This document shows positions 1 to 48,836 of a stretch of DNA of 48,836 nucleotides, piece by piece; position 1 is the stretch's first letter; each line of letters begins with the position of its first letter. The notes under the pieces are model-generated. The model was given only the letters and a program-made list of their open reading frames with translations. It was not told the origin of the DNA and did not search any database. This DNA is from Prevotella sp. (GTDB lineage Bacteria; Bacteroidota; Bacteroidia; Bacteroidales; Bacteroidaceae). The position numbers were made by a program, and so were the translations under genes. The stretch is from assembly GCA_017940545.1 (NCBI GenBank), contig JAGAYI010000047.1, positions 1 through 48,836 on the forward strand. The letters are read 5' to 3'.

Positions 1-2
1 AC

Positions 3-65
3 GGTGCCTGGAACCAGGAAGACCCTGAGAAATGGCTGTCGGTGATTCAGATACCGATAGAGTAA
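3..65 (+). CDS. C-terminal end of an upstream gene (partial)
   Basis: The window opens inside a reading frame that ends at TAA 63-65. The visible residues are GAWNQEDPEKWLSVIQIPIE. A tail of the form WLSxIQIPI resembles the end of GyrI-like effector-binding domains found in AraC-type regulators and bleomycin/multidrug-binding proteins. Twenty residues are too few to name the family with any confidence. A hairpin terminator follows directly, so this gene ends its own transcript. Confidence 0.45.
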   Translation, partial: GAWNQEDPEKWLSVIQIPIE

Positions 66-72
66 GAATTCG

Positions 73-107
73 TCCTGATCGTTCCATATAGTTTGGGACG
101 GTCAGGA
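73..107 (+). terminator. Hairpin terminator after the first partial gene
   Basis: TCCTGATCGTTCC (73-85) pairs with GGGACGGTCAGGA (95-107), giving a 13-bp stem with two G-T wobbles and a 9-nt loop. It is followed by TTT and then A-rich sequence, so the U-tract is weak. The position, 8 nt after the stop codon at 65, fits a rho-independent terminator. Confidence 0.65.
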
Positions 108-123
108 TTTAAAAAGTTACGCA

Positions 124-999
124 ATGAAATTAGAATTAGCAAGACAAAACGACTTCGACGGCATCATCGCCTTCTATGATGATGTGACGGCACGTACGGC
201 TGGCATGGGCCTCTATGCCCGATGGAGTAAAGGCAAGCATCCGACGGAAGAAAGCATCCGAGCCTATATCGAAGAGGGCTGTATGTATCTATATCGTGAG
301 GGTGGCGGCATCGTCGGGGCGATGGCGGTCACGATGTATCAAGGTAAGGAATATCACGCGATAGAATGGGCGAGGCAGGTGGGTGACGATGAGGTCGCCG
401 TGATTCATATTCTTGCCGTCAGTCCTGACAGGCAGGGCGAAGGCATCGGCTCTAAGATGATTCTAGAGGCTATTCATCTTGCTCAGGCAAATGGTATGAA
501 GACCGTCCGTCTCGATGCGCTCGCCTCGAACAAGCCTGCCCACAGAATCTACGAGCGCCTCGGCTTCGGGCAGCGTGGACAACAACATCTCTATGCTGAG
601 AATACCGGCTGGACAGACTTTTATTTCTTTGAACTTCAACAACTCTGTAATATGGATAAAATGATTGCATGCTGTGGCATCAACTGCGCGACCTGTGAGG
701 CTCGCATCGCCACGATGAAGAACAACGACAAGTTGCGCGTCGAGATAGCAAAGAAATGGTGCGAGATAAATCACACCGATCAGATTACACCAGAGAGTAT
801 CAATTGTACAGGTTGCCGAGCAGAAGGACCCAAGTTCTACTTCTGCAGTCATCTGTGCGAGGTGCATCAATGTGTAGCCGCCAAGGGCTATGAAACCTGT
901 GCCGATTGCCCGGACAAGAACACCTGCAGAAAGGTTGGCGCTATCTGGGAGAACTGTGCCGAGGCGAAGAAGAATCTGGGAGGAGAACGGAACGTATGA
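124..999 (+). CDS. GNAT acetyltransferase fused to a cysteine-rich DUF3795 domain
   Basis: A 291-residue protein in two parts. Residues 1-172 are a GNAT acetyltransferase: the acetyl-CoA loop reads VSPDRQGEGIGSKMI (99-113), followed by the usual ASNKPAHRIYERLGF end of the fold. Residues 177-290 match DUF3795, a small domain with many cysteines (CCGINCATC, INCTGC, CADCPDKNTC) that probably binds zinc. DUF3795 is normally a free-standing protein beginning MxxxIAxCG, and here ATG 652 gives exactly that start (MDKMIACCG). A TAA in another frame (648-650) sits just before it, so the fusion may be recent or caused by a one-base loss. The acetyl acceptor is unknown. The stop overlaps the next gene by 4 nt (ATGA). 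Confidence 0.85.
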   Translation: MKLELARQNDFDGIIAFYDDVTARTAGMGLYARWSKGKHPTEESIRAYIEEGCMYLYREGGGIVGAMAVTMYQGKEYHAIEWARQVGDDEVAVIHILAVSPDRQGEGIGSKMILEAIHLAQANGMKTVRLDALASNKPAHRIYERLGFGQRGQQHLYAENTGWTDFYFFELQQLCNMDKMIACCGINCATCEARIATMKNNDKLRVEIAKKWCEINHTDQITPESINCTGCRAEGPKFYFCSHLCEVHQCVAAKGYETCADCPDKNTCRKVGAIWENCAEAKKNLGGERNV

Positions 1000-1493
1000 G
1001 CAACTTGAATCAGATGAAGCTCCGCCCATTCCATCCCGACGATGCAGAAACAGTTTTGAGTTGGTGCAAAGACAAGCAGGCATTCCGCCTTTGGAGTGCC
1101 GACAGGTATAAGGATTTCCCTGCGCAGCCACATGAGATGTTGGAGCAATACGAAGCCTGTTATATGTATCCTTTGACGGCCGTCATGGAAGGGAAAATCG
1201 TCGGGCATATCCTGCTGAGGCATCCAACAGAAGACATAACAATTGTTCGTTTTGGCTTTGTCATCGTAGATACCACGAAACGAGGTATGGGCTACGGTAA
1301 GCAGATGTTACGCCTTGCTATTGATTACGCCAGACGGGAACTGGATGCTAAGCGAATCACACTCGGCGTATTCTGTGATAACTTTTCTGCCGTCGAATGC
1401 TACAAGTCCGTAGGTTTCCGCATCACGGGTGAAGACAGTTATACGATTGACGGAGAAGAATGGAAAGCCTTTGAATTGGAATACAAACTTTGA
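996..1493 (+). CDS. GNAT family N-acetyltransferase
   Basis: A 165-residue protein of the RimI/RimJ-like GNAT type. It begins MSNLNQMKLRPFHPDDAETV, the typical first strand and helix. The acetyl-CoA motif is VDTTKRGMGYGKQML, and the FCDNFSAVECYKSVGF segment closes the fold. ATG 996 was chosen because GGGAGGAG (979-986) lies just upstream and the start overlaps the previous stop as ATGA, which implies coupled translation with the GNAT-DUF3795 gene. A frame-open start 90 nt upstream would lie inside the previous gene and adds no family residues. The substrate cannot be read from the sequence. Confidence 0.85.
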   Translation: MSNLNQMKLRPFHPDDAETVLSWCKDKQAFRLWSADRYKDFPAQPHEMLEQYEACYMYPLTAVMEGKIVGHILLRHPTEDITIVRFGFVIVDTTKRGMGYGKQMLRLAIDYARRELDAKRITLGVFCDNFSAVECYKSVGFRITGEDSYTIDGEEWKAFELEYKL

Positions 1494-1504
1494 AATAGAA
1501 TTGA

Positions 1505-2149
1505 ATGAAACAGGAAATCAATCCCAAGGACACCAGCCGTGCCCAAGCCTTTGAGCTATGGATGAAGGCCCCTAACCCGATGGTCACGTTCTTCAAGACA
1601 ATCGATGTGACGCGGTTGGTAAGAATAAGCCGGAAGAAGAAATACAAATTCAATATGCTGCTGGACTGGTGCATCGGCAAAGCCGCTTCTCCCGTCAAAG
1701 AGTTCTATCTCCTGCCTGTCGGCGACAAGCTGATGCAGTACGACTGTCTTGCTGTCAATACCATCGTCAAGAACAAAGAGGGCGAGGTGTCTGGTTGTGA
1801 CATCCTCTTCACCGAAGACATAGAATTGTTCAGTCAGCAGTATATGGAATACACATTGAAGGTTGCTGAAAGCTGCTCAGACAGGGACTTGTCGGATGAA
1901 TGTATGGTTATTGGCACATCGGCCATTATCGATACCGAGATTGACGGAGCAGTGGGCATGAACAGCGGAATTTTCAATAACCCGTTCATGATTTGGGGAA
2001 GATACAGAAAGAGGTGTTTCCGATACGAACTGCCCATTTCCTTCCAGTTCCACCACGCGCAGATGGACGGTGGCCATGCCGGAAAATTTCTTGCCAATCT
2101 ACAAGAAGATATTAATCGGCTGAACTTTCCGGACAGCAAGATATTCTAA
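1505..2149 (+). CDS. CatA-like (chloramphenicol-acetyltransferase family) O-acetyltransferase
   Basis: A 214-residue protein with the CAT-family active-site motif HHAQMDGGH (183-191), comparable to HHAxxDGxH in chloramphenicol acetyltransferases. The second His (184) would be the catalytic base. The length matches CAT (about 210-220). The N-terminal third is far from classical CAT, and DUF-style CatA-like proteins of this kind are common in gut Bacteroidales. The true acceptor, an antibiotic or a metabolite, is therefore open. It starts 11 nt after the GNAT gene, in what looks like one short operon of three acetyltransferases. Confidence 0.8.
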   Translation: MKQEINPKDTSRAQAFELWMKAPNPMVTFFKTIDVTRLVRISRKKKYKFNMLLDWCIGKAASPVKEFYLLPVGDKLMQYDCLAVNTIVKNKEGEVSGCDILFTEDIELFSQQYMEYTLKVAESCSDRDLSDECMVIGTSAIIDTEIDGAVGMNSGIFNNPFMIWGRYRKRCFRYELPISFQFHHAQMDGGHAGKFLANLQEDINRLNFPDSKIF

Positions 2150-2266
2150 CGTTCGACGATGCAAAAAACGATTGCCGACTACTTCAAGACCCAGCCCGTC
2201 CTGAAAGCATGGCTCATCGGCTCCTTCGCCCGAGGCGATGAGTCGCCACTGAGCGATGCCATTGAC

Positions 2267-2282
2267 AAACTGGACCCAGTTT
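2267..2282. repeat. Palindrome at the break of the MNT fragment
   Basis: AAACTGG-AC-CCAGTTT is a palindrome of two 7-bp arms. It begins 9 bp after the last codon that fits the nucleotidyltransferase family. Such a position suggests the end of a lost or degenerate mobile element, but no transposase remnant is recognisable in 2283-2366. That stretch is AT-rich, contains TATTTTTG-like sequence and leads straight into the end of ettA. Confidence 0.4.
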
Positions 2283-2366
2283 TAACAATACTTAGATGCC
2301 ACAGCGTCACTTTCCCTATAAAAATGCTTGCATTTGTAGATTTATTTTTGTACCATAGAACAAACG

Positions 2367-4067
<1,701 letters not shown>

Positions 4068-4091
4068 AATAATTCAGGGAGTTTTTGGGGG

Positions 4092-4400
4092 TTAGGGCAT
4101 GCTGAAGAAGAAATAGAGTGCCGCAAAACGGGGTTCCACGCCGTCGGCCTTGCCAATGTAGGCATTGCTGCGGTTGCGAATGGTGCCGTCGCGCTCCACC
4201 TTACCGATGTAGGCATTGCTGCGGTCGCGCACGGTGCCGTCGCTCTCCACCTTTCCCAAATAGGCGTTGCCGCGGTCGCGTATGGTGCCGTCGCGCTCTA
4301 TCTTGCCTATGTAGGCGTTGCTGCCGTTTCTCAGGGTCTGTGCCGTGCACAGTGTTGCTGCCGAAATGAGCATGAGCAACAGTAACAGGATTTTCTTCAT
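4092..4400 (-). CDS. Small secreted protein built of 17-residue repeats
   Basis: A 102-residue protein with a clear signal peptide (MKKILLLLLMLISAATLCTAQ). The mature part is three near-identical 17-residue repeats of the form SNAYIGKxExDGTxRxR (residues 27-77), a fourth half repeat, and a hydrophobic tail, AALYFFFSMP. Each unit alternates a short beta-like NAYIGKV with a turn ESDGT, which suggests a small solenoid or beta-hairpin stack. I do not recognise a function. It lies 24 nt upstream of ettA and 31 nt downstream of relA on the same strand. Confidence 0.75.
   Translation of the reverse strand: MKKILLLLLMLISAATLCTAQTLRNGSNAYIGKIERDGTIRDRGNAYLGKVESDGTVRDRSNAYIGKVERDGTIRNRSNAYIGKADGVEPRFAALYFFFSMP
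4149..4322. repeat. 51-bp tandem coding repeats (3.4 copies)
   Basis: Units at 4322-4272, 4271-4221 and 4220-4170 (read on the minus strand) are 51 bp each, with a partial copy at 4169-4149. They encode the 17-residue repeats of the secreted protein. The copies are very similar at the DNA level, so unit number could change by slippage without breaking frame. Confidence 0.85.
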
Positions 4401-4431
4401 AAGCGTAAAGTCATTTATTAGTGATAACGGG

Positions 4432-6654
4432 TTATATTCTTGAGACTTGTTTGACGCCCTTCACGGTGCGTAGCTTCTTGATGAGGGCCTCCATGCGTGA
4501 GGTATCGTCGAGCATGACGACCAGGTTGCCGCTGAAGAGCCCGTCGTGAGAGTCAATGTTGATGCTGCGCAGAATGAGCCGTTCGTCCTTCGAGATGATG
4601 CTTGTCAGGTTGTTGACGATGCCGATGTCGTCGTTGCCTACTACGCGCAGCGTGATGGAGTACATGCTGGACCCCTTGCCGCTCCACTTGGCTCTGACGA
4701 TGCGATAGCCGAAACGCTTGCGCAGCTCGGGGGCATTGGGGCAGTCAGTACGGTGAATCTTGATGCCGCCGCCGGCTGTGACAAAGCCGAACACCGGATC
4801 ACCGTAAATGGGCTGGCAGCACTTGGAGAGCTGGAAGTCGATACCTTTCAGGTTCTGGTCGATGACCAGCACGTCGCTGCTGCTGACGCCCTGCGCCGTA
4901 AGGGCCGCCTGCTGGTCGGCATCAAACTGAAACTCGGAGGCCGAGCGGGCCTGGTTATCGCCCGTGACGACCGTTTCGCGCTGTTTCTCCTCCAGATATT
5001 TGTCAGCCACGTAGTTCACGTCCATCTGTCCCGTGGCAATCTGCCGGTAGAAGTCGCTCGTTTCCTTAAAGCCCAAGCGTTTCATCATGCGCATCATGAC
5101 GGGCTCTTCCACCTCAATCTTGCGGTTACGAAACTTGCGCTCAAGTGCCTCCTTGGCCATCATGCCCTCGGTCTGCTGCGTCTCCTTCAACGCCAGACGT
5201 ATCTTCGACTTCGCCCGGCTGGTCTTCACAATGTTCAGCCACTCCTGCTTGGGCCGCTGGTTGGTTTGTGTCATTACCTCCACCTGGTCGCCGCTTTGCA
5301 GGATGTGGCGAATGGTCACCACTTTGTTATTGATACGCGCCCCCACACACTGGTTGCCTATCTTGGAGTGGATGTAGTAGGCAAAGTCAAGTACCGTAGC
5401 CCCCTTGGGGAACTTGAGCAGGTCGCCACGCGGAGTAAACACGAAGACCTCGTCTTCATAAAGGTCCATGCGGAACTGGTCCATAGCCTCCAGACCGGTA
5501 CTGTTCTCCAACATAGAGCGTATGCCGCTGAGCCAGTCGTCCATGCCCGACTCGGCCTTCACGCCCTTGTAGCGCCAGTGGGCAGCCACGCCACGCTCTG
5601 CCACCTCATCCATGCGCTCCGTACGAATCTGAACCTCCACCCACTTTTGCTCAGGGCCGAGCACAGTGATGTGCAGGCTCTCGTAGCCGTTCGACTTTGG
5701 CACGCTGAGCCAGTCGCGCAGCCGCTTGGGGTTAGGCTGGTACATGTCAGTAACAATGGAGTAGGCCTGCCAGCATTGCATTTTTTCCTTCTCTTCAGGA
5801 CAGTCGATGATGATGCGTATGGCAAACAGGTCATAGACACCCTCGAAGGGACAGTGCTGCTTCTTCATCTTCTGCCAGATGGAGTGAATGGACTTGGTGC
5901 GCCCTTTCATGTGAAACTTCAGTCCGGCACTCTCCAACTTCTGCTTTATGGGGGCTATGAAGTTGGCAATATAGGCATCGCGGCTCTTCTTCGTGGCATT
6001 CAGCTTCTCCTTGATGTGGTAGTAGGCATCGTGCTCCAGATATTTCAGCGAGAGGTCCTCCAGTTCAGACTTCAGCTGATAAAGGCCCAGCTTGTGGGCC
6101 AGGGGGGCATAGAGATAGGCCGCCTCCTCAGACACGCGCCGGCGGGCATCGTCGTTTTGGGCATCGCGTATCTGCCGCATCAGGCTGACACGGTCGGCAA
6201 TCATAATAAGTATCACGCGCATGTCTTCGGCAAACGACAGCAGCAGGTTGCGGAAGTTCTCACTCTCAATGACGGGGTTCTTCTTGTAGAGTTCCTGTAT
6301 GCGCTGCAGACCATGAAGAATGCGGGCCACCGACTCGCCGAACGTCTGCTGCACGTCGTCAATGGTCGTGAAGCCTGCCTCGACGCTGGGGTGAAGCAGG
6401 ATGGCCAGCACGGCATCGCGGCGCAGGCCTATTTCCTCAACCACTATCTGTGCCGTCTGCAGACTGGTCAGTATGGGGTTCAGCCCGAACACGTCGCGAC
6501 GCGTTTCCGGCTGTTCCATGTATCGGCGCAGGTGCAGACGCACATTCTCCTCGTCGCCCTCAACGAGAGAAGAACCTATGGCTTCCTTGATTCTATTGTA
6601 AAGCAGAAGTGTCTCTTCGCGCTCCTGGGTGGAAAATATCAATCTTTCCGTCAT
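4432..6654 (-). CDS. relA: RelA/SpoT-type (p)ppGpp synthetase with degenerate hydrolase site
   Basis: A 740-residue long RSH protein. Order of domains: N-terminal HD-like region (about 40-190); synthetase (about 230-350, with RLRDWLSVPKSNGYESLH and EVQIRTERMDEVAERGVAAHW intact); TGS (VFVFTPRGDLLKFPKGATVLDFAYYIH); a Cys-containing RIS region (LSKCCQP...HRTDCPN); and a C-terminal ACT domain. The HDxxED hydrolase motif reads HPSVEA (88-93), and the usual DRLHNMR reads DRVSLMR. Both metal-binding Asp residues are missing, so this should be a synthetase-only enzyme. ATG 6654 is preferred because the frame-open start 33 nt upstream overlaps the promoter -7 box. Confidence 0.9.
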   Translation of the reverse strand: MTERLIFSTQEREETLLLYNRIKEAIGSSLVEGDEENVRLHLRRYMEQPETRRDVFGLNPILTSLQTAQIVVEEIGLRRDAVLAILLHPSVEAGFTTIDDVQQTFGESVARILHGLQRIQELYKKNPVIESENFRNLLLSFAEDMRVILIMIADRVSLMRQIRDAQNDDARRRVSEEAAYLYAPLAHKLGLYQLKSELEDLSLKYLEHDAYYHIKEKLNATKKSRDAYIANFIAPIKQKLESAGLKFHMKGRTKSIHSIWQKMKKQHCPFEGVYDLFAIRIIIDCPEEKEKMQCWQAYSIVTDMYQPNPKRLRDWLSVPKSNGYESLHITVLGPEQKWVEVQIRTERMDEVAERGVAAHWRYKGVKAESGMDDWLSGIRSMLENSTGLEAMDQFRMDLYEDEVFVFTPRGDLLKFPKGATVLDFAYYIHSKIGNQCVGARINNKVVTIRHILQSGDQVEVMTQTNQRPKQEWLNIVKTSRAKSKIRLALKETQQTEGMMAKEALERKFRNRKIEVEEPVMMRMMKRLGFKETSDFYRQIATGQMDVNYVADKYLEEKQRETVVTGDNQARSASEFQFDADQQAALTAQGVSSSDVLVIDQNLKGIDFQLSKCCQPIYGDPVFGFVTAGGGIKIHRTDCPNAPELRKRFGYRIVRAKWSGKGSSMYSITLRVVGNDDIGIVNNLTSIISKDERLILRSINIDSHDGLFSGNLVVMLDDTSRMEALIKKLRTVKGVKQVSRI

Positions 6655-6676
6655 GAATATCAGGTTAAGTTTTGTG

Positions 6677-6707
6677 CAAAGGTACAAATTAGTGCGTAAA
6701 AAGCAAA
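6677..6707 (-). promoter_or_regulatory. Promoter of relA
   Basis: On the minus strand TTTG (6707-6704), a 19-bp spacer and TACCTTTG (6684-6677) match the Bacteroidetes primary sigma consensus TTTG-N19-TAnnTTTG. Transcription would begin near 6672, giving a leader of about 20 nt to ATG 6654. Confidence 0.75.
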
Positions 6708-6747
6708 AAAATACTAACCATTTATTCGTTTATTCAGAAAAGTTTTG

Positions 6748-6755
6748 TAATTTTG
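6748..6755 (+). promoter_or_regulatory. Probable -7 box for the DUF4301 gene
   Basis: TAATTTTG fits TAnnTTTG and lies 39 nt before ATG 6795. No good TTTG is seen at the right distance upstream, so the assignment rests on the -7 element alone. This promoter diverges from that of relA. Confidence 0.5.
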
Positions 6756-6794
6756 TCAATCAAAATCCATTAACTCAAATATCTAATCAAGCTT

Positions 6795-8312
6795 ATGCTT
6801 ACAGAACAAGACTTAAAACAAATCAAGCAGAAAGGTATTTCTGAAGAAAAACTCAACAACCAGTTGGAACAGTTCAAGACCGGTTTCCCGTTCCTGAGAC
6901 TCGAAGCCGCCGCCGCCATCGGCAAGGGCATCATGGCCCCCACAGCCGAAGAGCGCCAGCAGTATGTCAACGCCTGGAACCAGTACAAGGCCGAGGGGCG
7001 CCGCGTGGTGAAGTTCGTACCCGCATCGGGTGCAGCCAGCCGCATGTTCAAAGACATGTTTGCCTTTGTCGATGCCAGTTACGACGTGCCGACCACCGAC
7101 TTTGAGAAGCACTACTTCGACAACATCCAGAAGTTCGCCTTCTACGATGCGCTGAACGCCGCCTGCCAGAAAAACTTAGGCAAGGACATTCCCACCCTGC
7201 TCGCCGAAGGCCAGTACAAAGCCGTGGCAGCACAGATGCTCAAGGCCGAAGGGCTGAACTACGGACAGCTGCCCAAGGGACTGCTGCTCTTCCACAACTA
7301 CCCTGAAGGACCGCGCACGCCGATGGAGGAACACCTCGTGGAGGGCGCACTCTATGCCGCATCCAACGGTGAGGCACACGTACACTTCACCGTCAGCCAC
7401 GAGCACATGGAACTGTTCAAACAGAAAGTTGCCGAGAAGGCCGACCTCTATGCCCGGAAGTACGGCATCAAGTACGACATCACCTTCTCTGAGCAGAAGC
7501 CATCGACCGACACCGTGGCTGCCAATGCCGACAACACTCCGTTCCGCAACGACGACGGCACGCTGCTGTTCCGCCCGGGCGGACACGGCGCACTCATAGA
7601 GAACCTGAACGAGATTGAAGCCGACGTCATCTTTGTGAAGAACATTGACAACGTGGTGCCCGACCGCCTGAAGGACGACACCGTGGAGTGGAAACAGGTC
7701 ATTGCCGGCGTGCTGGTCACGCTGCAGCAGAAAGCCTTTGAATACCTGCGACTCATAGACACCGGAAAATACAGCCACGAGCAGATTGAGGAAATGATAC
7801 GCTTCGTACAGCAGGACCTCTGCTGCCGCAAGCACGACATCAAGGATCTGGAGGATGCCGAACTGGTTATCTACCTGCGCAAAAAGCTGAACCGACCCAT
7901 GCGCGTATGCGGCGTGGTGAAGAATGTCGGCGAACCCGGCGGCGGACCGTTCCTCACCTATAACCAGGATGGCACGGTGAGCCTGCAGATTCTGGAGTCG
8001 AGCCAGATTGACAAGTCGAACAAGGAATACATGGACATGTTCACCAAGGGTACCCACTTCAACCCCGTTGACTTGGTTTGTGCCGTCAAGGACTACAAGG
8101 GACAGCCGTTCAACCTGCCAGAGTATGTGGATAAGACCACGGGATTCATCTCTTCGAAGTCAAAGAGCGGTAAGGAGCTGAAGGCCTTGGAGCTGCCCGG
8201 ACTGTGGAACGGTGCCATGAGCGACTGGTCAACGGTATTCGTAGAGGTTCCCCTGTCAACGTTCAACCCCGTGAAGACCGTTAACGACCTGCTGCGTGAA
8301 CAGCATCAGTAA
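6795..8312 (+). CDS. DUF4301 family protein
   Basis: A 505-residue soluble protein with no signal peptide or membrane segment. It matches DUF4301, a family I know almost only from Bacteroidetes. Marked segments are KFVPASGAASRMFKDMF (about 75-91), LLLFHNYPEGPRTPMEEHL, LLFRPGGHGALIENLN and VKNVGEPGGGPF. The glycine-rich ASGAASRM loop, followed by conserved basic and acidic motifs, recalls nucleotide-sugar pyrophosphorylase-type NTP transferases, which use a GxGTRM loop. That resemblance is my inference, and the function is not established. It is a single-gene unit with its own promoter and a terminator at 8340-8368. Confidence 0.85.
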   Translation: MLTEQDLKQIKQKGISEEKLNNQLEQFKTGFPFLRLEAAAAIGKGIMAPTAEERQQYVNAWNQYKAEGRRVVKFVPASGAASRMFKDMFAFVDASYDVPTTDFEKHYFDNIQKFAFYDALNAACQKNLGKDIPTLLAEGQYKAVAAQMLKAEGLNYGQLPKGLLLFHNYPEGPRTPMEEHLVEGALYAASNGEAHVHFTVSHEHMELFKQKVAEKADLYARKYGIKYDITFSEQKPSTDTVAANADNTPFRNDDGTLLFRPGGHGALIENLNEIEADVIFVKNIDNVVPDRLKDDTVEWKQVIAGVLVTLQQKAFEYLRLIDTGKYSHEQIEEMIRFVQQDLCCRKHDIKDLEDAELVIYLRKKLNRPMRVCGVVKNVGEPGGGPFLTYNQDGTVSLQILESSQIDKSNKEYMDMFTKGTHFNPVDLVCAVKDYKGQPFNLPEYVDKTTGFISSKSKSGKELKALELPGLWNGAMSDWSTVFVEVPLSTFNPVKTVNDLLREQHQ

Positions 8313-8329
8313 AGCAAAATAAGGAAATA

Positions 8330-8950
8330 TCACGCTAAGAAGGTGTCGAGCTTTTCGACACCTTTTTTCGTGCAGATGCCGCGCAGCGATACCATGAGCA
8401 TGTTGCGAAACAGCTCCTCAATGGGGTACGAGCGGTACAGCTCAAGTTTCATCATGTAGTCACTCTGCACCTCAAACAGCTTGCCTACAAGCTCGAAGTT
8501 AATGTCGCTGCGGAAATAGCCCTCGCTTACACCCTGCTGCATGAAGTCGAGAAACTGCTGGCGCGTGCGCTCCTTTTCACTGCGGAACGACTCTAACAGT
8601 TTAGGATAACGCCCCAAATCAGAGTAGAACAGCGGGTTCACACGGTGAAACTCCTCAATCTTCAGACGGTAGATGTAGAGCACAATGTCCATGACGTTGG
8701 CATCGCGGCCGATATCTGCTTCCATCTGCCGCTGATGCGCTTCACGCAAACGGTTGACTCCCTCAAGAAGCACTTGCTCCTTATTATCGTAGATTTCATA
8801 CAGCGTACGCTTGGAGATGCTCAACGCATGGGCTATGTCGTCCATCTTTACCGCCCGGATTCCCCGTTCGGTAAAGAGACATATGGCCGTGTCAAGTATT
8901 CGTTCACGGAGTGACTTCCTATAGGCTGACAAAACTTTTATTTCTTGCAT
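8330..8950 (-). CDS. TetR/AcrR family transcriptional regulator
   Basis: A 206-residue protein with a TetR-type N-terminal helix-turn-helix (residues 14-60: ILDTAICLFTERGIRAVKMDDIA, then SISKRTLYEIYDNKEQVL). The helical ligand-binding part has no family-specific signature. It is divergent from maeB across a 117-bp gap that holds both promoters, so maeB or the regulator itself is a possible target. Its last codons (GVEKLDTFLA) are encoded by the hairpin that ends the convergent DUF4301 transcript. The family normally represses and is released by small ligands. Confidence 0.9.
   Translation of the reverse strand: MQEIKVLSAYRKSLRERILDTAICLFTERGIRAVKMDDIAHALSISKRTLYEIYDNKEQVLLEGVNRLREAHQRQMEADIGRDANVMDIVLYIYRLKIEEFHRVNPLFYSDLGRYPKLLESFRSEKERTRQQFLDFMQQGVSEGYFRSDINFELVGKLFEVQSDYMMKLELYRSYPIEELFRNMLMVSLRGICTKKGVEKLDTFLA
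8340..8368 (+). terminator. Terminator of the DUF4301 gene, inside the tetR-type coding end
   Basis: AAGGTGTCGA (8340-8349) pairs perfectly with TCGACACCTT (8355-8364) around loop GCTTT, followed by a run of T to 8368. This is a textbook rho-independent terminator for plus-strand transcription. It lies entirely within codons of the opposing regulator gene, whose stop is at 8330-8332. Confidence 0.9.
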
Positions 8951-8967
8951 AAGTTTACATTCTGCTG

Positions 8968-8975
8968 CAAAATTA
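8968..8975 (-). promoter_or_regulatory. -7 box of the tetR-type gene
   Basis: On the minus strand TAATTTTG lies 17 nt before ATG 8950. No clear -33 TTTG is seen. Confidence 0.55.
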
Positions 8976-9019
8976 TAAAAAAAGTTCCTAAATCATCGTA
9001 GTAAAAGCTATTTTTTTAT

Positions 9020-9027
9020 TATTTTTG
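9020..9027 (+). promoter_or_regulatory. -7 box upstream of maeB
   Basis: TATTTTTG at 9020-9027 fits TAnnTTTG and gives a leader of about 35 nt to ATG 9068. It is divergent from the tetR-type promoter 44 bp away, so a regulator bound between them could act on both. Confidence 0.55.
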
Positions 9028-9067
9028 CACCTTGAATTTGAAATTAAGGATTAAATAAAGATACACT

Positions 9068-11365
9068 ATGGTAAAAATCTCCAAAGAAGCCGCACTGGAA
9101 TATCACGAAAGCGGACGCCCCGGCAAAATTGAAGTAAAGCCTACAAAGGCCTATCGAACACAAACAGACCTCTCGCTGGCCTATTCGCCCGGCGTGGCCT
9201 ATCCCTGTCTGGAAATTCAGGAAGACCCTGATGCTGCCTACCGTTACACTGACAAGGGTAATCTGGTAGCCGTCATCTCTAACGGTACCGCCGTGCTCGG
9301 ACTGGGCGACATCGGCGCCATGAGCGGCAAGCCCGTCATGGAGGGCAAAGGCCTGCTGTTTAAGATTTACGGCGGCATTGACGTGTTCGACATTGAGGTG
9401 AACGAGAAAGACCCCGAGAAGTTCTGCGAAGCCGTCGAGAAAATAGCTCCCACCTTTGGAGGTATCAATCTTGAGGACATCAAGGCACCTGAGTGCTTCT
9501 ACATTGAGGAGCGGCTGAAGCGCACCTTGGACATTCCCGTCATGCACGACGACCAGCACGGCACGGCCATCATCTCGGCTGCCGGTCTGAAGAATGCACT
9601 CGAAGTGGTGGGCAAGGACATCAGCAAGGTACGCCTTGTGGTGAACGGTGCCGGTGCTGCGGCCATCTCGTGTACCAAGCTCTACATGGCCCTGGGCGTA
9701 CAGAAGGAGAACATCCTCATGCTCGACTCGAAGGGTGTCATCAGCAGCGACCGCGAAGGTCTGAACGAGCAGAAGCGTTTCTTTGCCACCGACCGTCGCG
9801 ACGTACATACCCTGGCAGAAGCCGTCAACGGTGCTGATGTATTTGTCGGGCTGTCGAAGGGTAACGTACTCACCAAGGACATGGTACGCTCCATGGCTAA
9901 GGACCCCATCATCTTCGCACTGGCCAACCCCGTGCCGGAAATCAGCTACGAGGATGCCATGGAGGCACGCCCCGACGTGCTCATGTCAACGGGCCGAACC
10001 GACTATCCCAACCAGATTAACAACGTCATCGGCTTCCCCTACATCTTCCGCGGTGCCCTCGACGTACACGCTACCGCCATCAACGAAGAGATGAAGATGG
10101 CTGCCGTACATGCCATTGCCGACCTGGCCAAGCAGCCCGTTCCCGACGTGGTGAACGACGTCTATAAGGTGAACAACCTGAAGTTCGGTCGTGAATACTT
10201 CATTCCGAAGCCCGTTGACCCACGTCTCATCTCTGAGGTCAGCGCTGCCGTTGCCAAGGCCGCCATGGACAGCGGCGTGGCACGCAAGCAGATTACCGAC
10301 TGGGAGCAGTACAAGGACTCACTCAGCGTGCTGTTGGGACAGGAGACCAAGCTGACGCAGAAACTCTATGCCACAGCATCTGCCCATCCGCAGCGCGTGG
10401 TGTTCGCCGAGGCCATTCACCCCACCATGCTCAAAGCTGCCGTGCAGGCCAAGGCTGAGGGCATCTGCCAGCCCATCCTGCTGGGTAACGACGAGGTGAT
10501 TGCCAAGCTTGCCAAGCAGCTTGACCTGAACTTAGAGGGCATTGAGATAGTGAACCTGCGCCACCCCGACGAGCAGGAGCGCCGCGAGCGCTATGCCCGC
10601 ATACTGACCGAGAAGCGTTCCCGCGACGGCTACACCTTCCAGGAGGCCAACGACAAGATGTTCGAGCGCAACTACTTCGGCATGATGATGGTGGAGACAG
10701 GCGATGCCGATGCCTTTATCACCGGTCTTTACACGAAGTACTCCAACACCATCAAGGTGGTCAACGAGGTCATCGGCATCCGCAAGGAGTTCAAGCACTT
10801 TGCTGCCATGCACATTATCAACTCGCAGAAGGGCACGTTCTATATTGCCGACACGCTGGTCAACGAGAACCCCGACACCGATGCTCTCGTAGATATTGCC
10901 AAGCTGGCAGCCACCAGCGTTCGCTTCTTCAACGAGAAACCCGTGGTAAGCATGATCAGCCACTCCAACTTCGGCTCATCACAGTCCGACGGAGCCTGGA
11001 AGGTGCGCCACGCCGTTGAACGTCTGCACGAGCTGTACCCCGACATTCCCATCGACGGTGAGATGCAGGTGACGTTCGCACTCGACAATGAGCTGCGCGA
11101 CGAGCAGTATCCCTTCACGCGCCTGAAGGGCAAGACCGTCAACACGCTGGTGTTCCCCAACCTGACGTCGGCCCGCTCCAGCTACAAGATGCTGCAGATG
11201 CTGAACAGCGATGTGGAGATTATCGGCCCCATACAGGTGGGTCTGAACAAGCCTATCCACTTCATCGACTTCGGCAGTTCGGTGCGCGACGTGGTGAACA
11301 TTGTTTCCATTGCCGTCATCGATGCCTACGTCAACAAGGTCAAGCAGGCCATGACGGCAAAATAG
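9068..11365 (+). CDS. maeB: NADP-dependent malic enzyme with C-terminal phosphotransacetylase-like domain (MaeB type)
   Basis: A 765-residue protein. The N-terminal 430 residues are malic enzyme: [42 protein letters not shown], the DDQHGTA metal/substrate motif, the nucleotide-binding [12 protein letters not shown], and the ALANPVPEI and [13 protein letters not shown] motifs. From about 430 onward is the phosphate acetyltransferase-like domain of MaeB-type enzymes ([20 protein letters not shown]), which usually senses acetyl-CoA rather than catalysing. The enzyme decarboxylates malate to pyruvate and makes NADPH, which the aspartate pathway downstream consumes. thrA starts 34 nt later, so maeB probably leads the thr transcript. 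Confidence 0.95.
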
Positions 11366-11399
11366 TTCATTGTTAAGTATTCATAGAAACAGAATATCC

Positions 11400-13901
11400 A
11401 TGAAAGTATTGAAATTCGGTGGCACGTCGGTGGGCAGCGTGGAGAGCATCCTAAGCCTGAAGCGGATTGTGGAGAGCGAAGCCCAACACGGTACGGTCAT
11501 TGTGGTGGTCAGCGCCCTGGGCGGTATTACCGACAAGCTCATTGCCACGTCACGCCTTGCCGTGCAGGGCGACGAACAGTGGGAACAGGAGTATGAAGCC
11601 ATTGTGCGCCGCCACCATCAAATGATAGAGAGTGTCATCATCGACCCTCTGAAAAAAGTTCAGTTGCTCGGTAAGGTAAACCCTTTGCTGGAGCAGCTGC
11701 GCTCCATTTACACCGGTGTCTATCTCATTCACGACCTGAGTGAGAAGACGCTGGCAGCCATTGTCAGCTACGGCGAGCGTCTGAGTTCCAACATTGTTGC
11801 AACGCTCATTGACGGCGGTGTGCGCATGAACTCGCGCCACTTCATCAAGACCGAGCGGAAGAACGGCAAGCAGTCGCTCGACGCGGAACTGACGTACCGG
11901 CTGGTGCGCGAGGCTTTCTCGGCACCCGAAGCCCGACAGTCAAAGACCGACGACCACCATACAACGGTTTTCGTCGTCCCCGGTTTCATCAGCAAGGACC
12001 GCGACTCCGGCGAGACCACCAACCTGGGCCGTGGCGGCAGCGACTATACAGCCAGCATCATTGCTGCCGCTCTCGATGCCGACGTGCTGGAGATATGGAC
12101 CGACGTCGATGGCTTCATGACGGCTGACCCGCGCGTCATTCACTCGGCATACACCATCAACGAGCTGTCGTACGTGGAGGCCATGGAGTTGTGCAACTTC
12201 GGTGCCAAAGTTATCTATCCGCCTACCATCTATCCGGTATGCGTGAAAAACATACCCATCCGCGTCAAGAACACCTTTAACCCCGAACATCCGGGCACAC
12301 TCATCAAGGACAAGATAGAAGACGACCAGAAGCCCATCAAGGGTATTTCCTCTATCAACGGCACCACGCTCATCACCGTAACGGGACTTTCCATGGTGGG
12401 TGTCATAGGTGTCAACCGGCGCATCTTTACGGCCCTGGCCGACAACGGTATCTCCGTGTTCATGGTCAGTCAGGCTTCGTCAGAGAACTCCACCTCTATC
12501 GGTGTGCGCGACGAGGATGCCCAGGCTGCCGTTGACGTGCTTAACGACGAGTTCAGCAAGGAGATTCAGACGGGTGCCATGTTCCCCATGCACGCTGAGA
12601 GCGGCCTGGCCACCATCGCCATTGTGGGTGAGAACATGAAGCACACGCCCGGTATTGCCGGAAAACTGTTCGGCACACTGGGACGCTCGGGCATCAGCGT
12701 CATCGCCTGTGCCCAGGGAGCCTCCGAGACCAACATCTCGTTTGTCGTTGACAGCCGTTTCCTGCGCAAGTCGCTCAACGTGCTGCACGACTCGTTCTTC
12801 CTTTCTGAATACAAGGTGCTCAACCTCTTCATCTGCGGTGTGGGAACGGTGGGCAGCAAACTCATTGAGCAGATACGCGCCCAGTACGAAGAGCTGAAAG
12901 AACGCTCGCGCCTGAAGCTTAACGTGGTGGGCATTGCCTCGTCGAAGAATGCAATCTTCGACCGCGACGGACTGGACCTTGACAACTACCGCGAACTGCT
13001 CAGGCTGTCGGAGCCCAGCTCACCCGAGAAGCTGCGCGAAGGGGTGCTCTCCATGAACATCTTTAACTCTGTATTCGTAGATTGCACGGCATCGAAGGAC
13101 GTGGCGGCACTCTACCAGTCGTTTCTCGAACATAACATCAGCGTGGTGGCTGCCAACAAGATAGCTGCCTCCAGCGACTATGACAACTACATGCGCCTGA
13201 AGCAGACGGCATTGGCGCGAGGCGTCATCTTCCGCTTCGAGACCAACGTCGGGGCCGGACTACCCATCATTGGTACCATCAACGACCTGCGCAACTCGGG
13301 CGACCGCATCCTGAAGATTGAAGCCGTGCTCAGCGGCACGCTCAACTTCATCTTCAATGAACTGAGTGCCGACGTGCCTTTCTCTGAAACCGTGCGCCGG
13401 GCCAAGGAACAAGGCTACAGTGAACCTGACCCACGCATAGACCTGAGCGGTACCGACGTCATACGCAAACTCGTCATCCTGACCCGCGAGGCCGGGTACA
13501 AGGTGGAGCAACAGGACGTGGAGAAACATCTCTTTGTGCCAAATGACTTCTTCGAAGGCACACTCGACGAGTTCTGGAAGAACCTGCCACAGTTAGATGC
13601 CGACTTCGAAGCCAAGCGCAAGGTGCTGGAAGCCGACGGACGGCGCTGGCGCTTCGTGGCCACCATGGAAAGACTGCCGGGCAGCGACGACAAGTCGGGC
13701 TTGCGCTGCAGGACACAGGTGGCACTGCAGGCTGTCGATGCCTCGCACCCGTTCTATAGTCTGGCAGGCTCCAACAACATCGTGCTGCTCACCACAGAGC
13801 GCTACAAGGAGTACCCCATGCAGATTCAGGGCTACGGTGCCGGTGCCGGCGTTACTGCTGCCGGTGTCTTTGCCAACATCATGTCGATTGCCAACATTTA
13901 G
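11400..13901 (+). CDS. thrA: Bifunctional aspartate kinase / homoserine dehydrogenase
   Basis: An 833-residue fused enzyme for the first and third steps of the aspartate pathway. Aspartate kinase occupies about 1-290 (KFGGTSVGS at 4-12, TTNLGRGGSDYTAS). Two ACT repeats (about 315-460) would bind the feedback inhibitor threonine. Homoserine dehydrogenase runs from about 470 (FICGVGTVGSKL) through VAANKIA, LSGTLNFIFN and GYSEPDPRIDLSGTDVIRK, to GYGAGAGVTAAGVFANI at the C-terminus. ATG 11400 is chosen because MKVLKFGGTS is the family start. The frame-open TTG 30 nt upstream adds nothing conserved. Confidence 0.96.
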   Translation: MKVLKFGGTSVGSVESILSLKRIVESEAQHGTVIVVVSALGGITDKLIATSRLAVQGDEQWEQEYEAIVRRHHQMIESVIIDPLKKVQLLGKVNPLLEQLRSIYTGVYLIHDLSEKTLAAIVSYGERLSSNIVATLIDGGVRMNSRHFIKTERKNGKQSLDAELTYRLVREAFSAPEARQSKTDDHHTTVFVVPGFISKDRDSGETTNLGRGGSDYTASIIAAALDADVLEIWTDVDGFMTADPRVIHSAYTINELSYVEAMELCNFGAKVIYPPTIYPVCVKNIPIRVKNTFNPEHPGTLIKDKIEDDQKPIKGISSINGTTLITVTGLSMVGVIGVNRRIFTALADNGISVFMVSQASSENSTSIGVRDEDAQAAVDVLNDEFSKEIQTGAMFPMHAESGLATIAIVGENMKHTPGIAGKLFGTLGRSGISVIACAQGASETNISFVVDSRFLRKSLNVLHDSFFLSEYKVLNLFICGVGTVGSKLIEQIRAQYEELKERSRLKLNVVGIASSKNAIFDRDGLDLDNYRELLRLSEPSSPEKLREGVLSMNIFNSVFVDCTASKDVAALYQSFLEHNISVVAANKIAASSDYDNYMRLKQTALARGVIFRFETNVGAGLPIIGTINDLRNSGDRILKIEAVLSGTLNFIFNELSADVPFSETVRRAKEQGYSEPDPRIDLSGTDVIRKLVILTREAGYKVEQQDVEKHLFVPNDFFEGTLDEFWKNLPQLDADFEAKRKVLEADGRRWRFVATMERLPGSDDKSGLRCRTQVALQAVDASHPFYSLAGSNNIVLLTTERYKEYPMQIQGYGAGAGVTAAGVFANIMSIANI

Positions 13902-13968
13902 CAACCGGCACGATGCTTCTTGTTTTTTAATTATATATAAATGATTTCATTTTAAATAGGTTCAGTTC

Positions 13969-15327
13969 GTGAAACACATCATCATTCTTGGCGACGGAAT
14001 GGCCGACCACGCCGTAGAGCGGCTGGGCGGAAAGACACCGTTGCAATATTCCGACAAACCCGTAATGGACCGTCTGGCACGCGAGGGACGCTGCGGCCGG
14101 CTCATCACCGTTCCCGAAGGTTTTCCCCCTGGTTCCGAAGTCGCCAACACCGCCATCCTCGGCTATGACCTCAACAAGGTCTATGAAGGCCGCGGACCGT
14201 TGGAGGCTGCCAGCATCGGCTACGACATGGCCGACGATGACTTCGCCATCCGCTGTAACATCATCACCCTGGAAGACGGGAAAATCATCACCCACAACGG
14301 CGGCAATCTGGAAACTGACGATGCCCGTGTACTCATCGACTACCTCAATGAGACGCTCGCCAAGCCTTTCAACGACCGCGAGGGCTGTGAACGCGTGAAG
14401 TTCATCACCGGCATCCAGTATCGCCACCTGCTCATCATTAAGGGCGGCAACAAGCACATTGTCTGCAATCCGCCCCACGACCACCCCAACGAGCCCTGGC
14501 GTCCCCTCCTCATAAAGCCTGAATCCATCAGTTCTGATTGCCCCGAGCCCAGCAGTCATAATGGTTCTGTAGGCTGTGATTCTGTCGCAGCCCCCCCCAC
14601 AACCCTCACCCCCCAGCAAACGGCCACCCTGCTCAACAACCTCATCCTGCGTTCACAGGAGCTCTTGTCCCGTCACCCCTACAACCTCGCGAAAGCTGCA
14701 AAGGGTGAGCGCCAGGCCAACAGCATCTGGCCATGGAGCGGAGGCTACCGCCCCAGCATGCAGACGCTCATGCAGCAGTACCCCGACATCAAGACGGGAA
14801 CCGTCATCTCGGCTGTAGATCTCATTCAGGGCATCGGACGCTATGCCGGACTGCACATTGTCAAAGTGCCTGGAGCCACCGGACTGGCCAACACCAACTA
14901 CGAGGGAAAGGCCCAGGCTGCCATCGATGCCCTGCAACACGATGACTTCGTCTTTGTACATGTGGAAGCCACCGACGAAGCTGGTCACGACGGAGACCTT
15001 GACCTGAAGATGCGAGCCATTAACTATCTGGACCAGCGACTCATACGTCCCATCATTGAAGCCATAGAGCAGATGAGCGAGCCCGTCTGCATGGCTGTAC
15101 TGCCAGACCACCCCACCCCCGTGGAGTTGCGCATCCACGTCAACGAGCCGGTACCCTTCATCATCTGGCATCGCGGCATACAGCCCGACGCTGTTCAGCA
15201 ATACGACGAGGTTTCCTGCGTCAGCGGCAGCTACGGTCTGCTGCGCCTTGCTGAGTTTATGCACACCTTCATGAACGAAGGAAAACAACGGGATGCCGCA
15301 GAATATAAAAACGTTTTGACCACGTAA
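13969..15327 (+). CDS. Phosphoglycerate-mutase-like (ApgM family) predicted homoserine kinase
   Basis: A 452-residue alkaline-phosphatase-superfamily protein of the archaeal-type cofactor-independent phosphoglycerate mutase family. Metal-site segments are ILGDGMAD, PPGSEVANTAILGYD (Ser 56 likely nucleophile), HVEATDEAGHDGDL and LPDHPTP. Placement between thrA and thrC, with no GHMP-type thrB, indicates the homoserine kinase step; the Bacteroides thetaiotaomicron homologue has been linked genetically to that role. It starts at GTG. Residues about 186-213 (14524-14607) form a Ser/Pro/Thr-rich insert absent from the usual family, which explains the excess over about 400 residues. The last codons and the stop lie inside a 22-bp repeat array. 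Confidence 0.88.
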   Translation: MKHIIILGDGMADHAVERLGGKTPLQYSDKPVMDRLAREGRCGRLITVPEGFPPGSEVANTAILGYDLNKVYEGRGPLEAASIGYDMADDDFAIRCNIITLEDGKIITHNGGNLETDDARVLIDYLNETLAKPFNDREGCERVKFITGIQYRHLLIIKGGNKHIVCNPPHDHPNEPWRPLLIKPESISSDCPEPSSHNGSVGCDSVAAPPTTLTPQQTATLLNNLILRSQELLSRHPYNLAKAAKGERQANSIWPWSGGYRPSMQTLMQQYPDIKTGTVISAVDLIQGIGRYAGLHIVKVPGATGLANTNYEGKAQAAIDALQHDDFVFVHVEATDEAGHDGDLDLKMRAINYLDQRLIRPIIEAIEQMSEPVCMAVLPDHPTPVELRIHVNEPVPFIIWHRGIQPDAVQQYDEVSCVSGSYGLLRLAEFMHTFMNEGKQRDAAEYKNVLTT

Positions 15328-15417
15328 AAGTGCCGTTTTGACTGCGTGGAAGTGCCGTTTTGACTGCGTGAAAGTGCCGTTTTGACTGCGTGAAAGTGCC
15401 GTTTAAATGAGTCAGGA
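15308..15417. repeat. 22-bp tandem repeat array, locus 1
   Basis: Five units in strict 22-bp phase start at 15308, 15330, 15352, 15374 and 15396. On the minus strand the central three read TTTCA (TTCCA in one), then the 8-mer CGCAGTCA, then AAACGGCAC. The first unit is diverged and contains the stop codon of the upstream gene. The last keeps only the AAACGGCAC part. It is the same bipartite family as the arrays at 29591 and 33628. Confidence 0.85.
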
Positions 15418-15457
15418 CTGCATTTTGCGAAAAAACCGTCGGTTGGCGCGGATTTCC

Positions 15458-15509
15458 GTGTGTGCGTGATTGCTACTATACTATATACATGTAGCAATCA
15501 CGCACGCAC
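15458..15509. repeat. Long inverted repeat with 14-nt loop
   Basis: GTGTGTGCGTGATTGCTAC (15458-15476) and GTAGCAATCACGCACGCAC (15491-15509) pair with one G-T wobble over 19 bp, around loop TATACTATATACAT. No T-run follows on either strand, so a simple terminator is not certain. It lies between the homoserine-kinase-like gene and the esterase gene, about 100 bp before the latter. It could be a repetitive palindrome of the genome. Confidence 0.75.
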
Positions 15510-15610
15510 AAAAAACTTTCCGCAGAGCAACCATAGGAACACGAAGAATTGTATGACCCTTTGCAGATACCAATAAGTTTTAGAACCAAAATATCAACTA
15601 TTACAAAACA

Positions 15611-18010
15611 ATGAGAAAATATTTATTATCAACACTGATGATGTGCATGGCCATGATGATGGCCACAGCACAACCGTTACTCAAGACACATGTGGAGACG
15701 GGCGACGTAGAAGGAGTCGCCGATGGTCAGGACCTGGCCGTTTACAAGGCCATTCCCTATGCTGCCCCGCCCGTGGGAAACCTGCGGTGGAAAGCCCCGC
15801 AGCCCGCAAAAGCCTGGGAGGGTGTGCTGAAAGCAGACGACTTCGCCAAATGGCCGCCGCAGCCCACACGACCGGGACTGACCACCGACATGATGAGCGA
15901 GGACTGCCTGTATCTGGCGGTGGCAACACCTGCCACGTCGGTCAACGACCGTCTGCCCGTAATGGTCTGGATACATGGCGGCGGATTCCAGACAGAGCAC
16001 TATGGCGGCGACCTCTGGACGAGTCTGGCACGCCGCGGCGTGGTGTTCGTCACCATCGAATACCGCACGGGGGCATTAGGATTCATGGCACACCCGGAAC
16101 TGACGAAGGAGTCGAAGGACGGACATTCCGGCAACTACGGTCTGCTGGACCAGATATATGCCCTGCAATGGGTGCAGCGCAACATCCGGAACTTCGGCGG
16201 CGACCCTACGAAGGTAACCATCTTCGGAGAGTCGGCAGGAGCCATCAGTTGCAGCATCCTGGCAGGTTCGCCACTGGCCAAGGGACTCTTCCACGGAGTC
16301 ATCAGCCAGAGCGGCGGCAGCTTTGCCCCCTGGAGTGACGGCAACAGGTCGCTGGCAACGAACGCCTCGCAGAAAGGTGCCGAGCAGCAAGGACTGGCAT
16401 TCCAGAAACACCTGAAGAAGAAGTCGCTGAAACAGCTTCGGCAGATGAGTGCCGAGGAACTCTGCGGCAACAATGTGGGCTTTGGAGGCTTCTGGCCCTG
16501 CGTAGATGGCTACGTCATCACCGATGACCTGTACCGCAACTACGAGCGGGGCGACTATAACGACGTGCCCGTCATCGCCATGACCAATTCGGACGAAGGA
16601 GTGCTGTTCTCTCGCGAGGTAGAGCCTGCCGACTACCAGAAGATGATAGAATCGACGTTCGGTGACATGAGCCAGGAAGCACTGAAGGTGTATCCCGGCA
16701 ACACCAAGGAGGAAGCCACCTTCAGCGGTGGCGACACTTTCCGCGACATGGGCTTTGCCTGGCCGAGCTTTGCCTGGGTGAACCTGCAGTCGCAGACAGG
16801 CAAGTCACCTGCCTACGCGGCCTATCTCGCACAGCCGTCAACGGTGTCGTTTGCCGGCAACAAGAAGCGTCACGGCGTGTCGCATGCTGACGACATTCTC
16901 TACCTGAACGGCACCTTCACCGCCCAGCCCGACAAGTACCCCGCCGAGGCTGCCCTCGCTGAAATCATACAGCAATACTGGGTCAACTTTGCCAAGACAG
17001 GCAACCCCAACGGCAAAGGACTGCCCTACTGGCCTGTGTTCGACAAGGACAAGCCCACAACGATGCAGTTCTGTAATGGTGCTTCGCTCGTCAGCGTGCC
17101 CAACCGTGAACAGATAGACTTCATAGACCGCTTCTACAAGCAGAAGCGCGAAGATACGGAAAGCCAAAGGCCACAGGTGTTGAAGTCGCGCATCGTGGAG
17201 AATGGTGGAACCGGTCCGTACAAGGTCATCATGACCGAAGTGGAAGGTCTGAACGCCCACACCGTGTTTGCACCGAAGGACCTCCAGACAATACCTGCCG
17301 ACAAACCACTGCCGGTGCTGGTATGGGGCAACGGAGCCTGCACGAACTCCCCGTGGGAACACTACAAATTCCTGAACGAGATTGCATCCTACGGTTACAT
17401 CGTCGTGGCCACTGGCTACATCCCCATGGAAGAAGTGCCCTATCGCGGCGAAATGTCAACCACGCAGCAACAGATAGAGAGCATTGACTGGGTGGAGCAG
17501 CAGAACGCCGACCCGAAGTCGCCCTACTATCGAAGAATAGACACGAAGAACATCTGCGTGGCAGGCATGTCTTGCGGAGGTCTGCAGACGTTGTTCAACT
17601 GCGCCGACCCGCGCATCAAGGCACTGATGATCTGTAACAGCGGACTCTTCAAGATGGAGAATGCTGCCCAGGCCGTGGGCGGCATGCCGATGCCCCCGAA
17701 GGAGAAACTGAAGGAAATCCATACACCTATTATATATATATTAGGAGGCAAGGAGGACATAGCCTACGAGAACGGCATGGACGACTTCCACCGCATCAGC
17801 CACGTGCCGGCCATCGCCATCAACTATCCCGTAGGTCATGGCGGCACCTATCGCCAGCCCCACGGTGGTGAGTTTACCATTCCCGCCCTGGCATGGCTCA
17901 ACTGGCAGCTGAAGGGCGACCGCGAGGCAGCCAAGATGTTTGAAGGCGATGACTGCGGACTGCTGAAGCGCAAGGACTGGACGATTGAAAAGAACAGTCT
18001 CTGCAAGTAG
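15611..18010 (+). CDS. Secreted carboxylesterase with a second alpha/beta-hydrolase domain
   Basis: A 799-residue protein with signal peptide (1-20, ending MATAQ). Residues 22-515 are a type-B carboxylesterase: oxyanion HGGGF, EDCLYL, nucleophile GESAG (Ser 208), catalytic His in SHADDI (His 425). After a linker (QKREDTESQ), residues about 530-799 form a second alpha/beta hydrolase with VLVWGNGAC, nucleophile GMSCGG (Ser 654) and late His in GHGG. Two complete-looking active sites in one chain suggest sequential deacylation, perhaps removal of acyl or feruloyl groups from plant polysaccharide, but the substrate is inferred. It interrupts the thr gene order and shows no pathway link to its neighbours. 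Confidence 0.9.
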   Translation: MRKYLLSTLMMCMAMMMATAQPLLKTHVETGDVEGVADGQDLAVYKAIPYAAPPVGNLRWKAPQPAKAWEGVLKADDFAKWPPQPTRPGLTTDMMSEDCLYLAVATPATSVNDRLPVMVWIHGGGFQTEHYGGDLWTSLARRGVVFVTIEYRTGALGFMAHPELTKESKDGHSGNYGLLDQIYALQWVQRNIRNFGGDPTKVTIFGESAGAISCSILAGSPLAKGLFHGVISQSGGSFAPWSDGNRSLATNASQKGAEQQGLAFQKHLKKKSLKQLRQMSAEELCGNNVGFGGFWPCVDGYVITDDLYRNYERGDYNDVPVIAMTNSDEGVLFSREVEPADYQKMIESTFGDMSQEALKVYPGNTKEEATFSGGDTFRDMGFAWPSFAWVNLQSQTGKSPAYAAYLAQPSTVSFAGNKKRHGVSHADDILYLNGTFTAQPDKYPAEAALAEIIQQYWVNFAKTGNPNGKGLPYWPVFDKDKPTTMQFCNGASLVSVPNREQIDFIDRFYKQKREDTESQRPQVLKSRIVENGGTGPYKVIMTEVEGLNAHTVFAPKDLQTIPADKPLPVLVWGNGACTNSPWEHYKFLNEIASYGYIVVATGYIPMEEVPYRGEMSTTQQQIESIDWVEQQNADPKSPYYRRIDTKNICVAGMSCGGLQTLFNCADPRIKALMICNSGLFKMENAAQAVGGMPMPPKEKLKEIHTPIIYILGGKEDIAYENGMDDFHRISHVPAIAINYPVGHGGTYRQPHGGEFTIPALAWLNWQLKGDREAAKMFEGDDCGLLKRKDWTIEKNSLCK

Positions 18011-18082
18011 GGTGTTCAGTCATTGACCGCCAGCCTGCCTTTGCCTTGAAAAGTCGCGAAGTTACTCCGTCTCGGAAGAAAA

Positions 18083-18130
18083 AAAACAAACGCGTTTGTT
18101 TTGTTCTTCTCTCGACTTTTCGTAACTTTG
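18083..18130 (+). promoter_or_regulatory. thrC promoter overlapped by a perfect 20-bp palindrome
   Basis: TTTG (18100-18103), 19 bp, and TAACTTTG (18123-18130) match the Bacteroidetes consensus closely. The -33 TTTG overlaps the palindrome AAAACAAACG/CGTTTGTTTT (18083-18102). A dimeric regulator bound there would block the promoter. The leader to ATG 18157 is about 20 nt. Confidence 0.75.
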
Positions 18131-18156
18131 CACCCGAAAGCAAAAACTAAGAAGAA

Positions 18157-19506
18157 ATGAAATACTATAGTACCAATGGGAATGCTCCCATAGCTGACCT
18201 GAGTAAGGCCGTCGTCAAAGGACTGGCCGAAGACCGTGGGCTCTACATGCCCGAACAGATAAAAACGCTGCCAAAGGAGTTCTTCGACAACATGAGCAGC
18301 ATGACTTTCCAGGAAATTGCCTACAAGGTGGCCGATGCCTTCTTCGGTGAAGACGTGGAGGCCGATGCACTCCGGCATATCGTCTATGACACACTACAGT
18401 TTGACTGTCCGGTGGTGAAGGTGGAGGAAAACATCTACGCCTTGGAGCTCTTCCACGGCCCCACCCTTGCCTTCAAGGATGTTGGCGCACGCTTCATGGC
18501 CCGCCTGCTGCAGTACTTTATTAATAAGGAGGATGGCGACAGGAGTAAGGAATCAGGTAATCAGGAGGTCAACGTGCTCGTGGCTACCAGCGGCGACACC
18601 GGTTCTGCCGTAGCCAACGGTTTCCTCGGCGTGGAGGGCATTCACGTCTATGTGCTCTACCCCAAAGGTAAGGTGAGCCACATTCAGGAGAGTCAGTTCA
18701 CGACGTTAGGACGTAACATCACGGCAATCGAGGTGGATGGTGTGTTTGACGACTGCCAGCGACTGGTGAAGTCGGCCTTTATGGACGAGGAGCTGAACCG
18801 CCACATGCGTCTGACATCGGCGAACTCCATCAACGTGGCCCGTTTTCTGCCGCAGGCGTTCTACTACTTTAATGCCGTGGCACGTATAAGCGAAATCACT
18901 CATAGTCAACCGATAGTGATGTGTGTGCCATCGGGTAACTTCGGCAACATCTGCTCGGCGCTGTTCGGACACCGGATGGGACTGCCCGTCAGCCGTTTCA
19001 TTGCCGCCAACAACGCCAACGACGTGTTTTTCCAGTACCTTCAGACAGGGAAGTACACCCCGAAGGCCTCAGTACAGACGCTGGCCAACGCAATGGACGT
19101 GGGCGACCCGTCGAACTTCGCACGCATCCTGAACCTATACTCCCAGAACAACCGTCTGTCGCCGGAAGCTACACACGAGGCCGTCACGAACCTGATAAGC
19201 GGCTGCACCTACAGCGACGAGCAGATTCGTGAGACCATGCGCCAGTGCTATGCAGACAATGGCTACGTGCTCGACCCCCACGGTGCCTGCGGCTACCGCG
19301 CACTGAAGGAGCAGTTGCGCCCCGGCGAGGTGGGCGTATTCTGCGAAACGGCGCATCCGGCAAAGTTTAAGGAGAAAGTTGACGAGATATTGGGAACAGA
19401 CATTGACATTCCCGAGCGTCTGCAGGCATTTATGCGCGGACAGAAGCAGAGCGTGCCCCTGTCGAAGGAGTTTGCTGACTTCAAGCAGTTCCTCCTGAAA
19501 CAATAG
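18157..19506 (+). CDS. thrC: Threonine synthase
   Basis: A 449-residue PLP enzyme that converts O-phosphohomoserine to threonine. MKYYSTNGNAPIADLSKAVVKGLAEDRGLYMP is the usual start. FHGPTLAFKDVGARFMA holds the PLP lysine, ATSGDTGSAVANGF and VPSGNFGNICSALFG bind PLP phosphate, and ETAHPAKF is near the end. It completes the thrA/homoserine-kinase/thrC set but is separated from the others by the esterase gene and has its own promoter and terminator. It could therefore be regulated apart from thrA. Confidence 0.96.
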   Translation: MKYYSTNGNAPIADLSKAVVKGLAEDRGLYMPEQIKTLPKEFFDNMSSMTFQEIAYKVADAFFGEDVEADALRHIVYDTLQFDCPVVKVEENIYALELFHGPTLAFKDVGARFMARLLQYFINKEDGDRSKESGNQEVNVLVATSGDTGSAVANGFLGVEGIHVYVLYPKGKVSHIQESQFTTLGRNITAIEVDGVFDDCQRLVKSAFMDEELNRHMRLTSANSINVARFLPQAFYYFNAVARISEITHSQPIVMCVPSGNFGNICSALFGHRMGLPVSRFIAANNANDVFFQYLQTGKYTPKASVQTLANAMDVGDPSNFARILNLYSQNNRLSPEATHEAVTNLISGCTYSDEQIRETMRQCYADNGYVLDPHGACGYRALKEQLRPGEVGVFCETAHPAKFKEKVDEILGTDIDIPERLQAFMRGQKQSVPLSKEFADFKQFLLKQ

Positions 19507-19507
19507 A

Positions 19508-19550
19508 TTAGAGGAAGTTAGCGGAAACGCCAACTTCCTCTAACTTCTTT
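19508..19550 (+). terminator. Terminator of thrC
   Basis: TTAGAGGAAGTT-A-GCG and CGC-C-AACTTCCTCTAA pair around a GAAA tetraloop (19508-19543), followed by CTTCTTT. It is a long stem with one internal mismatch. It probably also stops the convergent ykvA-like transcript. Confidence 0.88.
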
Positions 19551-19560
19551 GACAAAGCGT

Positions 19561-19953
19561 TCAGGCTTCGTCGTCAAACAGACGGCTGGCCTCCTGCAGT
19601 TCGTCCTCGTCGAACCAGCTGTTCAGACGCTCCTTAGCCTTCTGCTGAATGTCGGGGTCAACATTGTTCCACACCTTGTGGAGCACGAAGAGCAGCACGG
19701 CCATGTCGTCAGACAAGCCGACAATGGGATAGGCATCGGGCAGCACGTCGAGCGGACTGATCATGTAGCCCAGCGCACCAATAATGAGAGCCTTGTCGCG
19801 TTTGCTGACGTTAGGACTTTGCAACGTGTAGTAAAGAATGAGAGAAGCATAGACAAACTTGGCCCCTGCACGCTTGGCCACACGCGCTATTTTCTCCAGG
19901 AACTCGTTCGGAGAGAAATAGTTGGAATGATTCATGAAATCAGGTAGTTCCAT
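19561..19953 (-). CDS. YkvA family protein (DUF1232)
   Basis: A 130-residue protein with the DUF1232 core, DKALIIGALGYMISPLDVLPDAYPIVGLSDDMAVLLFVL (about 62-96), including the conserved SPLDxxPD turn and two hydrophobic stretches. The C-terminus is acidic (WFDEDELQEASRLFDDEA). The role of the family is unknown; members are small membrane-associated proteins. It is last in a minus-strand group after the DUF1460 gene, 54 nt downstream. Confidence 0.85.
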   Translation of the reverse strand: MELPDFMNHSNYFSPNEFLEKIARVAKRAGAKFVYASLILYYTLQSPNVSKRDKALIIGALGYMISPLDVLPDAYPIVGLSDDMAVLLFVLHKVWNNVDPDIQQKAKERLNSWFDEDELQEASRLFDDEA

Positions 19954-20007
19954 AGTAATGATATTTTAATTGTTGATATTCCTTATTTCTTTAATTCTTT
20001 AATTATA

Positions 20008-20868
20008 TCATTTCCCCACCACTCTCACGACGCGAATGCCAGTGAATGTCGTGCGCTGCTGAATGTACTCGCGGAAGAGCACAGGGTCTTCCTCAACCCT
20101 CTTGTGGACCGACGAGGCATTGAGCAGGTGCAGTCCGTCGGGTTTCCACACGGCAAAACCCAGATGGGCAATGTCGAGCCCCTTCATGTTGGTGGTCAGG
20201 CAGATGATGTCACCGTCCCTGACCGCCTTGCGCAGGTTGGTGCTGTTGATTTTCATGACCTGCCGTTTAGGAATGTAGCGGAACGTCTTACCCGTGAGCT
20301 CTGCTTCCTGACGGCTGATGATGCTGACCAGCCCGGGGTGGTTCTTCAGCGCCTTGTAGGCATTGGGGTGCTGGCTCATGAAGTTGATGTTGAGCTGTTG
20401 GACGGCTGTGAAGGGCGGATTGGGGGTCTGCACCTCCTCAACCAGTCCCATGCGCTGCTTGTCGAGAATCCAGTCGCTGAAGTAGTGCAGCCGGCTGGGA
20501 TAGCCGTCCAGCACGCCTCCGCGGTAGCGCAAGGTGCGCAGTGTGCTGACAAAGTCGGCAAACGAGGTCTTTCTATGCCGGGCGCAAAGCGTCAGCGCCA
20601 CGACATTCTCTACCAGCGTGGTGCAGTCCAGTTCGCGGGTATTGATGACCAGTCGCTCGTCGTCGTACACTTCGAGCGTGTGGGCCACGTAGGGCTGGTT
20701 CAGGAACTTGCGGGCAAAGAAGAGCGTACTCGCATTGTTGGTGCGTTTGGCTTCCTGCAGCAGTCTGCACACGAAGAGGCTGTCTTCGCGCGTATAGCTG
20801 ACGTCGGTGGCCGAAACGTGCAGGCTTCCGACAGCCATGAACAGCAGTATGGCAATGAGATGTTTCAT
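20008..20868 (-). CDS. DUF1460 secreted NlpC/P60-like amidase
   Basis: A 286-residue protein with signal peptide (MKHLIAILLFMAVGSLHVSA). It matches DUF1460, a papain-like fold related to cell-wall amidases. The likely nucleophile is Cys in ELDCTTLVENVVAL and the likely histidine is in DIAHLGFAVW; HYFSDW and GDIICLTTNMKG are also family segments. It is expected to act on peptidoglycan in the periplasm. Its ATG overlaps the stop of the DUF4421 gene (ATGA at 20868-20865), so the two are translationally coupled. Confidence 0.85.
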   Translation of the reverse strand: MKHLIAILLFMAVGSLHVSATDVSYTREDSLFVCRLLQEAKRTNNASTLFFARKFLNQPYVAHTLEVYDDERLVINTRELDCTTLVENVVALTLCARHRKTSFADFVSTLRTLRYRGGVLDGYPSRLHYFSDWILDKQRMGLVEEVQTPNPPFTAVQQLNINFMSQHPNAYKALKNHPGLVSIISRQEAELTGKTFRYIPKRQVMKINSTNLRKAVRDGDIICLTTNMKGLDIAHLGFAVWKPDGLHLLNASSVHKRVEEDPVLFREYIQQRTTFTGIRVVRVVGK

Positions 20869-21941
20869 TTGTTCTTTCTGTATTGTTTTCTTAATCCGAA
20901 ATTATAGCCAACGTATGCGTTCAGCGAGCCAAACACGTTGTTGGCCGAGAAGCGCGACTTGCGGTAGGTGTAGCCATGCAGGATGGCGCTGGCACCGGCA
21001 TACCACCTCAGGTTGTTGAACACGATGGCAAAGCGCCCTATGCCGTCGAAGTTGAAGTTGTTGAACCGGAAGCCCTTGTTGGACTCCACGTCGCCCACGG
21101 TATGCTTGTAGGCCAGACCTAAGGAGGCACTCGCCGAGAAGAGGAAGTTCTTGGCGAACACCCAGTTGTAGGCGTATCCGCCCGTCAGGCAGTAGTCGTA
21201 AAACTTCACGCTGTTGAACTTCAGTCCTTCGTCAATCTCGGCGGCGGGTTGCGTGCTGTATTGCTCTGCCATGCGCTGCAGCTTCTGGTAGTCGAAGTCC
21301 AGGCTGTTGCGCGTATAGCCGATGCCCGCCAGCCACGAGCCGCAGCTTATCTTCTGCTGCGTGCTTTGCGAGAAAGCCGCCGGATAGGAGAAGCGCTTGT
21401 TGTTGAATATGTAATAGAGATTGAAACCGGTGATACCGACGCTCAGTCCGTCGAAGTTCATGCCCTCCAGCGGGCTGTTGCCGGTCATGCCCTTCCAGAG
21501 CTTCACATTGCGTATGCGATAGTTGCTACCCGTGCGCCGGTAGTACAGGTCAATGCCTATCTTGGAACTGTAGATGCTCAGGTCTATCTCCTGCTTCAGG
21601 TCGCCGATGTTGAACCCTATGTGCTTCAAGTCGAAGGTATAGCCCAGGAAGATCCACCGCCAGCCGAAGTAGGGTCCCACCTTGATGGTAGGCTTCGGGG
21701 CAAGAGTGACCGACTGTCCCCCGCTGCTCTTCAGCTGGTAAATGTCGTAGGTATAGGTCATGGTGAGCTGGGTGGAGAAGTTATAGTGCGGGGGCTCCAC
21801 GTAGTTGGAGTCAATCTCGTTGTACTTCTCTATCAACCGTCCGATGAAACCGATGTTTTCCTTCTCCTCATTCCGAGGTTCCTGGGCATGGGCACGGGCA
21901 ATGACGAACGACAAGAGTATAATGGTCAGGTATGTTCTCAT
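20865..21941 (-). CDS. DUF4421 domain protein, secreted, probable beta-barrel
   Basis: A 358-residue protein starting MRTYLTIILLSFVIARAHAQ, a signal peptide; a longer frame upstream would overlap the end of the oxidoreductase gene. The body alternates aromatic and polar residues (FGWRWIFLGYTFDLKHIGFN, FNLYYIFNNKRFSYPAAFSQ, YVGYNFGLRKQY) in the style of outer-membrane or porin-like beta strands, and matches DUF4421 of Bacteroidetes. Function unknown. It lies 11 nt after the Gfo/Idh/MocA gene and is coupled to the DUF1460 amidase, which suggests a joint envelope role. Confidence 0.8.
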   Translation of the reverse strand: MRTYLTIILLSFVIARAHAQEPRNEEKENIGFIGRLIEKYNEIDSNYVEPPHYNFSTQLTMTYTYDIYQLKSSGGQSVTLAPKPTIKVGPYFGWRWIFLGYTFDLKHIGFNIGDLKQEIDLSIYSSKIGIDLYYRRTGSNYRIRNVKLWKGMTGNSPLEGMNFDGLSVGITGFNLYYIFNNKRFSYPAAFSQSTQQKISCGSWLAGIGYTRNSLDFDYQKLQRMAEQYSTQPAAEIDEGLKFNSVKFYDYCLTGGYAYNWVFAKNFLFSASASLGLAYKHTVGDVESNKGFRFNNFNFDGIGRFAIVFNNLRWYAGASAILHGYTYRKSRFSANNVFGSLNAYVGYNFGLRKQYRKNK

Positions 21942-21952
21942 TTCCTGGATGG

Positions 21953-22933
21953 TCAGAATTTTCCTAATATGCGGTCCATGGCCCAGTTGACGGGTGTGGC
22001 CGACAGACTGGTACAGTCGCAAACGCCCAGCCCCTGCAGGTGTTCCACCACGTTCTTGATGAGCGGGAACTGCACGTATGGCGGATTCGGCACCGTCACC
22101 GTCTGCGTGCCCTCACTGGTATGCAGCTTGATGGGGGCATAGTCGAACACGGAGAAACTGAGCAGTCCCTTGTCGCCGATGATTTCTATGCGGTCTTCGC
22201 GTGCCGACTCGTGAGCCACAAAGCACCAGGAGCCGCTGCCGGGCAGGCCGTTCTCAAAGCGGAAGCAGGCACTCACCGTGTCCTCGGCCTCATAGAGTCC
22301 GCCACGGTTGTCCTTAAAACCACGGGCCTCGACAATGACACCGAACAGCTGCTGCAACAGGTCGAGCTGGTGGGGAGCAAGGTCGTAGAAATAGCCGCCC
22401 CCGGCAATGTCGGGCTGCAGGCGCCAGGGCAGGTTGTCGGTTTCGTAGTCCAGTTCACGCGGAGGCACGGCAAAACGCACCTGCACATTGACGGGTTTGC
22501 CTATCAAGCCGCTGTCAACAATGTTCTTCACCTTGTTGAAATAAGGCAGCCTGCGACGGTAATAAGCTACGAAACAGGGTACACCTGTCTGCTCGGAGAC
22601 GCGATTCACCCGGGCGCAGTCGTCGTAAGAGGCAGCCAGCGGCTTTTCCACATAGACGGGCTTTCCGGCTTTCATGGCCATAATGGCGAAGGTGGCATGG
22701 CTCGACGGCGGCGTGGCAATATAGACGGCGTTCACGTCGGGGTCGTCAATAAGCTTCTGGGCGTCGGTATAGTACTTTGGAACGGCATGTCGCTCCGCAT
22801 AGCTACGCGCTTTCCGCTCGTTGCGGCTCATGACGGCAACTATCTGTGAGCCTTCTATTTCGTTGAAGGCCGGGCCGCTTTTTTTTTCCGTCACTTCTCC
22901 GCAACCAATAAATCCCCACTTGATTATTTTCAT
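21953..22933 (-). CDS. Gfo/Idh/MocA family NAD(P)-dependent oxidoreductase
   Basis: A 326-residue protein. N-terminal Rossmann domain begins IKWGFIGCGEVTEKKSGPAF, followed by AVMSRNERKARSYAERH. The family lysine is in VYVEKPLAASYDDC (EKP motif), and GGGYFYDLAPHQLDLLQQLFG in the C-terminal domain holds the second catalytic region. Members oxidise or reduce sugars and inositols; the substrate is not readable. ATG 22933 is preferred because the frame-open start 54 nt upstream overlaps the promoter boxes. First gene of the minus-strand group that ends with ykvA. Confidence 0.9.
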   Translation of the reverse strand: MKIIKWGFIGCGEVTEKKSGPAFNEIEGSQIVAVMSRNERKARSYAERHAVPKYYTDAQKLIDDPDVNAVYIATPPSSHATFAIMAMKAGKPVYVEKPLAASYDDCARVNRVSEQTGVPCFVAYYRRRLPYFNKVKNIVDSGLIGKPVNVQVRFAVPPRELDYETDNLPWRLQPDIAGGGYFYDLAPHQLDLLQQLFGVIVEARGFKDNRGGLYEAEDTVSACFRFENGLPGSGSWCFVAHESAREDRIEIIGDKGLLSFSVFDYAPIKLHTSEGTQTVTVPNPPYVQFPLIKNVVEHLQGLGVCDCTSLSATPVNWAMDRILGKF

Positions 22934-22953
22934 AATAAGTATTAATTTGGGCA

Positions 22954-22985
22954 CAAAGATACGAAAAAATAAATACCTTTGCAAC
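22954..22985 (-). promoter_or_regulatory. Promoter of the Gfo/Idh/MocA operon
   Basis: On the minus strand GTTG (22985-22982), a 20-bp spacer and TATCTTTG (22961-22954) fit the Bacteroidetes consensus with one change in the -33 box. It overlaps the plus-strand -7 box at 22974-22981. Confidence 0.65.
22974..22981 (+). promoter_or_regulatory. -7 box of the membrane-protein/hisB unit
   Basis: TACCTTTG lies 20 nt before ATG 23002. TTTG at 22946-22949 is 24 bp upstream, longer than the usual spacing. The box falls between the -7 and -33 elements of the opposing promoter. Confidence 0.6.
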
Positions 22986-23001
22986 ACTAAACAGAAAAAA
23001 G

Positions 23002-23943
23002 ATGCAAAAACAAATAAAAGAACCCATCATGAAGGAGCGCAGCTCAAGGGCTTCGCTCGTGGCAGGATTCAGACTCTACATGGAGCACTTCCGCCACCTT
23101 TTCAAATCAACGTGGATGGCCGGACTGGTTGCAGCCCTGCTGTCAGGTACCGCCGCTACGGCGGTGTTTGTCTATTGGCCGGGACTCATTGCCCGTGTAT
23201 ATAGCGACCTTCCGCATGCTTGGCAATATGCCGACGAGTACCGGCTGCTGCTGACAGCCATCATACTGCTGACATTGCTGTCGGTCATGGCCACAGCGGC
23301 CTTCGGCGGTACTGCGGCGGCGGCCATATTAAACGTCCAGCTGCCCCAGCCTGTCAGCCCTTGGCGCATGATGCTGCGCTCGCTGAAGAAACTGCTCTGC
23401 CACGTCGTGTTGTTTGGCATTGGCTTCGGACTGCTCGGACTTTTCATCTACTGGCGACGTGCCATGTTGCTCGACCCAGCCAACAACCTCGTGTCGTTGG
23501 GCATGACCTTGGTACTCTTCACGCTTCTCTGCATCGTTTTGCTGCCAACGGCTTATCTGTCAACAAAATATCTGATGGACACCACAACGGCCTTCTGGCC
23601 GTTGCTGTTACACCGCTACCCCACCTCCATGCGCTACTGGGGCCGACAGTTTGTGGTGGTGCTGGTGTGTTTCATCATGTTGGGTGTCTTTACCTTCATT
23701 GTGAGTCTGCCAGGCACCATTCTCTATCAGGCCAACTGGCAGGCACGCATCGGCGTAGTGGGTGGCGACGCACTGGGCATGCCGGGTTACATCACCGCCC
23801 TGACCTTCCTGACCTGTACGGTAATTAGCTTCCTGCTGCATTACATCTGGCTGCCGCTACTGACGTGCCTGTATTATGTCTATGGAGCCATTGACACCCG
23901 CGAAACAAGAAAACTTCAGAATCAACAACAAAAACTGTTCTAA
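23002..23943 (+). CDS. Multi-pass inner-membrane protein of unknown function
   Basis: A 313-residue protein with about six hydrophobic segments, for example [102 protein letters not shown] and [21 protein letters not shown]. The N-terminus and C-terminus are basic and polar, probably cytoplasmic. No catalytic motif is visible. It starts the transcript that continues into hisB 16 nt later. I do not recognise a family beyond Bacteroidales membrane proteins. Confidence 0.75.
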
Positions 23944-23959
23944 ACAAAAGAAAAATTAT

Positions 23960-25018
23960 ATGAAACGCGTACTTTTCATTGACCGCGACGGAACCATTAT
24001 ACGTGAACCCGAGGACGAGCAGATTGATGCCTTCGAGAAACTGCAGTTTGTCCCGGGAGCTATCAGCGCACTCAGGTTCTTGCGCGAACATACCGACTTT
24101 GAGTTTGTCATGGTGAGCAACCAGGACGGACTGGGCACCGACAGTTTTCCGGAACCTACCTTCTGGCCCGTCCACAACTTCATTCTGCAGACCTTAGAGG
24201 GCGAAGGGGTGACGTTTGACGACATACTCATTGACCGCCATTTCCCCGACGACAATGCCCCCACCCGCAAGCCGCAGACCGGTATGGTGCAGAAATACAT
24301 GAACAATGCCGACTACGACATGGCAGGAAGCTACGTCATTGGCGACCGCGAGACCGACCGGCTGTTTGCCCGGAACATTGGCTGCCAGTTCCAGCAGGTA
24401 GGCGACTGGGCCAAGATTGCCGAGCTGATATTTGCCGGGGAGCGCACGGCTGAAGTGCGCCGCACGACGAAGGAGACCGACATACTGGTGCGGGTAAACC
24501 TGGACGGGACGGGCCGGTGTGACATTGAGACGGGACTGGGATTCTTCGACCACATGCTGGAACAGATAGGCCGCCACGGCATGATTGACCTGACCGTTCA
24601 CGTCAAGGGAGACCTGCATGTTGACGAGCACCACACCATTGAGGACACAGCCCTCGCTCTGGGCGAGTGCATTGACCATGCGCTGGGCTCGAAGCGCGGC
24701 ATTGAGCGCTACGGATACTCGCTGCCCATGGACGACTGTCTCTGTCAGGTGGCACTCGACTTCGGCGGCCGTCCCTGGTTAGTGTGGGATGCGGAGTTCC
24801 GCCGCGAGAAAATAGGCGAGATGCCTACGGAGATGTTCCTGCACTTCTTCAAGTCGTTGAGCGACGCCGCCCGCATGAACCTGAACATACGTGCTGAGGG
24901 ACAGAACGAACACCATAAGATAGAAGGAATATTCAAGGCCCTGGCCCGTTCGCTGAAGATGGCCGTCCGGCGCGACATTTACCACTACGAGCTGCCGTCA
25001 ACGAAGGGCATGCTGTGA
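23960..25018 (+). CDS. hisB: Bifunctional histidinol-phosphatase / imidazoleglycerol-phosphate dehydratase
   Basis: A 352-residue fusion that catalyses steps 6 and 8 of histidine synthesis. Residues 1-165 are the HAD phosphatase: FIDRDGTII (Asp 8 and Asp 10) and SNQDGLG. Residues about 170-352 are the dehydratase, with metal-binding histidines in [21 protein letters not shown] and EHHKIEG. ATG 23960 gives the family start [11 protein letters not shown], and a longer frame would overlap the membrane-protein gene. hisG, hisD and hisC, usually next to hisB in Bacteroidales, are not here. A terminator follows at 25095. Confidence 0.95.
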
Positions 25019-25094
25019 CAGTTCATAGTTATTGAGGTAGCAAATGACACTTTAAGCCCCAACGAGGGGAACAAAAGCGAAACATGAATACATA

Positions 25095-25136
25095 AAAACA
25101 GGGGCCTGGAAATGTTATCTTCCAGACCCCTGTTTT
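25095..25136. terminator. Bidirectional terminator between hisB and the DUF4252 gene
   Basis: AAAACAGGGG-C-CTGGAA (25095-25111) pairs with TTCCAG-A-CCCCTGTTTT (25120-25136): a 17-position stem with one mismatch and A/T runs on both flanks. It can end hisB on the plus strand and the DUF4252 gene on the minus strand. Confidence 0.92.
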
Positions 25137-25163
25137 ATGTTTTTCGTCAGTTCTTACTGACTG

Positions 25164-25625
25164 TTACTTCAGAGAGCTCAGAGCCTCAATGTCTGACAGT
25201 TCTATATCGCCCTCGAAGCAAATCAGCTCACACGAATCGGCATCTGCCACCGACAGGATCACGCACTCGGTCTTGCCGTTTTCGCCCTTTGCAGCATATA
25301 CGAGCGCTGTCTGCCCTTCTTCATTCTCCTCGGCAACTTTTTCGTAGAGGGTCTTAAATGATGCAACCTTCTGGTCGTAAGTGGCGCGAGTGGCTTTGTC
25401 AGGGTTCTTAATCTCCAGCAGCTTCATAGCCGTCAGCTTGCTGAAAATCTTCTTGGCATTAGCATCGGTGACGCCGGCAGCAGCCATAGCCAGCATTTCT
25501 TTGCCCAGTGATTGATACTCAGCCTTGGGGAGTGTCTTCAGTTGGTCTGCCACTTCATCGAATGTCTGGCTGAAAGCGAACTGACTGGCAACGATGAGCG
25601 CCAGTGTCATCAATAATTTTTTCAT
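25164..25625 (-). CDS. DUF4252-like small secreted protein
   Basis: A 153-residue protein with signal peptide MKKLLMTLALIVASQFAFSQ. The mature part is mostly helical (FDEVADQLKTLPKAEYQSLGKEML...) and ends in an alternating beta-like TECVILSVADADSCELICFEGDIELSDIEAL, the usual shape of DUF4252 proteins in Bacteroidetes. Function unknown. ATG 25625 is preferred since a longer frame crosses the promoter. It has its own consensus promoter and is transcribed alone. Confidence 0.72.
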   Translation of the reverse strand: MKKLLMTLALIVASQFAFSQTFDEVADQLKTLPKAEYQSLGKEMLAMAAAGVTDANAKKIFSKLTAMKLLEIKNPDKATRATYDQKVASFKTLYEKVAEENEEGQTALVYAAKGENGKTECVILSVADADSCELICFEGDIELSDIEALSSLK

Positions 25626-25658
25626 TGTCGTTTCTTTTTTTGTGATTAAAATACGGTG

Positions 25659-25689
25659 CAAATATACAATATTCTGCTGAACGCACAAA
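25659..25689 (-). promoter_or_regulatory. Promoter of the DUF4252 gene
   Basis: On the minus strand TTTG (25689-25686), 19 bp, then TATATTTG (25666-25659): a full match to the Bacteroidetes consensus. The leader is about 30 nt. Confidence 0.8.
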
Positions 25690-25721
25690 GAAAATCGGGA
25701 AATAATTTTTCAATTCTGCCT

Positions 25722-25738
25722 CGCGGCCTACAGCCGCG
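25722..25738 (-). terminator. Possible terminator after the dnaJ-like gene
   Basis: CGCGGC (25722-25727) pairs with GCCGCG (25733-25738), immediately after the stop codon of the co-chaperone gene on the minus strand. The downstream strand is A/T-rich rather than a clean U-run, so this is a tentative call. Confidence 0.4.
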
Positions 25739-25739
25739 G

Positions 25740-26402
25740 TCAGCCTAAAGCCTGTCGCAACAGGGCCTGCTGCTGCGGCGTGAGGCTGTCAGGCAGCCGC
25801 ACGTTGTAGGTCAGTATGAGGTCGCGCCCACCCTGTCCCTTGCCGGGCAGACGTACCTTCGTGCCGGGCTGCGTGCAGGGCTTTACCTTCAGCTTCACCT
25901 TGTCGCCCGAAGGAGTGTTGACCAGCACGTCACCACCCGTCAGTGCAATGACCAGCGGAATGTCAATGCTGGAACTCTGCGAGCGCGAAGCGGTGCCCTG
26001 CTGACGACGGCCGGAGCGTCCGCCACCAAACAGATTCTCGAAGAACGACGAGAAACCGCCGCCGCCCGAGGTAAAGCTCGAGAAGTCGAAACCCTCGAAC
26101 GGACTGCCGCCACCGGCACCACCCGTGCCGAAGCCTCCGAAGCCACCTGACGCGCCACCGCCGTTGAAGGCATCGGCCTGACGCCACTGTTCGCCATACT
26201 GGTCGTACTTCTTGCGCTTCTCGGGGTCGCCAATCACGTCGTAAGCCTCGTTCAAGGCCTGGAACTTCGCCTTGGCCTTGGGGTCGTCAGGGTGCAAGTC
26301 AGGGTGAAACTGCTTGGCACGCTTCAGGTAAGCACGCTTCACGTCTTTCTGCGGAATCGTCTTCTCAACACCTAAAATCTTATAATAATCTATGAATGCC
26401 AT
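25740..26402 (-). CDS. DnaJ-domain co-chaperone (short CbpA-like)
   Basis: A 220-residue protein. The J domain (1-70) has the HPD motif (33-35) that stimulates the Hsp70 ATPase, and ends DPEKRKKYDQYG. A Gly/Phe-rich stretch follows (about 79-135: GGGASGGFGGFGTGG...). The C-terminal part (about 140-220) is one substrate-binding beta domain with PCTQPGTKVRLPGKGQGG. There is no cysteine-rich zinc domain. At 220 residues it is shorter than CbpA (about 300): the second beta domain and dimerisation tail are missing, though the frame ends cleanly. Confidence 0.88.
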   Translation of the reverse strand: MAFIDYYKILGVEKTIPQKDVKRAYLKRAKQFHPDLHPDDPKAKAKFQALNEAYDVIGDPEKRKKYDQYGEQWRQADAFNGGGASGGFGGFGTGGAGGGSPFEGFDFSSFTSGGGGFSSFFENLFGGGRSGRRQQGTASRSQSSSIDIPLVIALTGGDVLVNTPSGDKVKLKVKPCTQPGTKVRLPGKGQGGRDLILTYNVRLPDSLTPQQQALLRQALG

Positions 26403-26463
26403 ATTTATTTACGATTTACTGATTTTCTGTTTACAAAATTTCCAGCAAAAAACGTGCCGACCA

Positions 26464-26495
26464 TTTGGCTGTGTCAGCATTATTTCCTAATTTTG
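26464..26495 (+). promoter_or_regulatory. Promoter of nudC
   Basis: TTTG (26464-26467), 20 bp, and TAATTTTG (26488-26495) match the Bacteroidetes consensus. Their position rules out the frame-open start at 26465 and supports ATG 26516. Confidence 0.75.
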
Positions 26496-26515
26496 CATTA
26501 AAATTTCATTCTGAC

Positions 26516-27274
26516 ATGCATTACTTCATATTCTGCAAAGACGAACTGCTGCTGCGCAAGACTCCTGACGGCTGGCAGATACCAGAGGGAGACCGACCGC
26601 CCGTGGAACTGAGACCATGGACCCACGTACTGAACGTGGATGGCGACAAGGCATTCAGCATTGAGACCCCGGTGACGGGGAGTGCCGACTACGAGATGTG
26701 CGGACTGCGCAAAAGCTACTACCAGCTTCCACAGCACGAGTACCTCAAGGCTGGCAAGTGTCACGAGCTGCTCTACTGGGACAGGAACACGCGCTTCTGC
26801 GGCGTCTGCGGAGCACCCATGCGCATGGACACCGACATTTCCAAGAAGTGTACCCAATGCGGCAAGGAGGTGTGGCCGCAACTGGCTACTGCCATCATCG
26901 TGCTCATACACCGCGGCGACGAAGTGCTGCTGGTACATGCCCGTAATTTCCGTACCGACTTCTACGGCTTAGTGGCCGGATTTGTGGAAACGGGCGAGAC
27001 GCTGGAGGAGGCCGTACACCGTGAGGTCAGGGAGGAAACGGGCATCACCATCAGCAACCTGCGCTACTTCGGCAGCCAGCCGTGGCCCTACCCCTGCGGA
27101 CTCATGGTGGGCTTCAATGCCGACTACGTCGGGGGAGAGATTCACCTGCAGCGTTCCGAACTGTCAAAGGGTGCCTGGTTCCGGCGCGACAATCTGCCCA
27201 CCATACCTGAAAAGCTCTCCATTGCCCGCATGCTCATTGACGCGTGGATAGAGGAGACGGAAGATGGAAGATGA
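26516..27274 (+). CDS. nudC: NAD(+) diphosphatase / NADH pyrophosphatase (NudC type)
   Basis: A 252-residue Nudix enzyme that hydrolyses NAD(H) to NMN(H) and AMP, and in some bacteria removes NAD caps from RNA. A zinc ribbon is formed by Cys 95, 98, 112 and 115 (CGVC, CTQC). The Nudix box is GFVETGETLEEAVHREVREE (from 155). The NADH-specific motif SQPWPFP reads SQPWPYP (187-193). Length matches the family. The stop codon lies within purine heptamer repeats (27259-27286), and the convergent nitrilase-type gene ends 4 nt away. Confidence 0.92.
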   Translation: MHYFIFCKDELLLRKTPDGWQIPEGDRPPVELRPWTHVLNVDGDKAFSIETPVTGSADYEMCGLRKSYYQLPQHEYLKAGKCHELLYWDRNTRFCGVCGAPMRMDTDISKKCTQCGKEVWPQLATAIIVLIHRGDEVLLVHARNFRTDFYGLVAGFVETGETLEEAVHREVREETGITISNLRYFGSQPWPYPCGLMVGFNADYVGGEIHLQRSELSKGAWFRRDNLPTIPEKLSIARMLIDAWIEETEDGR

Positions 27275-27286
27275 AAGATTAAAGAC
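27259..27286. repeat. Heptamer repeat over the nudC stop codon
   Basis: GGAAGAT, GGAAGAT, GAAAGAT, TAAAGAC are four 7-bp units. The nudC TGA (27272-27274) and the nitrilase-type stop (27279-27281, minus strand) both lie within them. Confidence 0.75.
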
Positions 27287-28046
27287 GAAAGGGGTCGGCA
27301 TCGTCCAGAACGCGAAAGCGGTCGCGGGCCGACTGCAGGGCAGCAAGGTCAAGGTCGAGGGTAACGGCATCGGCAGCGTCGGCAGCACACTGGCAGAGAA
27401 TGTTGCCGCGCGGGTCGGCCACGCGGCTCTGACCTGAGTAATGGGAATAGTGGTCGTCGCCGACGCGGTTGACAGCCAACACATAGCACTGGTTCTCAAT
27501 GGCACGCGCACGGGTCAGTACCTCCCACGCCGTCTGTCGCGACTGGGGCCAGTTGGCCACACAGACGATGGCATCGAACGGTGACTCCCTCGTGTACCGG
27601 CTCCATAGCGGGAAACGCAGGTCGTAACACGTCACCAGCAGAAAGCGGCAACCGCGCCACTCCACCACCCTGCGGCAACTGCCGGCGGTGTAGAAGCGGT
27701 CTTCGTGACCGTAGCTGAACAGGTGGTGCTTGTCGTAGAAGGCCACGTCGCCGGGCGTGCAGAAATACTGGCGGTTGCGGTAAGTGCCGTCAGCACAGCG
27801 CACGGCCAGCGAGCCGCACACGGCGCAATCGTGCTCGAGGGCCGTACGGCGCATCCAGGCGAGCGACCGGCACGTTTCCTCTGCCTCGGCAATGCCTTCG
27901 GGCTCGGTGGCAAAGCCTGTGGCCCACATCTCGGGCAGTACATAGACATCGCTGCCGGCATGCGTTCGCAAAAGGGCATCGGCCCTGCTGATGTTCTCCG
28001 CGGGCTGCGCCCACGCTATGTCTGTTTGGAGTAAAGTAATCTTCAT
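27279..28046 (-). CDS. Nitrilase-family amidase (omega-amidase-like)
   Basis: A 255-residue carbon-nitrogen hydrolase. The Glu-Lys-Cys triad is visible: Glu 39 in VLPEMWATGF, Lys 106 in FYDKHHLFSYG, Cys 140 in LVTCYDLRFP. The sequence around these residues resembles omega-amidases (YafV/Nit2), which hydrolyse alpha-ketoglutaramate-like amides and repair metabolites. ATG 28046 gives MKITLLQTDIAWAQP, the family start; longer frames would pass through the promoter. The -7 box ends only 4 nt upstream, so the mRNA may be leaderless. Confidence 0.88.
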   Translation of the reverse strand: MKITLLQTDIAWAQPAENISRADALLRTHAGSDVYVLPEMWATGFATEPEGIAEAEETCRSLAWMRRTALEHDCAVCGSLAVRCADGTYRNRQYFCTPGDVAFYDKHHLFSYGHEDRFYTAGSCRRVVEWRGCRFLLVTCYDLRFPLWSRYTRESPFDAIVCVANWPQSRQTAWEVLTRARAIENQCYVLAVNRVGDDHYSHYSGQSRVADPRGNILCQCAADAADAVTLDLDLAALQSARDRFRVLDDADPFRL

Positions 28047-28050
28047 GGTG

Positions 28051-28058
28051 CAAAAGTA
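28051..28058 (-). promoter_or_regulatory. -7 box abutting the nitrilase-type start codon
   Basis: On the minus strand TACTTTTG lies 4 nt before ATG 28046. Given the usual distance from this box to the start of transcription, the transcript would begin at or next to the ATG. No clear TTTG was found at the -33 position. Confidence 0.5.
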
Positions 28059-28077
28059 ATAATAATTTTCAAATAAA

Positions 28078-29439
28078 ATGCAAAACCGAACCAAGAATCT
28101 TGCCATATACCTCTCAGCCATCTTCACGCTGCTGCTGGGAGTCCATGCTGCCACCGTGCAGCGCCCCACCCTGCACGCCCGCCATCAACCGCTGACGCCA
28201 AGGCCCGCACTGGTGACACACCTGCAACTCGTGGCCGACTCGCTGCTACGGCTGCACGAAGGCATCGGCGAGGAACTCAGCTACTATCTGCACAGCCACC
28301 GCATAGACGACGAGGGCTATGGCATGATTGCCGACTACAATACCCGCAACGACAGCATCATTGCCTACTGTCAGCAACAGAAGATTCTTTCACACTTTGC
28401 ACCGGCCGCGTGCTTACGCAGCAGGCAGCAAAGCAACACAACCTCAGCCTACCCCATTATTGCGCACCGCGGCTACTGGGATGCGCGGGGCTGGCACCCG
28501 GGCATGCCTCCGTTCCGTCACGGCATGATTACCGACAGCCTCGGAGTGTATCGGGGAATGGTCGATGACCATCTGCAGCCCGACGGCCACGGAAGCTACA
28601 CCGCACCCGGCAACCACTATTTTGAAGGCGAGTGGAGCTTGGGGCTACGCCACGGCTTTGGCTTCAACGTCCAGCCCGGAAAAGACATTCAGGTGGGCAC
28701 CTGGCTCAACGGCAGGTACAAGGGCGAACAGCTGCACTTCTCGGCAGAGCGCATCTACGGCATCGACATTGCCCGCTACCAGCACGAGTCGGGCCGCAAG
28801 CGTTTCCGCATCAACTGGAAAGCACTCCGCATAACCCATTTGGGCAAGCACAACCAGCGGCATGCCACTGGCGAGACGGCCTACCCCGTCTCGTTTATCT
28901 ACATCAAGGCCACGCAGGGAGTCACCGTCACCAACCGTTATTTTGCCGGCGACTACGCTCAGGCACGCCGTCACGGATACCGCGTGGGGGCCTACCACTT
29001 CTACTCCACCACCACCGATGCCCGGGCGCAGGCTGCCCACTTCCTGAAAGTGGCCCGCTTCAGCAGCGGCGACTTTCCCCCCGTGCTCGACGTGGAGCCA
29101 AGCGACGCACAAATCAAGGCCATGGGCGGTGGCGAGAAACTGCTCAGCGAAATACGCCTCTGGCTGAAGCTGGTCGAAGAGCAGGTAGGCATCAGGCCCA
29201 TCCTCTACCTCAACCAAAGCTTCGTGAACAAATACCTGCACGATGCGCCTGACCTGAAGCGTAACTATCTCATCTGGATAGCACGTTACAGCGAGTACAT
29301 GCCCGACATACGCCTCTGCTGGTGGCAGCTGTCGCAGACAGGCAAGGTCAGCGGCATTCACGGCGATGTTGACATCAACGTCTTCAACGGCTACCGCGAC
29401 AAGTGGGAGGAGTATCTCAGCGAAGGACTCATACCTTAG
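28078..29439 (+). CDS. Secreted GH25 lysozyme with MORN-like N-terminal region
   Basis: A 453-residue protein with an N-terminal hydrophobic signal (NLAIYLSAIFTLLLGVHAA). Residues about 155-225 contain MORN-like turns (GVYRGMVDDHLQPDGHGSY, YFEGEWSLGLRHGFGF, VGTWLNGRYKGEQ). From about 225 the GH25 muramidase domain follows: YGIDIARYQ, FIYIKATQG, VGAYHFYSTT, the catalytic-acid strand PPVLDVEPS, WIARYSE, and closing WWQLSQTG...DVDINVFNG. It would cleave peptidoglycan beta-1,4 links in the envelope. It is transcribed alone, divergent from the nitrilase-type gene by 31 bp. Confidence 0.92.
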   Translation: MQNRTKNLAIYLSAIFTLLLGVHAATVQRPTLHARHQPLTPRPALVTHLQLVADSLLRLHEGIGEELSYYLHSHRIDDEGYGMIADYNTRNDSIIAYCQQQKILSHFAPAACLRSRQQSNTTSAYPIIAHRGYWDARGWHPGMPPFRHGMITDSLGVYRGMVDDHLQPDGHGSYTAPGNHYFEGEWSLGLRHGFGFNVQPGKDIQVGTWLNGRYKGEQLHFSAERIYGIDIARYQHESGRKRFRINWKALRITHLGKHNQRHATGETAYPVSFIYIKATQGVTVTNRYFAGDYAQARRHGYRVGAYHFYSTTTDARAQAAHFLKVARFSSGDFPPVLDVEPSDAQIKAMGGGEKLLSEIRLWLKLVEEQVGIRPILYLNQSFVNKYLHDAPDLKRNYLIWIARYSEYMPDIRLCWWQLSQTGKVSGIHGDVDINVFNGYRDKWEEYLSEGLIP

Positions 29440-29443
29440 TTTA

Positions 29444-29468
29444 ATGCCAAGGAACCCATGTTCGGCAT
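29444..29468 (+). terminator. Probable terminator after the GH25 gene
   Basis: ATGCC-aag-GAAC pairs with GTTC-GGCAT (29444-29468) around loop CCAT, with a 3-nt bulge. It sits 5 nt after the stop codon at 29439. The following sequence is CGGTCTGTAAAAA, so the U-tract is absent and the call rests on hairpin and position. Confidence 0.5.
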
Positions 29469-29495
29469 CGGTCTGTAAAAATAAACTGTTATCAT

Positions 29496-29526
29496 TTTGT
29501 GATATTCAAATAAATTCGTACCTTTG
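29496..29526 (+). promoter_or_regulatory. Consensus promoter with no adjacent ORF
   Basis: TTTG (29496-29499), 19 bp, and TACCTTTG (29519-29526) are a full match to the Bacteroidetes promoter. The nearest plausible start codon on this strand is 29853, more than 300 nt away, and that gene has its own -7 box. Confidence 0.75.
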
Positions 29527-29570
29527 CAGGTGACAACGGTGGTTCCCCATCGTCACCTGTCATAAGGAAA
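29527..29570 (+). ncRNA. Candidate structured RNA or long leader starting at the orphan promoter
   Basis: Directly after the -7 box, CAGGTGAC (29527-29534) pairs with GTCACCTG (29552-29559). The stem can extend inward through GGTGG and CCAtC around a small loop. No ATG follows for more than 200 nt. The predicted transcript would run through the 22-bp array at 29591-29678. It could be a small RNA or a long 5' leader of the lipoprotein gene at 29853. Identity is inference. Confidence 0.4.
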
Positions 29571-29590
29571 GAATCACCGAGCTGAAGGGG

Positions 29591-29678
29591 TTTCACCGCC
29601 CGTTGCTAATACTTTCACCGACCGCTGCTAATACTTTCAGCGGGCGGTGCTATTAGTTTCAGCGGCCGCTGAAACCCA
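29591..29678. repeat. 22-bp tandem repeat array, locus 2
   Basis: Four units start at 29591, 29613, 29635 and 29657. The first two read TTTCA, then CCGCCCGT or CCGACCGC, then TGCTAATAC. The third is TTTCA-GCGGGCGG-TGCTATTAG. The fourth forms the perfect palindrome TTTCAGCGG/CCGCTGAAA (29657-29674). Period and layout equal those of the arrays at 15308 and 33628, but the 9-mer module differs. Confidence 0.85.
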
Positions 29679-29838
29679 GAGACCCCGGCACTCTCTCCCT
29701 CTCTCCCCGGCAGTTTCTCCCTGTTTCCCCGGGGGGGTCTCCCAGAGAGACGGCACCTTCGCCCCCACGAGTCGTTAAAATATACAAAATTTTACACGCT
29801 GGTCTATATACGGCAACTGTTTTTTGCCATTTTTTCAC
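29679..29838. other. Pyrimidine-rich, GC-structured intergenic stretch
   Basis: Between the array and the lipoprotein promoter lies a C/T-rich stretch. GAGACCCC (29679-29686) can pair with GGGGTCTC (29734-29741), and CCCCGGGG lies in between. From 29776 the sequence becomes AT-rich. No ORF with family features was seen on either strand. Together with the promoter, hairpin and array, it makes up the 413-nt gap between the GH25 gene and the next ORF. Confidence 0.45.
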
Positions 29839-29846
29839 TACCTTTG
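29839..29846 (+). promoter_or_regulatory. -7 box of the lipoprotein hydrolase gene
   Basis: TACCTTTG lies 6 nt before ATG 29853. A TTTG exists only 12 bp upstream, so the -33 element is uncertain. If the box is used, the transcript is almost leaderless for this ATG, or translation begins at a later one (29928). Confidence 0.5.
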
Positions 29847-29852
29847 CAGCCG

Positions 29853-31247
29853 ATGAAAGTAACTGTTTGTAATATTTCATATATAACGAGGTGGCTTTGT
29901 CTGAAGGCCACCTTATTTTCTCTATTGATGTCCGTGTTGCTGACCATGGGGACGCTGGCACTCACATCGTGTTCGAAAGACGAGGATTCGCCTGTTGCCG
30001 AAACCGTCGTACCGCCAAAGGACGACAATACGGGCAAAACTGGTGGCGGCGACTCCGACAAAGAAGAAAGCAACCCCGGCGGCGAGACAGAGCCCGGTGG
30101 GGAGACAGAACCCGGCGGGGAGACAGAGCCGGGTGTTGACCCCGGCGAAGGCGAAAGCAGCCGGAAGGCATACATCACCGAGGAGGTCAGATATCCGAAG
30201 TATCCGCTGCTGAAGAACCTGAACTTCGTCTATCCGTCGAAGGGTCCCCTCGGCGAAGACGTCATGCTCTCTGGTACCATCACCATGCGCAGCAACATGC
30301 TGCCGCATGATAAGGCCTGCGGCATCATACTCTATAACCACTATACCGTCTGCCGGGCCGACGAGTGTCCGTCGAAGGGCAAGTTGGACATGCAGAACAT
30401 TCTCTACCTGACAGCCCCCTACCGGAACTTCATCACCGTTTCGGCCGACTACTACGGCTTCGGACAAACCGAGGACAAGATGCAGGCCTACTGCATAGCC
30501 AGCGTGAACGCCCGCGCATCCATCGACGCACTCATAGCCGCCCGCCAGTTGCTGGCCGCAGAGGGCTACACGTGGGACGACGAACTGCTGAACGTGGGCT
30601 ACTCGCAGGGCGGACAGACGGCCATCGGCGTGCTGAAACTGGCCACCGAGGAATACACCGACCTGCGCTTCCGCCGCACCTTGGCCGGAGGCGGTCCCTA
30701 CGACCTGGAGGAGACCTACCGCCAGTACCTTGCCGACGGAGTGGTCAAGCTGCCGTCGGCCGTGGTCAGCATCCTCATGGCCTACAACGAGTACTTCGGG
30801 TTGGGCATTGCTAACGAGCAGCTGTTTAAGGGAACGACACTCGACCACCTGCAGGACTGGTGGCTCAGCAAGCAGTACAGCAGTACTTCGATAGACCTCA
30901 AGATGGGTTCCAGAGACATCACGCAGTTCATTGCGCCACCTCTGCTCGACCTTGACTCTCACGTGTCACGTAGCATGATGGAAGCCTTAGCCCGCGAAAG
31001 CCTGTGCAAGGGCTGGACACCCCGCAAGGATGAAGACATCTTCCTGCTGCACCACAATGCCGACGACATCTCGCCCTCTGAGAACACCCAGCTGCTTTAC
31101 GATTTCCTGAAGGCGCAGGGCGTGGAGCGCGTGGAAATGCAGAAAGCCGACTTCATCACCTTAGGCATTTCTGAGCACATCAGCGGTGCCGTGGCCTTCC
31201 TTACCATGGCTGGCATCTGGATACGCGACAATTACCCGCTTTATTAA
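29853..31247 (+). CDS. Lipoprotein alpha/beta hydrolase (secreted lipase-like)
   Basis: A 464-residue protein with signal anchor and lipobox LTSC (LLTMGTLALTSCSKDED), so it should be lipid-anchored at the envelope. A low-complexity spacer follows, with GGETEP repeated three times, before the globular part. The hydrolase core shows ADYYGFGQTE, nucleophile elbow GYSQGGQTA, and a late HISGA segment that may hold the histidine. This resembles secreted lipase/esterase families; the substrate is unknown. A start at 29928 (MSVLLTMGT) would give a very short signal without basic residues and is less likely. A gene for another secreted protein starts 40 nt downstream. Confidence 0.85.
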   Translation: MKVTVCNISYITRWLCLKATLFSLLMSVLLTMGTLALTSCSKDEDSPVAETVVPPKDDNTGKTGGGDSDKEESNPGGETEPGGETEPGGETEPGVDPGEGESSRKAYITEEVRYPKYPLLKNLNFVYPSKGPLGEDVMLSGTITMRSNMLPHDKACGIILYNHYTVCRADECPSKGKLDMQNILYLTAPYRNFITVSADYYGFGQTEDKMQAYCIASVNARASIDALIAARQLLAAEGYTWDDELLNVGYSQGGQTAIGVLKLATEEYTDLRFRRTLAGGGPYDLEETYRQYLADGVVKLPSAVVSILMAYNEYFGLGIANEQLFKGTTLDHLQDWWLSKQYSSTSIDLKMGSRDITQFIAPPLLDLDSHVSRSMMEALARESLCKGWTPRKDEDIFLLHHNADDISPSENTQLLYDFLKAQGVERVEMQKADFITLGISEHISGAVAFLTMAGIWIRDNYPLY

Positions 31248-31287
31248 ATTTTTTCACCAATCAAATTATTCACTAAAAAAAAGAATT

Positions 31288-33542
31288 ATGAAAAAAAAGT
31301 TACTAATTTGCATGTTAGCCATGCTGCCCCTGGCCATTAATGCCCAAAAAGTATGGGACTATGGCGACTACAAAGTGACGAAGATTTCGAACCCCGACCG
31401 TGGTGAGCGAGAGGCCGATGGGCTCATAGCAGGCGGTGACCGCGAGAACAGCTACACATGGCGTTTGGCCGAGCTGGGCGACGAAATTTACATTGCCACG
31501 GCACGCAACATTGCCAGCGCCCTGGTCAACATCTACGGTTCGCAAATCACGGCTGCCTCAGGCATGTCGATGGACACCTTCTGGGCTATGATTGACGCTG
31601 TGGCCAATGGCGACATTCTGCGCAATGACGTGAGTGAAGGTGCCAACATCATTGCCTACAACCGCAAGACTGGCGAGTTCCGCATTGCCTATAGGCCGAG
31701 CCCGGTGTCTATCAGCGCATGGCCGTCACCTTCGGCGATGCCATCTATTTCGGTTCTTACTCTGCCGACCAGTCTGTGACGCAGTACATCATGAAGCTCG
31801 ACAAGGACGGCAACTTCACCAAGGTGTTTGAGTCGGCCGGCACTACCGCCATGCGCGCCAACTGCGTGTACGACGACCACCTGTTTTTTGCCAGTGTCGA
31901 TGACCGTATAGAAATACCGTCAGGCACCCCCGCACCCCTCGTGAAGATGGCCGTGCTGCGCAAGTCTAACGACGACGATACCGTCTGGGAGCGCGTGGCC
32001 GACTACAAGGACTTCGGCAACATTCCCTACGACCACATCCAGACCAGCTGGGCCGGAGCTCCCTTCTGGGAGATGGCTTCCCACGGCGGCTACATCTACG
32101 CCACCGCACCCAGCACGGCTGGCTTCGTCATCTACAAGGGCCATCCCGCTGAGGGTAGTGAGACTGCCAACGAGTATGGTTGGCACTGGGAGGAAGTGGC
32201 CGGTACGGCCAACGGCATCAACAACCCCGGCCTGAGCGACGTTCTGGGCGGAGAGCCCGGCACCATGCGCTCGCTCATCGGCTCCGTCTATGAGTTTAAC
32301 GGCGAGCTCTATGCCTACAACTTCGACCATGCCTTTGGCGGCGAGGCACAGGCTTTCGTCGGCATGCTGCAGCAGCTCACCGGCGCCGGTACGAAGGCCA
32401 GCGACTACCTGAGCTACATGTACAACTCACTGCACAACCCGCAGAAGGTGTGGAAACTCAACGACGCTACGGGCAAGTTTGAGGAGCTGACAGCCTTTAC
32501 CGACCTCATGGAGGGCACCACCAACGAGTACATCTGGCGCATGGGCAGCCATAACGACAAGCTGTACGTGGCCACGATGGACGCCGGCATCTTCTACAAC
32601 TACCTGACGCAGCTCACCAACGGCAGCTTCTTCAAAATGACAGCGGCCGAGCGACTCGCCAAGCTGACCTATATCAACAAAGTCATTCAACTGCTGGCCA
32701 TGGCTAAGGGCAACGAGATAGCCGACGAACTGCGCTCGAAGCTGGAGCAACTGCAGCAACTGCTGTCACAGTACGTGGAGACCGAGCAGATAGACGAAAA
32801 TACCACGCGCACCCTCATTGATATTCAGGGACTCACGCAGGAGATTCGCAACCTCGTCACCAGCTTCATTCAGCAGCAGGCAGCCTCCGTCGCCGCCATC
32901 CTCGTGCCGCTCATCGAGAATGCCAGGGCACAAGGACAGGAGCAACTTAACGCTATCATCTCTACGCTTGAATACCTAAGCAGCGAGCAGGCTCGCCAGC
33001 AGTGGGCACAGTTACGCGAGCAACTACAGCAGGCCACACCCGAGGAGCTGCGCGAAATGCTCAACTCTGCCGTGCAGACTACGCTCACCACACTGGGCGG
33101 ACAGATGCAGAGCGTGGTATCTGACATCTACGACCGCATTGACGGCAAAGGCATCGAGATGTATCTTTACATCAACAATGCAGTCAAGAACAACGAGTGG
33201 GGCTTCGACCTGCTGCGTACAGCCGACGGCGGACAGTCCTTCGAGGTCATCACCCGCAACGGCTTCGACGACAAGTACAACTACGGTTGCCCGTCGTTCC
33301 TCAGCACCGAGGAGGGCCTCTACTTCGGCACCTGCAACCCCTTCTACGGCGGACAGCTCTTCCTGTTGAGCGAAGAGGGTGATACACCTGCCGGCATCAG
33401 CCTGCCCTCTGTGACTAACAATCAGCCTTCAACGCTGAACGCTCAACGCTACTACACGCTGGACGGTAGGGTCATCAATGGCAAGCCCGTAAGCCAGGGC
33501 GTTTACATCAAGGATGGCCGCAAGGTTGTCGTAAGCGAATAA
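31288..33542 (+). pseudogene. Frameshifted secreted protein with C-terminal sorting-type tail
   Basis: Two frames make one gene. The first starts at ATG 31288 with signal peptide MKKKLLICMLAMLPLAINAQ and runs to about 31693. The second carries on from about 31696 (AEPGVYQRMAVTFGDAIYFG) to the stop at 33542. Restoring one G in AGGCCGAG (31693-31700) joins them as IAYR-AEPGVYQ. The rebuilt protein has about 751 residues: a globular part, a helical Gln/Glu-rich region (about 450-600) and a tail, YYTLDGRVINGKPVSQGVYI...GRKVVV, typical of Prevotella secreted proteins. It may be a true mutation or a sequencing error. Function not recognised. Confidence 0.85.
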
Positions 33543-33617
33543 GCATTCAATAGAAATTATTTCATTTTTCCTCCTACGTAAGGAGAATGTGTGTTCCCAC
33601 ACACACCTATCCACAAA

Positions 33618-33652
33618 AAAGTGCCGTTTTCACCAGGTGAAAACGGCACTTT
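33618..33652. repeat. 35-bp perfect inverted repeat at the start of array 3
   Basis: AAAGTGCCGTTTTCACC (33618-33634) and GGTGAAAACGGCACTTT (33636-33652) are exact reverse complements around a single A. It lies between two convergent genes and could act as a terminator, though the downstream strand has only TTT followed by C. Confidence 0.9.
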
Positions 33653-33759
33653 CATATTGTCTAAACGGCACTTTCATATTGTCTAAACGGCACTTTCATA
33701 TTGTCTAAACGGCACTTTCACAGCGTCTAAACGGCACCCTTCAGCAGGTGAAGATGGCG
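33628..33759. repeat. 22-bp tandem repeat array, locus 3
   Basis: Units start at 33628, 33650, 33672, 33694, 33716 and 33738. The first is TTTCA-CCAGGTGA-AAACGGCAC. The next three are identical (TTTCA-TATTGTCT-AAACGGCAC). The fifth has 8-mer CAGCGTCT. The sixth is diverged. The 9-mer AAACGGCAC and TTTCA are shared with the array at 15308, more than 18 kb away. Confidence 0.92.
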
Positions 33760-33781
33760 TTTACATCATGTCATGTAGCCG

Positions 33782-34540
33782 TCACCTGACGGTGAGGTGG
33801 AAACAGCCCTGCTTCACCTCGTGCTTGATGTAGCAGCGGCCGCTGTTGCGCATGTCACGCAGCACCTCAGAGAGCACCCACTTCAGCGTGTCGTTGCGCA
33901 CCTCGCGGGTGATGGGCTGGTAGCGGTTGTAGCAGATGTCGATGGTGGTGCCGTACAGGTGACAGGAGTTCTCGGTGGCATTGCCGTTGCCTCGCCGCAG
34001 GCGCGCCACGTCTTCCTCAGTACGCAGGACGCTGGTGACGATGATGCGGTGCATGGGCACGCCCTTCAGGTAGAGGCTGTCCTGAAAAGCCCGGCCAATG
34101 TCCTGCAGCAACACGCTGGCACGGGGCACTAAGTAAGGAATGGAGGAATAGAGCGGGTCAACATGGAAATAAGGGTTGGCCCCGATATATACCAGTTCGC
34201 TCATGCGCTTTTCGGCATCCTGACGGTTTCTGACGGGTGTCACGCCCCACTGGCGGGCAGCTGACAACTGCCGGTCGTTGCTGTCAGGAAACTCTACATG
34301 ATAACTGCTCACGCCGTTGATGGGGTGTGGAATGGGAGCCCTCCCTATGACCCGGGAAGAAGCCCCCCCTACGGCCCCCGAGGGGGCTTCATGTGACTCT
34401 GTGTTGGGCTTGCTCACTATGGTGTCCCCCTCGGGGGCCGAAGGGGGGGCCATATTTATGTCGAACACTATGCGCGTCAATGCCAGCAGAGCCACCACGA
34501 TGGCGAAGCCAAGCAAGTATGTATTTTTTCGTATTTTCAT
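33782..34540 (-). CDS. DUF5715 protein, M15 peptidase-like, membrane-anchored
   Basis: A 252-residue protein with an N-terminal membrane anchor (YLLGFAIVVALLALTRIVF). The C-terminal half matches DUF5715 and the M15/VanY fold: SCHLYGTTIDICYNRY corresponds to the SxHxxGxAxDI zinc motif, and GCFHLTV near the end to the second His strand. The catalytic Glu normally just before that His is not evident (KQGCFH). Residues 30-68 are a Pro/Ala/Gly-rich linker encoded by a 24-bp GC-rich inverted repeat (34363-34449), which looks inserted. ATG 34540 is preferred because the longer frame crosses the promoter. Confidence 0.8.
   Translation of the reverse strand: MKIRKNTYLLGFAIVVALLALTRIVFDINMAPPSAPEGDTIVSKPNTESHEAPSGAVGGASSRVIGRAPIPHPINGVSSYHVEFPDSNDRQLSAARQWGVTPVRNRQDAEKRMSELVYIGANPYFHVDPLYSSIPYLVPRASVLLQDIGRAFQDSLYLKGVPMHRIIVTSVLRTEEDVARLRRGNGNATENSCHLYGTTIDICYNRYQPITREVRNDTLKWVLSEVLRDMRNSGRCYIKHEVKQGCFHLTVR
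34363..34449. repeat. 24-bp GC-rich inverted repeat inside the DUF5715 gene
   Basis: 34363-34386 and 34426-34449 are reverse complements with one mismatch, each containing CCCCCGAGGGGG or its complement, separated by 39 bp. Both arms are translated (APPSAPEG and APSGAVGGA). Base composition is unlike the neighbouring codons. Confidence 0.85.
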
Positions 34541-34562
34541 GAAAATTATTCGTTTCGAGGTG

Positions 34563-34570
34563 CAAAGATA
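34563..34570 (-). promoter_or_regulatory. -7 box of the DUF5715 gene
   Basis: On the minus strand TATCTTTG lies 22 nt before ATG 34540. The opposing phoH box is 13 bp away. Confidence 0.6.
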
Positions 34571-34583
34571 CAAATAAAAGTTG

Positions 34584-34591
34584 TAACTTTG
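34584..34591 (+). promoter_or_regulatory. -7 box of the phoH-purM operon
   Basis: TAACTTTG lies 25 nt before the TTG start at 34617. A -33 TTTG is not clear. The two opposed boxes (34563 and 34584) imply that polymerases at the two promoters exclude each other. Confidence 0.6.
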
Positions 34592-34616
34592 CAGAAAATT
34601 TAAAAAATCATATCAA

Positions 34617-35624
34617 TTGATAGAGAAGCATATCGTATTGGAAGACATTGACTGCGTAGTGTTCTACGGAGCCAACAACGTCCATCTGCAGATGCTCAAG
34701 GCGTTCTACCCCAAGCTGCGCATCGTGGCACGCGACAACGTGCTACGCGTCTTAGGTGACGAAGAGCAGATGGCCGCTCTGGAAGAAAGCGTGGAGAAAC
34801 TTCGCCAGCACGTGCTGAAGTTCAACTCGCTGAAAGAAGAAGACATCATTGACATAGTACGCGGTCGCCGCACACGCGACGATGTGCCGCAGGGTGTACT
34901 GGTTTATTCCATGTCGGGGCGCCCCATCAAGGCTCGCTCGGAGAACCAGCAGCGGCTCATCGACGCCTACGAGGCAAACGACATGGTGTTTGCCGTGGGC
35001 CCTGCCGGAACGGGCAAGACCTACCTCTCCATCGCACTGGCCGTAAAGGCGCTGAAGGAGAAGACAGCCAAGAAAATCATCCTCTCAAGACCGGCCGTGG
35101 AGGCCGGCGAGAAACTGGGATTCCTGCCGGGCGACATGAAGGACAAGATAGACCCCTACCTGCAGCCGCTCTACGACGCGCTGGAGGACATGCTGCCGCA
35201 GGTGAAGCTGCAAGACCTCATGGCGCAGCACGTCATACAGATAGCCCCGCTGGCCTTCATGCGCGGACGCACGCTGAGCGATGCCGTGGTCATCCTGGAC
35301 GAGGCACAGAACACCACGCCGCAGCAGATTCGCATGTTCCTGACACGCATGGGATGGAACACGAAGATGATCATTACGGGCGACACGTCGCAGATTGACC
35401 TGCCCCGACCGCAGAAGAGCGGACTGGTGGAGGCACTGCATATATTAAACAATGTGGAGGGCATCGGCATTGTGGAACTGAACCAGAAGGACATCGTGCG
35501 CCACAAACTCGTAACAAGAATTGTCCATGCCTACGAGGCAGCTGACCAATCGAAAACCGAAAATCCGAAAACCGAAAATCTGAAAATCGAAAATAAAAAT
35601 GGCAAAAGCATTAACAAAGACTGA
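34617..35624 (+). CDS. PhoH family ATPase (PhoH-like protein)
   Basis: A 335-residue P-loop protein. The Walker A is GPAGTGKT in [20 protein letters not shown]. The Walker B is [11 protein letters not shown], followed by [25 protein letters not shown]. An N-terminal KH-like or PIN-flanking segment ([31 protein letters not shown]) matches PhoH of Bacteroidetes. The start is TTG 34617; the next ATG would remove conserved residues. The last about 23 residues ([15 protein letters not shown]...) come from heptamer repeats and run 26 nt into purC. Its exact role is unsettled; PhoL-type members link to RNA metabolism. Confidence 0.9.
35550..35593. repeat. Heptamer repeat at the phoH/purC junction
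   Basis: TCGAAAA, CCGAAAA, (T), CCGAAAA, CCGAAAA, (T), CTGAAAA, TCGAAAA: six 7-bp A-rich units with two single T inserts. They encode the Lys/Glu/Asn-rich tail of PhoH and end just before the purC start. Confidence 0.8.
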
Positions 35625-36549
35625 TTTCAACTTCAAGGGACAGAAAAGCGTGTACCACGGAAAGGTACGCGACGTGTACAACATCAACGACGACCTGATG
35701 GTCATGGTGGCTACCGACCGCATCTCGGCCTTCGACGTCATCCTGCCGAAGGGCATCCCCTACAAGGGACAGGTGCTCAACCAGATAGCCGCCAAGTTCC
35801 TGGATGCCACCAGCGACATCTGCCCCAACTGGAAACTGGCAACGCCCGACCCCATGGTGACCGTGGGACTGAAGTGCGAGGGCTTCCGCGTGGAAATGAT
35901 CATCCGCGGCATACTGACCGGCTCAGCATGGCGCGAATACAAGAACGGTTGCCGTGAGATTTGCGGCGTCCGGCTGCCCGACGGCATGCGCGAGAACGAG
36001 CGGTTCCCCGAGCCCATCATCACCCCCACCACCAAGGCCGACGAGGGCCACGACCTGAACATCTCGAAGGAAGAGATCATTCGACAGGGCATCGTCTCGG
36101 CTGAAGACTATGCCGTCATGGAGGACTACACGCGCCGCCTCTTTGCCCGCGGACAGGAGATTGCCCAAAAGCAAGGCCTGATACTCGTTGACACGAAGTA
36201 CGAGTTCGGCAAGCGCGACGGCAAGGTCTATCTCATCGACGAGATTCACACCCCCGACAGCAGCCGCTACTTCTATGCCGACGGCTACGAGGAGAAGTTC
36301 CTGAAGGGTGAGCCCCAGAAGCAACTCTCCAAGGAGTTCGTGCGCCAATGGCTCATTGAACACAACTTCATGAACGAGCCCGGACAAGTGATGCCCGAGA
36401 TTACTGACGACTACGCCGAGAGCGTCTCGGAGCGCTACATAGAGCTCTACGAGCACATCACGGGCGAGAAATTCCAGAAGGCAGCCGACAGCGACGACCT
36501 GGCAGCACGCATTGAGAAGAACGTCAGCGAGTGGCTGGAGAAGAAGTGA
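35599..36549 (+). CDS. purC: Phosphoribosylaminoimidazole-succinocarboxamide synthase (SAICAR synthetase)
   Basis: A 316-residue enzyme of de novo purine synthesis that joins aspartate to CAIR. The start [29 protein letters not shown] gives the ATP-binding GKVRDVY motif. [23 protein letters not shown] and [28 protein letters not shown] are family segments. The length fits the longer (about 310) bacterial type. The start lies inside the end of the phoH frame (26-nt overlap). The stop falls in another heptamer tract, and ubiE follows 37 nt later. Confidence 0.95.
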
Positions 36550-36569
36550 AGAGCGAAGAGTGAAGAATT
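36542..36569. repeat. Heptamer repeat over the purC stop codon
   Basis: AGAAGTG, AAGAGCG, AAGAGTG, AAGAATT are four 7-bp purine-rich units. The purC TGA (36547-36549) lies across the first and second. Confidence 0.7.
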
Positions 36570-36586
36570 TGCAGCCGCTGTGACAA

Positions 36587-37321
36587 ATGGGCTACGAGCA
36601 AGAGAAAATAAAGCCTTATAACGAAGGCGAGAAGGGTAAGCAGGTGGAGCAGATGTTCGACAACATTGCTCCCACCTACGACCAGCTGAACCACCGGCTG
36701 TCGTGGAACATAGACCGCGGGTGGCGCAGAAAGGCCATCAGGCAGCTGGCACCCTACAAGCCACGCCACGTGCTCGACATTGCCACCGGCACCGGCGACT
36801 TTGCCATACTGGCAGCACACATGCTGCAGCCGGAGCAGCTGTCAGGCACCGACATCAGCGAAGGCATGATGGACATTGGCCGCCGGAAGGTCAAGGCACT
36901 GGGGCTGGACAACATCGTTAGCTTTGCCCGCGAAGACTGCATGGCACTCACGTTTCAGGATAACACGTTCGACGCCGTGACGGCAGCCTTTGGCATACGC
37001 AACTTTCCCGACTTAGACAAGGGACTCAAGGAAATGTGCCGCGTGCTGAAACCCGGGGGACACCTGAGTGTGGTGGAACTGACAACACCCGTCTCGTTCC
37101 CCATGAAGCAGCTGTTCAGCATCTACTCGCACACCATCCTGCCCGTCTATGGACGGCTGATATCCAAAGACACCAGCGCCTACAGCTATCTGACGCGCAC
37201 CATCGAGGCATTCCCGCAGGGAGAACGCATGATGGACATTCTGAAGAAGGCAGGCTTCAGCGAGACACGTTTCGAACGGCTCACCTTCGGCATCTGCACC
37301 ATGTATTTCGCAACCAAATAA
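36587..37321 (+). CDS. ubiE: Demethylmenaquinone methyltransferase
   Basis: A 244-residue SAM-dependent methyltransferase (UbiE/MenG). Motif I is [12 protein letters not shown] and the post-motif strand is [46 protein letters not shown] is the usual motif III. In a Bacteroidales anaerobe the substrate is demethylmenaquinone, giving menaquinone for fumarate-linked respiration. [19 protein letters not shown] at the N-terminus is diagnostic for the family. It is flanked by purC and aroE in a tight plus-strand operon; aroE supplies the chorismate from which menaquinone is built. Confidence 0.94.
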
Positions 37322-37355
37322 ATTGAGAATAGTATAATTGTAAAACCCAGACAAG

Positions 37356-38105
37356 ATGGATAAATATGGACTAATAGGCTACCCCTTGGGACATTCATTC
37401 TCCGTCAGTTACTTCAACCAGAAGTTTAAAGACGAAGACATTGACGCTGTGTATGAGAACTTTGAGATTCCCAGCATCGACCTGTTGGCAGAAGTGCTCG
37501 ACTCCAATCCCGAACTAAAGGGACTCAACGTCACCATACCCTACAAGCAGAAAGTGATGCCTTTCCTCGACAACATCACCCCCGAGGCACGAGCCATTGG
37601 GGCCGTCAACGTCATCAAGGTCATTCACGAGGGCAAGAAGACCAAGCTCAAGGGTTACAACTCTGACGTCATTGGCTTCACTCAGAGCATTGAGCCCATG
37701 TTAGAACGGTTCCACAAGAAAGCACTCATTCTGGGCACCGGCGGAGCATCGAAAGCCATCGACTACGGACTGAAGTCATTAGGACTGGAAACGGTCTTCG
37801 TCAGCCGCTACGAACGCCCCGACACCATTCAGTACAAGAGCATCACACCCGACATCATCGAGGAATACAATGTCATCGTCAACTGTACACCCGTGGGGAT
37901 GTTTCCCAAAACGGAGAATTGTCCCCCACTACCCTATGAAGCAATGAACAACCGTACCATTCTTTACGACCTGATTTACAATCCCGACGAAACACTCTTC
38001 ATGAAACGCGGCGCGGAGCACGGTGCCAACGTCAAGAACGGACTGGAGATGCTCCTGCTGCAAGCTTTTGCCTCGTGGGAGTTCTGGCACGACAAAGAGA
38101 AGTAA
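37356..38105 (+). CDS. aroE: Shikimate dehydrogenase
   Basis: A 249-residue enzyme of the aromatic pathway that reduces 3-dehydroshikimate with NADPH. The shikimate site shows YPLGHSFSVSYFNQKF and GLNVTIPYKQKVMPFLD (the catalytic Lys-Asp pair). The nucleotide loop is LGTGGASKAIDYGLKSLG, and VNCTPVGMFP and NGLEMLLLQAFASWEFW close the family pattern. It is slightly shorter than E. coli AroE (272). It starts 34 nt after ubiE. Confidence 0.94.
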   Translation: MDKYGLIGYPLGHSFSVSYFNQKFKDEDIDAVYENFEIPSIDLLAEVLDSNPELKGLNVTIPYKQKVMPFLDNITPEARAIGAVNVIKVIHEGKKTKLKGYNSDVIGFTQSIEPMLERFHKKALILGTGGASKAIDYGLKSLGLETVFVSRYERPDTIQYKSITPDIIEEYNVIVNCTPVGMFPKTENCPPLPYEAMNNRTILYDLIYNPDETLFMKRGAEHGANVKNGLEMLLLQAFASWEFWHDKEK

Positions 38106-38126
38106 TAATTCAGACCCGGCACAAGA

Positions 38127-39521
38127 ATGAAATATAGTCGGCTCATCCTGAACATCCTCGTCACGCTCGGCATCGTCACGGCGACGCTGATACTCACCAC
38201 CTACGTCTTCGTGAAAGGCATGGAAAACGGAAATGAATACCACGCATGGAACCTGTTTTGGGGCTACATCTTCATTTTCGGCACCGGAGTCATCATCTTA
38301 CTGTACCACGAAACAACCAACGAGACAGCATGCCACAAAGCGGTGAAAGACATGAAAAAACGCATTGACGACATGGCAGACAAACTGAAAGCCAACGGAC
38401 AAAACTACACACGCAAATATAAGGAAGAGCTGAAGCAGACACCAACCGACAAAGCCTACGGGCTGCACCATGTATATAAGACGAAATACCTGGCCCTACG
38501 ACAAATTTACGCCATACAGATAGACCAGCTGCTGGAACAGGAGTGGACACCAGCGAGCAAGCCTTTCCGACTGCGTGACTGGGGTTGGAAACTGTTTATC
38601 ATGCTGGCCGTCGTCAGCCTCTTCGTGTCGTGTGGCTACACCATGGGCACCGGCAGCAAGATGCTCGCGGATGACACAACAGCAAAGGCTGACCGAAGCA
38701 TCAGGGCATGGACGGCCAAAGACGTCAGCCTGCCCCATCTGAAAGACTCCACCTGCTACGTCTTCAATCCGGAGAACGTAGTATCAGAGAATACCGTCAG
38801 CCTGCTGAACCGGCAGTTGCAGCAAATGGACCACGAACTGGGCGTAGAGTCGGCTGTATTCATCGTCCACCACGTCAAGGACAAAGACATCTTCCGCTTT
38901 GCACAGGACATCTTCGACCTCTATAAAATAGGACGCAACGACCGAGGGCTGGTCATGGTGTTAGCACTCGACGACCACCTCTACCGAACCCATACCGGCT
39001 ACGCTTTGGAAAGCGAACTGACCGACGCAGAAGCGCATCAGTTAGAAGCACGCTACCTGGTTCCCTACATGAAGGCCAACCTGCCCGACAGTGCCATGAT
39101 TTACCTGACGACTGCATTCTACAAGACACTCCAGAACAACGGAATACCGCCAGCGTCATCGTCAAGCACCACCGTCAGCGACAACAAGGCCAACGAGGAA
39201 GACACACTCTTAGACCTGATATTCTATTATTTCATTATCGGACTCTTATGCGGGGGTACATATGCGGGGGTTTCCGACTACCGTGGGTGGCATCTGCGCA
39301 TATATGCCCGCAACCGGAGGCGCACCAACATCTTTAAGAGCGAACGGTCATTCCTGCCCATCTTCTTCGGCGGTGGCGGTATCTCGTTCTTCAGCGGCGG
39401 CGGTGGCGGCTCATACAGTAGCGGAGGCTCGTCGCGTAGCAGCTCGTCGTGGGGTGGCGGCGGTGGCGGTAGCTATGGCGGCGGCGGTTCAGGCGGTGGC
39501 GGTTCTACCTCAAGCTGGTAA
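38127..39521 (+). CDS. TPM-domain membrane protein with glycine/serine-rich tail
   Basis: A 464-residue protein with two N-terminal membrane segments (ILVTLGIVTATLILTTYVFV; WGYIFIFGTGVIILLYH), a third near 152-172, then a TPM (TLP18.3/Psb32/MOLO-1) domain, about 200-330, with YVFNPENVVSENTVSLLNRQLQ, GVESAVFIVHHVKDKDIFRFAQDIFDLYKIGRNDRGLVMVLAL and a fourth membrane stretch near 363-383. The last 60 residues are mostly Gly and Ser. TPM and LemA proteins are commonly adjacent, as here (LemA starts 45 nt later), and may work together in the membrane. No enzymatic role is established. Confidence 0.85.
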   Translation: MKYSRLILNILVTLGIVTATLILTTYVFVKGMENGNEYHAWNLFWGYIFIFGTGVIILLYHETTNETACHKAVKDMKKRIDDMADKLKANGQNYTRKYKEELKQTPTDKAYGLHHVYKTKYLALRQIYAIQIDQLLEQEWTPASKPFRLRDWGWKLFIMLAVVSLFVSCGYTMGTGSKMLADDTTAKADRSIRAWTAKDVSLPHLKDSTCYVFNPENVVSENTVSLLNRQLQQMDHELGVESAVFIVHHVKDKDIFRFAQDIFDLYKIGRNDRGLVMVLALDDHLYRTHTGYALESELTDAEAHQLEARYLVPYMKANLPDSAMIYLTTAFYKTLQNNGIPPASSSSTTVSDNKANEEDTLLDLIFYYFIIGLLCGGTYAGVSDYRGWHLRIYARNRRRTNIFKSERSFLPIFFGGGGISFFSGGGGGSYSSGGSSRSSSSWGGGGGGSYGGGGSGGGGSTSSW

Positions 39522-39566
39522 ACCAGGACATTCAGAAAATAATTCATCTAAAAACAATCAAGTAAT

Positions 39567-40181
39567 ATGAATAAGAAAGTATTTGCAATAGGGTGCCTGA
39601 GCATCGTGGTGTTGTTCGTCGTCTGTGTAGGCGCATGGATGACAAGTTCCTACAACGGATTCGTACAGTCGCAAGAAGAGGCAAAAACCGCTTTCTCCAA
39701 CATTGACGTCATTCTGAAGCGCAACCAGCAGAACCTGAACTCGTTAGAGCAGATTCTGCGCAAGGTGACCACCTTCAACCAAGAGACTCTGGAAAACATG
39801 GTGGCTGCACGAGCAAAAGCCACACAGCTGACCATTGACCCTTCCAACTGTACTCCACAGCAAATGGAAGAGTGGAACAAGGCACAGGGTGCTCTGACAC
39901 AGGCACTCAGCCGGCTGATGGTAGTGCATGAGGCAGACTACCCCGAGTTGAAAGGTAACGAACAGTTTGAAAAAGTCATGGTGGAACTGGAAGGTGCCGT
40001 CAACCGACTGAGTGAAGCACGCAGGAAATACAATCAAGCCGTGCAGAGTTACAACATCAGCATACGGACATTCCCCAAGAACATGATTGCCGGCATGTTC
40101 GGATTCACACCCATGTACCTCTACGAAGCACCGACCGGCACGGAGGAGAACACAACCGACTTCAGCGGGCTGAACAAATAG
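39567..40181 (+). CDS. LemA family protein
   Basis: A 204-residue protein with an N-terminal membrane anchor (VFAIGCLSIVVLFVVCVGAW). The rest is the LemA helical bundle: YNGFVQSQEEAKTAFSNIDVILKRNQQNLNSL..., ALSRLMVVHEADYPELKGNEQFEKVMVELEGAVNRLSEARRKYNQAVQSYN. NxxxxxFPxxxIAGMFGF, in SIRTFPKNMIAGMFGFTPM, is the usual LemA end. The bundle would face the periplasm. Partner of the TPM protein upstream. Confidence 0.93.
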   Translation: MNKKVFAIGCLSIVVLFVVCVGAWMTSSYNGFVQSQEEAKTAFSNIDVILKRNQQNLNSLEQILRKVTTFNQETLENMVAARAKATQLTIDPSNCTPQQMEEWNKAQGALTQALSRLMVVHEADYPELKGNEQFEKVMVELEGAVNRLSEARRKYNQAVQSYNISIRTFPKNMIAGMFGFTPMYLYEAPTGTEENTTDFSGLNK

Positions 40182-40205
40182 AAAGAAACCACATTACCAA
40201 AGCGA

Positions 40206-41393
40206 ATGGACAATAGATATATGCAACGCGGCGTAAGTGCCGCCAAGGAAGATGTGCACAACGCCATCAAGAACATTGACAAGGGAATCTTCCCACAGGC
40301 TTTCTGCAAAATTATACCCGACATTCTTGGTGGAGACCCTGAGTATTGTAACATCATGCATGCCGACGGAGCAGGAACCAAGTCGAGCCTGGCATACATG
40401 TACTGGAAGGAGACGGGCGACCTCTCCGTTTGGAAAGGCATTGCCCAAGATGCCATCGTCATGAACACAGACGACCTGCTCTGCGTGGGTGCCGTCGATA
40501 ACATTCTGGTCAGCTCAACCATCGGGCGCAACAAAATGCTCGTGCCAGGCGAGGTCATATCGGCCATCATCAACGGTACCGACGAGTTACTTCAGGAACT
40601 GCGCGACATGGGCATCGGCATCTGGCCTACGGGCGGAGAAACGGCCGACGTGGGCGACTTGGTGCGCACCATCATTGTTGACAGCACCGTCACCTGCCGC
40701 ATGAAGCGCAGCGATGTCATCGACAATGCCAACATCCGACCGGGCGATGTCATCGTTGGTCTTTCGTCAACAGGACAAGCCACCTACGAGCACAGCTACA
40801 ACGGCGGCATGGGCAGCAACGGACTGACCTCGGCACGCCACGACGTGTTCAACAAATACCTGGCAGAAAAATACCCGGAGAGTTACGACCATGCCGTGCC
40901 CGACGAACTGGTGTATAGCGGCAAGTACCGTCTGACGGACAGCGTCCCGTATGCTGAGACTGAGTCTCAGCGCACCGAACTGCCTGACGCGGGAAAACTG
41001 GTACTATCCCCCACCCGCACCTACGCGCCCGTCATCAAACAACTGCTCGACGAACTGCGACCGGAGATTCACGGAATGGTGCATTGCACGGGTGGCGCAC
41101 AGACCAAGGTGCTGCACTTCGTCAGCGACAACTGCCGTGTCGTCAAGGACAATATGTTCCCCGTTCCGCCGCTGTTCCAAGCCATTCACGACTGTTCAGG
41201 CACTGACTGGCGCGAAATGTACCAGGTATTCAACATGGGCCACCGCATGGAGATTTATGTACGCCCCGAAGTGGCTGAGCGCGTCATAGCCATCAGTAAA
41301 AACTTCAACATAGAAGCCCAGGTGGTGGGCCACATTGAGGAAGGACAGAAGAGCCTCACTATTAAGAGTGAGTTCGGAGAATTTAACTATTAA
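40206..41393 (+). CDS. purM: Phosphoribosylformylglycinamidine cyclo-ligase (AIR synthase, PurM type)
   Basis: A 395-residue protein of the AIR-synthase/PurM fold: MHADGAGTKSSLAYMYWKETGDLSVWKGIAQDAIVMNTDDLLCVGA carries the ATP/Mg loop, and WPTGGETADVGDLVRT, GDVIVGLSSTGQATYEHSYNGGMGSNGLT and HCTGGAQTKVLHF follow. It is longer than E. coli PurM (345), as is usual in Bacteroidetes, and has its own insert around 260. It ends the phoH operon, which also holds purC, so two purine steps are co-transcribed. Its stop overlaps that of nadE on the other strand. Confidence 0.88.
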   Translation: MDNRYMQRGVSAAKEDVHNAIKNIDKGIFPQAFCKIIPDILGGDPEYCNIMHADGAGTKSSLAYMYWKETGDLSVWKGIAQDAIVMNTDDLLCVGAVDNILVSSTIGRNKMLVPGEVISAIINGTDELLQELRDMGIGIWPTGGETADVGDLVRTIIVDSTVTCRMKRSDVIDNANIRPGDVIVGLSSTGQATYEHSYNGGMGSNGLTSARHDVFNKYLAEKYPESYDHAVPDELVYSGKYRLTDSVPYAETESQRTELPDAGKLVLSPTRTYAPVIKQLLDELRPEIHGMVHCTGGAQTKVLHFVSDNCRVVKDNMFPVPPLFQAIHDCSGTDWREMYQVFNMGHRMEIYVRPEVAERVIAISKNFNIEAQVVGHIEEGQKSLTIKSEFGEFNY

Positions 41394-43360
41394 AGCGACT
41401 CACATTCCTTTAGCCACAGCGCACTTGCCGCATCACTTGGCATTCGCCAGTCACCACGCGGTGAGAGTGAAACGCTGCCCACCTTCGGACCGTCAGGAAG
41501 ACAGGAACGCTTGAACTGCTGACTGAAGAACCGACGGCAGAAGGTGGTCAGCCACTTCTTAATGGTTTCCTTGTCGTAACAGCCTGCCTGTGCAGCATCA
41601 GCAACAGTAGCATAGGCACCGATGCCGGCCGAGTTGAATGCCTGACAAGCCAACATGTAGATTTTCTGAGGTCTGAAACCGTAGCGCAGGAAATAATAAA
41701 TAAAGAAGTCGTGCAACTCGTAGGGCCCCACCAGGTCTTCCGTCTTTTGCCGTATGTTTCCGTCAGCATCAGCAGGTATCAGTTCGGGCGAGATGGGTGT
41801 GTCGATAATGTCGAGCAACGTCGTCTTGGAGTTTGCATCTACATCGTTCATGGCCACGTAAGTAACCAGATACCTGATGAGCGTCTTGGGCACACCGGCA
41901 TTCACACCGTACATTGACATGTGGTCGCCATTATAGGTTGCCCATCCCAGTGCCAACTCTGAGAGATCGCCCGTACCGATGACGAGTCCACCCAGTTGGT
42001 TCGACAGGTCCATGAGCAATTGTGTGCGCTCGCGTGCCTGCGAATTCTCATACGTCACATCGTGAACGGAAGGATCATGGCCGATGTCCTCAAAATGCTG
42101 GGTAACAGCTTTAGAGATATTAATTTCGTAGTCGGTAACTCCTAAGGAGCGCATCAGGCTGACGGCATTGTCGTGGGTGCGGTCGGTCGTCCCGAAGCCT
42201 GGCATTGTCACGCCAATAATGCCCTTACGGTCGTAGCCTAACTTGTCGAAAGTCTTGACGCAAACTAACAAAGCAAGCGTGGAGTCGAGTCCGCCACTGA
42301 TACCGATGATGACTCGCTGTGAGTTGGTATGCACCAAGCGCTTGGCAAGTCCGGCCACCTGAATGTTCAGAATCTCCTCGCACGAGTCCTGCATGTCGTC
42401 TGACTTTGGGATGAAAGGATGTGCATCAATCTGACGACAAAGTTGGAAGTCGCGAGGTGCAACAGGCTTGGTCAGAATTTCGGTTGCCACAGCATGGCGC
42501 TGAGCATTGATAAAGGTGGTATTACCGCGACGCTCAGAGCGCAGGCACTCAACATCAATCTGTGCTATTTGCAACTGTGGTCTGAAGGAGAAGCGCTCAC
42601 TCTCGGAAAGCAGACGGCCATTCTCAAAAATCATAGCATTGCCACCATACACCACGTCCTGCGTACTCTCGCCAAACCCGCAGCTACTATAGACATAGCC
42701 GCAAATGGTACGTGCACTCTGCTGAGCCAGCAAGGATCGCAGATAAGCATGCTTGCCTATCAGTTCGTCGCTGGCAGAAAGATTGAACACAATGTCGGCA
42801 CCAGCCAATGCCAACTGATTACTGGGAGGTATGGGTGCCCAAACATCCTCGCAGATTTCCACTCCGAACTTCACGCCGTCAGACGTGACAAAAAGTTTGG
42901 GTGAGGCAGAAAGTGTAACAGGACTTCCAGCCAGATATATTTCTGTATCGTTCAAGTCCTGGGCAGAAGCAAACCAACGCTTCTCGTAAAACTCATTATA
43001 GTTGGGCAGATAAGTTTTAGGTATTACACCAAGCAGAACACCATGCTGAATGACTGCCGCACAATTCAGTAACAGCCCTCCAGCAGCCACAGGCAATCCG
43101 ACAATAGCAATGATGTCTAATAGACGAGTACTTTCCAACAGACGGATAAGTGCCTGTTCTGCCTCGTCAATCAAAAGTTGCTCGCGAAACAAGTCCTGAC
43201 ATGAGTATGCCGTCAGGCATAGTTCGGGGAAACAGATAATCTCCACACCCTGCTCATCAGCTTCAGCGATAATACGCTCCAATTCAGCGGCATTATAATC
43301 GGTATCAGCCACCTTTACGGCGGGTACAGCAGCCGCCACATTCACAAATCCGTATTTCAT
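41390..43360 (-). CDS. nadE: Glutamine-dependent NAD(+) synthetase
   Basis: A 656-residue two-domain enzyme. The N-terminal nitrilase-type glutaminase (1-280) has Glu in CFPELCLTAYSC, Lys in VIPKTYLPNYNEFYEKRW and Cys in VEICEDVWAP. The C-terminal NAD synthetase has the PP-loop ISGGLDSTLAL, IGTGDLSELALGWATYNGDHMSMYGVNAGVPKT and KRSCLPDGPKVGSVSLSPRGDWRMPSDA. It amidates deamido-NAD with ammonia channelled from glutamine. The length matches the long bacterial/eukaryotic type. It is last in the minus-strand group from batD; its stop overlaps that of purM by 3 nt. Confidence 0.96.
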   Translation of the reverse strand: MKYGFVNVAAAVPAVKVADTDYNAAELERIIAEADEQGVEIICFPELCLTAYSCQDLFREQLLIDEAEQALIRLLESTRLLDIIAIVGLPVAAGGLLLNCAAVIQHGVLLGVIPKTYLPNYNEFYEKRWFASAQDLNDTEIYLAGSPVTLSASPKLFVTSDGVKFGVEICEDVWAPIPPSNQLALAGADIVFNLSASDELIGKHAYLRSLLAQQSARTICGYVYSSCGFGESTQDVVYGGNAMIFENGRLLSESERFSFRPQLQIAQIDVECLRSERRGNTTFINAQRHAVATEILTKPVAPRDFQLCRQIDAHPFIPKSDDMQDSCEEILNIQVAGLAKRLVHTNSQRVIIGISGGLDSTLALLVCVKTFDKLGYDRKGIIGVTMPGFGTTDRTHDNAVSLMRSLGVTDYEINISKAVTQHFEDIGHDPSVHDVTYENSQARERTQLLMDLSNQLGGLVIGTGDLSELALGWATYNGDHMSMYGVNAGVPKTLIRYLVTYVAMNDVDANSKTTLLDIIDTPISPELIPADADGNIRQKTEDLVGPYELHDFFIYYFLRYGFRPQKIYMLACQAFNSAGIGAYATVADAAQAGCYDKETIKKWLTTFCRRFFSQQFKRSCLPDGPKVGSVSLSPRGDWRMPSDAASALWLKECESL

Positions 43361-43402
43361 GTCTTCTTGATTAAAGATTACAGTTTCTCTTCAGCATTAC
43401 CT

Positions 43403-44143
43403 TCAACCCCTGTACCACTCGTCTTTCAGACTTTTGGCATCAGCAGCCAGAGAGCGGGCAGGCTTGTCTTGTTCGATGATGGGATAAATGAGCGCATGCT
43501 GCTCGAAGAAGTCGTTTTCCTGAAACGTGTGCAGTTTGTAAAACTTCACGCCATCAATGCGTAACTGAACATCGATGGGCGACTTCAGCAGAAAAGACTT
43601 ATCGCGTTTATAGGCCAGCAGCTGCACGTTGAGACGCTCCAGCCCGTTAAGATTCTCGCGTCCGAACTCTTCGATGAAGAGCTTAGTATTAGGTTCCACC
43701 TCACCCGTTGCACGCAACATCCAGGCATGCCCTTCGGCAGAAAGCAGTGTGTAGCGGAGATAGTAGTTGCTATCGTTCACTAAATAGCTCTCGAAACGCG
43801 TGGTAGAGAGTTGTCTGTCATCCATTGGAACAAAAGCAAGGTAGGCACTCAGACGGTCGCCACCCTTGCGTTCCTCTACAGGAGCCCGAAATGTTACTGG
43901 TTTGTCAGCTGGTTCCTCGTCCTTCTCATCATCGTCAACCACTTTAGGAGCATGCTGTATGCGGTTCTCCACAATGCGCGTCGTGCTATAGTCTTCGTCA
44001 TCAACCACAACCACATCAGACAATTGCATGGGAATCTGGAAACCGTCGGCATCTTCTACCAACACAATATTCTTGCCTTGGAAACCGGCAACCTTGCCAC
44101 CTCCCACTTCGTTGACGAAACGAACTTTATCTCCTATCTTCAT
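43403..44143 (-). CDS. DUF2027 protein lacking the usual Smr domain
   Basis: A 246-residue protein. MKIGDKVRFVNEVGGGKVAGFQGKNIVLVEDADGFQIPM is the DUF2027 beta domain. An acidic linker (DDEKDEEPADKP) and a second beta domain (SAYLAFVPMDDRQLSTTRFESYLVNDSNYYLRYTLLSAEG...) follow. From memory, related Bacteroidales proteins carry a C-terminal Smr nuclease-like domain after this point; here the chain stops at LKDEWYRG and no Smr motif is found before nadE. It may be a naturally short member or a truncated one. The role is unknown. Confidence 0.78.
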   Translation of the reverse strand: MKIGDKVRFVNEVGGGKVAGFQGKNIVLVEDADGFQIPMQLSDVVVVDDEDYSTTRIVENRIQHAPKVVDDDEKDEEPADKPVTFRAPVEERKGGDRLSAYLAFVPMDDRQLSTTRFESYLVNDSNYYLRYTLLSAEGHAWMLRATGEVEPNTKLFIEEFGRENLNGLERLNVQLLAYKRDKSFLLKSPIDVQLRIDGVKFYKLHTFQENDFFEQHALIYPIIEQDKPARSLAADAKSLKDEWYRG

Positions 44144-44212
44144 CTTGATATTTATGTATTTTATTATACTAATTTAATTTTCGCTCCCGATGCCTGTCAC
44201 TGCTCTCGCCTA

Positions 44213-45466
44213 TTACGGTATCAGCAACGACGAGTCTCCATAGCTCAGAAAACGGAATTCGTGTGCCAGCGCGTAATCGTAAATCACATGCCAGTCACCC
44301 TTCACAAATGCTGATACCAAAAGCAGCAATGTGCTCTGTGGCTGATGGAAGTTGGTGACCAGCATTTTGACGATTTTATAGTCATAGCCAGGGGCAATGA
44401 TGATTTGTGTGGAAGAGTGAAGCGTATTGATTTCATGACGGTCAAGCCACGCCACAATTTGCCTAAGCGCATCAACGGGAGACAGTACGCCGCCATTCGC
44501 TCCACCACTTTCCTTTTCGTACGGTTCCCATTGGTTCACATGCAGTTCCTCCTCCGTCAGGTCAGGATTAGCCGCCAGTTTCACACCCATGTAGTACAGG
44601 CTTTCCAAAGTGCGCACGCTGGTGGTACCTACAGCTATGGCCTGAGCATCGTGGGCAATGAGGCGTTCCAGAGTGGAACGTTTTACGCTGACGTACTCTG
44701 TATGCATCTCGTGGTCGGCTATCTGCTCACTCTTCACGGGCTTGAAGGTTCCTGCACCAACGTGTAGCGTCAGTTCCTCACGCTCAATGCCACACTTATC
44801 AATGGCTTGCAACACCCGTTCTGTAAAATGCAGTCCAGCAGTAGGAGCTGCAACGCTGCCCTTAATTTTCGAATAGACGGTCTGGTAGGTGGTCTTATCA
44901 CTTTCCTGCGTCTCGCGATTCAGATAAGGAGGAATGGGCAGTTCGCCCACAGCATCTATGACTTCGGCAAACGACGGCTGACGGTTGACAGAAGAACCAT
45001 TCAGCGGCATCCATTGGAATTCCACCAAATGGCTGGTTCCGTGTTCTGCCTTGCGGGTGGCTGTCATGACGAACGTCGCGTCGTCAACGACAAACTCACG
45101 CTTCAGCGTACCTTCTTTCCACTTCTTCAGATTGCCTACCATGCAGTACCAGGAACATGAACAGGTAGTTTGGAACATCAGTTCGTAGTCGCTCGGCTCA
45201 GCCGGCTCCAGCAGGAACACCTCAATCAGGGCACCTGTCTCTTTACGGAAGTGCATGCGGGCCTGAATAACCTTGGTATTATTGAACACCATGAGTGACC
45301 CTTTGGGCAGGTAGTCTGGAAGATGAAAGAACACATCCTCCCCCACTTCACCATGACGGTAGATGAGGAGTTTTGAATGGTCGCGCTCCTTCAGCGGGAA
45401 CTTCGCTATGCGTTCGTCTGGCAAAGCGTAGTTATAATCACTAATATGTATTTCTTTTGTATTCAC
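44213..45466 (-). CDS. queA: S-adenosylmethionine:tRNA ribosyltransferase-isomerase (QueA)
   Basis: A 417-residue enzyme that adds the ribosyl part of SAM to preQ1 in tRNA to make epoxyqueuosine. The start DYNYALPDERIAKFPLKERDHSKLL and the segments MVFNNTKVIQARMHF, SVAAPTAGLHFTERVL, VGAGTFKPV and HMHTEY-like HEMHTEYVSV match the family, as does the C-terminal TNFHQPQSTLLLLVSAF. It is longer than E. coli QueA (356) because of extra sequence between about 300 and 350. It lies between the PAP2 and DUF2027 genes on one minus-strand transcript. Confidence 0.94.
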   Translation of the reverse strand: MNTKEIHISDYNYALPDERIAKFPLKERDHSKLLIYRHGEVGEDVFFHLPDYLPKGSLMVFNNTKVIQARMHFRKETGALIEVFLLEPAEPSDYELMFQTTCSCSWYCMVGNLKKWKEGTLKREFVVDDATFVMTATRKAEHGTSHLVEFQWMPLNGSSVNRQPSFAEVIDAVGELPIPPYLNRETQESDKTTYQTVYSKIKGSVAAPTAGLHFTERVLQAIDKCGIEREELTLHVGAGTFKPVKSEQIADHEMHTEYVSVKRSTLERLIAHDAQAIAVGTTSVRTLESLYYMGVKLAANPDLTEEELHVNQWEPYEKESGGANGGVLSPVDALRQIVAWLDRHEINTLHSSTQIIIAPGYDYKIVKMLVTNFHQPQSTLLLLVSAFVKGDWHVIYDYALAHEFRFLSYGDSSLLIP

Positions 45467-45491
45467 AGTGTCTTTAAAATAGAGAAAAAAA

Positions 45492-46199
45492 TCACGCTAT
45501 ACTATCCATGATAAAATAAGCACGGACAAGAGCATAGACGAATGTGAGAATCAGCACAACAACTGGCACATAGGCCGTACGTTTGTCATAACCTGTAGAG
45601 GTATAACTGTCGGATGTATAACGCCGACGTCTGCCGTCGGCCCAACGACTATTGACAAAACGGAAGAGGGAATAAACGGTGAGAGCGGTAACGGCACCCC
45701 ACAAAAGGCCGACGGTAATATCGCCAGGATAATGGACACCAAGATACAAACGAGTCCAGCAGTTCACCAAGGAGTAGCATACAAGAGCTATGGTCAGCGG
45801 CCGAAAGCGTACCAGAAGGCTGAAGAAGAGAGCAATGCTGAACGTGTTGGACGCATGGGCAGAGAAGAAGCCATAATTGCCGCCACGATAGTTGTTCACC
45901 ACATCGACCAAAGCACCAATCTGAGGGTCGTGGGTGGGACGCCAACGAGCCACGAGGGGTTTCACAATAGTATCGTCAACGGTTCCAGCCATGAGCACGC
46001 ACAAACCGGCACTTGCCACTATGAACACAATGGTGCGCCAGTTGATGTTGTTCTTAATGACCACAAAAAGTAAGGATACGTAGAGAGGTATCCACGTAGC
46101 AGCATGGGTCAGCGTCAATACCGCACCATCAATAAAGGTGGAGTCGCTACCATTTAGCATCAGCAGGAGCTGTTTGTCTAACTGTATGATTTCTTCCAT
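45492..46199 (-). CDS. PAP2-family membrane phosphatase
   Basis: A 235-residue membrane protein with the three PAP2 motifs: KPLVARWRP (KxxxxxxRP), FFSAHASNTF (the PSGH motif in the form SAHA) and RLYLGVHYPGDI (SRxxxxxHxxxD). Several membrane segments separate them. Such enzymes dephosphorylate undecaprenyl pyrophosphate or lipid A-type substrates in the inner membrane; which one applies is not readable. It follows batE by 39 nt, and an 8-bp AT-rich hairpin lies in that gap (46217-46236). Confidence 0.9.
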   Translation of the reverse strand: MEEIIQLDKQLLLMLNGSDSTFIDGAVLTLTHAATWIPLYVSLLFVVIKNNINWRTIVFIVASAGLCVLMAGTVDDTIVKPLVARWRPTHDPQIGALVDVVNNYRGGNYGFFSAHASNTFSIALFFSLLVRFRPLTIALVCYSLVNCWTRLYLGVHYPGDITVGLLWGAVTALTVYSLFRFVNSRWADGRRRRYTSDSYTSTGYDKRTAYVPVVVLILTFVYALVRAYFIMDSIA

Positions 46200-46238
46200 A
46201 ATTCTCTTTTTATATGTAATTAGTAATCACTAATTATG

Positions 46239-47018
46239 TTATATGACTTCGAGTGCCTTTACGTCTATCCATCCCTCCTTACCGTCAGGAAGCCGCACCT
46301 CTTTCCAATCTTTCATAGAGTTGTCAGTAATCTCAACTTTCGTGCCTTCATGCAAGCGGAAAAGGTCTGTTCCATTCAGCGCAGGGGTACTCTTTACCGA
46401 CGTTTCCGAGGCTATGACAATGGCTCCCGTACGGTTTGTCAAGGCATGCTTCTGATGAAAAGCGAACAAATTGGCCAACAGGAACAGGGCGAGTAGCGTC
46501 AGGGCTCCGAAGAAGCCAACCTTCTGCAATCCGATGCGCTGAGAAAATAAATAGACAAGAAACAGCACGATGGCCAGCGTCAACGCGAGAAGTGCAGTCC
46601 ACGCCCACGCATCGACCCCCATGATGTTCACCAACGTACGATACCATGTAACCAGAAAGAAATCGGCACTCGGAATCTGCTTGTCGGTAGTCTTCTGACG
46701 GGCCAGTTGAAGGTTATGTCGAATATCACCGTCGCCGGGTGAGAGCAGCAGGGCACGCTCATAGTTCAGAATGGCACGCGTATAGTTGTCTGAGCGGTAA
46801 TAAGCATTGCCCAGATTGTAGTAGAGTTCGGCACTTACTCCTTGTTTCAGCAGTGCTTCATAGTACTTAATGGCCTGCTGATAATGCTGACGGGCAAAGG
46901 CACTATCGGCCTCGGCCTTGCTGACGGCATGAACCGTAAGGGGCAATAAGGCTACGATACAAAAGAGGAACAACCATTTCACAAAAACTTCTGCCTGACT
47001 ATATATGCTTTTATTCAT
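46239..47018 (-). CDS. batE: Aerotolerance-associated TPR/SH3 protein BatE
   Basis: A 259-residue protein with signal anchor (WLFLFCIVALLPLTVHA), a TPR pair (ADSAFARQHYQQAIKYYEALLKQG; AELYYNLGNAYYRSDNYTRAILNYERALLLSPGDGD), two membrane segments (WTALLALTLAIVLFLVYLF; LTLLALFLLANLFAF) and a C-terminal SH3-like domain (VKSTPALNGTDLFRLHEGTKVEI...WKEVRLPDGKEGWI). This order is BatE of the Bacteroides aerotolerance operon (batA-E), which supports envelope stress and oxygen survival. It begins 14 nt after batD. Confidence 0.9.
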   Translation of the reverse strand: MNKSIYSQAEVFVKWLFLFCIVALLPLTVHAVSKAEADSAFARQHYQQAIKYYEALLKQGVSAELYYNLGNAYYRSDNYTRAILNYERALLLSPGDGDIRHNLQLARQKTTDKQIPSADFFLVTWYRTLVNIMGVDAWAWTALLALTLAIVLFLVYLFSQRIGLQKVGFFGALTLLALFLLANLFAFHQKHALTNRTGAIVIASETSVKSTPALNGTDLFRLHEGTKVEITDNSMKDWKEVRLPDGKEGWIDVKALEVI

Positions 47019-47032
47019 GTTCTTACGTCTTT

Positions 47033-48836
47033 TTATCTTTTTACTTTTCTGCCTTTCATCATGTCTTCGATGGTGGTAATAGCCGTCATGGCAGCATTAA
47101 ACGTCTTGCTCATGTTACCCTTGGCATCACCAGGAGCATAACGTTCGAACTCACACTCATCAAGAGCACTTATAAACAAGTTGACGGTCTCTTCATTGAC
47201 ATGGCGCTCAGTGAGTCGCTGGCTGATGTTCTCGCGGGACAGTTGCTCGACAGGAATATTCAACTTGTCGCCAACGTAACCCCACAGGGCTCGTAGCACC
47301 TCATCGTAAAACTCACTGGCCTTTCCTGCCTTCATCAGTTTGTCGGCCAACTTAAGCCTCTTGGTTGCAACCTTATTGGCTTTCTTGCCGCGCATTTTGC
47401 CGATGTTGGCATTGTCGATAGCACGCTGACGGAACACCACAAAGAGCGTGATAAACGTCAGAGTAAGCAATGCAAGGGCAATCCAGTAGCCAGTAGAGCC
47501 AAAGAAATAGTCTCCTGACTGACGCTGAACAGCATCTCCCGTCTTGATATAATGTATGTCATTATTCAGCTGCTCAATGTTCTGCTGGTCGCTGCTTATG
47601 ACGTGTCCGTTACCGCTGCCCTTGGCCACGTTCAGTTTGAATCCCTGAGTTTTCAACGTTCTGTAGGCATTCTCGCGAGTATCGTAATAAGTAAACTCCA
47701 CCGGCGGAATGTCGTAGGAACCCTGATGTCGTGGAACGGCAAGGAACTCCCAGGTGACGCTTCCCTCTATGCCGTTGCTGGTCAGTTTGGTCTCATCGTT
47801 CTGTTTGGCATCATATTTATCGAAATCCTGTGGGAAGTTAACGACGGGTTCTTTCAGCAGTTTCATGTTACCCGTACCGCTGACGGTGATACGAAGTGTG
47901 ACAGGGTCGTTGGCCTTCACCTCCGTTTGGTCAAGCGTAGCCTTGACACTAAACTGCCCTACTCCACCAGAGAAGCCGGTAGGACGCTCTGGAAGAGGAA
48001 GCACCTCGATGCTCATGCCCGGAGCCTTAATCTGTTTCTTGACTTCTATATAGCCTGAACCACCGTTAAAGAACGCCTCAAATGGGTCTATATTGGGGTT
48101 GGACTGCACAACAACGCCTTCGAAGGTAATGGAAGGTATTTCCAGTTTTCCCGTCATCTGCGGGAACATGACATACTGACTCCACGTTACTGTGCGGTAT
48201 GGCTTTCCGTTGACATGTTCCACCGTAAACTTCTTCTGCTGCGGAAGTGGTATTTCCTGAGAGTAAAAACTCTTCAGGTCAGGCATCTTACCATTGAGCG
48301 AGGTCAGTTCGACCAATGTATATACCTTATAGGTCAGCAGAATAGGCTCCTGTTCGTGAACGCGGCTCTTATTGGCACTAACCTTGATAAAGAGGTCACT
48401 CCCGGAGATGGGCGTACCTGCCGAGCGCACACCTGACGGCTGTCGTTGCTGTCGCTGGCTACCATTATTACTCTGAGCCTGCCCTGACACTTTGATGCGC
48501 AGGCTGTTGGAGGTAATCTGCTTGCCGTTAACGGTTGCACGGGCTGGCGGAATAGTAAACGTGCCGTTTGCCGTGGCACAAAGAATGTAAGTATAGGTGA
48601 TAGACGACGAGCTGCTGGTATGACCGTTGACCATCTGGAAACTGGATTGTCGAGACGTACTCGGGCCCATCAGTATTTCCAGTTCGTCGGGAATGTTACC
48701 AGCCCGGAAGCCGTCAACATCATCGGTGTTGATGGTATAGGTCAGGCGAAACTGCTCACCCGCGGCAACCTGCGACGGAGCACTACCAGTAAGGGTTTGC
48801 GCCCCTGAGGTGAGAAATGAGAAATGAGAAATGAGA
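47033..48836 (-). CDS. batD: BatD protein (partial; 5' end beyond the window)
   Basis: The frame is open to the right edge, giving more than 600 residues. The N-terminal visible part reads QTLTGSAPSQVAAGEQFRLTYTINTDD, the normal start of mature BatD after its signal peptide. Repeated beta-sandwich domains follow (LFIKVSANKSRVHEQEPILLTYKVY; FSVKATLDQTEVKANDPVTLRITVSGTGNMKLL), then one membrane segment (WIALALLTLTFITLFVVF) and a cytoplasmic helical tail. It belongs to the bat aerotolerance system with batE downstream. An internal Met at 48670 would cut off conserved sequence and is not the start. A heptamer repeat lies in the signal region. Confidence 0.9.
   Translation of the reverse strand, partial: LISHFSFLTSGAQTLTGSAPSQVAAGEQFRLTYTINTDDVDGFRAGNIPDELEILMGPSTSRQSSFQMVNGHTSSSSSITYTYILCATANGTFTIPPARATVNGKQITSNSLRIKVSGQAQSNNGSQRQQRQPSGVRSAGTPISGSDLFIKVSANKSRVHEQEPILLTYKVYTLVELTSLNGKMPDLKSFYSQEIPLPQQKKFTVEHVNGKPYRTVTWSQYVMFPQMTGKLEIPSITFEGVVVQSNPNIDPFEAFFNGGSGYIEVKKQIKAPGMSIEVLPLPERPTGFSGGVGQFSVKATLDQTEVKANDPVTLRITVSGTGNMKLLKEPVVNFPQDFDKYDAKQNDETKLTSNGIEGSVTWEFLAVPRHQGSYDIPPVEFTYYDTRENAYRTLKTQGFKLNVAKGSGNGHVISSDQQNIEQLNNDIHYIKTGDAVQRQSGDYFFGSTGYWIALALLTLTFITLFVVFRQRAIDNANIGKMRGKKANKVATKRLKLADKLMKAGKASEFYDEVLRALWGYVGDKLNIPVEQLSRENISQRLTERHVNEETVNLFISALDECEFERYAPGDAKGNMSKTFNAAMTAITTIEDMMKGRKVKR
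48811..48836. repeat. TGAGAAA heptamer repeat in the batD signal region
   Basis: TGAGAAA is repeated at 48811, 48818 and 48825, with a partial copy at 48832 reaching the window edge. Read on the minus strand it lies in frame in the presumed signal peptide of batD (LISHFSFLTS). The unit is not a multiple of three. Confidence 0.85.

Follow-up and report, generated by a model that had tools for sequence, protein, structure and literature searches.

Three arrays with a 22-bp period

The window, by which we mean the whole analysed stretch of 48,836 nucleotides of a Prevotella sp. contig, carries three tandem arrays with a period of 22 bp. These and the features adjoining them are the following:

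15308..15417, minus strand: array 1, type A units AAACGGCACTTTCACGCAGTCA, period 22
15453..15514, no strand: long hairpin adjoining array 1, with 24-nt arms that are 88% complementary (RNA z -6.5 / -8.0)
29519..29526, plus strand: TACCTTTG, -7-like box upstream of array 2
29591..29678, plus strand: array 2, type B units TTTCACCGNCCGYTGCTAATAC, the last unit with a reversed core
29657-29674: palindrome TTTCAGCGGCCGCTGAAA within array 2
29683..29743, plus strand: second stretch of 22-bp period (CCCCGGCAGTTTCTCCC...) directly 3' of array 2, part of type B
33618..33652: perfect inverted repeat opening array 3, with 17-nt arms (33618-33634 / 33636-33652) and a 1-nt gap
33628..33759, plus strand: array 3, type A units TTTCATATTGTCTAAACGGCAC, period 22, three identical copies

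The positions and the period given in the initial annotation were borne out by inspection of the sequence and by TRF, which called period 22 at 15312-15404 (4.2 copies, 92% matches), 29591-29671 (3.7 copies, 83% matches) and 33641-33737 (4.4 copies, 96% matches). The pattern TTTCA-N17-TTTCA-N17-TTTCA, with at most one mismatch, has six matches in the window and none in 100 dinucleotide shuffles. Array 3 contains TTTCATATTGTCTAAACGGCAC three times in direct succession from 33650, as had been observed, and the 9-mer held to be common to the first and third arrays is indeed shared (AAACGGCAC). The perfect inverted repeat at its start indicates that array 3 opens with a reversed unit.

Other parts of the first description need revision. 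The three loci do not form one family: arrays 1 and 3 are of the AAACGGCAC type, and array 2 is a separate element with a GC-rich core. The proposed unit layout of TTTCA, a variable 8-mer and a fixed 9-mer holds for arrays 1 and 3, with two units of array 1 reading TTCCA / TTTTA at the TTTCA position, and fails in relatives, where the constant and the variable parts change. The arrays had been called intergenic; this does not strictly apply to array 1, whose first 20 bases, by the annotated coordinates, overlap the 3' end of the ORF 13969-15327 of the phosphoglycerate-mutase family. Positions 15308-15327 provide the stop codon and the last codons of this phosphoglycerate mutase-like ORF, the end of which may have been altered by the element. 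A hairpin and spacer like those at 15453..15514 lie, by eye, beside the array on another contig of the assembly (C13).

Two further tandem repeats are present in the window, one of 51 bp (3.5 copies, 4148-4324), a multiple of three which overlaps listed ORFs, and one of 18 bp, CCCGGCGGGGAGACAGAG (GC-rich, 3.1 copies, 30075-30130), inside the ORF 29844-31247 as listed. A tRNA search of the window found none.

The lattice in the genome, the genus and beyond

The assembly that contains the window comprises 2.2 Mb in 65 contigs and is about 70% complete. Searched over this assembly, TTTCA-N17-TTTCA-N17-TTTCA gave 25 matches versus six for the reversed pattern, AAACGSCRCTTTCA gave 26 versus none for its control, and AAAC repeated three times at 22-bp steps gave 82 versus 23 reversed, where the reversed pattern may itself match arrays. 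The expectation that a scan would reveal more arrays was confirmed both here and in related Prevotella. Period 22 is common to many unit families of the assembly, namely AAACGGCACTTTCACGCAGTCA, AAACCATAGGTTTTCCTTACCT, AAACTGGGAGAAACTGCCGGGG, AAACGGTTGGAAAACCGTAGTC, AAACGATTGTCTGACTTCCGTC and AAACGGTCCCACGGAGGGACCA, and the array on contig C24 mixes several of them on a single lattice. Beyond the array the flanks are alike, by eye, in three pairs of loci (C9/C13, C31/C37 and C24/C53), and at some loci the arrays sit inside longer dispersed elements. The AAACTGGGAGAAACTGCCGGGG family, with AAAC 10 and 12 bp apart, is found close to contig ends in this genome, G000 (C52:71-140, C54:65-112, C60:65-112, C53:33789-33858 and C13:10950-10997), which suggests that 22-bp repeats may break assemblies; the arrays would be poor species markers until they are understood.

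In the genus the feature most often found is not TTTCA but A/T triplets on a 22-bp lattice. The skeleton (AAA-N7-TTT-N9)x3 is present in 87 of 150 genomes, that of the window included, with up to 503 matching windows in one genome, and has no match in the other 63. The letters of N7 and N9 vary between species. The TTTCA 22-bp pattern occurs in 63 of the 150 genomes and the palindromic TTTCA-N5-TGAAA-N7 (up to two mismatches) in 38, in both cases including the window's own. Array 3 reads AAA-N6-TTT-N10 and is thus one base off the strict lattice; arrays 1 and 3 are near rather than strict members, and no array of the window is among the matches listed for its genome in the exact skeleton search. 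One genome, G120, has 293 skeleton matches and none reversed. The reversed polarity is enriched in others (0 versus 31 in G008 and, for TTTCA-N5-TGAAA-N7, 0 versus 106 in G145), so that both polarities of the lattice exist and the reversed pattern, being equal to the opposite polarity, is no clean negative control; a run of four A or of four T fits either polarity.

At the level of the phylum, a slightly longer skeleton matched 11 of 395 genomes, of which by eye about four hold true arrays (G000, G543, G387, G286) and the other seven resemble AT-rich singles. A four-unit scan of 84,980 species returned at least 119 stretches; among the 80 matches listed, six bear names from outside the Bacteroidota and 74 names from within this phylum, for the most part those of Prevotella, its segregates and Bacteroides. 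Metagenome-assembled genomes named outside the Bacteroidota in which a lattice of varied units was seen are L236, L270 (Treponema), L258 (Spirochaetales) and L203 (Candidatus Excrementavichristensenella), and these may reflect misbinning or transfer. Homogeneous tandem repeats account for the matches of L226 (Rhizobium sp.) and L271 (Psychrobacter sp.). Marinilabiliaceae bacterium JC017 (L214:1353-1433) keeps the 9-base block CTTTACTAG/C constant, and here it is the block of 7 bases that varies. A viral contig (L385:11706-11962) carries a long 22-bp array on this lattice, in which the units resemble AAAATAGAGAATTTCCTAAATG and are almost uniform. An IMG/VR contig (L378) has a copy with arms and units of the P. 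falsenii type; it belongs either to host DNA at the flank or to a prophage region.

For a pattern-free check, one stretch of at most 20 kb was taken from each of 20 genomes, three of these stretches being short (340, 1001 and 11435 bases). Between periods 13 and 60, TRF rows of at least 2.5 copies peak at 22, with ten rows from six stretches; lower counts were obtained for period 24 (five rows), 15 (four), 44 (three), 23 (two), and 20 and 21 (one each). Below 13, period 10 reaches 11 rows, comparable to 22, and period 11 six. Several of the unselected 22-bp units have no A/T skeleton, an example being an array in G024, a genome without skeleton match; array 2 of the window likewise has none. 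Ten rows at period 22 were counted in 21 stretches of G120. Twenty stretches from other genera gave five rows at 21 and three at 22, two of the latter being one array and the third coming from the 20-kb G387 stretch, which had been chosen for its array. Distances from AAA to AAA outside ORFs show a broad peak at 20-22 in the genus sample (151, 150 and 154) and sharp peaks at 22 and 44 in G120.

Spacing, possible mobility and folding of the arrays

Strong support for a constraint on spacing rather than letters comes from P. lacticifex, in which the 13-bp palindrome AAACGGMCCGTTT has 239 exact sites and its control none. Spacings were counted for 40 of the 239 sites, over up to 406 kb and on both strands. 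Under 1 kb they are 22 (16 times) and 44 (three times) and nothing else, the other 20 exceeding 6.7 kb. Downstream of 31 distinct sites, at offsets of 14-60 and with up to two mismatches, the palindrome recurs only at 22 (18 cases) and 44 (nine cases). Of 23 spacers between sites 22 differ, with a leaning to YRS-N3-SYR, and within the spacer it is the first and the last step at which YR occurs most often (0.49; 161 sources, both orientations counted). Fixed spacing with free spacer sequence is what phased sites should display, and the combination of exact 22/44 spacing with differing spacers indicates that it is the spacing, not the sequence, which is held constant. In the Marinilabiliaceae array mentioned above the constant and variable blocks are the opposite of those in P. 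lacticifex.

These data bear on whether the arrays are neutral minisatellites, produced by slippage, with 22 bp as an inherited accident of the ancestor. Homogeneous arrays such as array 3 and the G075 units are what slippage would leave, and tandem repeats of 41, 23 and 22 nt are on record for P. gingivalis W83, as far as the accessible part of that report goes (PMC4596501). Slippage does not account well for adjacent spacers that differ while the period stays exact, for the many unit families of one genome that share period 22, or for the excess of 22 over the neighbouring periods 20, 21 and 23 in the 20-stretch sample; P. lacticifex also leans toward what would speak against slippage, a spacing that is fixed even where motif and spacers betray no common origin. 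We give this explanation little credence.

In several genomes the lattice is the core of a larger element. In G120 six units lie within an element that by eye spans about 390 bp and has arms of its own. One arm sequence has 73 copies at up to three mismatches, and the element ends are of GTCAAA type, with GTCAAA/TTGAC palindromes. Thirty of the 73 loci, all exact in the arm, were fetched and after a length filter 29 copies, picked by arm and not by core, were aligned. The A/T skeleton is better conserved than the rest of the core, with an identity of 0.958 compared with 0.80 for N7 and 0.857 for N9 (flank 0.864), AAA/TTT triplets of arms and flanks also being well kept in these 29 copies (0.927). 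Indels number one in 132 bp of core, 17 in 157 bp of right arm and none in 104 bp of left arm. In P. falsenii, the sequence common to eight aligned copies measures by eye about 190 bp and includes a core made up of four 22-bp units. The arms differ among the species compared, and no flank motif was found in all groups, enrichments being modest against a background that included coding DNA.

The arrays are mostly intergenic. Gene calls were made by a crude longest-ORF method, by which none of 17 arrays in 417 kb of G120 is within a predicted ORF and two touch an ORF end; six are in divergent, six in tandem and five in convergent position. For 83 arrays in 80 named loci the positions were tandem in 35, convergent in 19, divergent in nine, at an edge in 11 and inside an ORF of at least 100 aa in nine, and for 17 arrays of P. 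lacticifex tandem in seven, convergent in five, divergent in three and inside an ORF of at least 100 aa in two. Per kb of intergenic DNA, G120 has 0.64 arrays in divergent and 0.66 in convergent regions and the named loci 0.49 versus 1.02; as these densities disagree, there is no steady preference for promoters or terminators.

Copies with shared arms raise the question of whether the arrays are simply selfish elements resembling miniature inverted-repeat transposable elements (MITEs), without function for the host, in which the lattice would answer a need of the helper transposase, such as phased sites, and the arrays would be inherited with the element. The 73 arm copies, the shared body and the GTCAAA-type ends in G120 agree with this, as does the common sequence of the P. 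falsenii copies, and the BrickBuilt repeat of Porphyromonas, treated below, is reported to be a MITE whose core is tandem (PMC4596501). Against it, the core lattice is common although arms differ between species and have no universal flank motif, and the P. intermedia repeat PINSR is reported, in what is accessible of its description, without terminal inverted repeats (PMC4755523). A transposase survey, which covered the Y1 family, found Y1_Tnp in 88 of 150 genus genomes. The Y1 (RAYT/IS200) transposase is absent from six of the eight array-richest genomes (G084, G017, G120, G058, G078 and G039) and present in the array-rich G006 and G140 and once in the genome of the window, which weakens it as a general driver. 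Overall we consider purely selfish elements unlikely, if worth keeping in sight.

Array 2 stands apart. Its terminal 32 bases, at up to three mismatches, occur nine times in the genome of the window and in none of the other 149 of the 150 genus genomes searched. The nine type B copies consist of three or four GC-rich units, TTTCAGCGGCCGCTGAAA and then the second stretch of 22-bp period, one copy having a changed base in TTTCAGCGGCCGCTGAAA. The box TACCTTTG at 29519..29526 resembles the Bacteroidetes -7 box, consensus TAnnTTTG, and TAnnTTTGC is found upstream in nine of nine aligned type B copies of this genome. Array 2 folds as a single long imperfect hairpin (z -5.1 / -6.0 as RNA, -5.05 as single-stranded DNA) and has no predicted curvature (z about -0.3). 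We read it as a promoter-led hairpin element which may act as RNA.

It could be argued that all the arrays act as RNA, as transcript hairpins which stabilise 3' ends or stop transcription or as small RNAs, and type B with its upstream box is where this is most plausible. Arrays of four species also fold below their shuffles (mean z -2.9, -4.6, -4.7 and -6.8), as does array 3 (z -3.4 / -4.0). Array 1 folds no better than shuffles (z 1.0 / 0.5), the orientation of genes around arrays is mixed, and Rfam at gathering thresholds gives no match in the window. Above all, flipping or permuting blocks leaves the RNA energy unchanged in five of five sets, none of them of type B (mean z -0.40 to 0.82), so that the low energies call for nothing beyond the dyads of the single units. 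Pairing between units carries no sign of selection, and RNA structure is weakened as a general constraint; for the arrays as a whole we hold an RNA-level role to be improbable. In P. falsenii units 1 and 3 seemed to pair with each other, which by eye is not systematic in further copies.

For array 1 the predicted curvature exceeds that of its shuffles, with z 2.1 if a turn is set to 10.5 bp and 4.0 if it is set to 11 bp; for array 3 it is raised at 11 bp per turn only. These values depend on the wedge parameters used, and for arrays selected by skeleton the test is partly circular. Some of the curvature, folding and permutation sets consisted of 20 or 40 arrays.

The reading we favour, at a probability of slightly under one half (about 0.45), is that the arrays are DNA-level cores of MITE-like, mostly intergenic elements, which offer either helically phased protein sites or bent DNA to a putative reader protein. 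The arrays would act most likely as double-stranded DNA. The usual core is a lattice of 22-bp units, each two turns at 11 bp per turn, in which AAA and TTT triplets alternate at distances of about 10 and 12 bp and the short block is often the centre of a dyad; the initial suggestion that a unit corresponds to two helical turns is supported by these data. As every unit shows the same face, a dimeric and species-matched DNA-binding or DNA-bending protein, which we infer, could load side by side. Alternatively, the array might be a bent segment for wrapping by a general nucleoid protein or by gyrase. The elements would spread as wholes and come to rest at sites where the damage is small; that the host gains from them is likewise conjectural.

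A more far-reaching version, which we regard as a long shot, makes the arrays a family-wide bacterial counterpart of satellite DNA, in which phased intergenic arrays would organise or insulate the chromosome through a fast-evolving, species-matched, putative DNA-binding protein. If true, geometry would be conserved while sequence and reader change between species. The shared geometry also suggests a search target, namely a protein, or some process of DNA wrapping, by which two helical turns are counted. This would bear on how the chromosome is organised in bacteria that form a dominant group in humans and in the rumen.

Relation to known repeats

In CRISPR arrays the repeats measure about 23-50 bp and are separated by unique spacers, each about 25-45 bp long. 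The view that CRISPR does not fit was upheld, the units here being 22 bp long, head-to-tail, with variable parts of 8-9 bp. REP, BIME and REPIN sequences, which go with RAYT, are dispersed intergenic palindromes in clusters, in which longer REPs alternate. The arrays are like them dispersed, intergenic and palindromic and differ in the tandem 22-bp lattice and in the absence of Y1 from most of the richest genomes. Sites of Tn7-type transposases, another candidate, measure 22 bp. A likeness of TTTCA..TGAAA to parS was set aside, as the half-site spacing differs. Intergenic DNA of bacteria also has A/T runs phased with the helix, known as A-tract periodicity, with a period of about 10-11 bp (PMC516772, PMC3372288, PMC3940949). 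That signal is diffuse and statistical, while the arrays are discrete, with a 22-bp unit and species-specific letters.

In the literature searched, which reached few subscription journals, no description of a genus-wide 22-bp lattice was found, and a paper on repeats of P. gingivalis (PMC5771137) contributed nothing further. The initial statement that no description was known is in part wrong, since PINSR is probably one species' version of the lattice. PINSR of P. intermedia is 188 bp long and intergenic, with 177 copies in OMA14 and 184 in strain 17, and is PCR-positive in P. falsenii; the accessible text makes no mention of a 22-bp period or of relatives beyond a single clade (PMC4755523). 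The P. falsenii copies fit PINSR in length, a likeness judged by its published description, and the units of the window differ from those of P. falsenii.

BrickBuilt of Porphyromonas gingivalis, from the sections of the report available, is a dispersed intergenic MITE with a leader, short tandem repeats and a tail, has promoter activity, is reported in P. gingivalis and P. gulae with weak translated tail matches in two Prevotella species, and has inverted-repeat ends matching IS5-family elements (PMC4596501). Its unit, in the same sections, is the 23-nt AGAYCATARTATCCTCTCRTRTG without an AAA/TTT lattice, in distinction to the period of 22 and the other units found here, and it is a cousin in design of the Prevotella arrays. 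Dispersed repeats of this group have thus been described, in the printed accounts to hand, by species or by clade, as with PINSR and BrickBuilt. Within the literature searched the class appears new as a generalisation, single members being in print (PINSR probably, BrickBuilt in design), and because one geometry is shared under different letters these repeats could be studied as one class.
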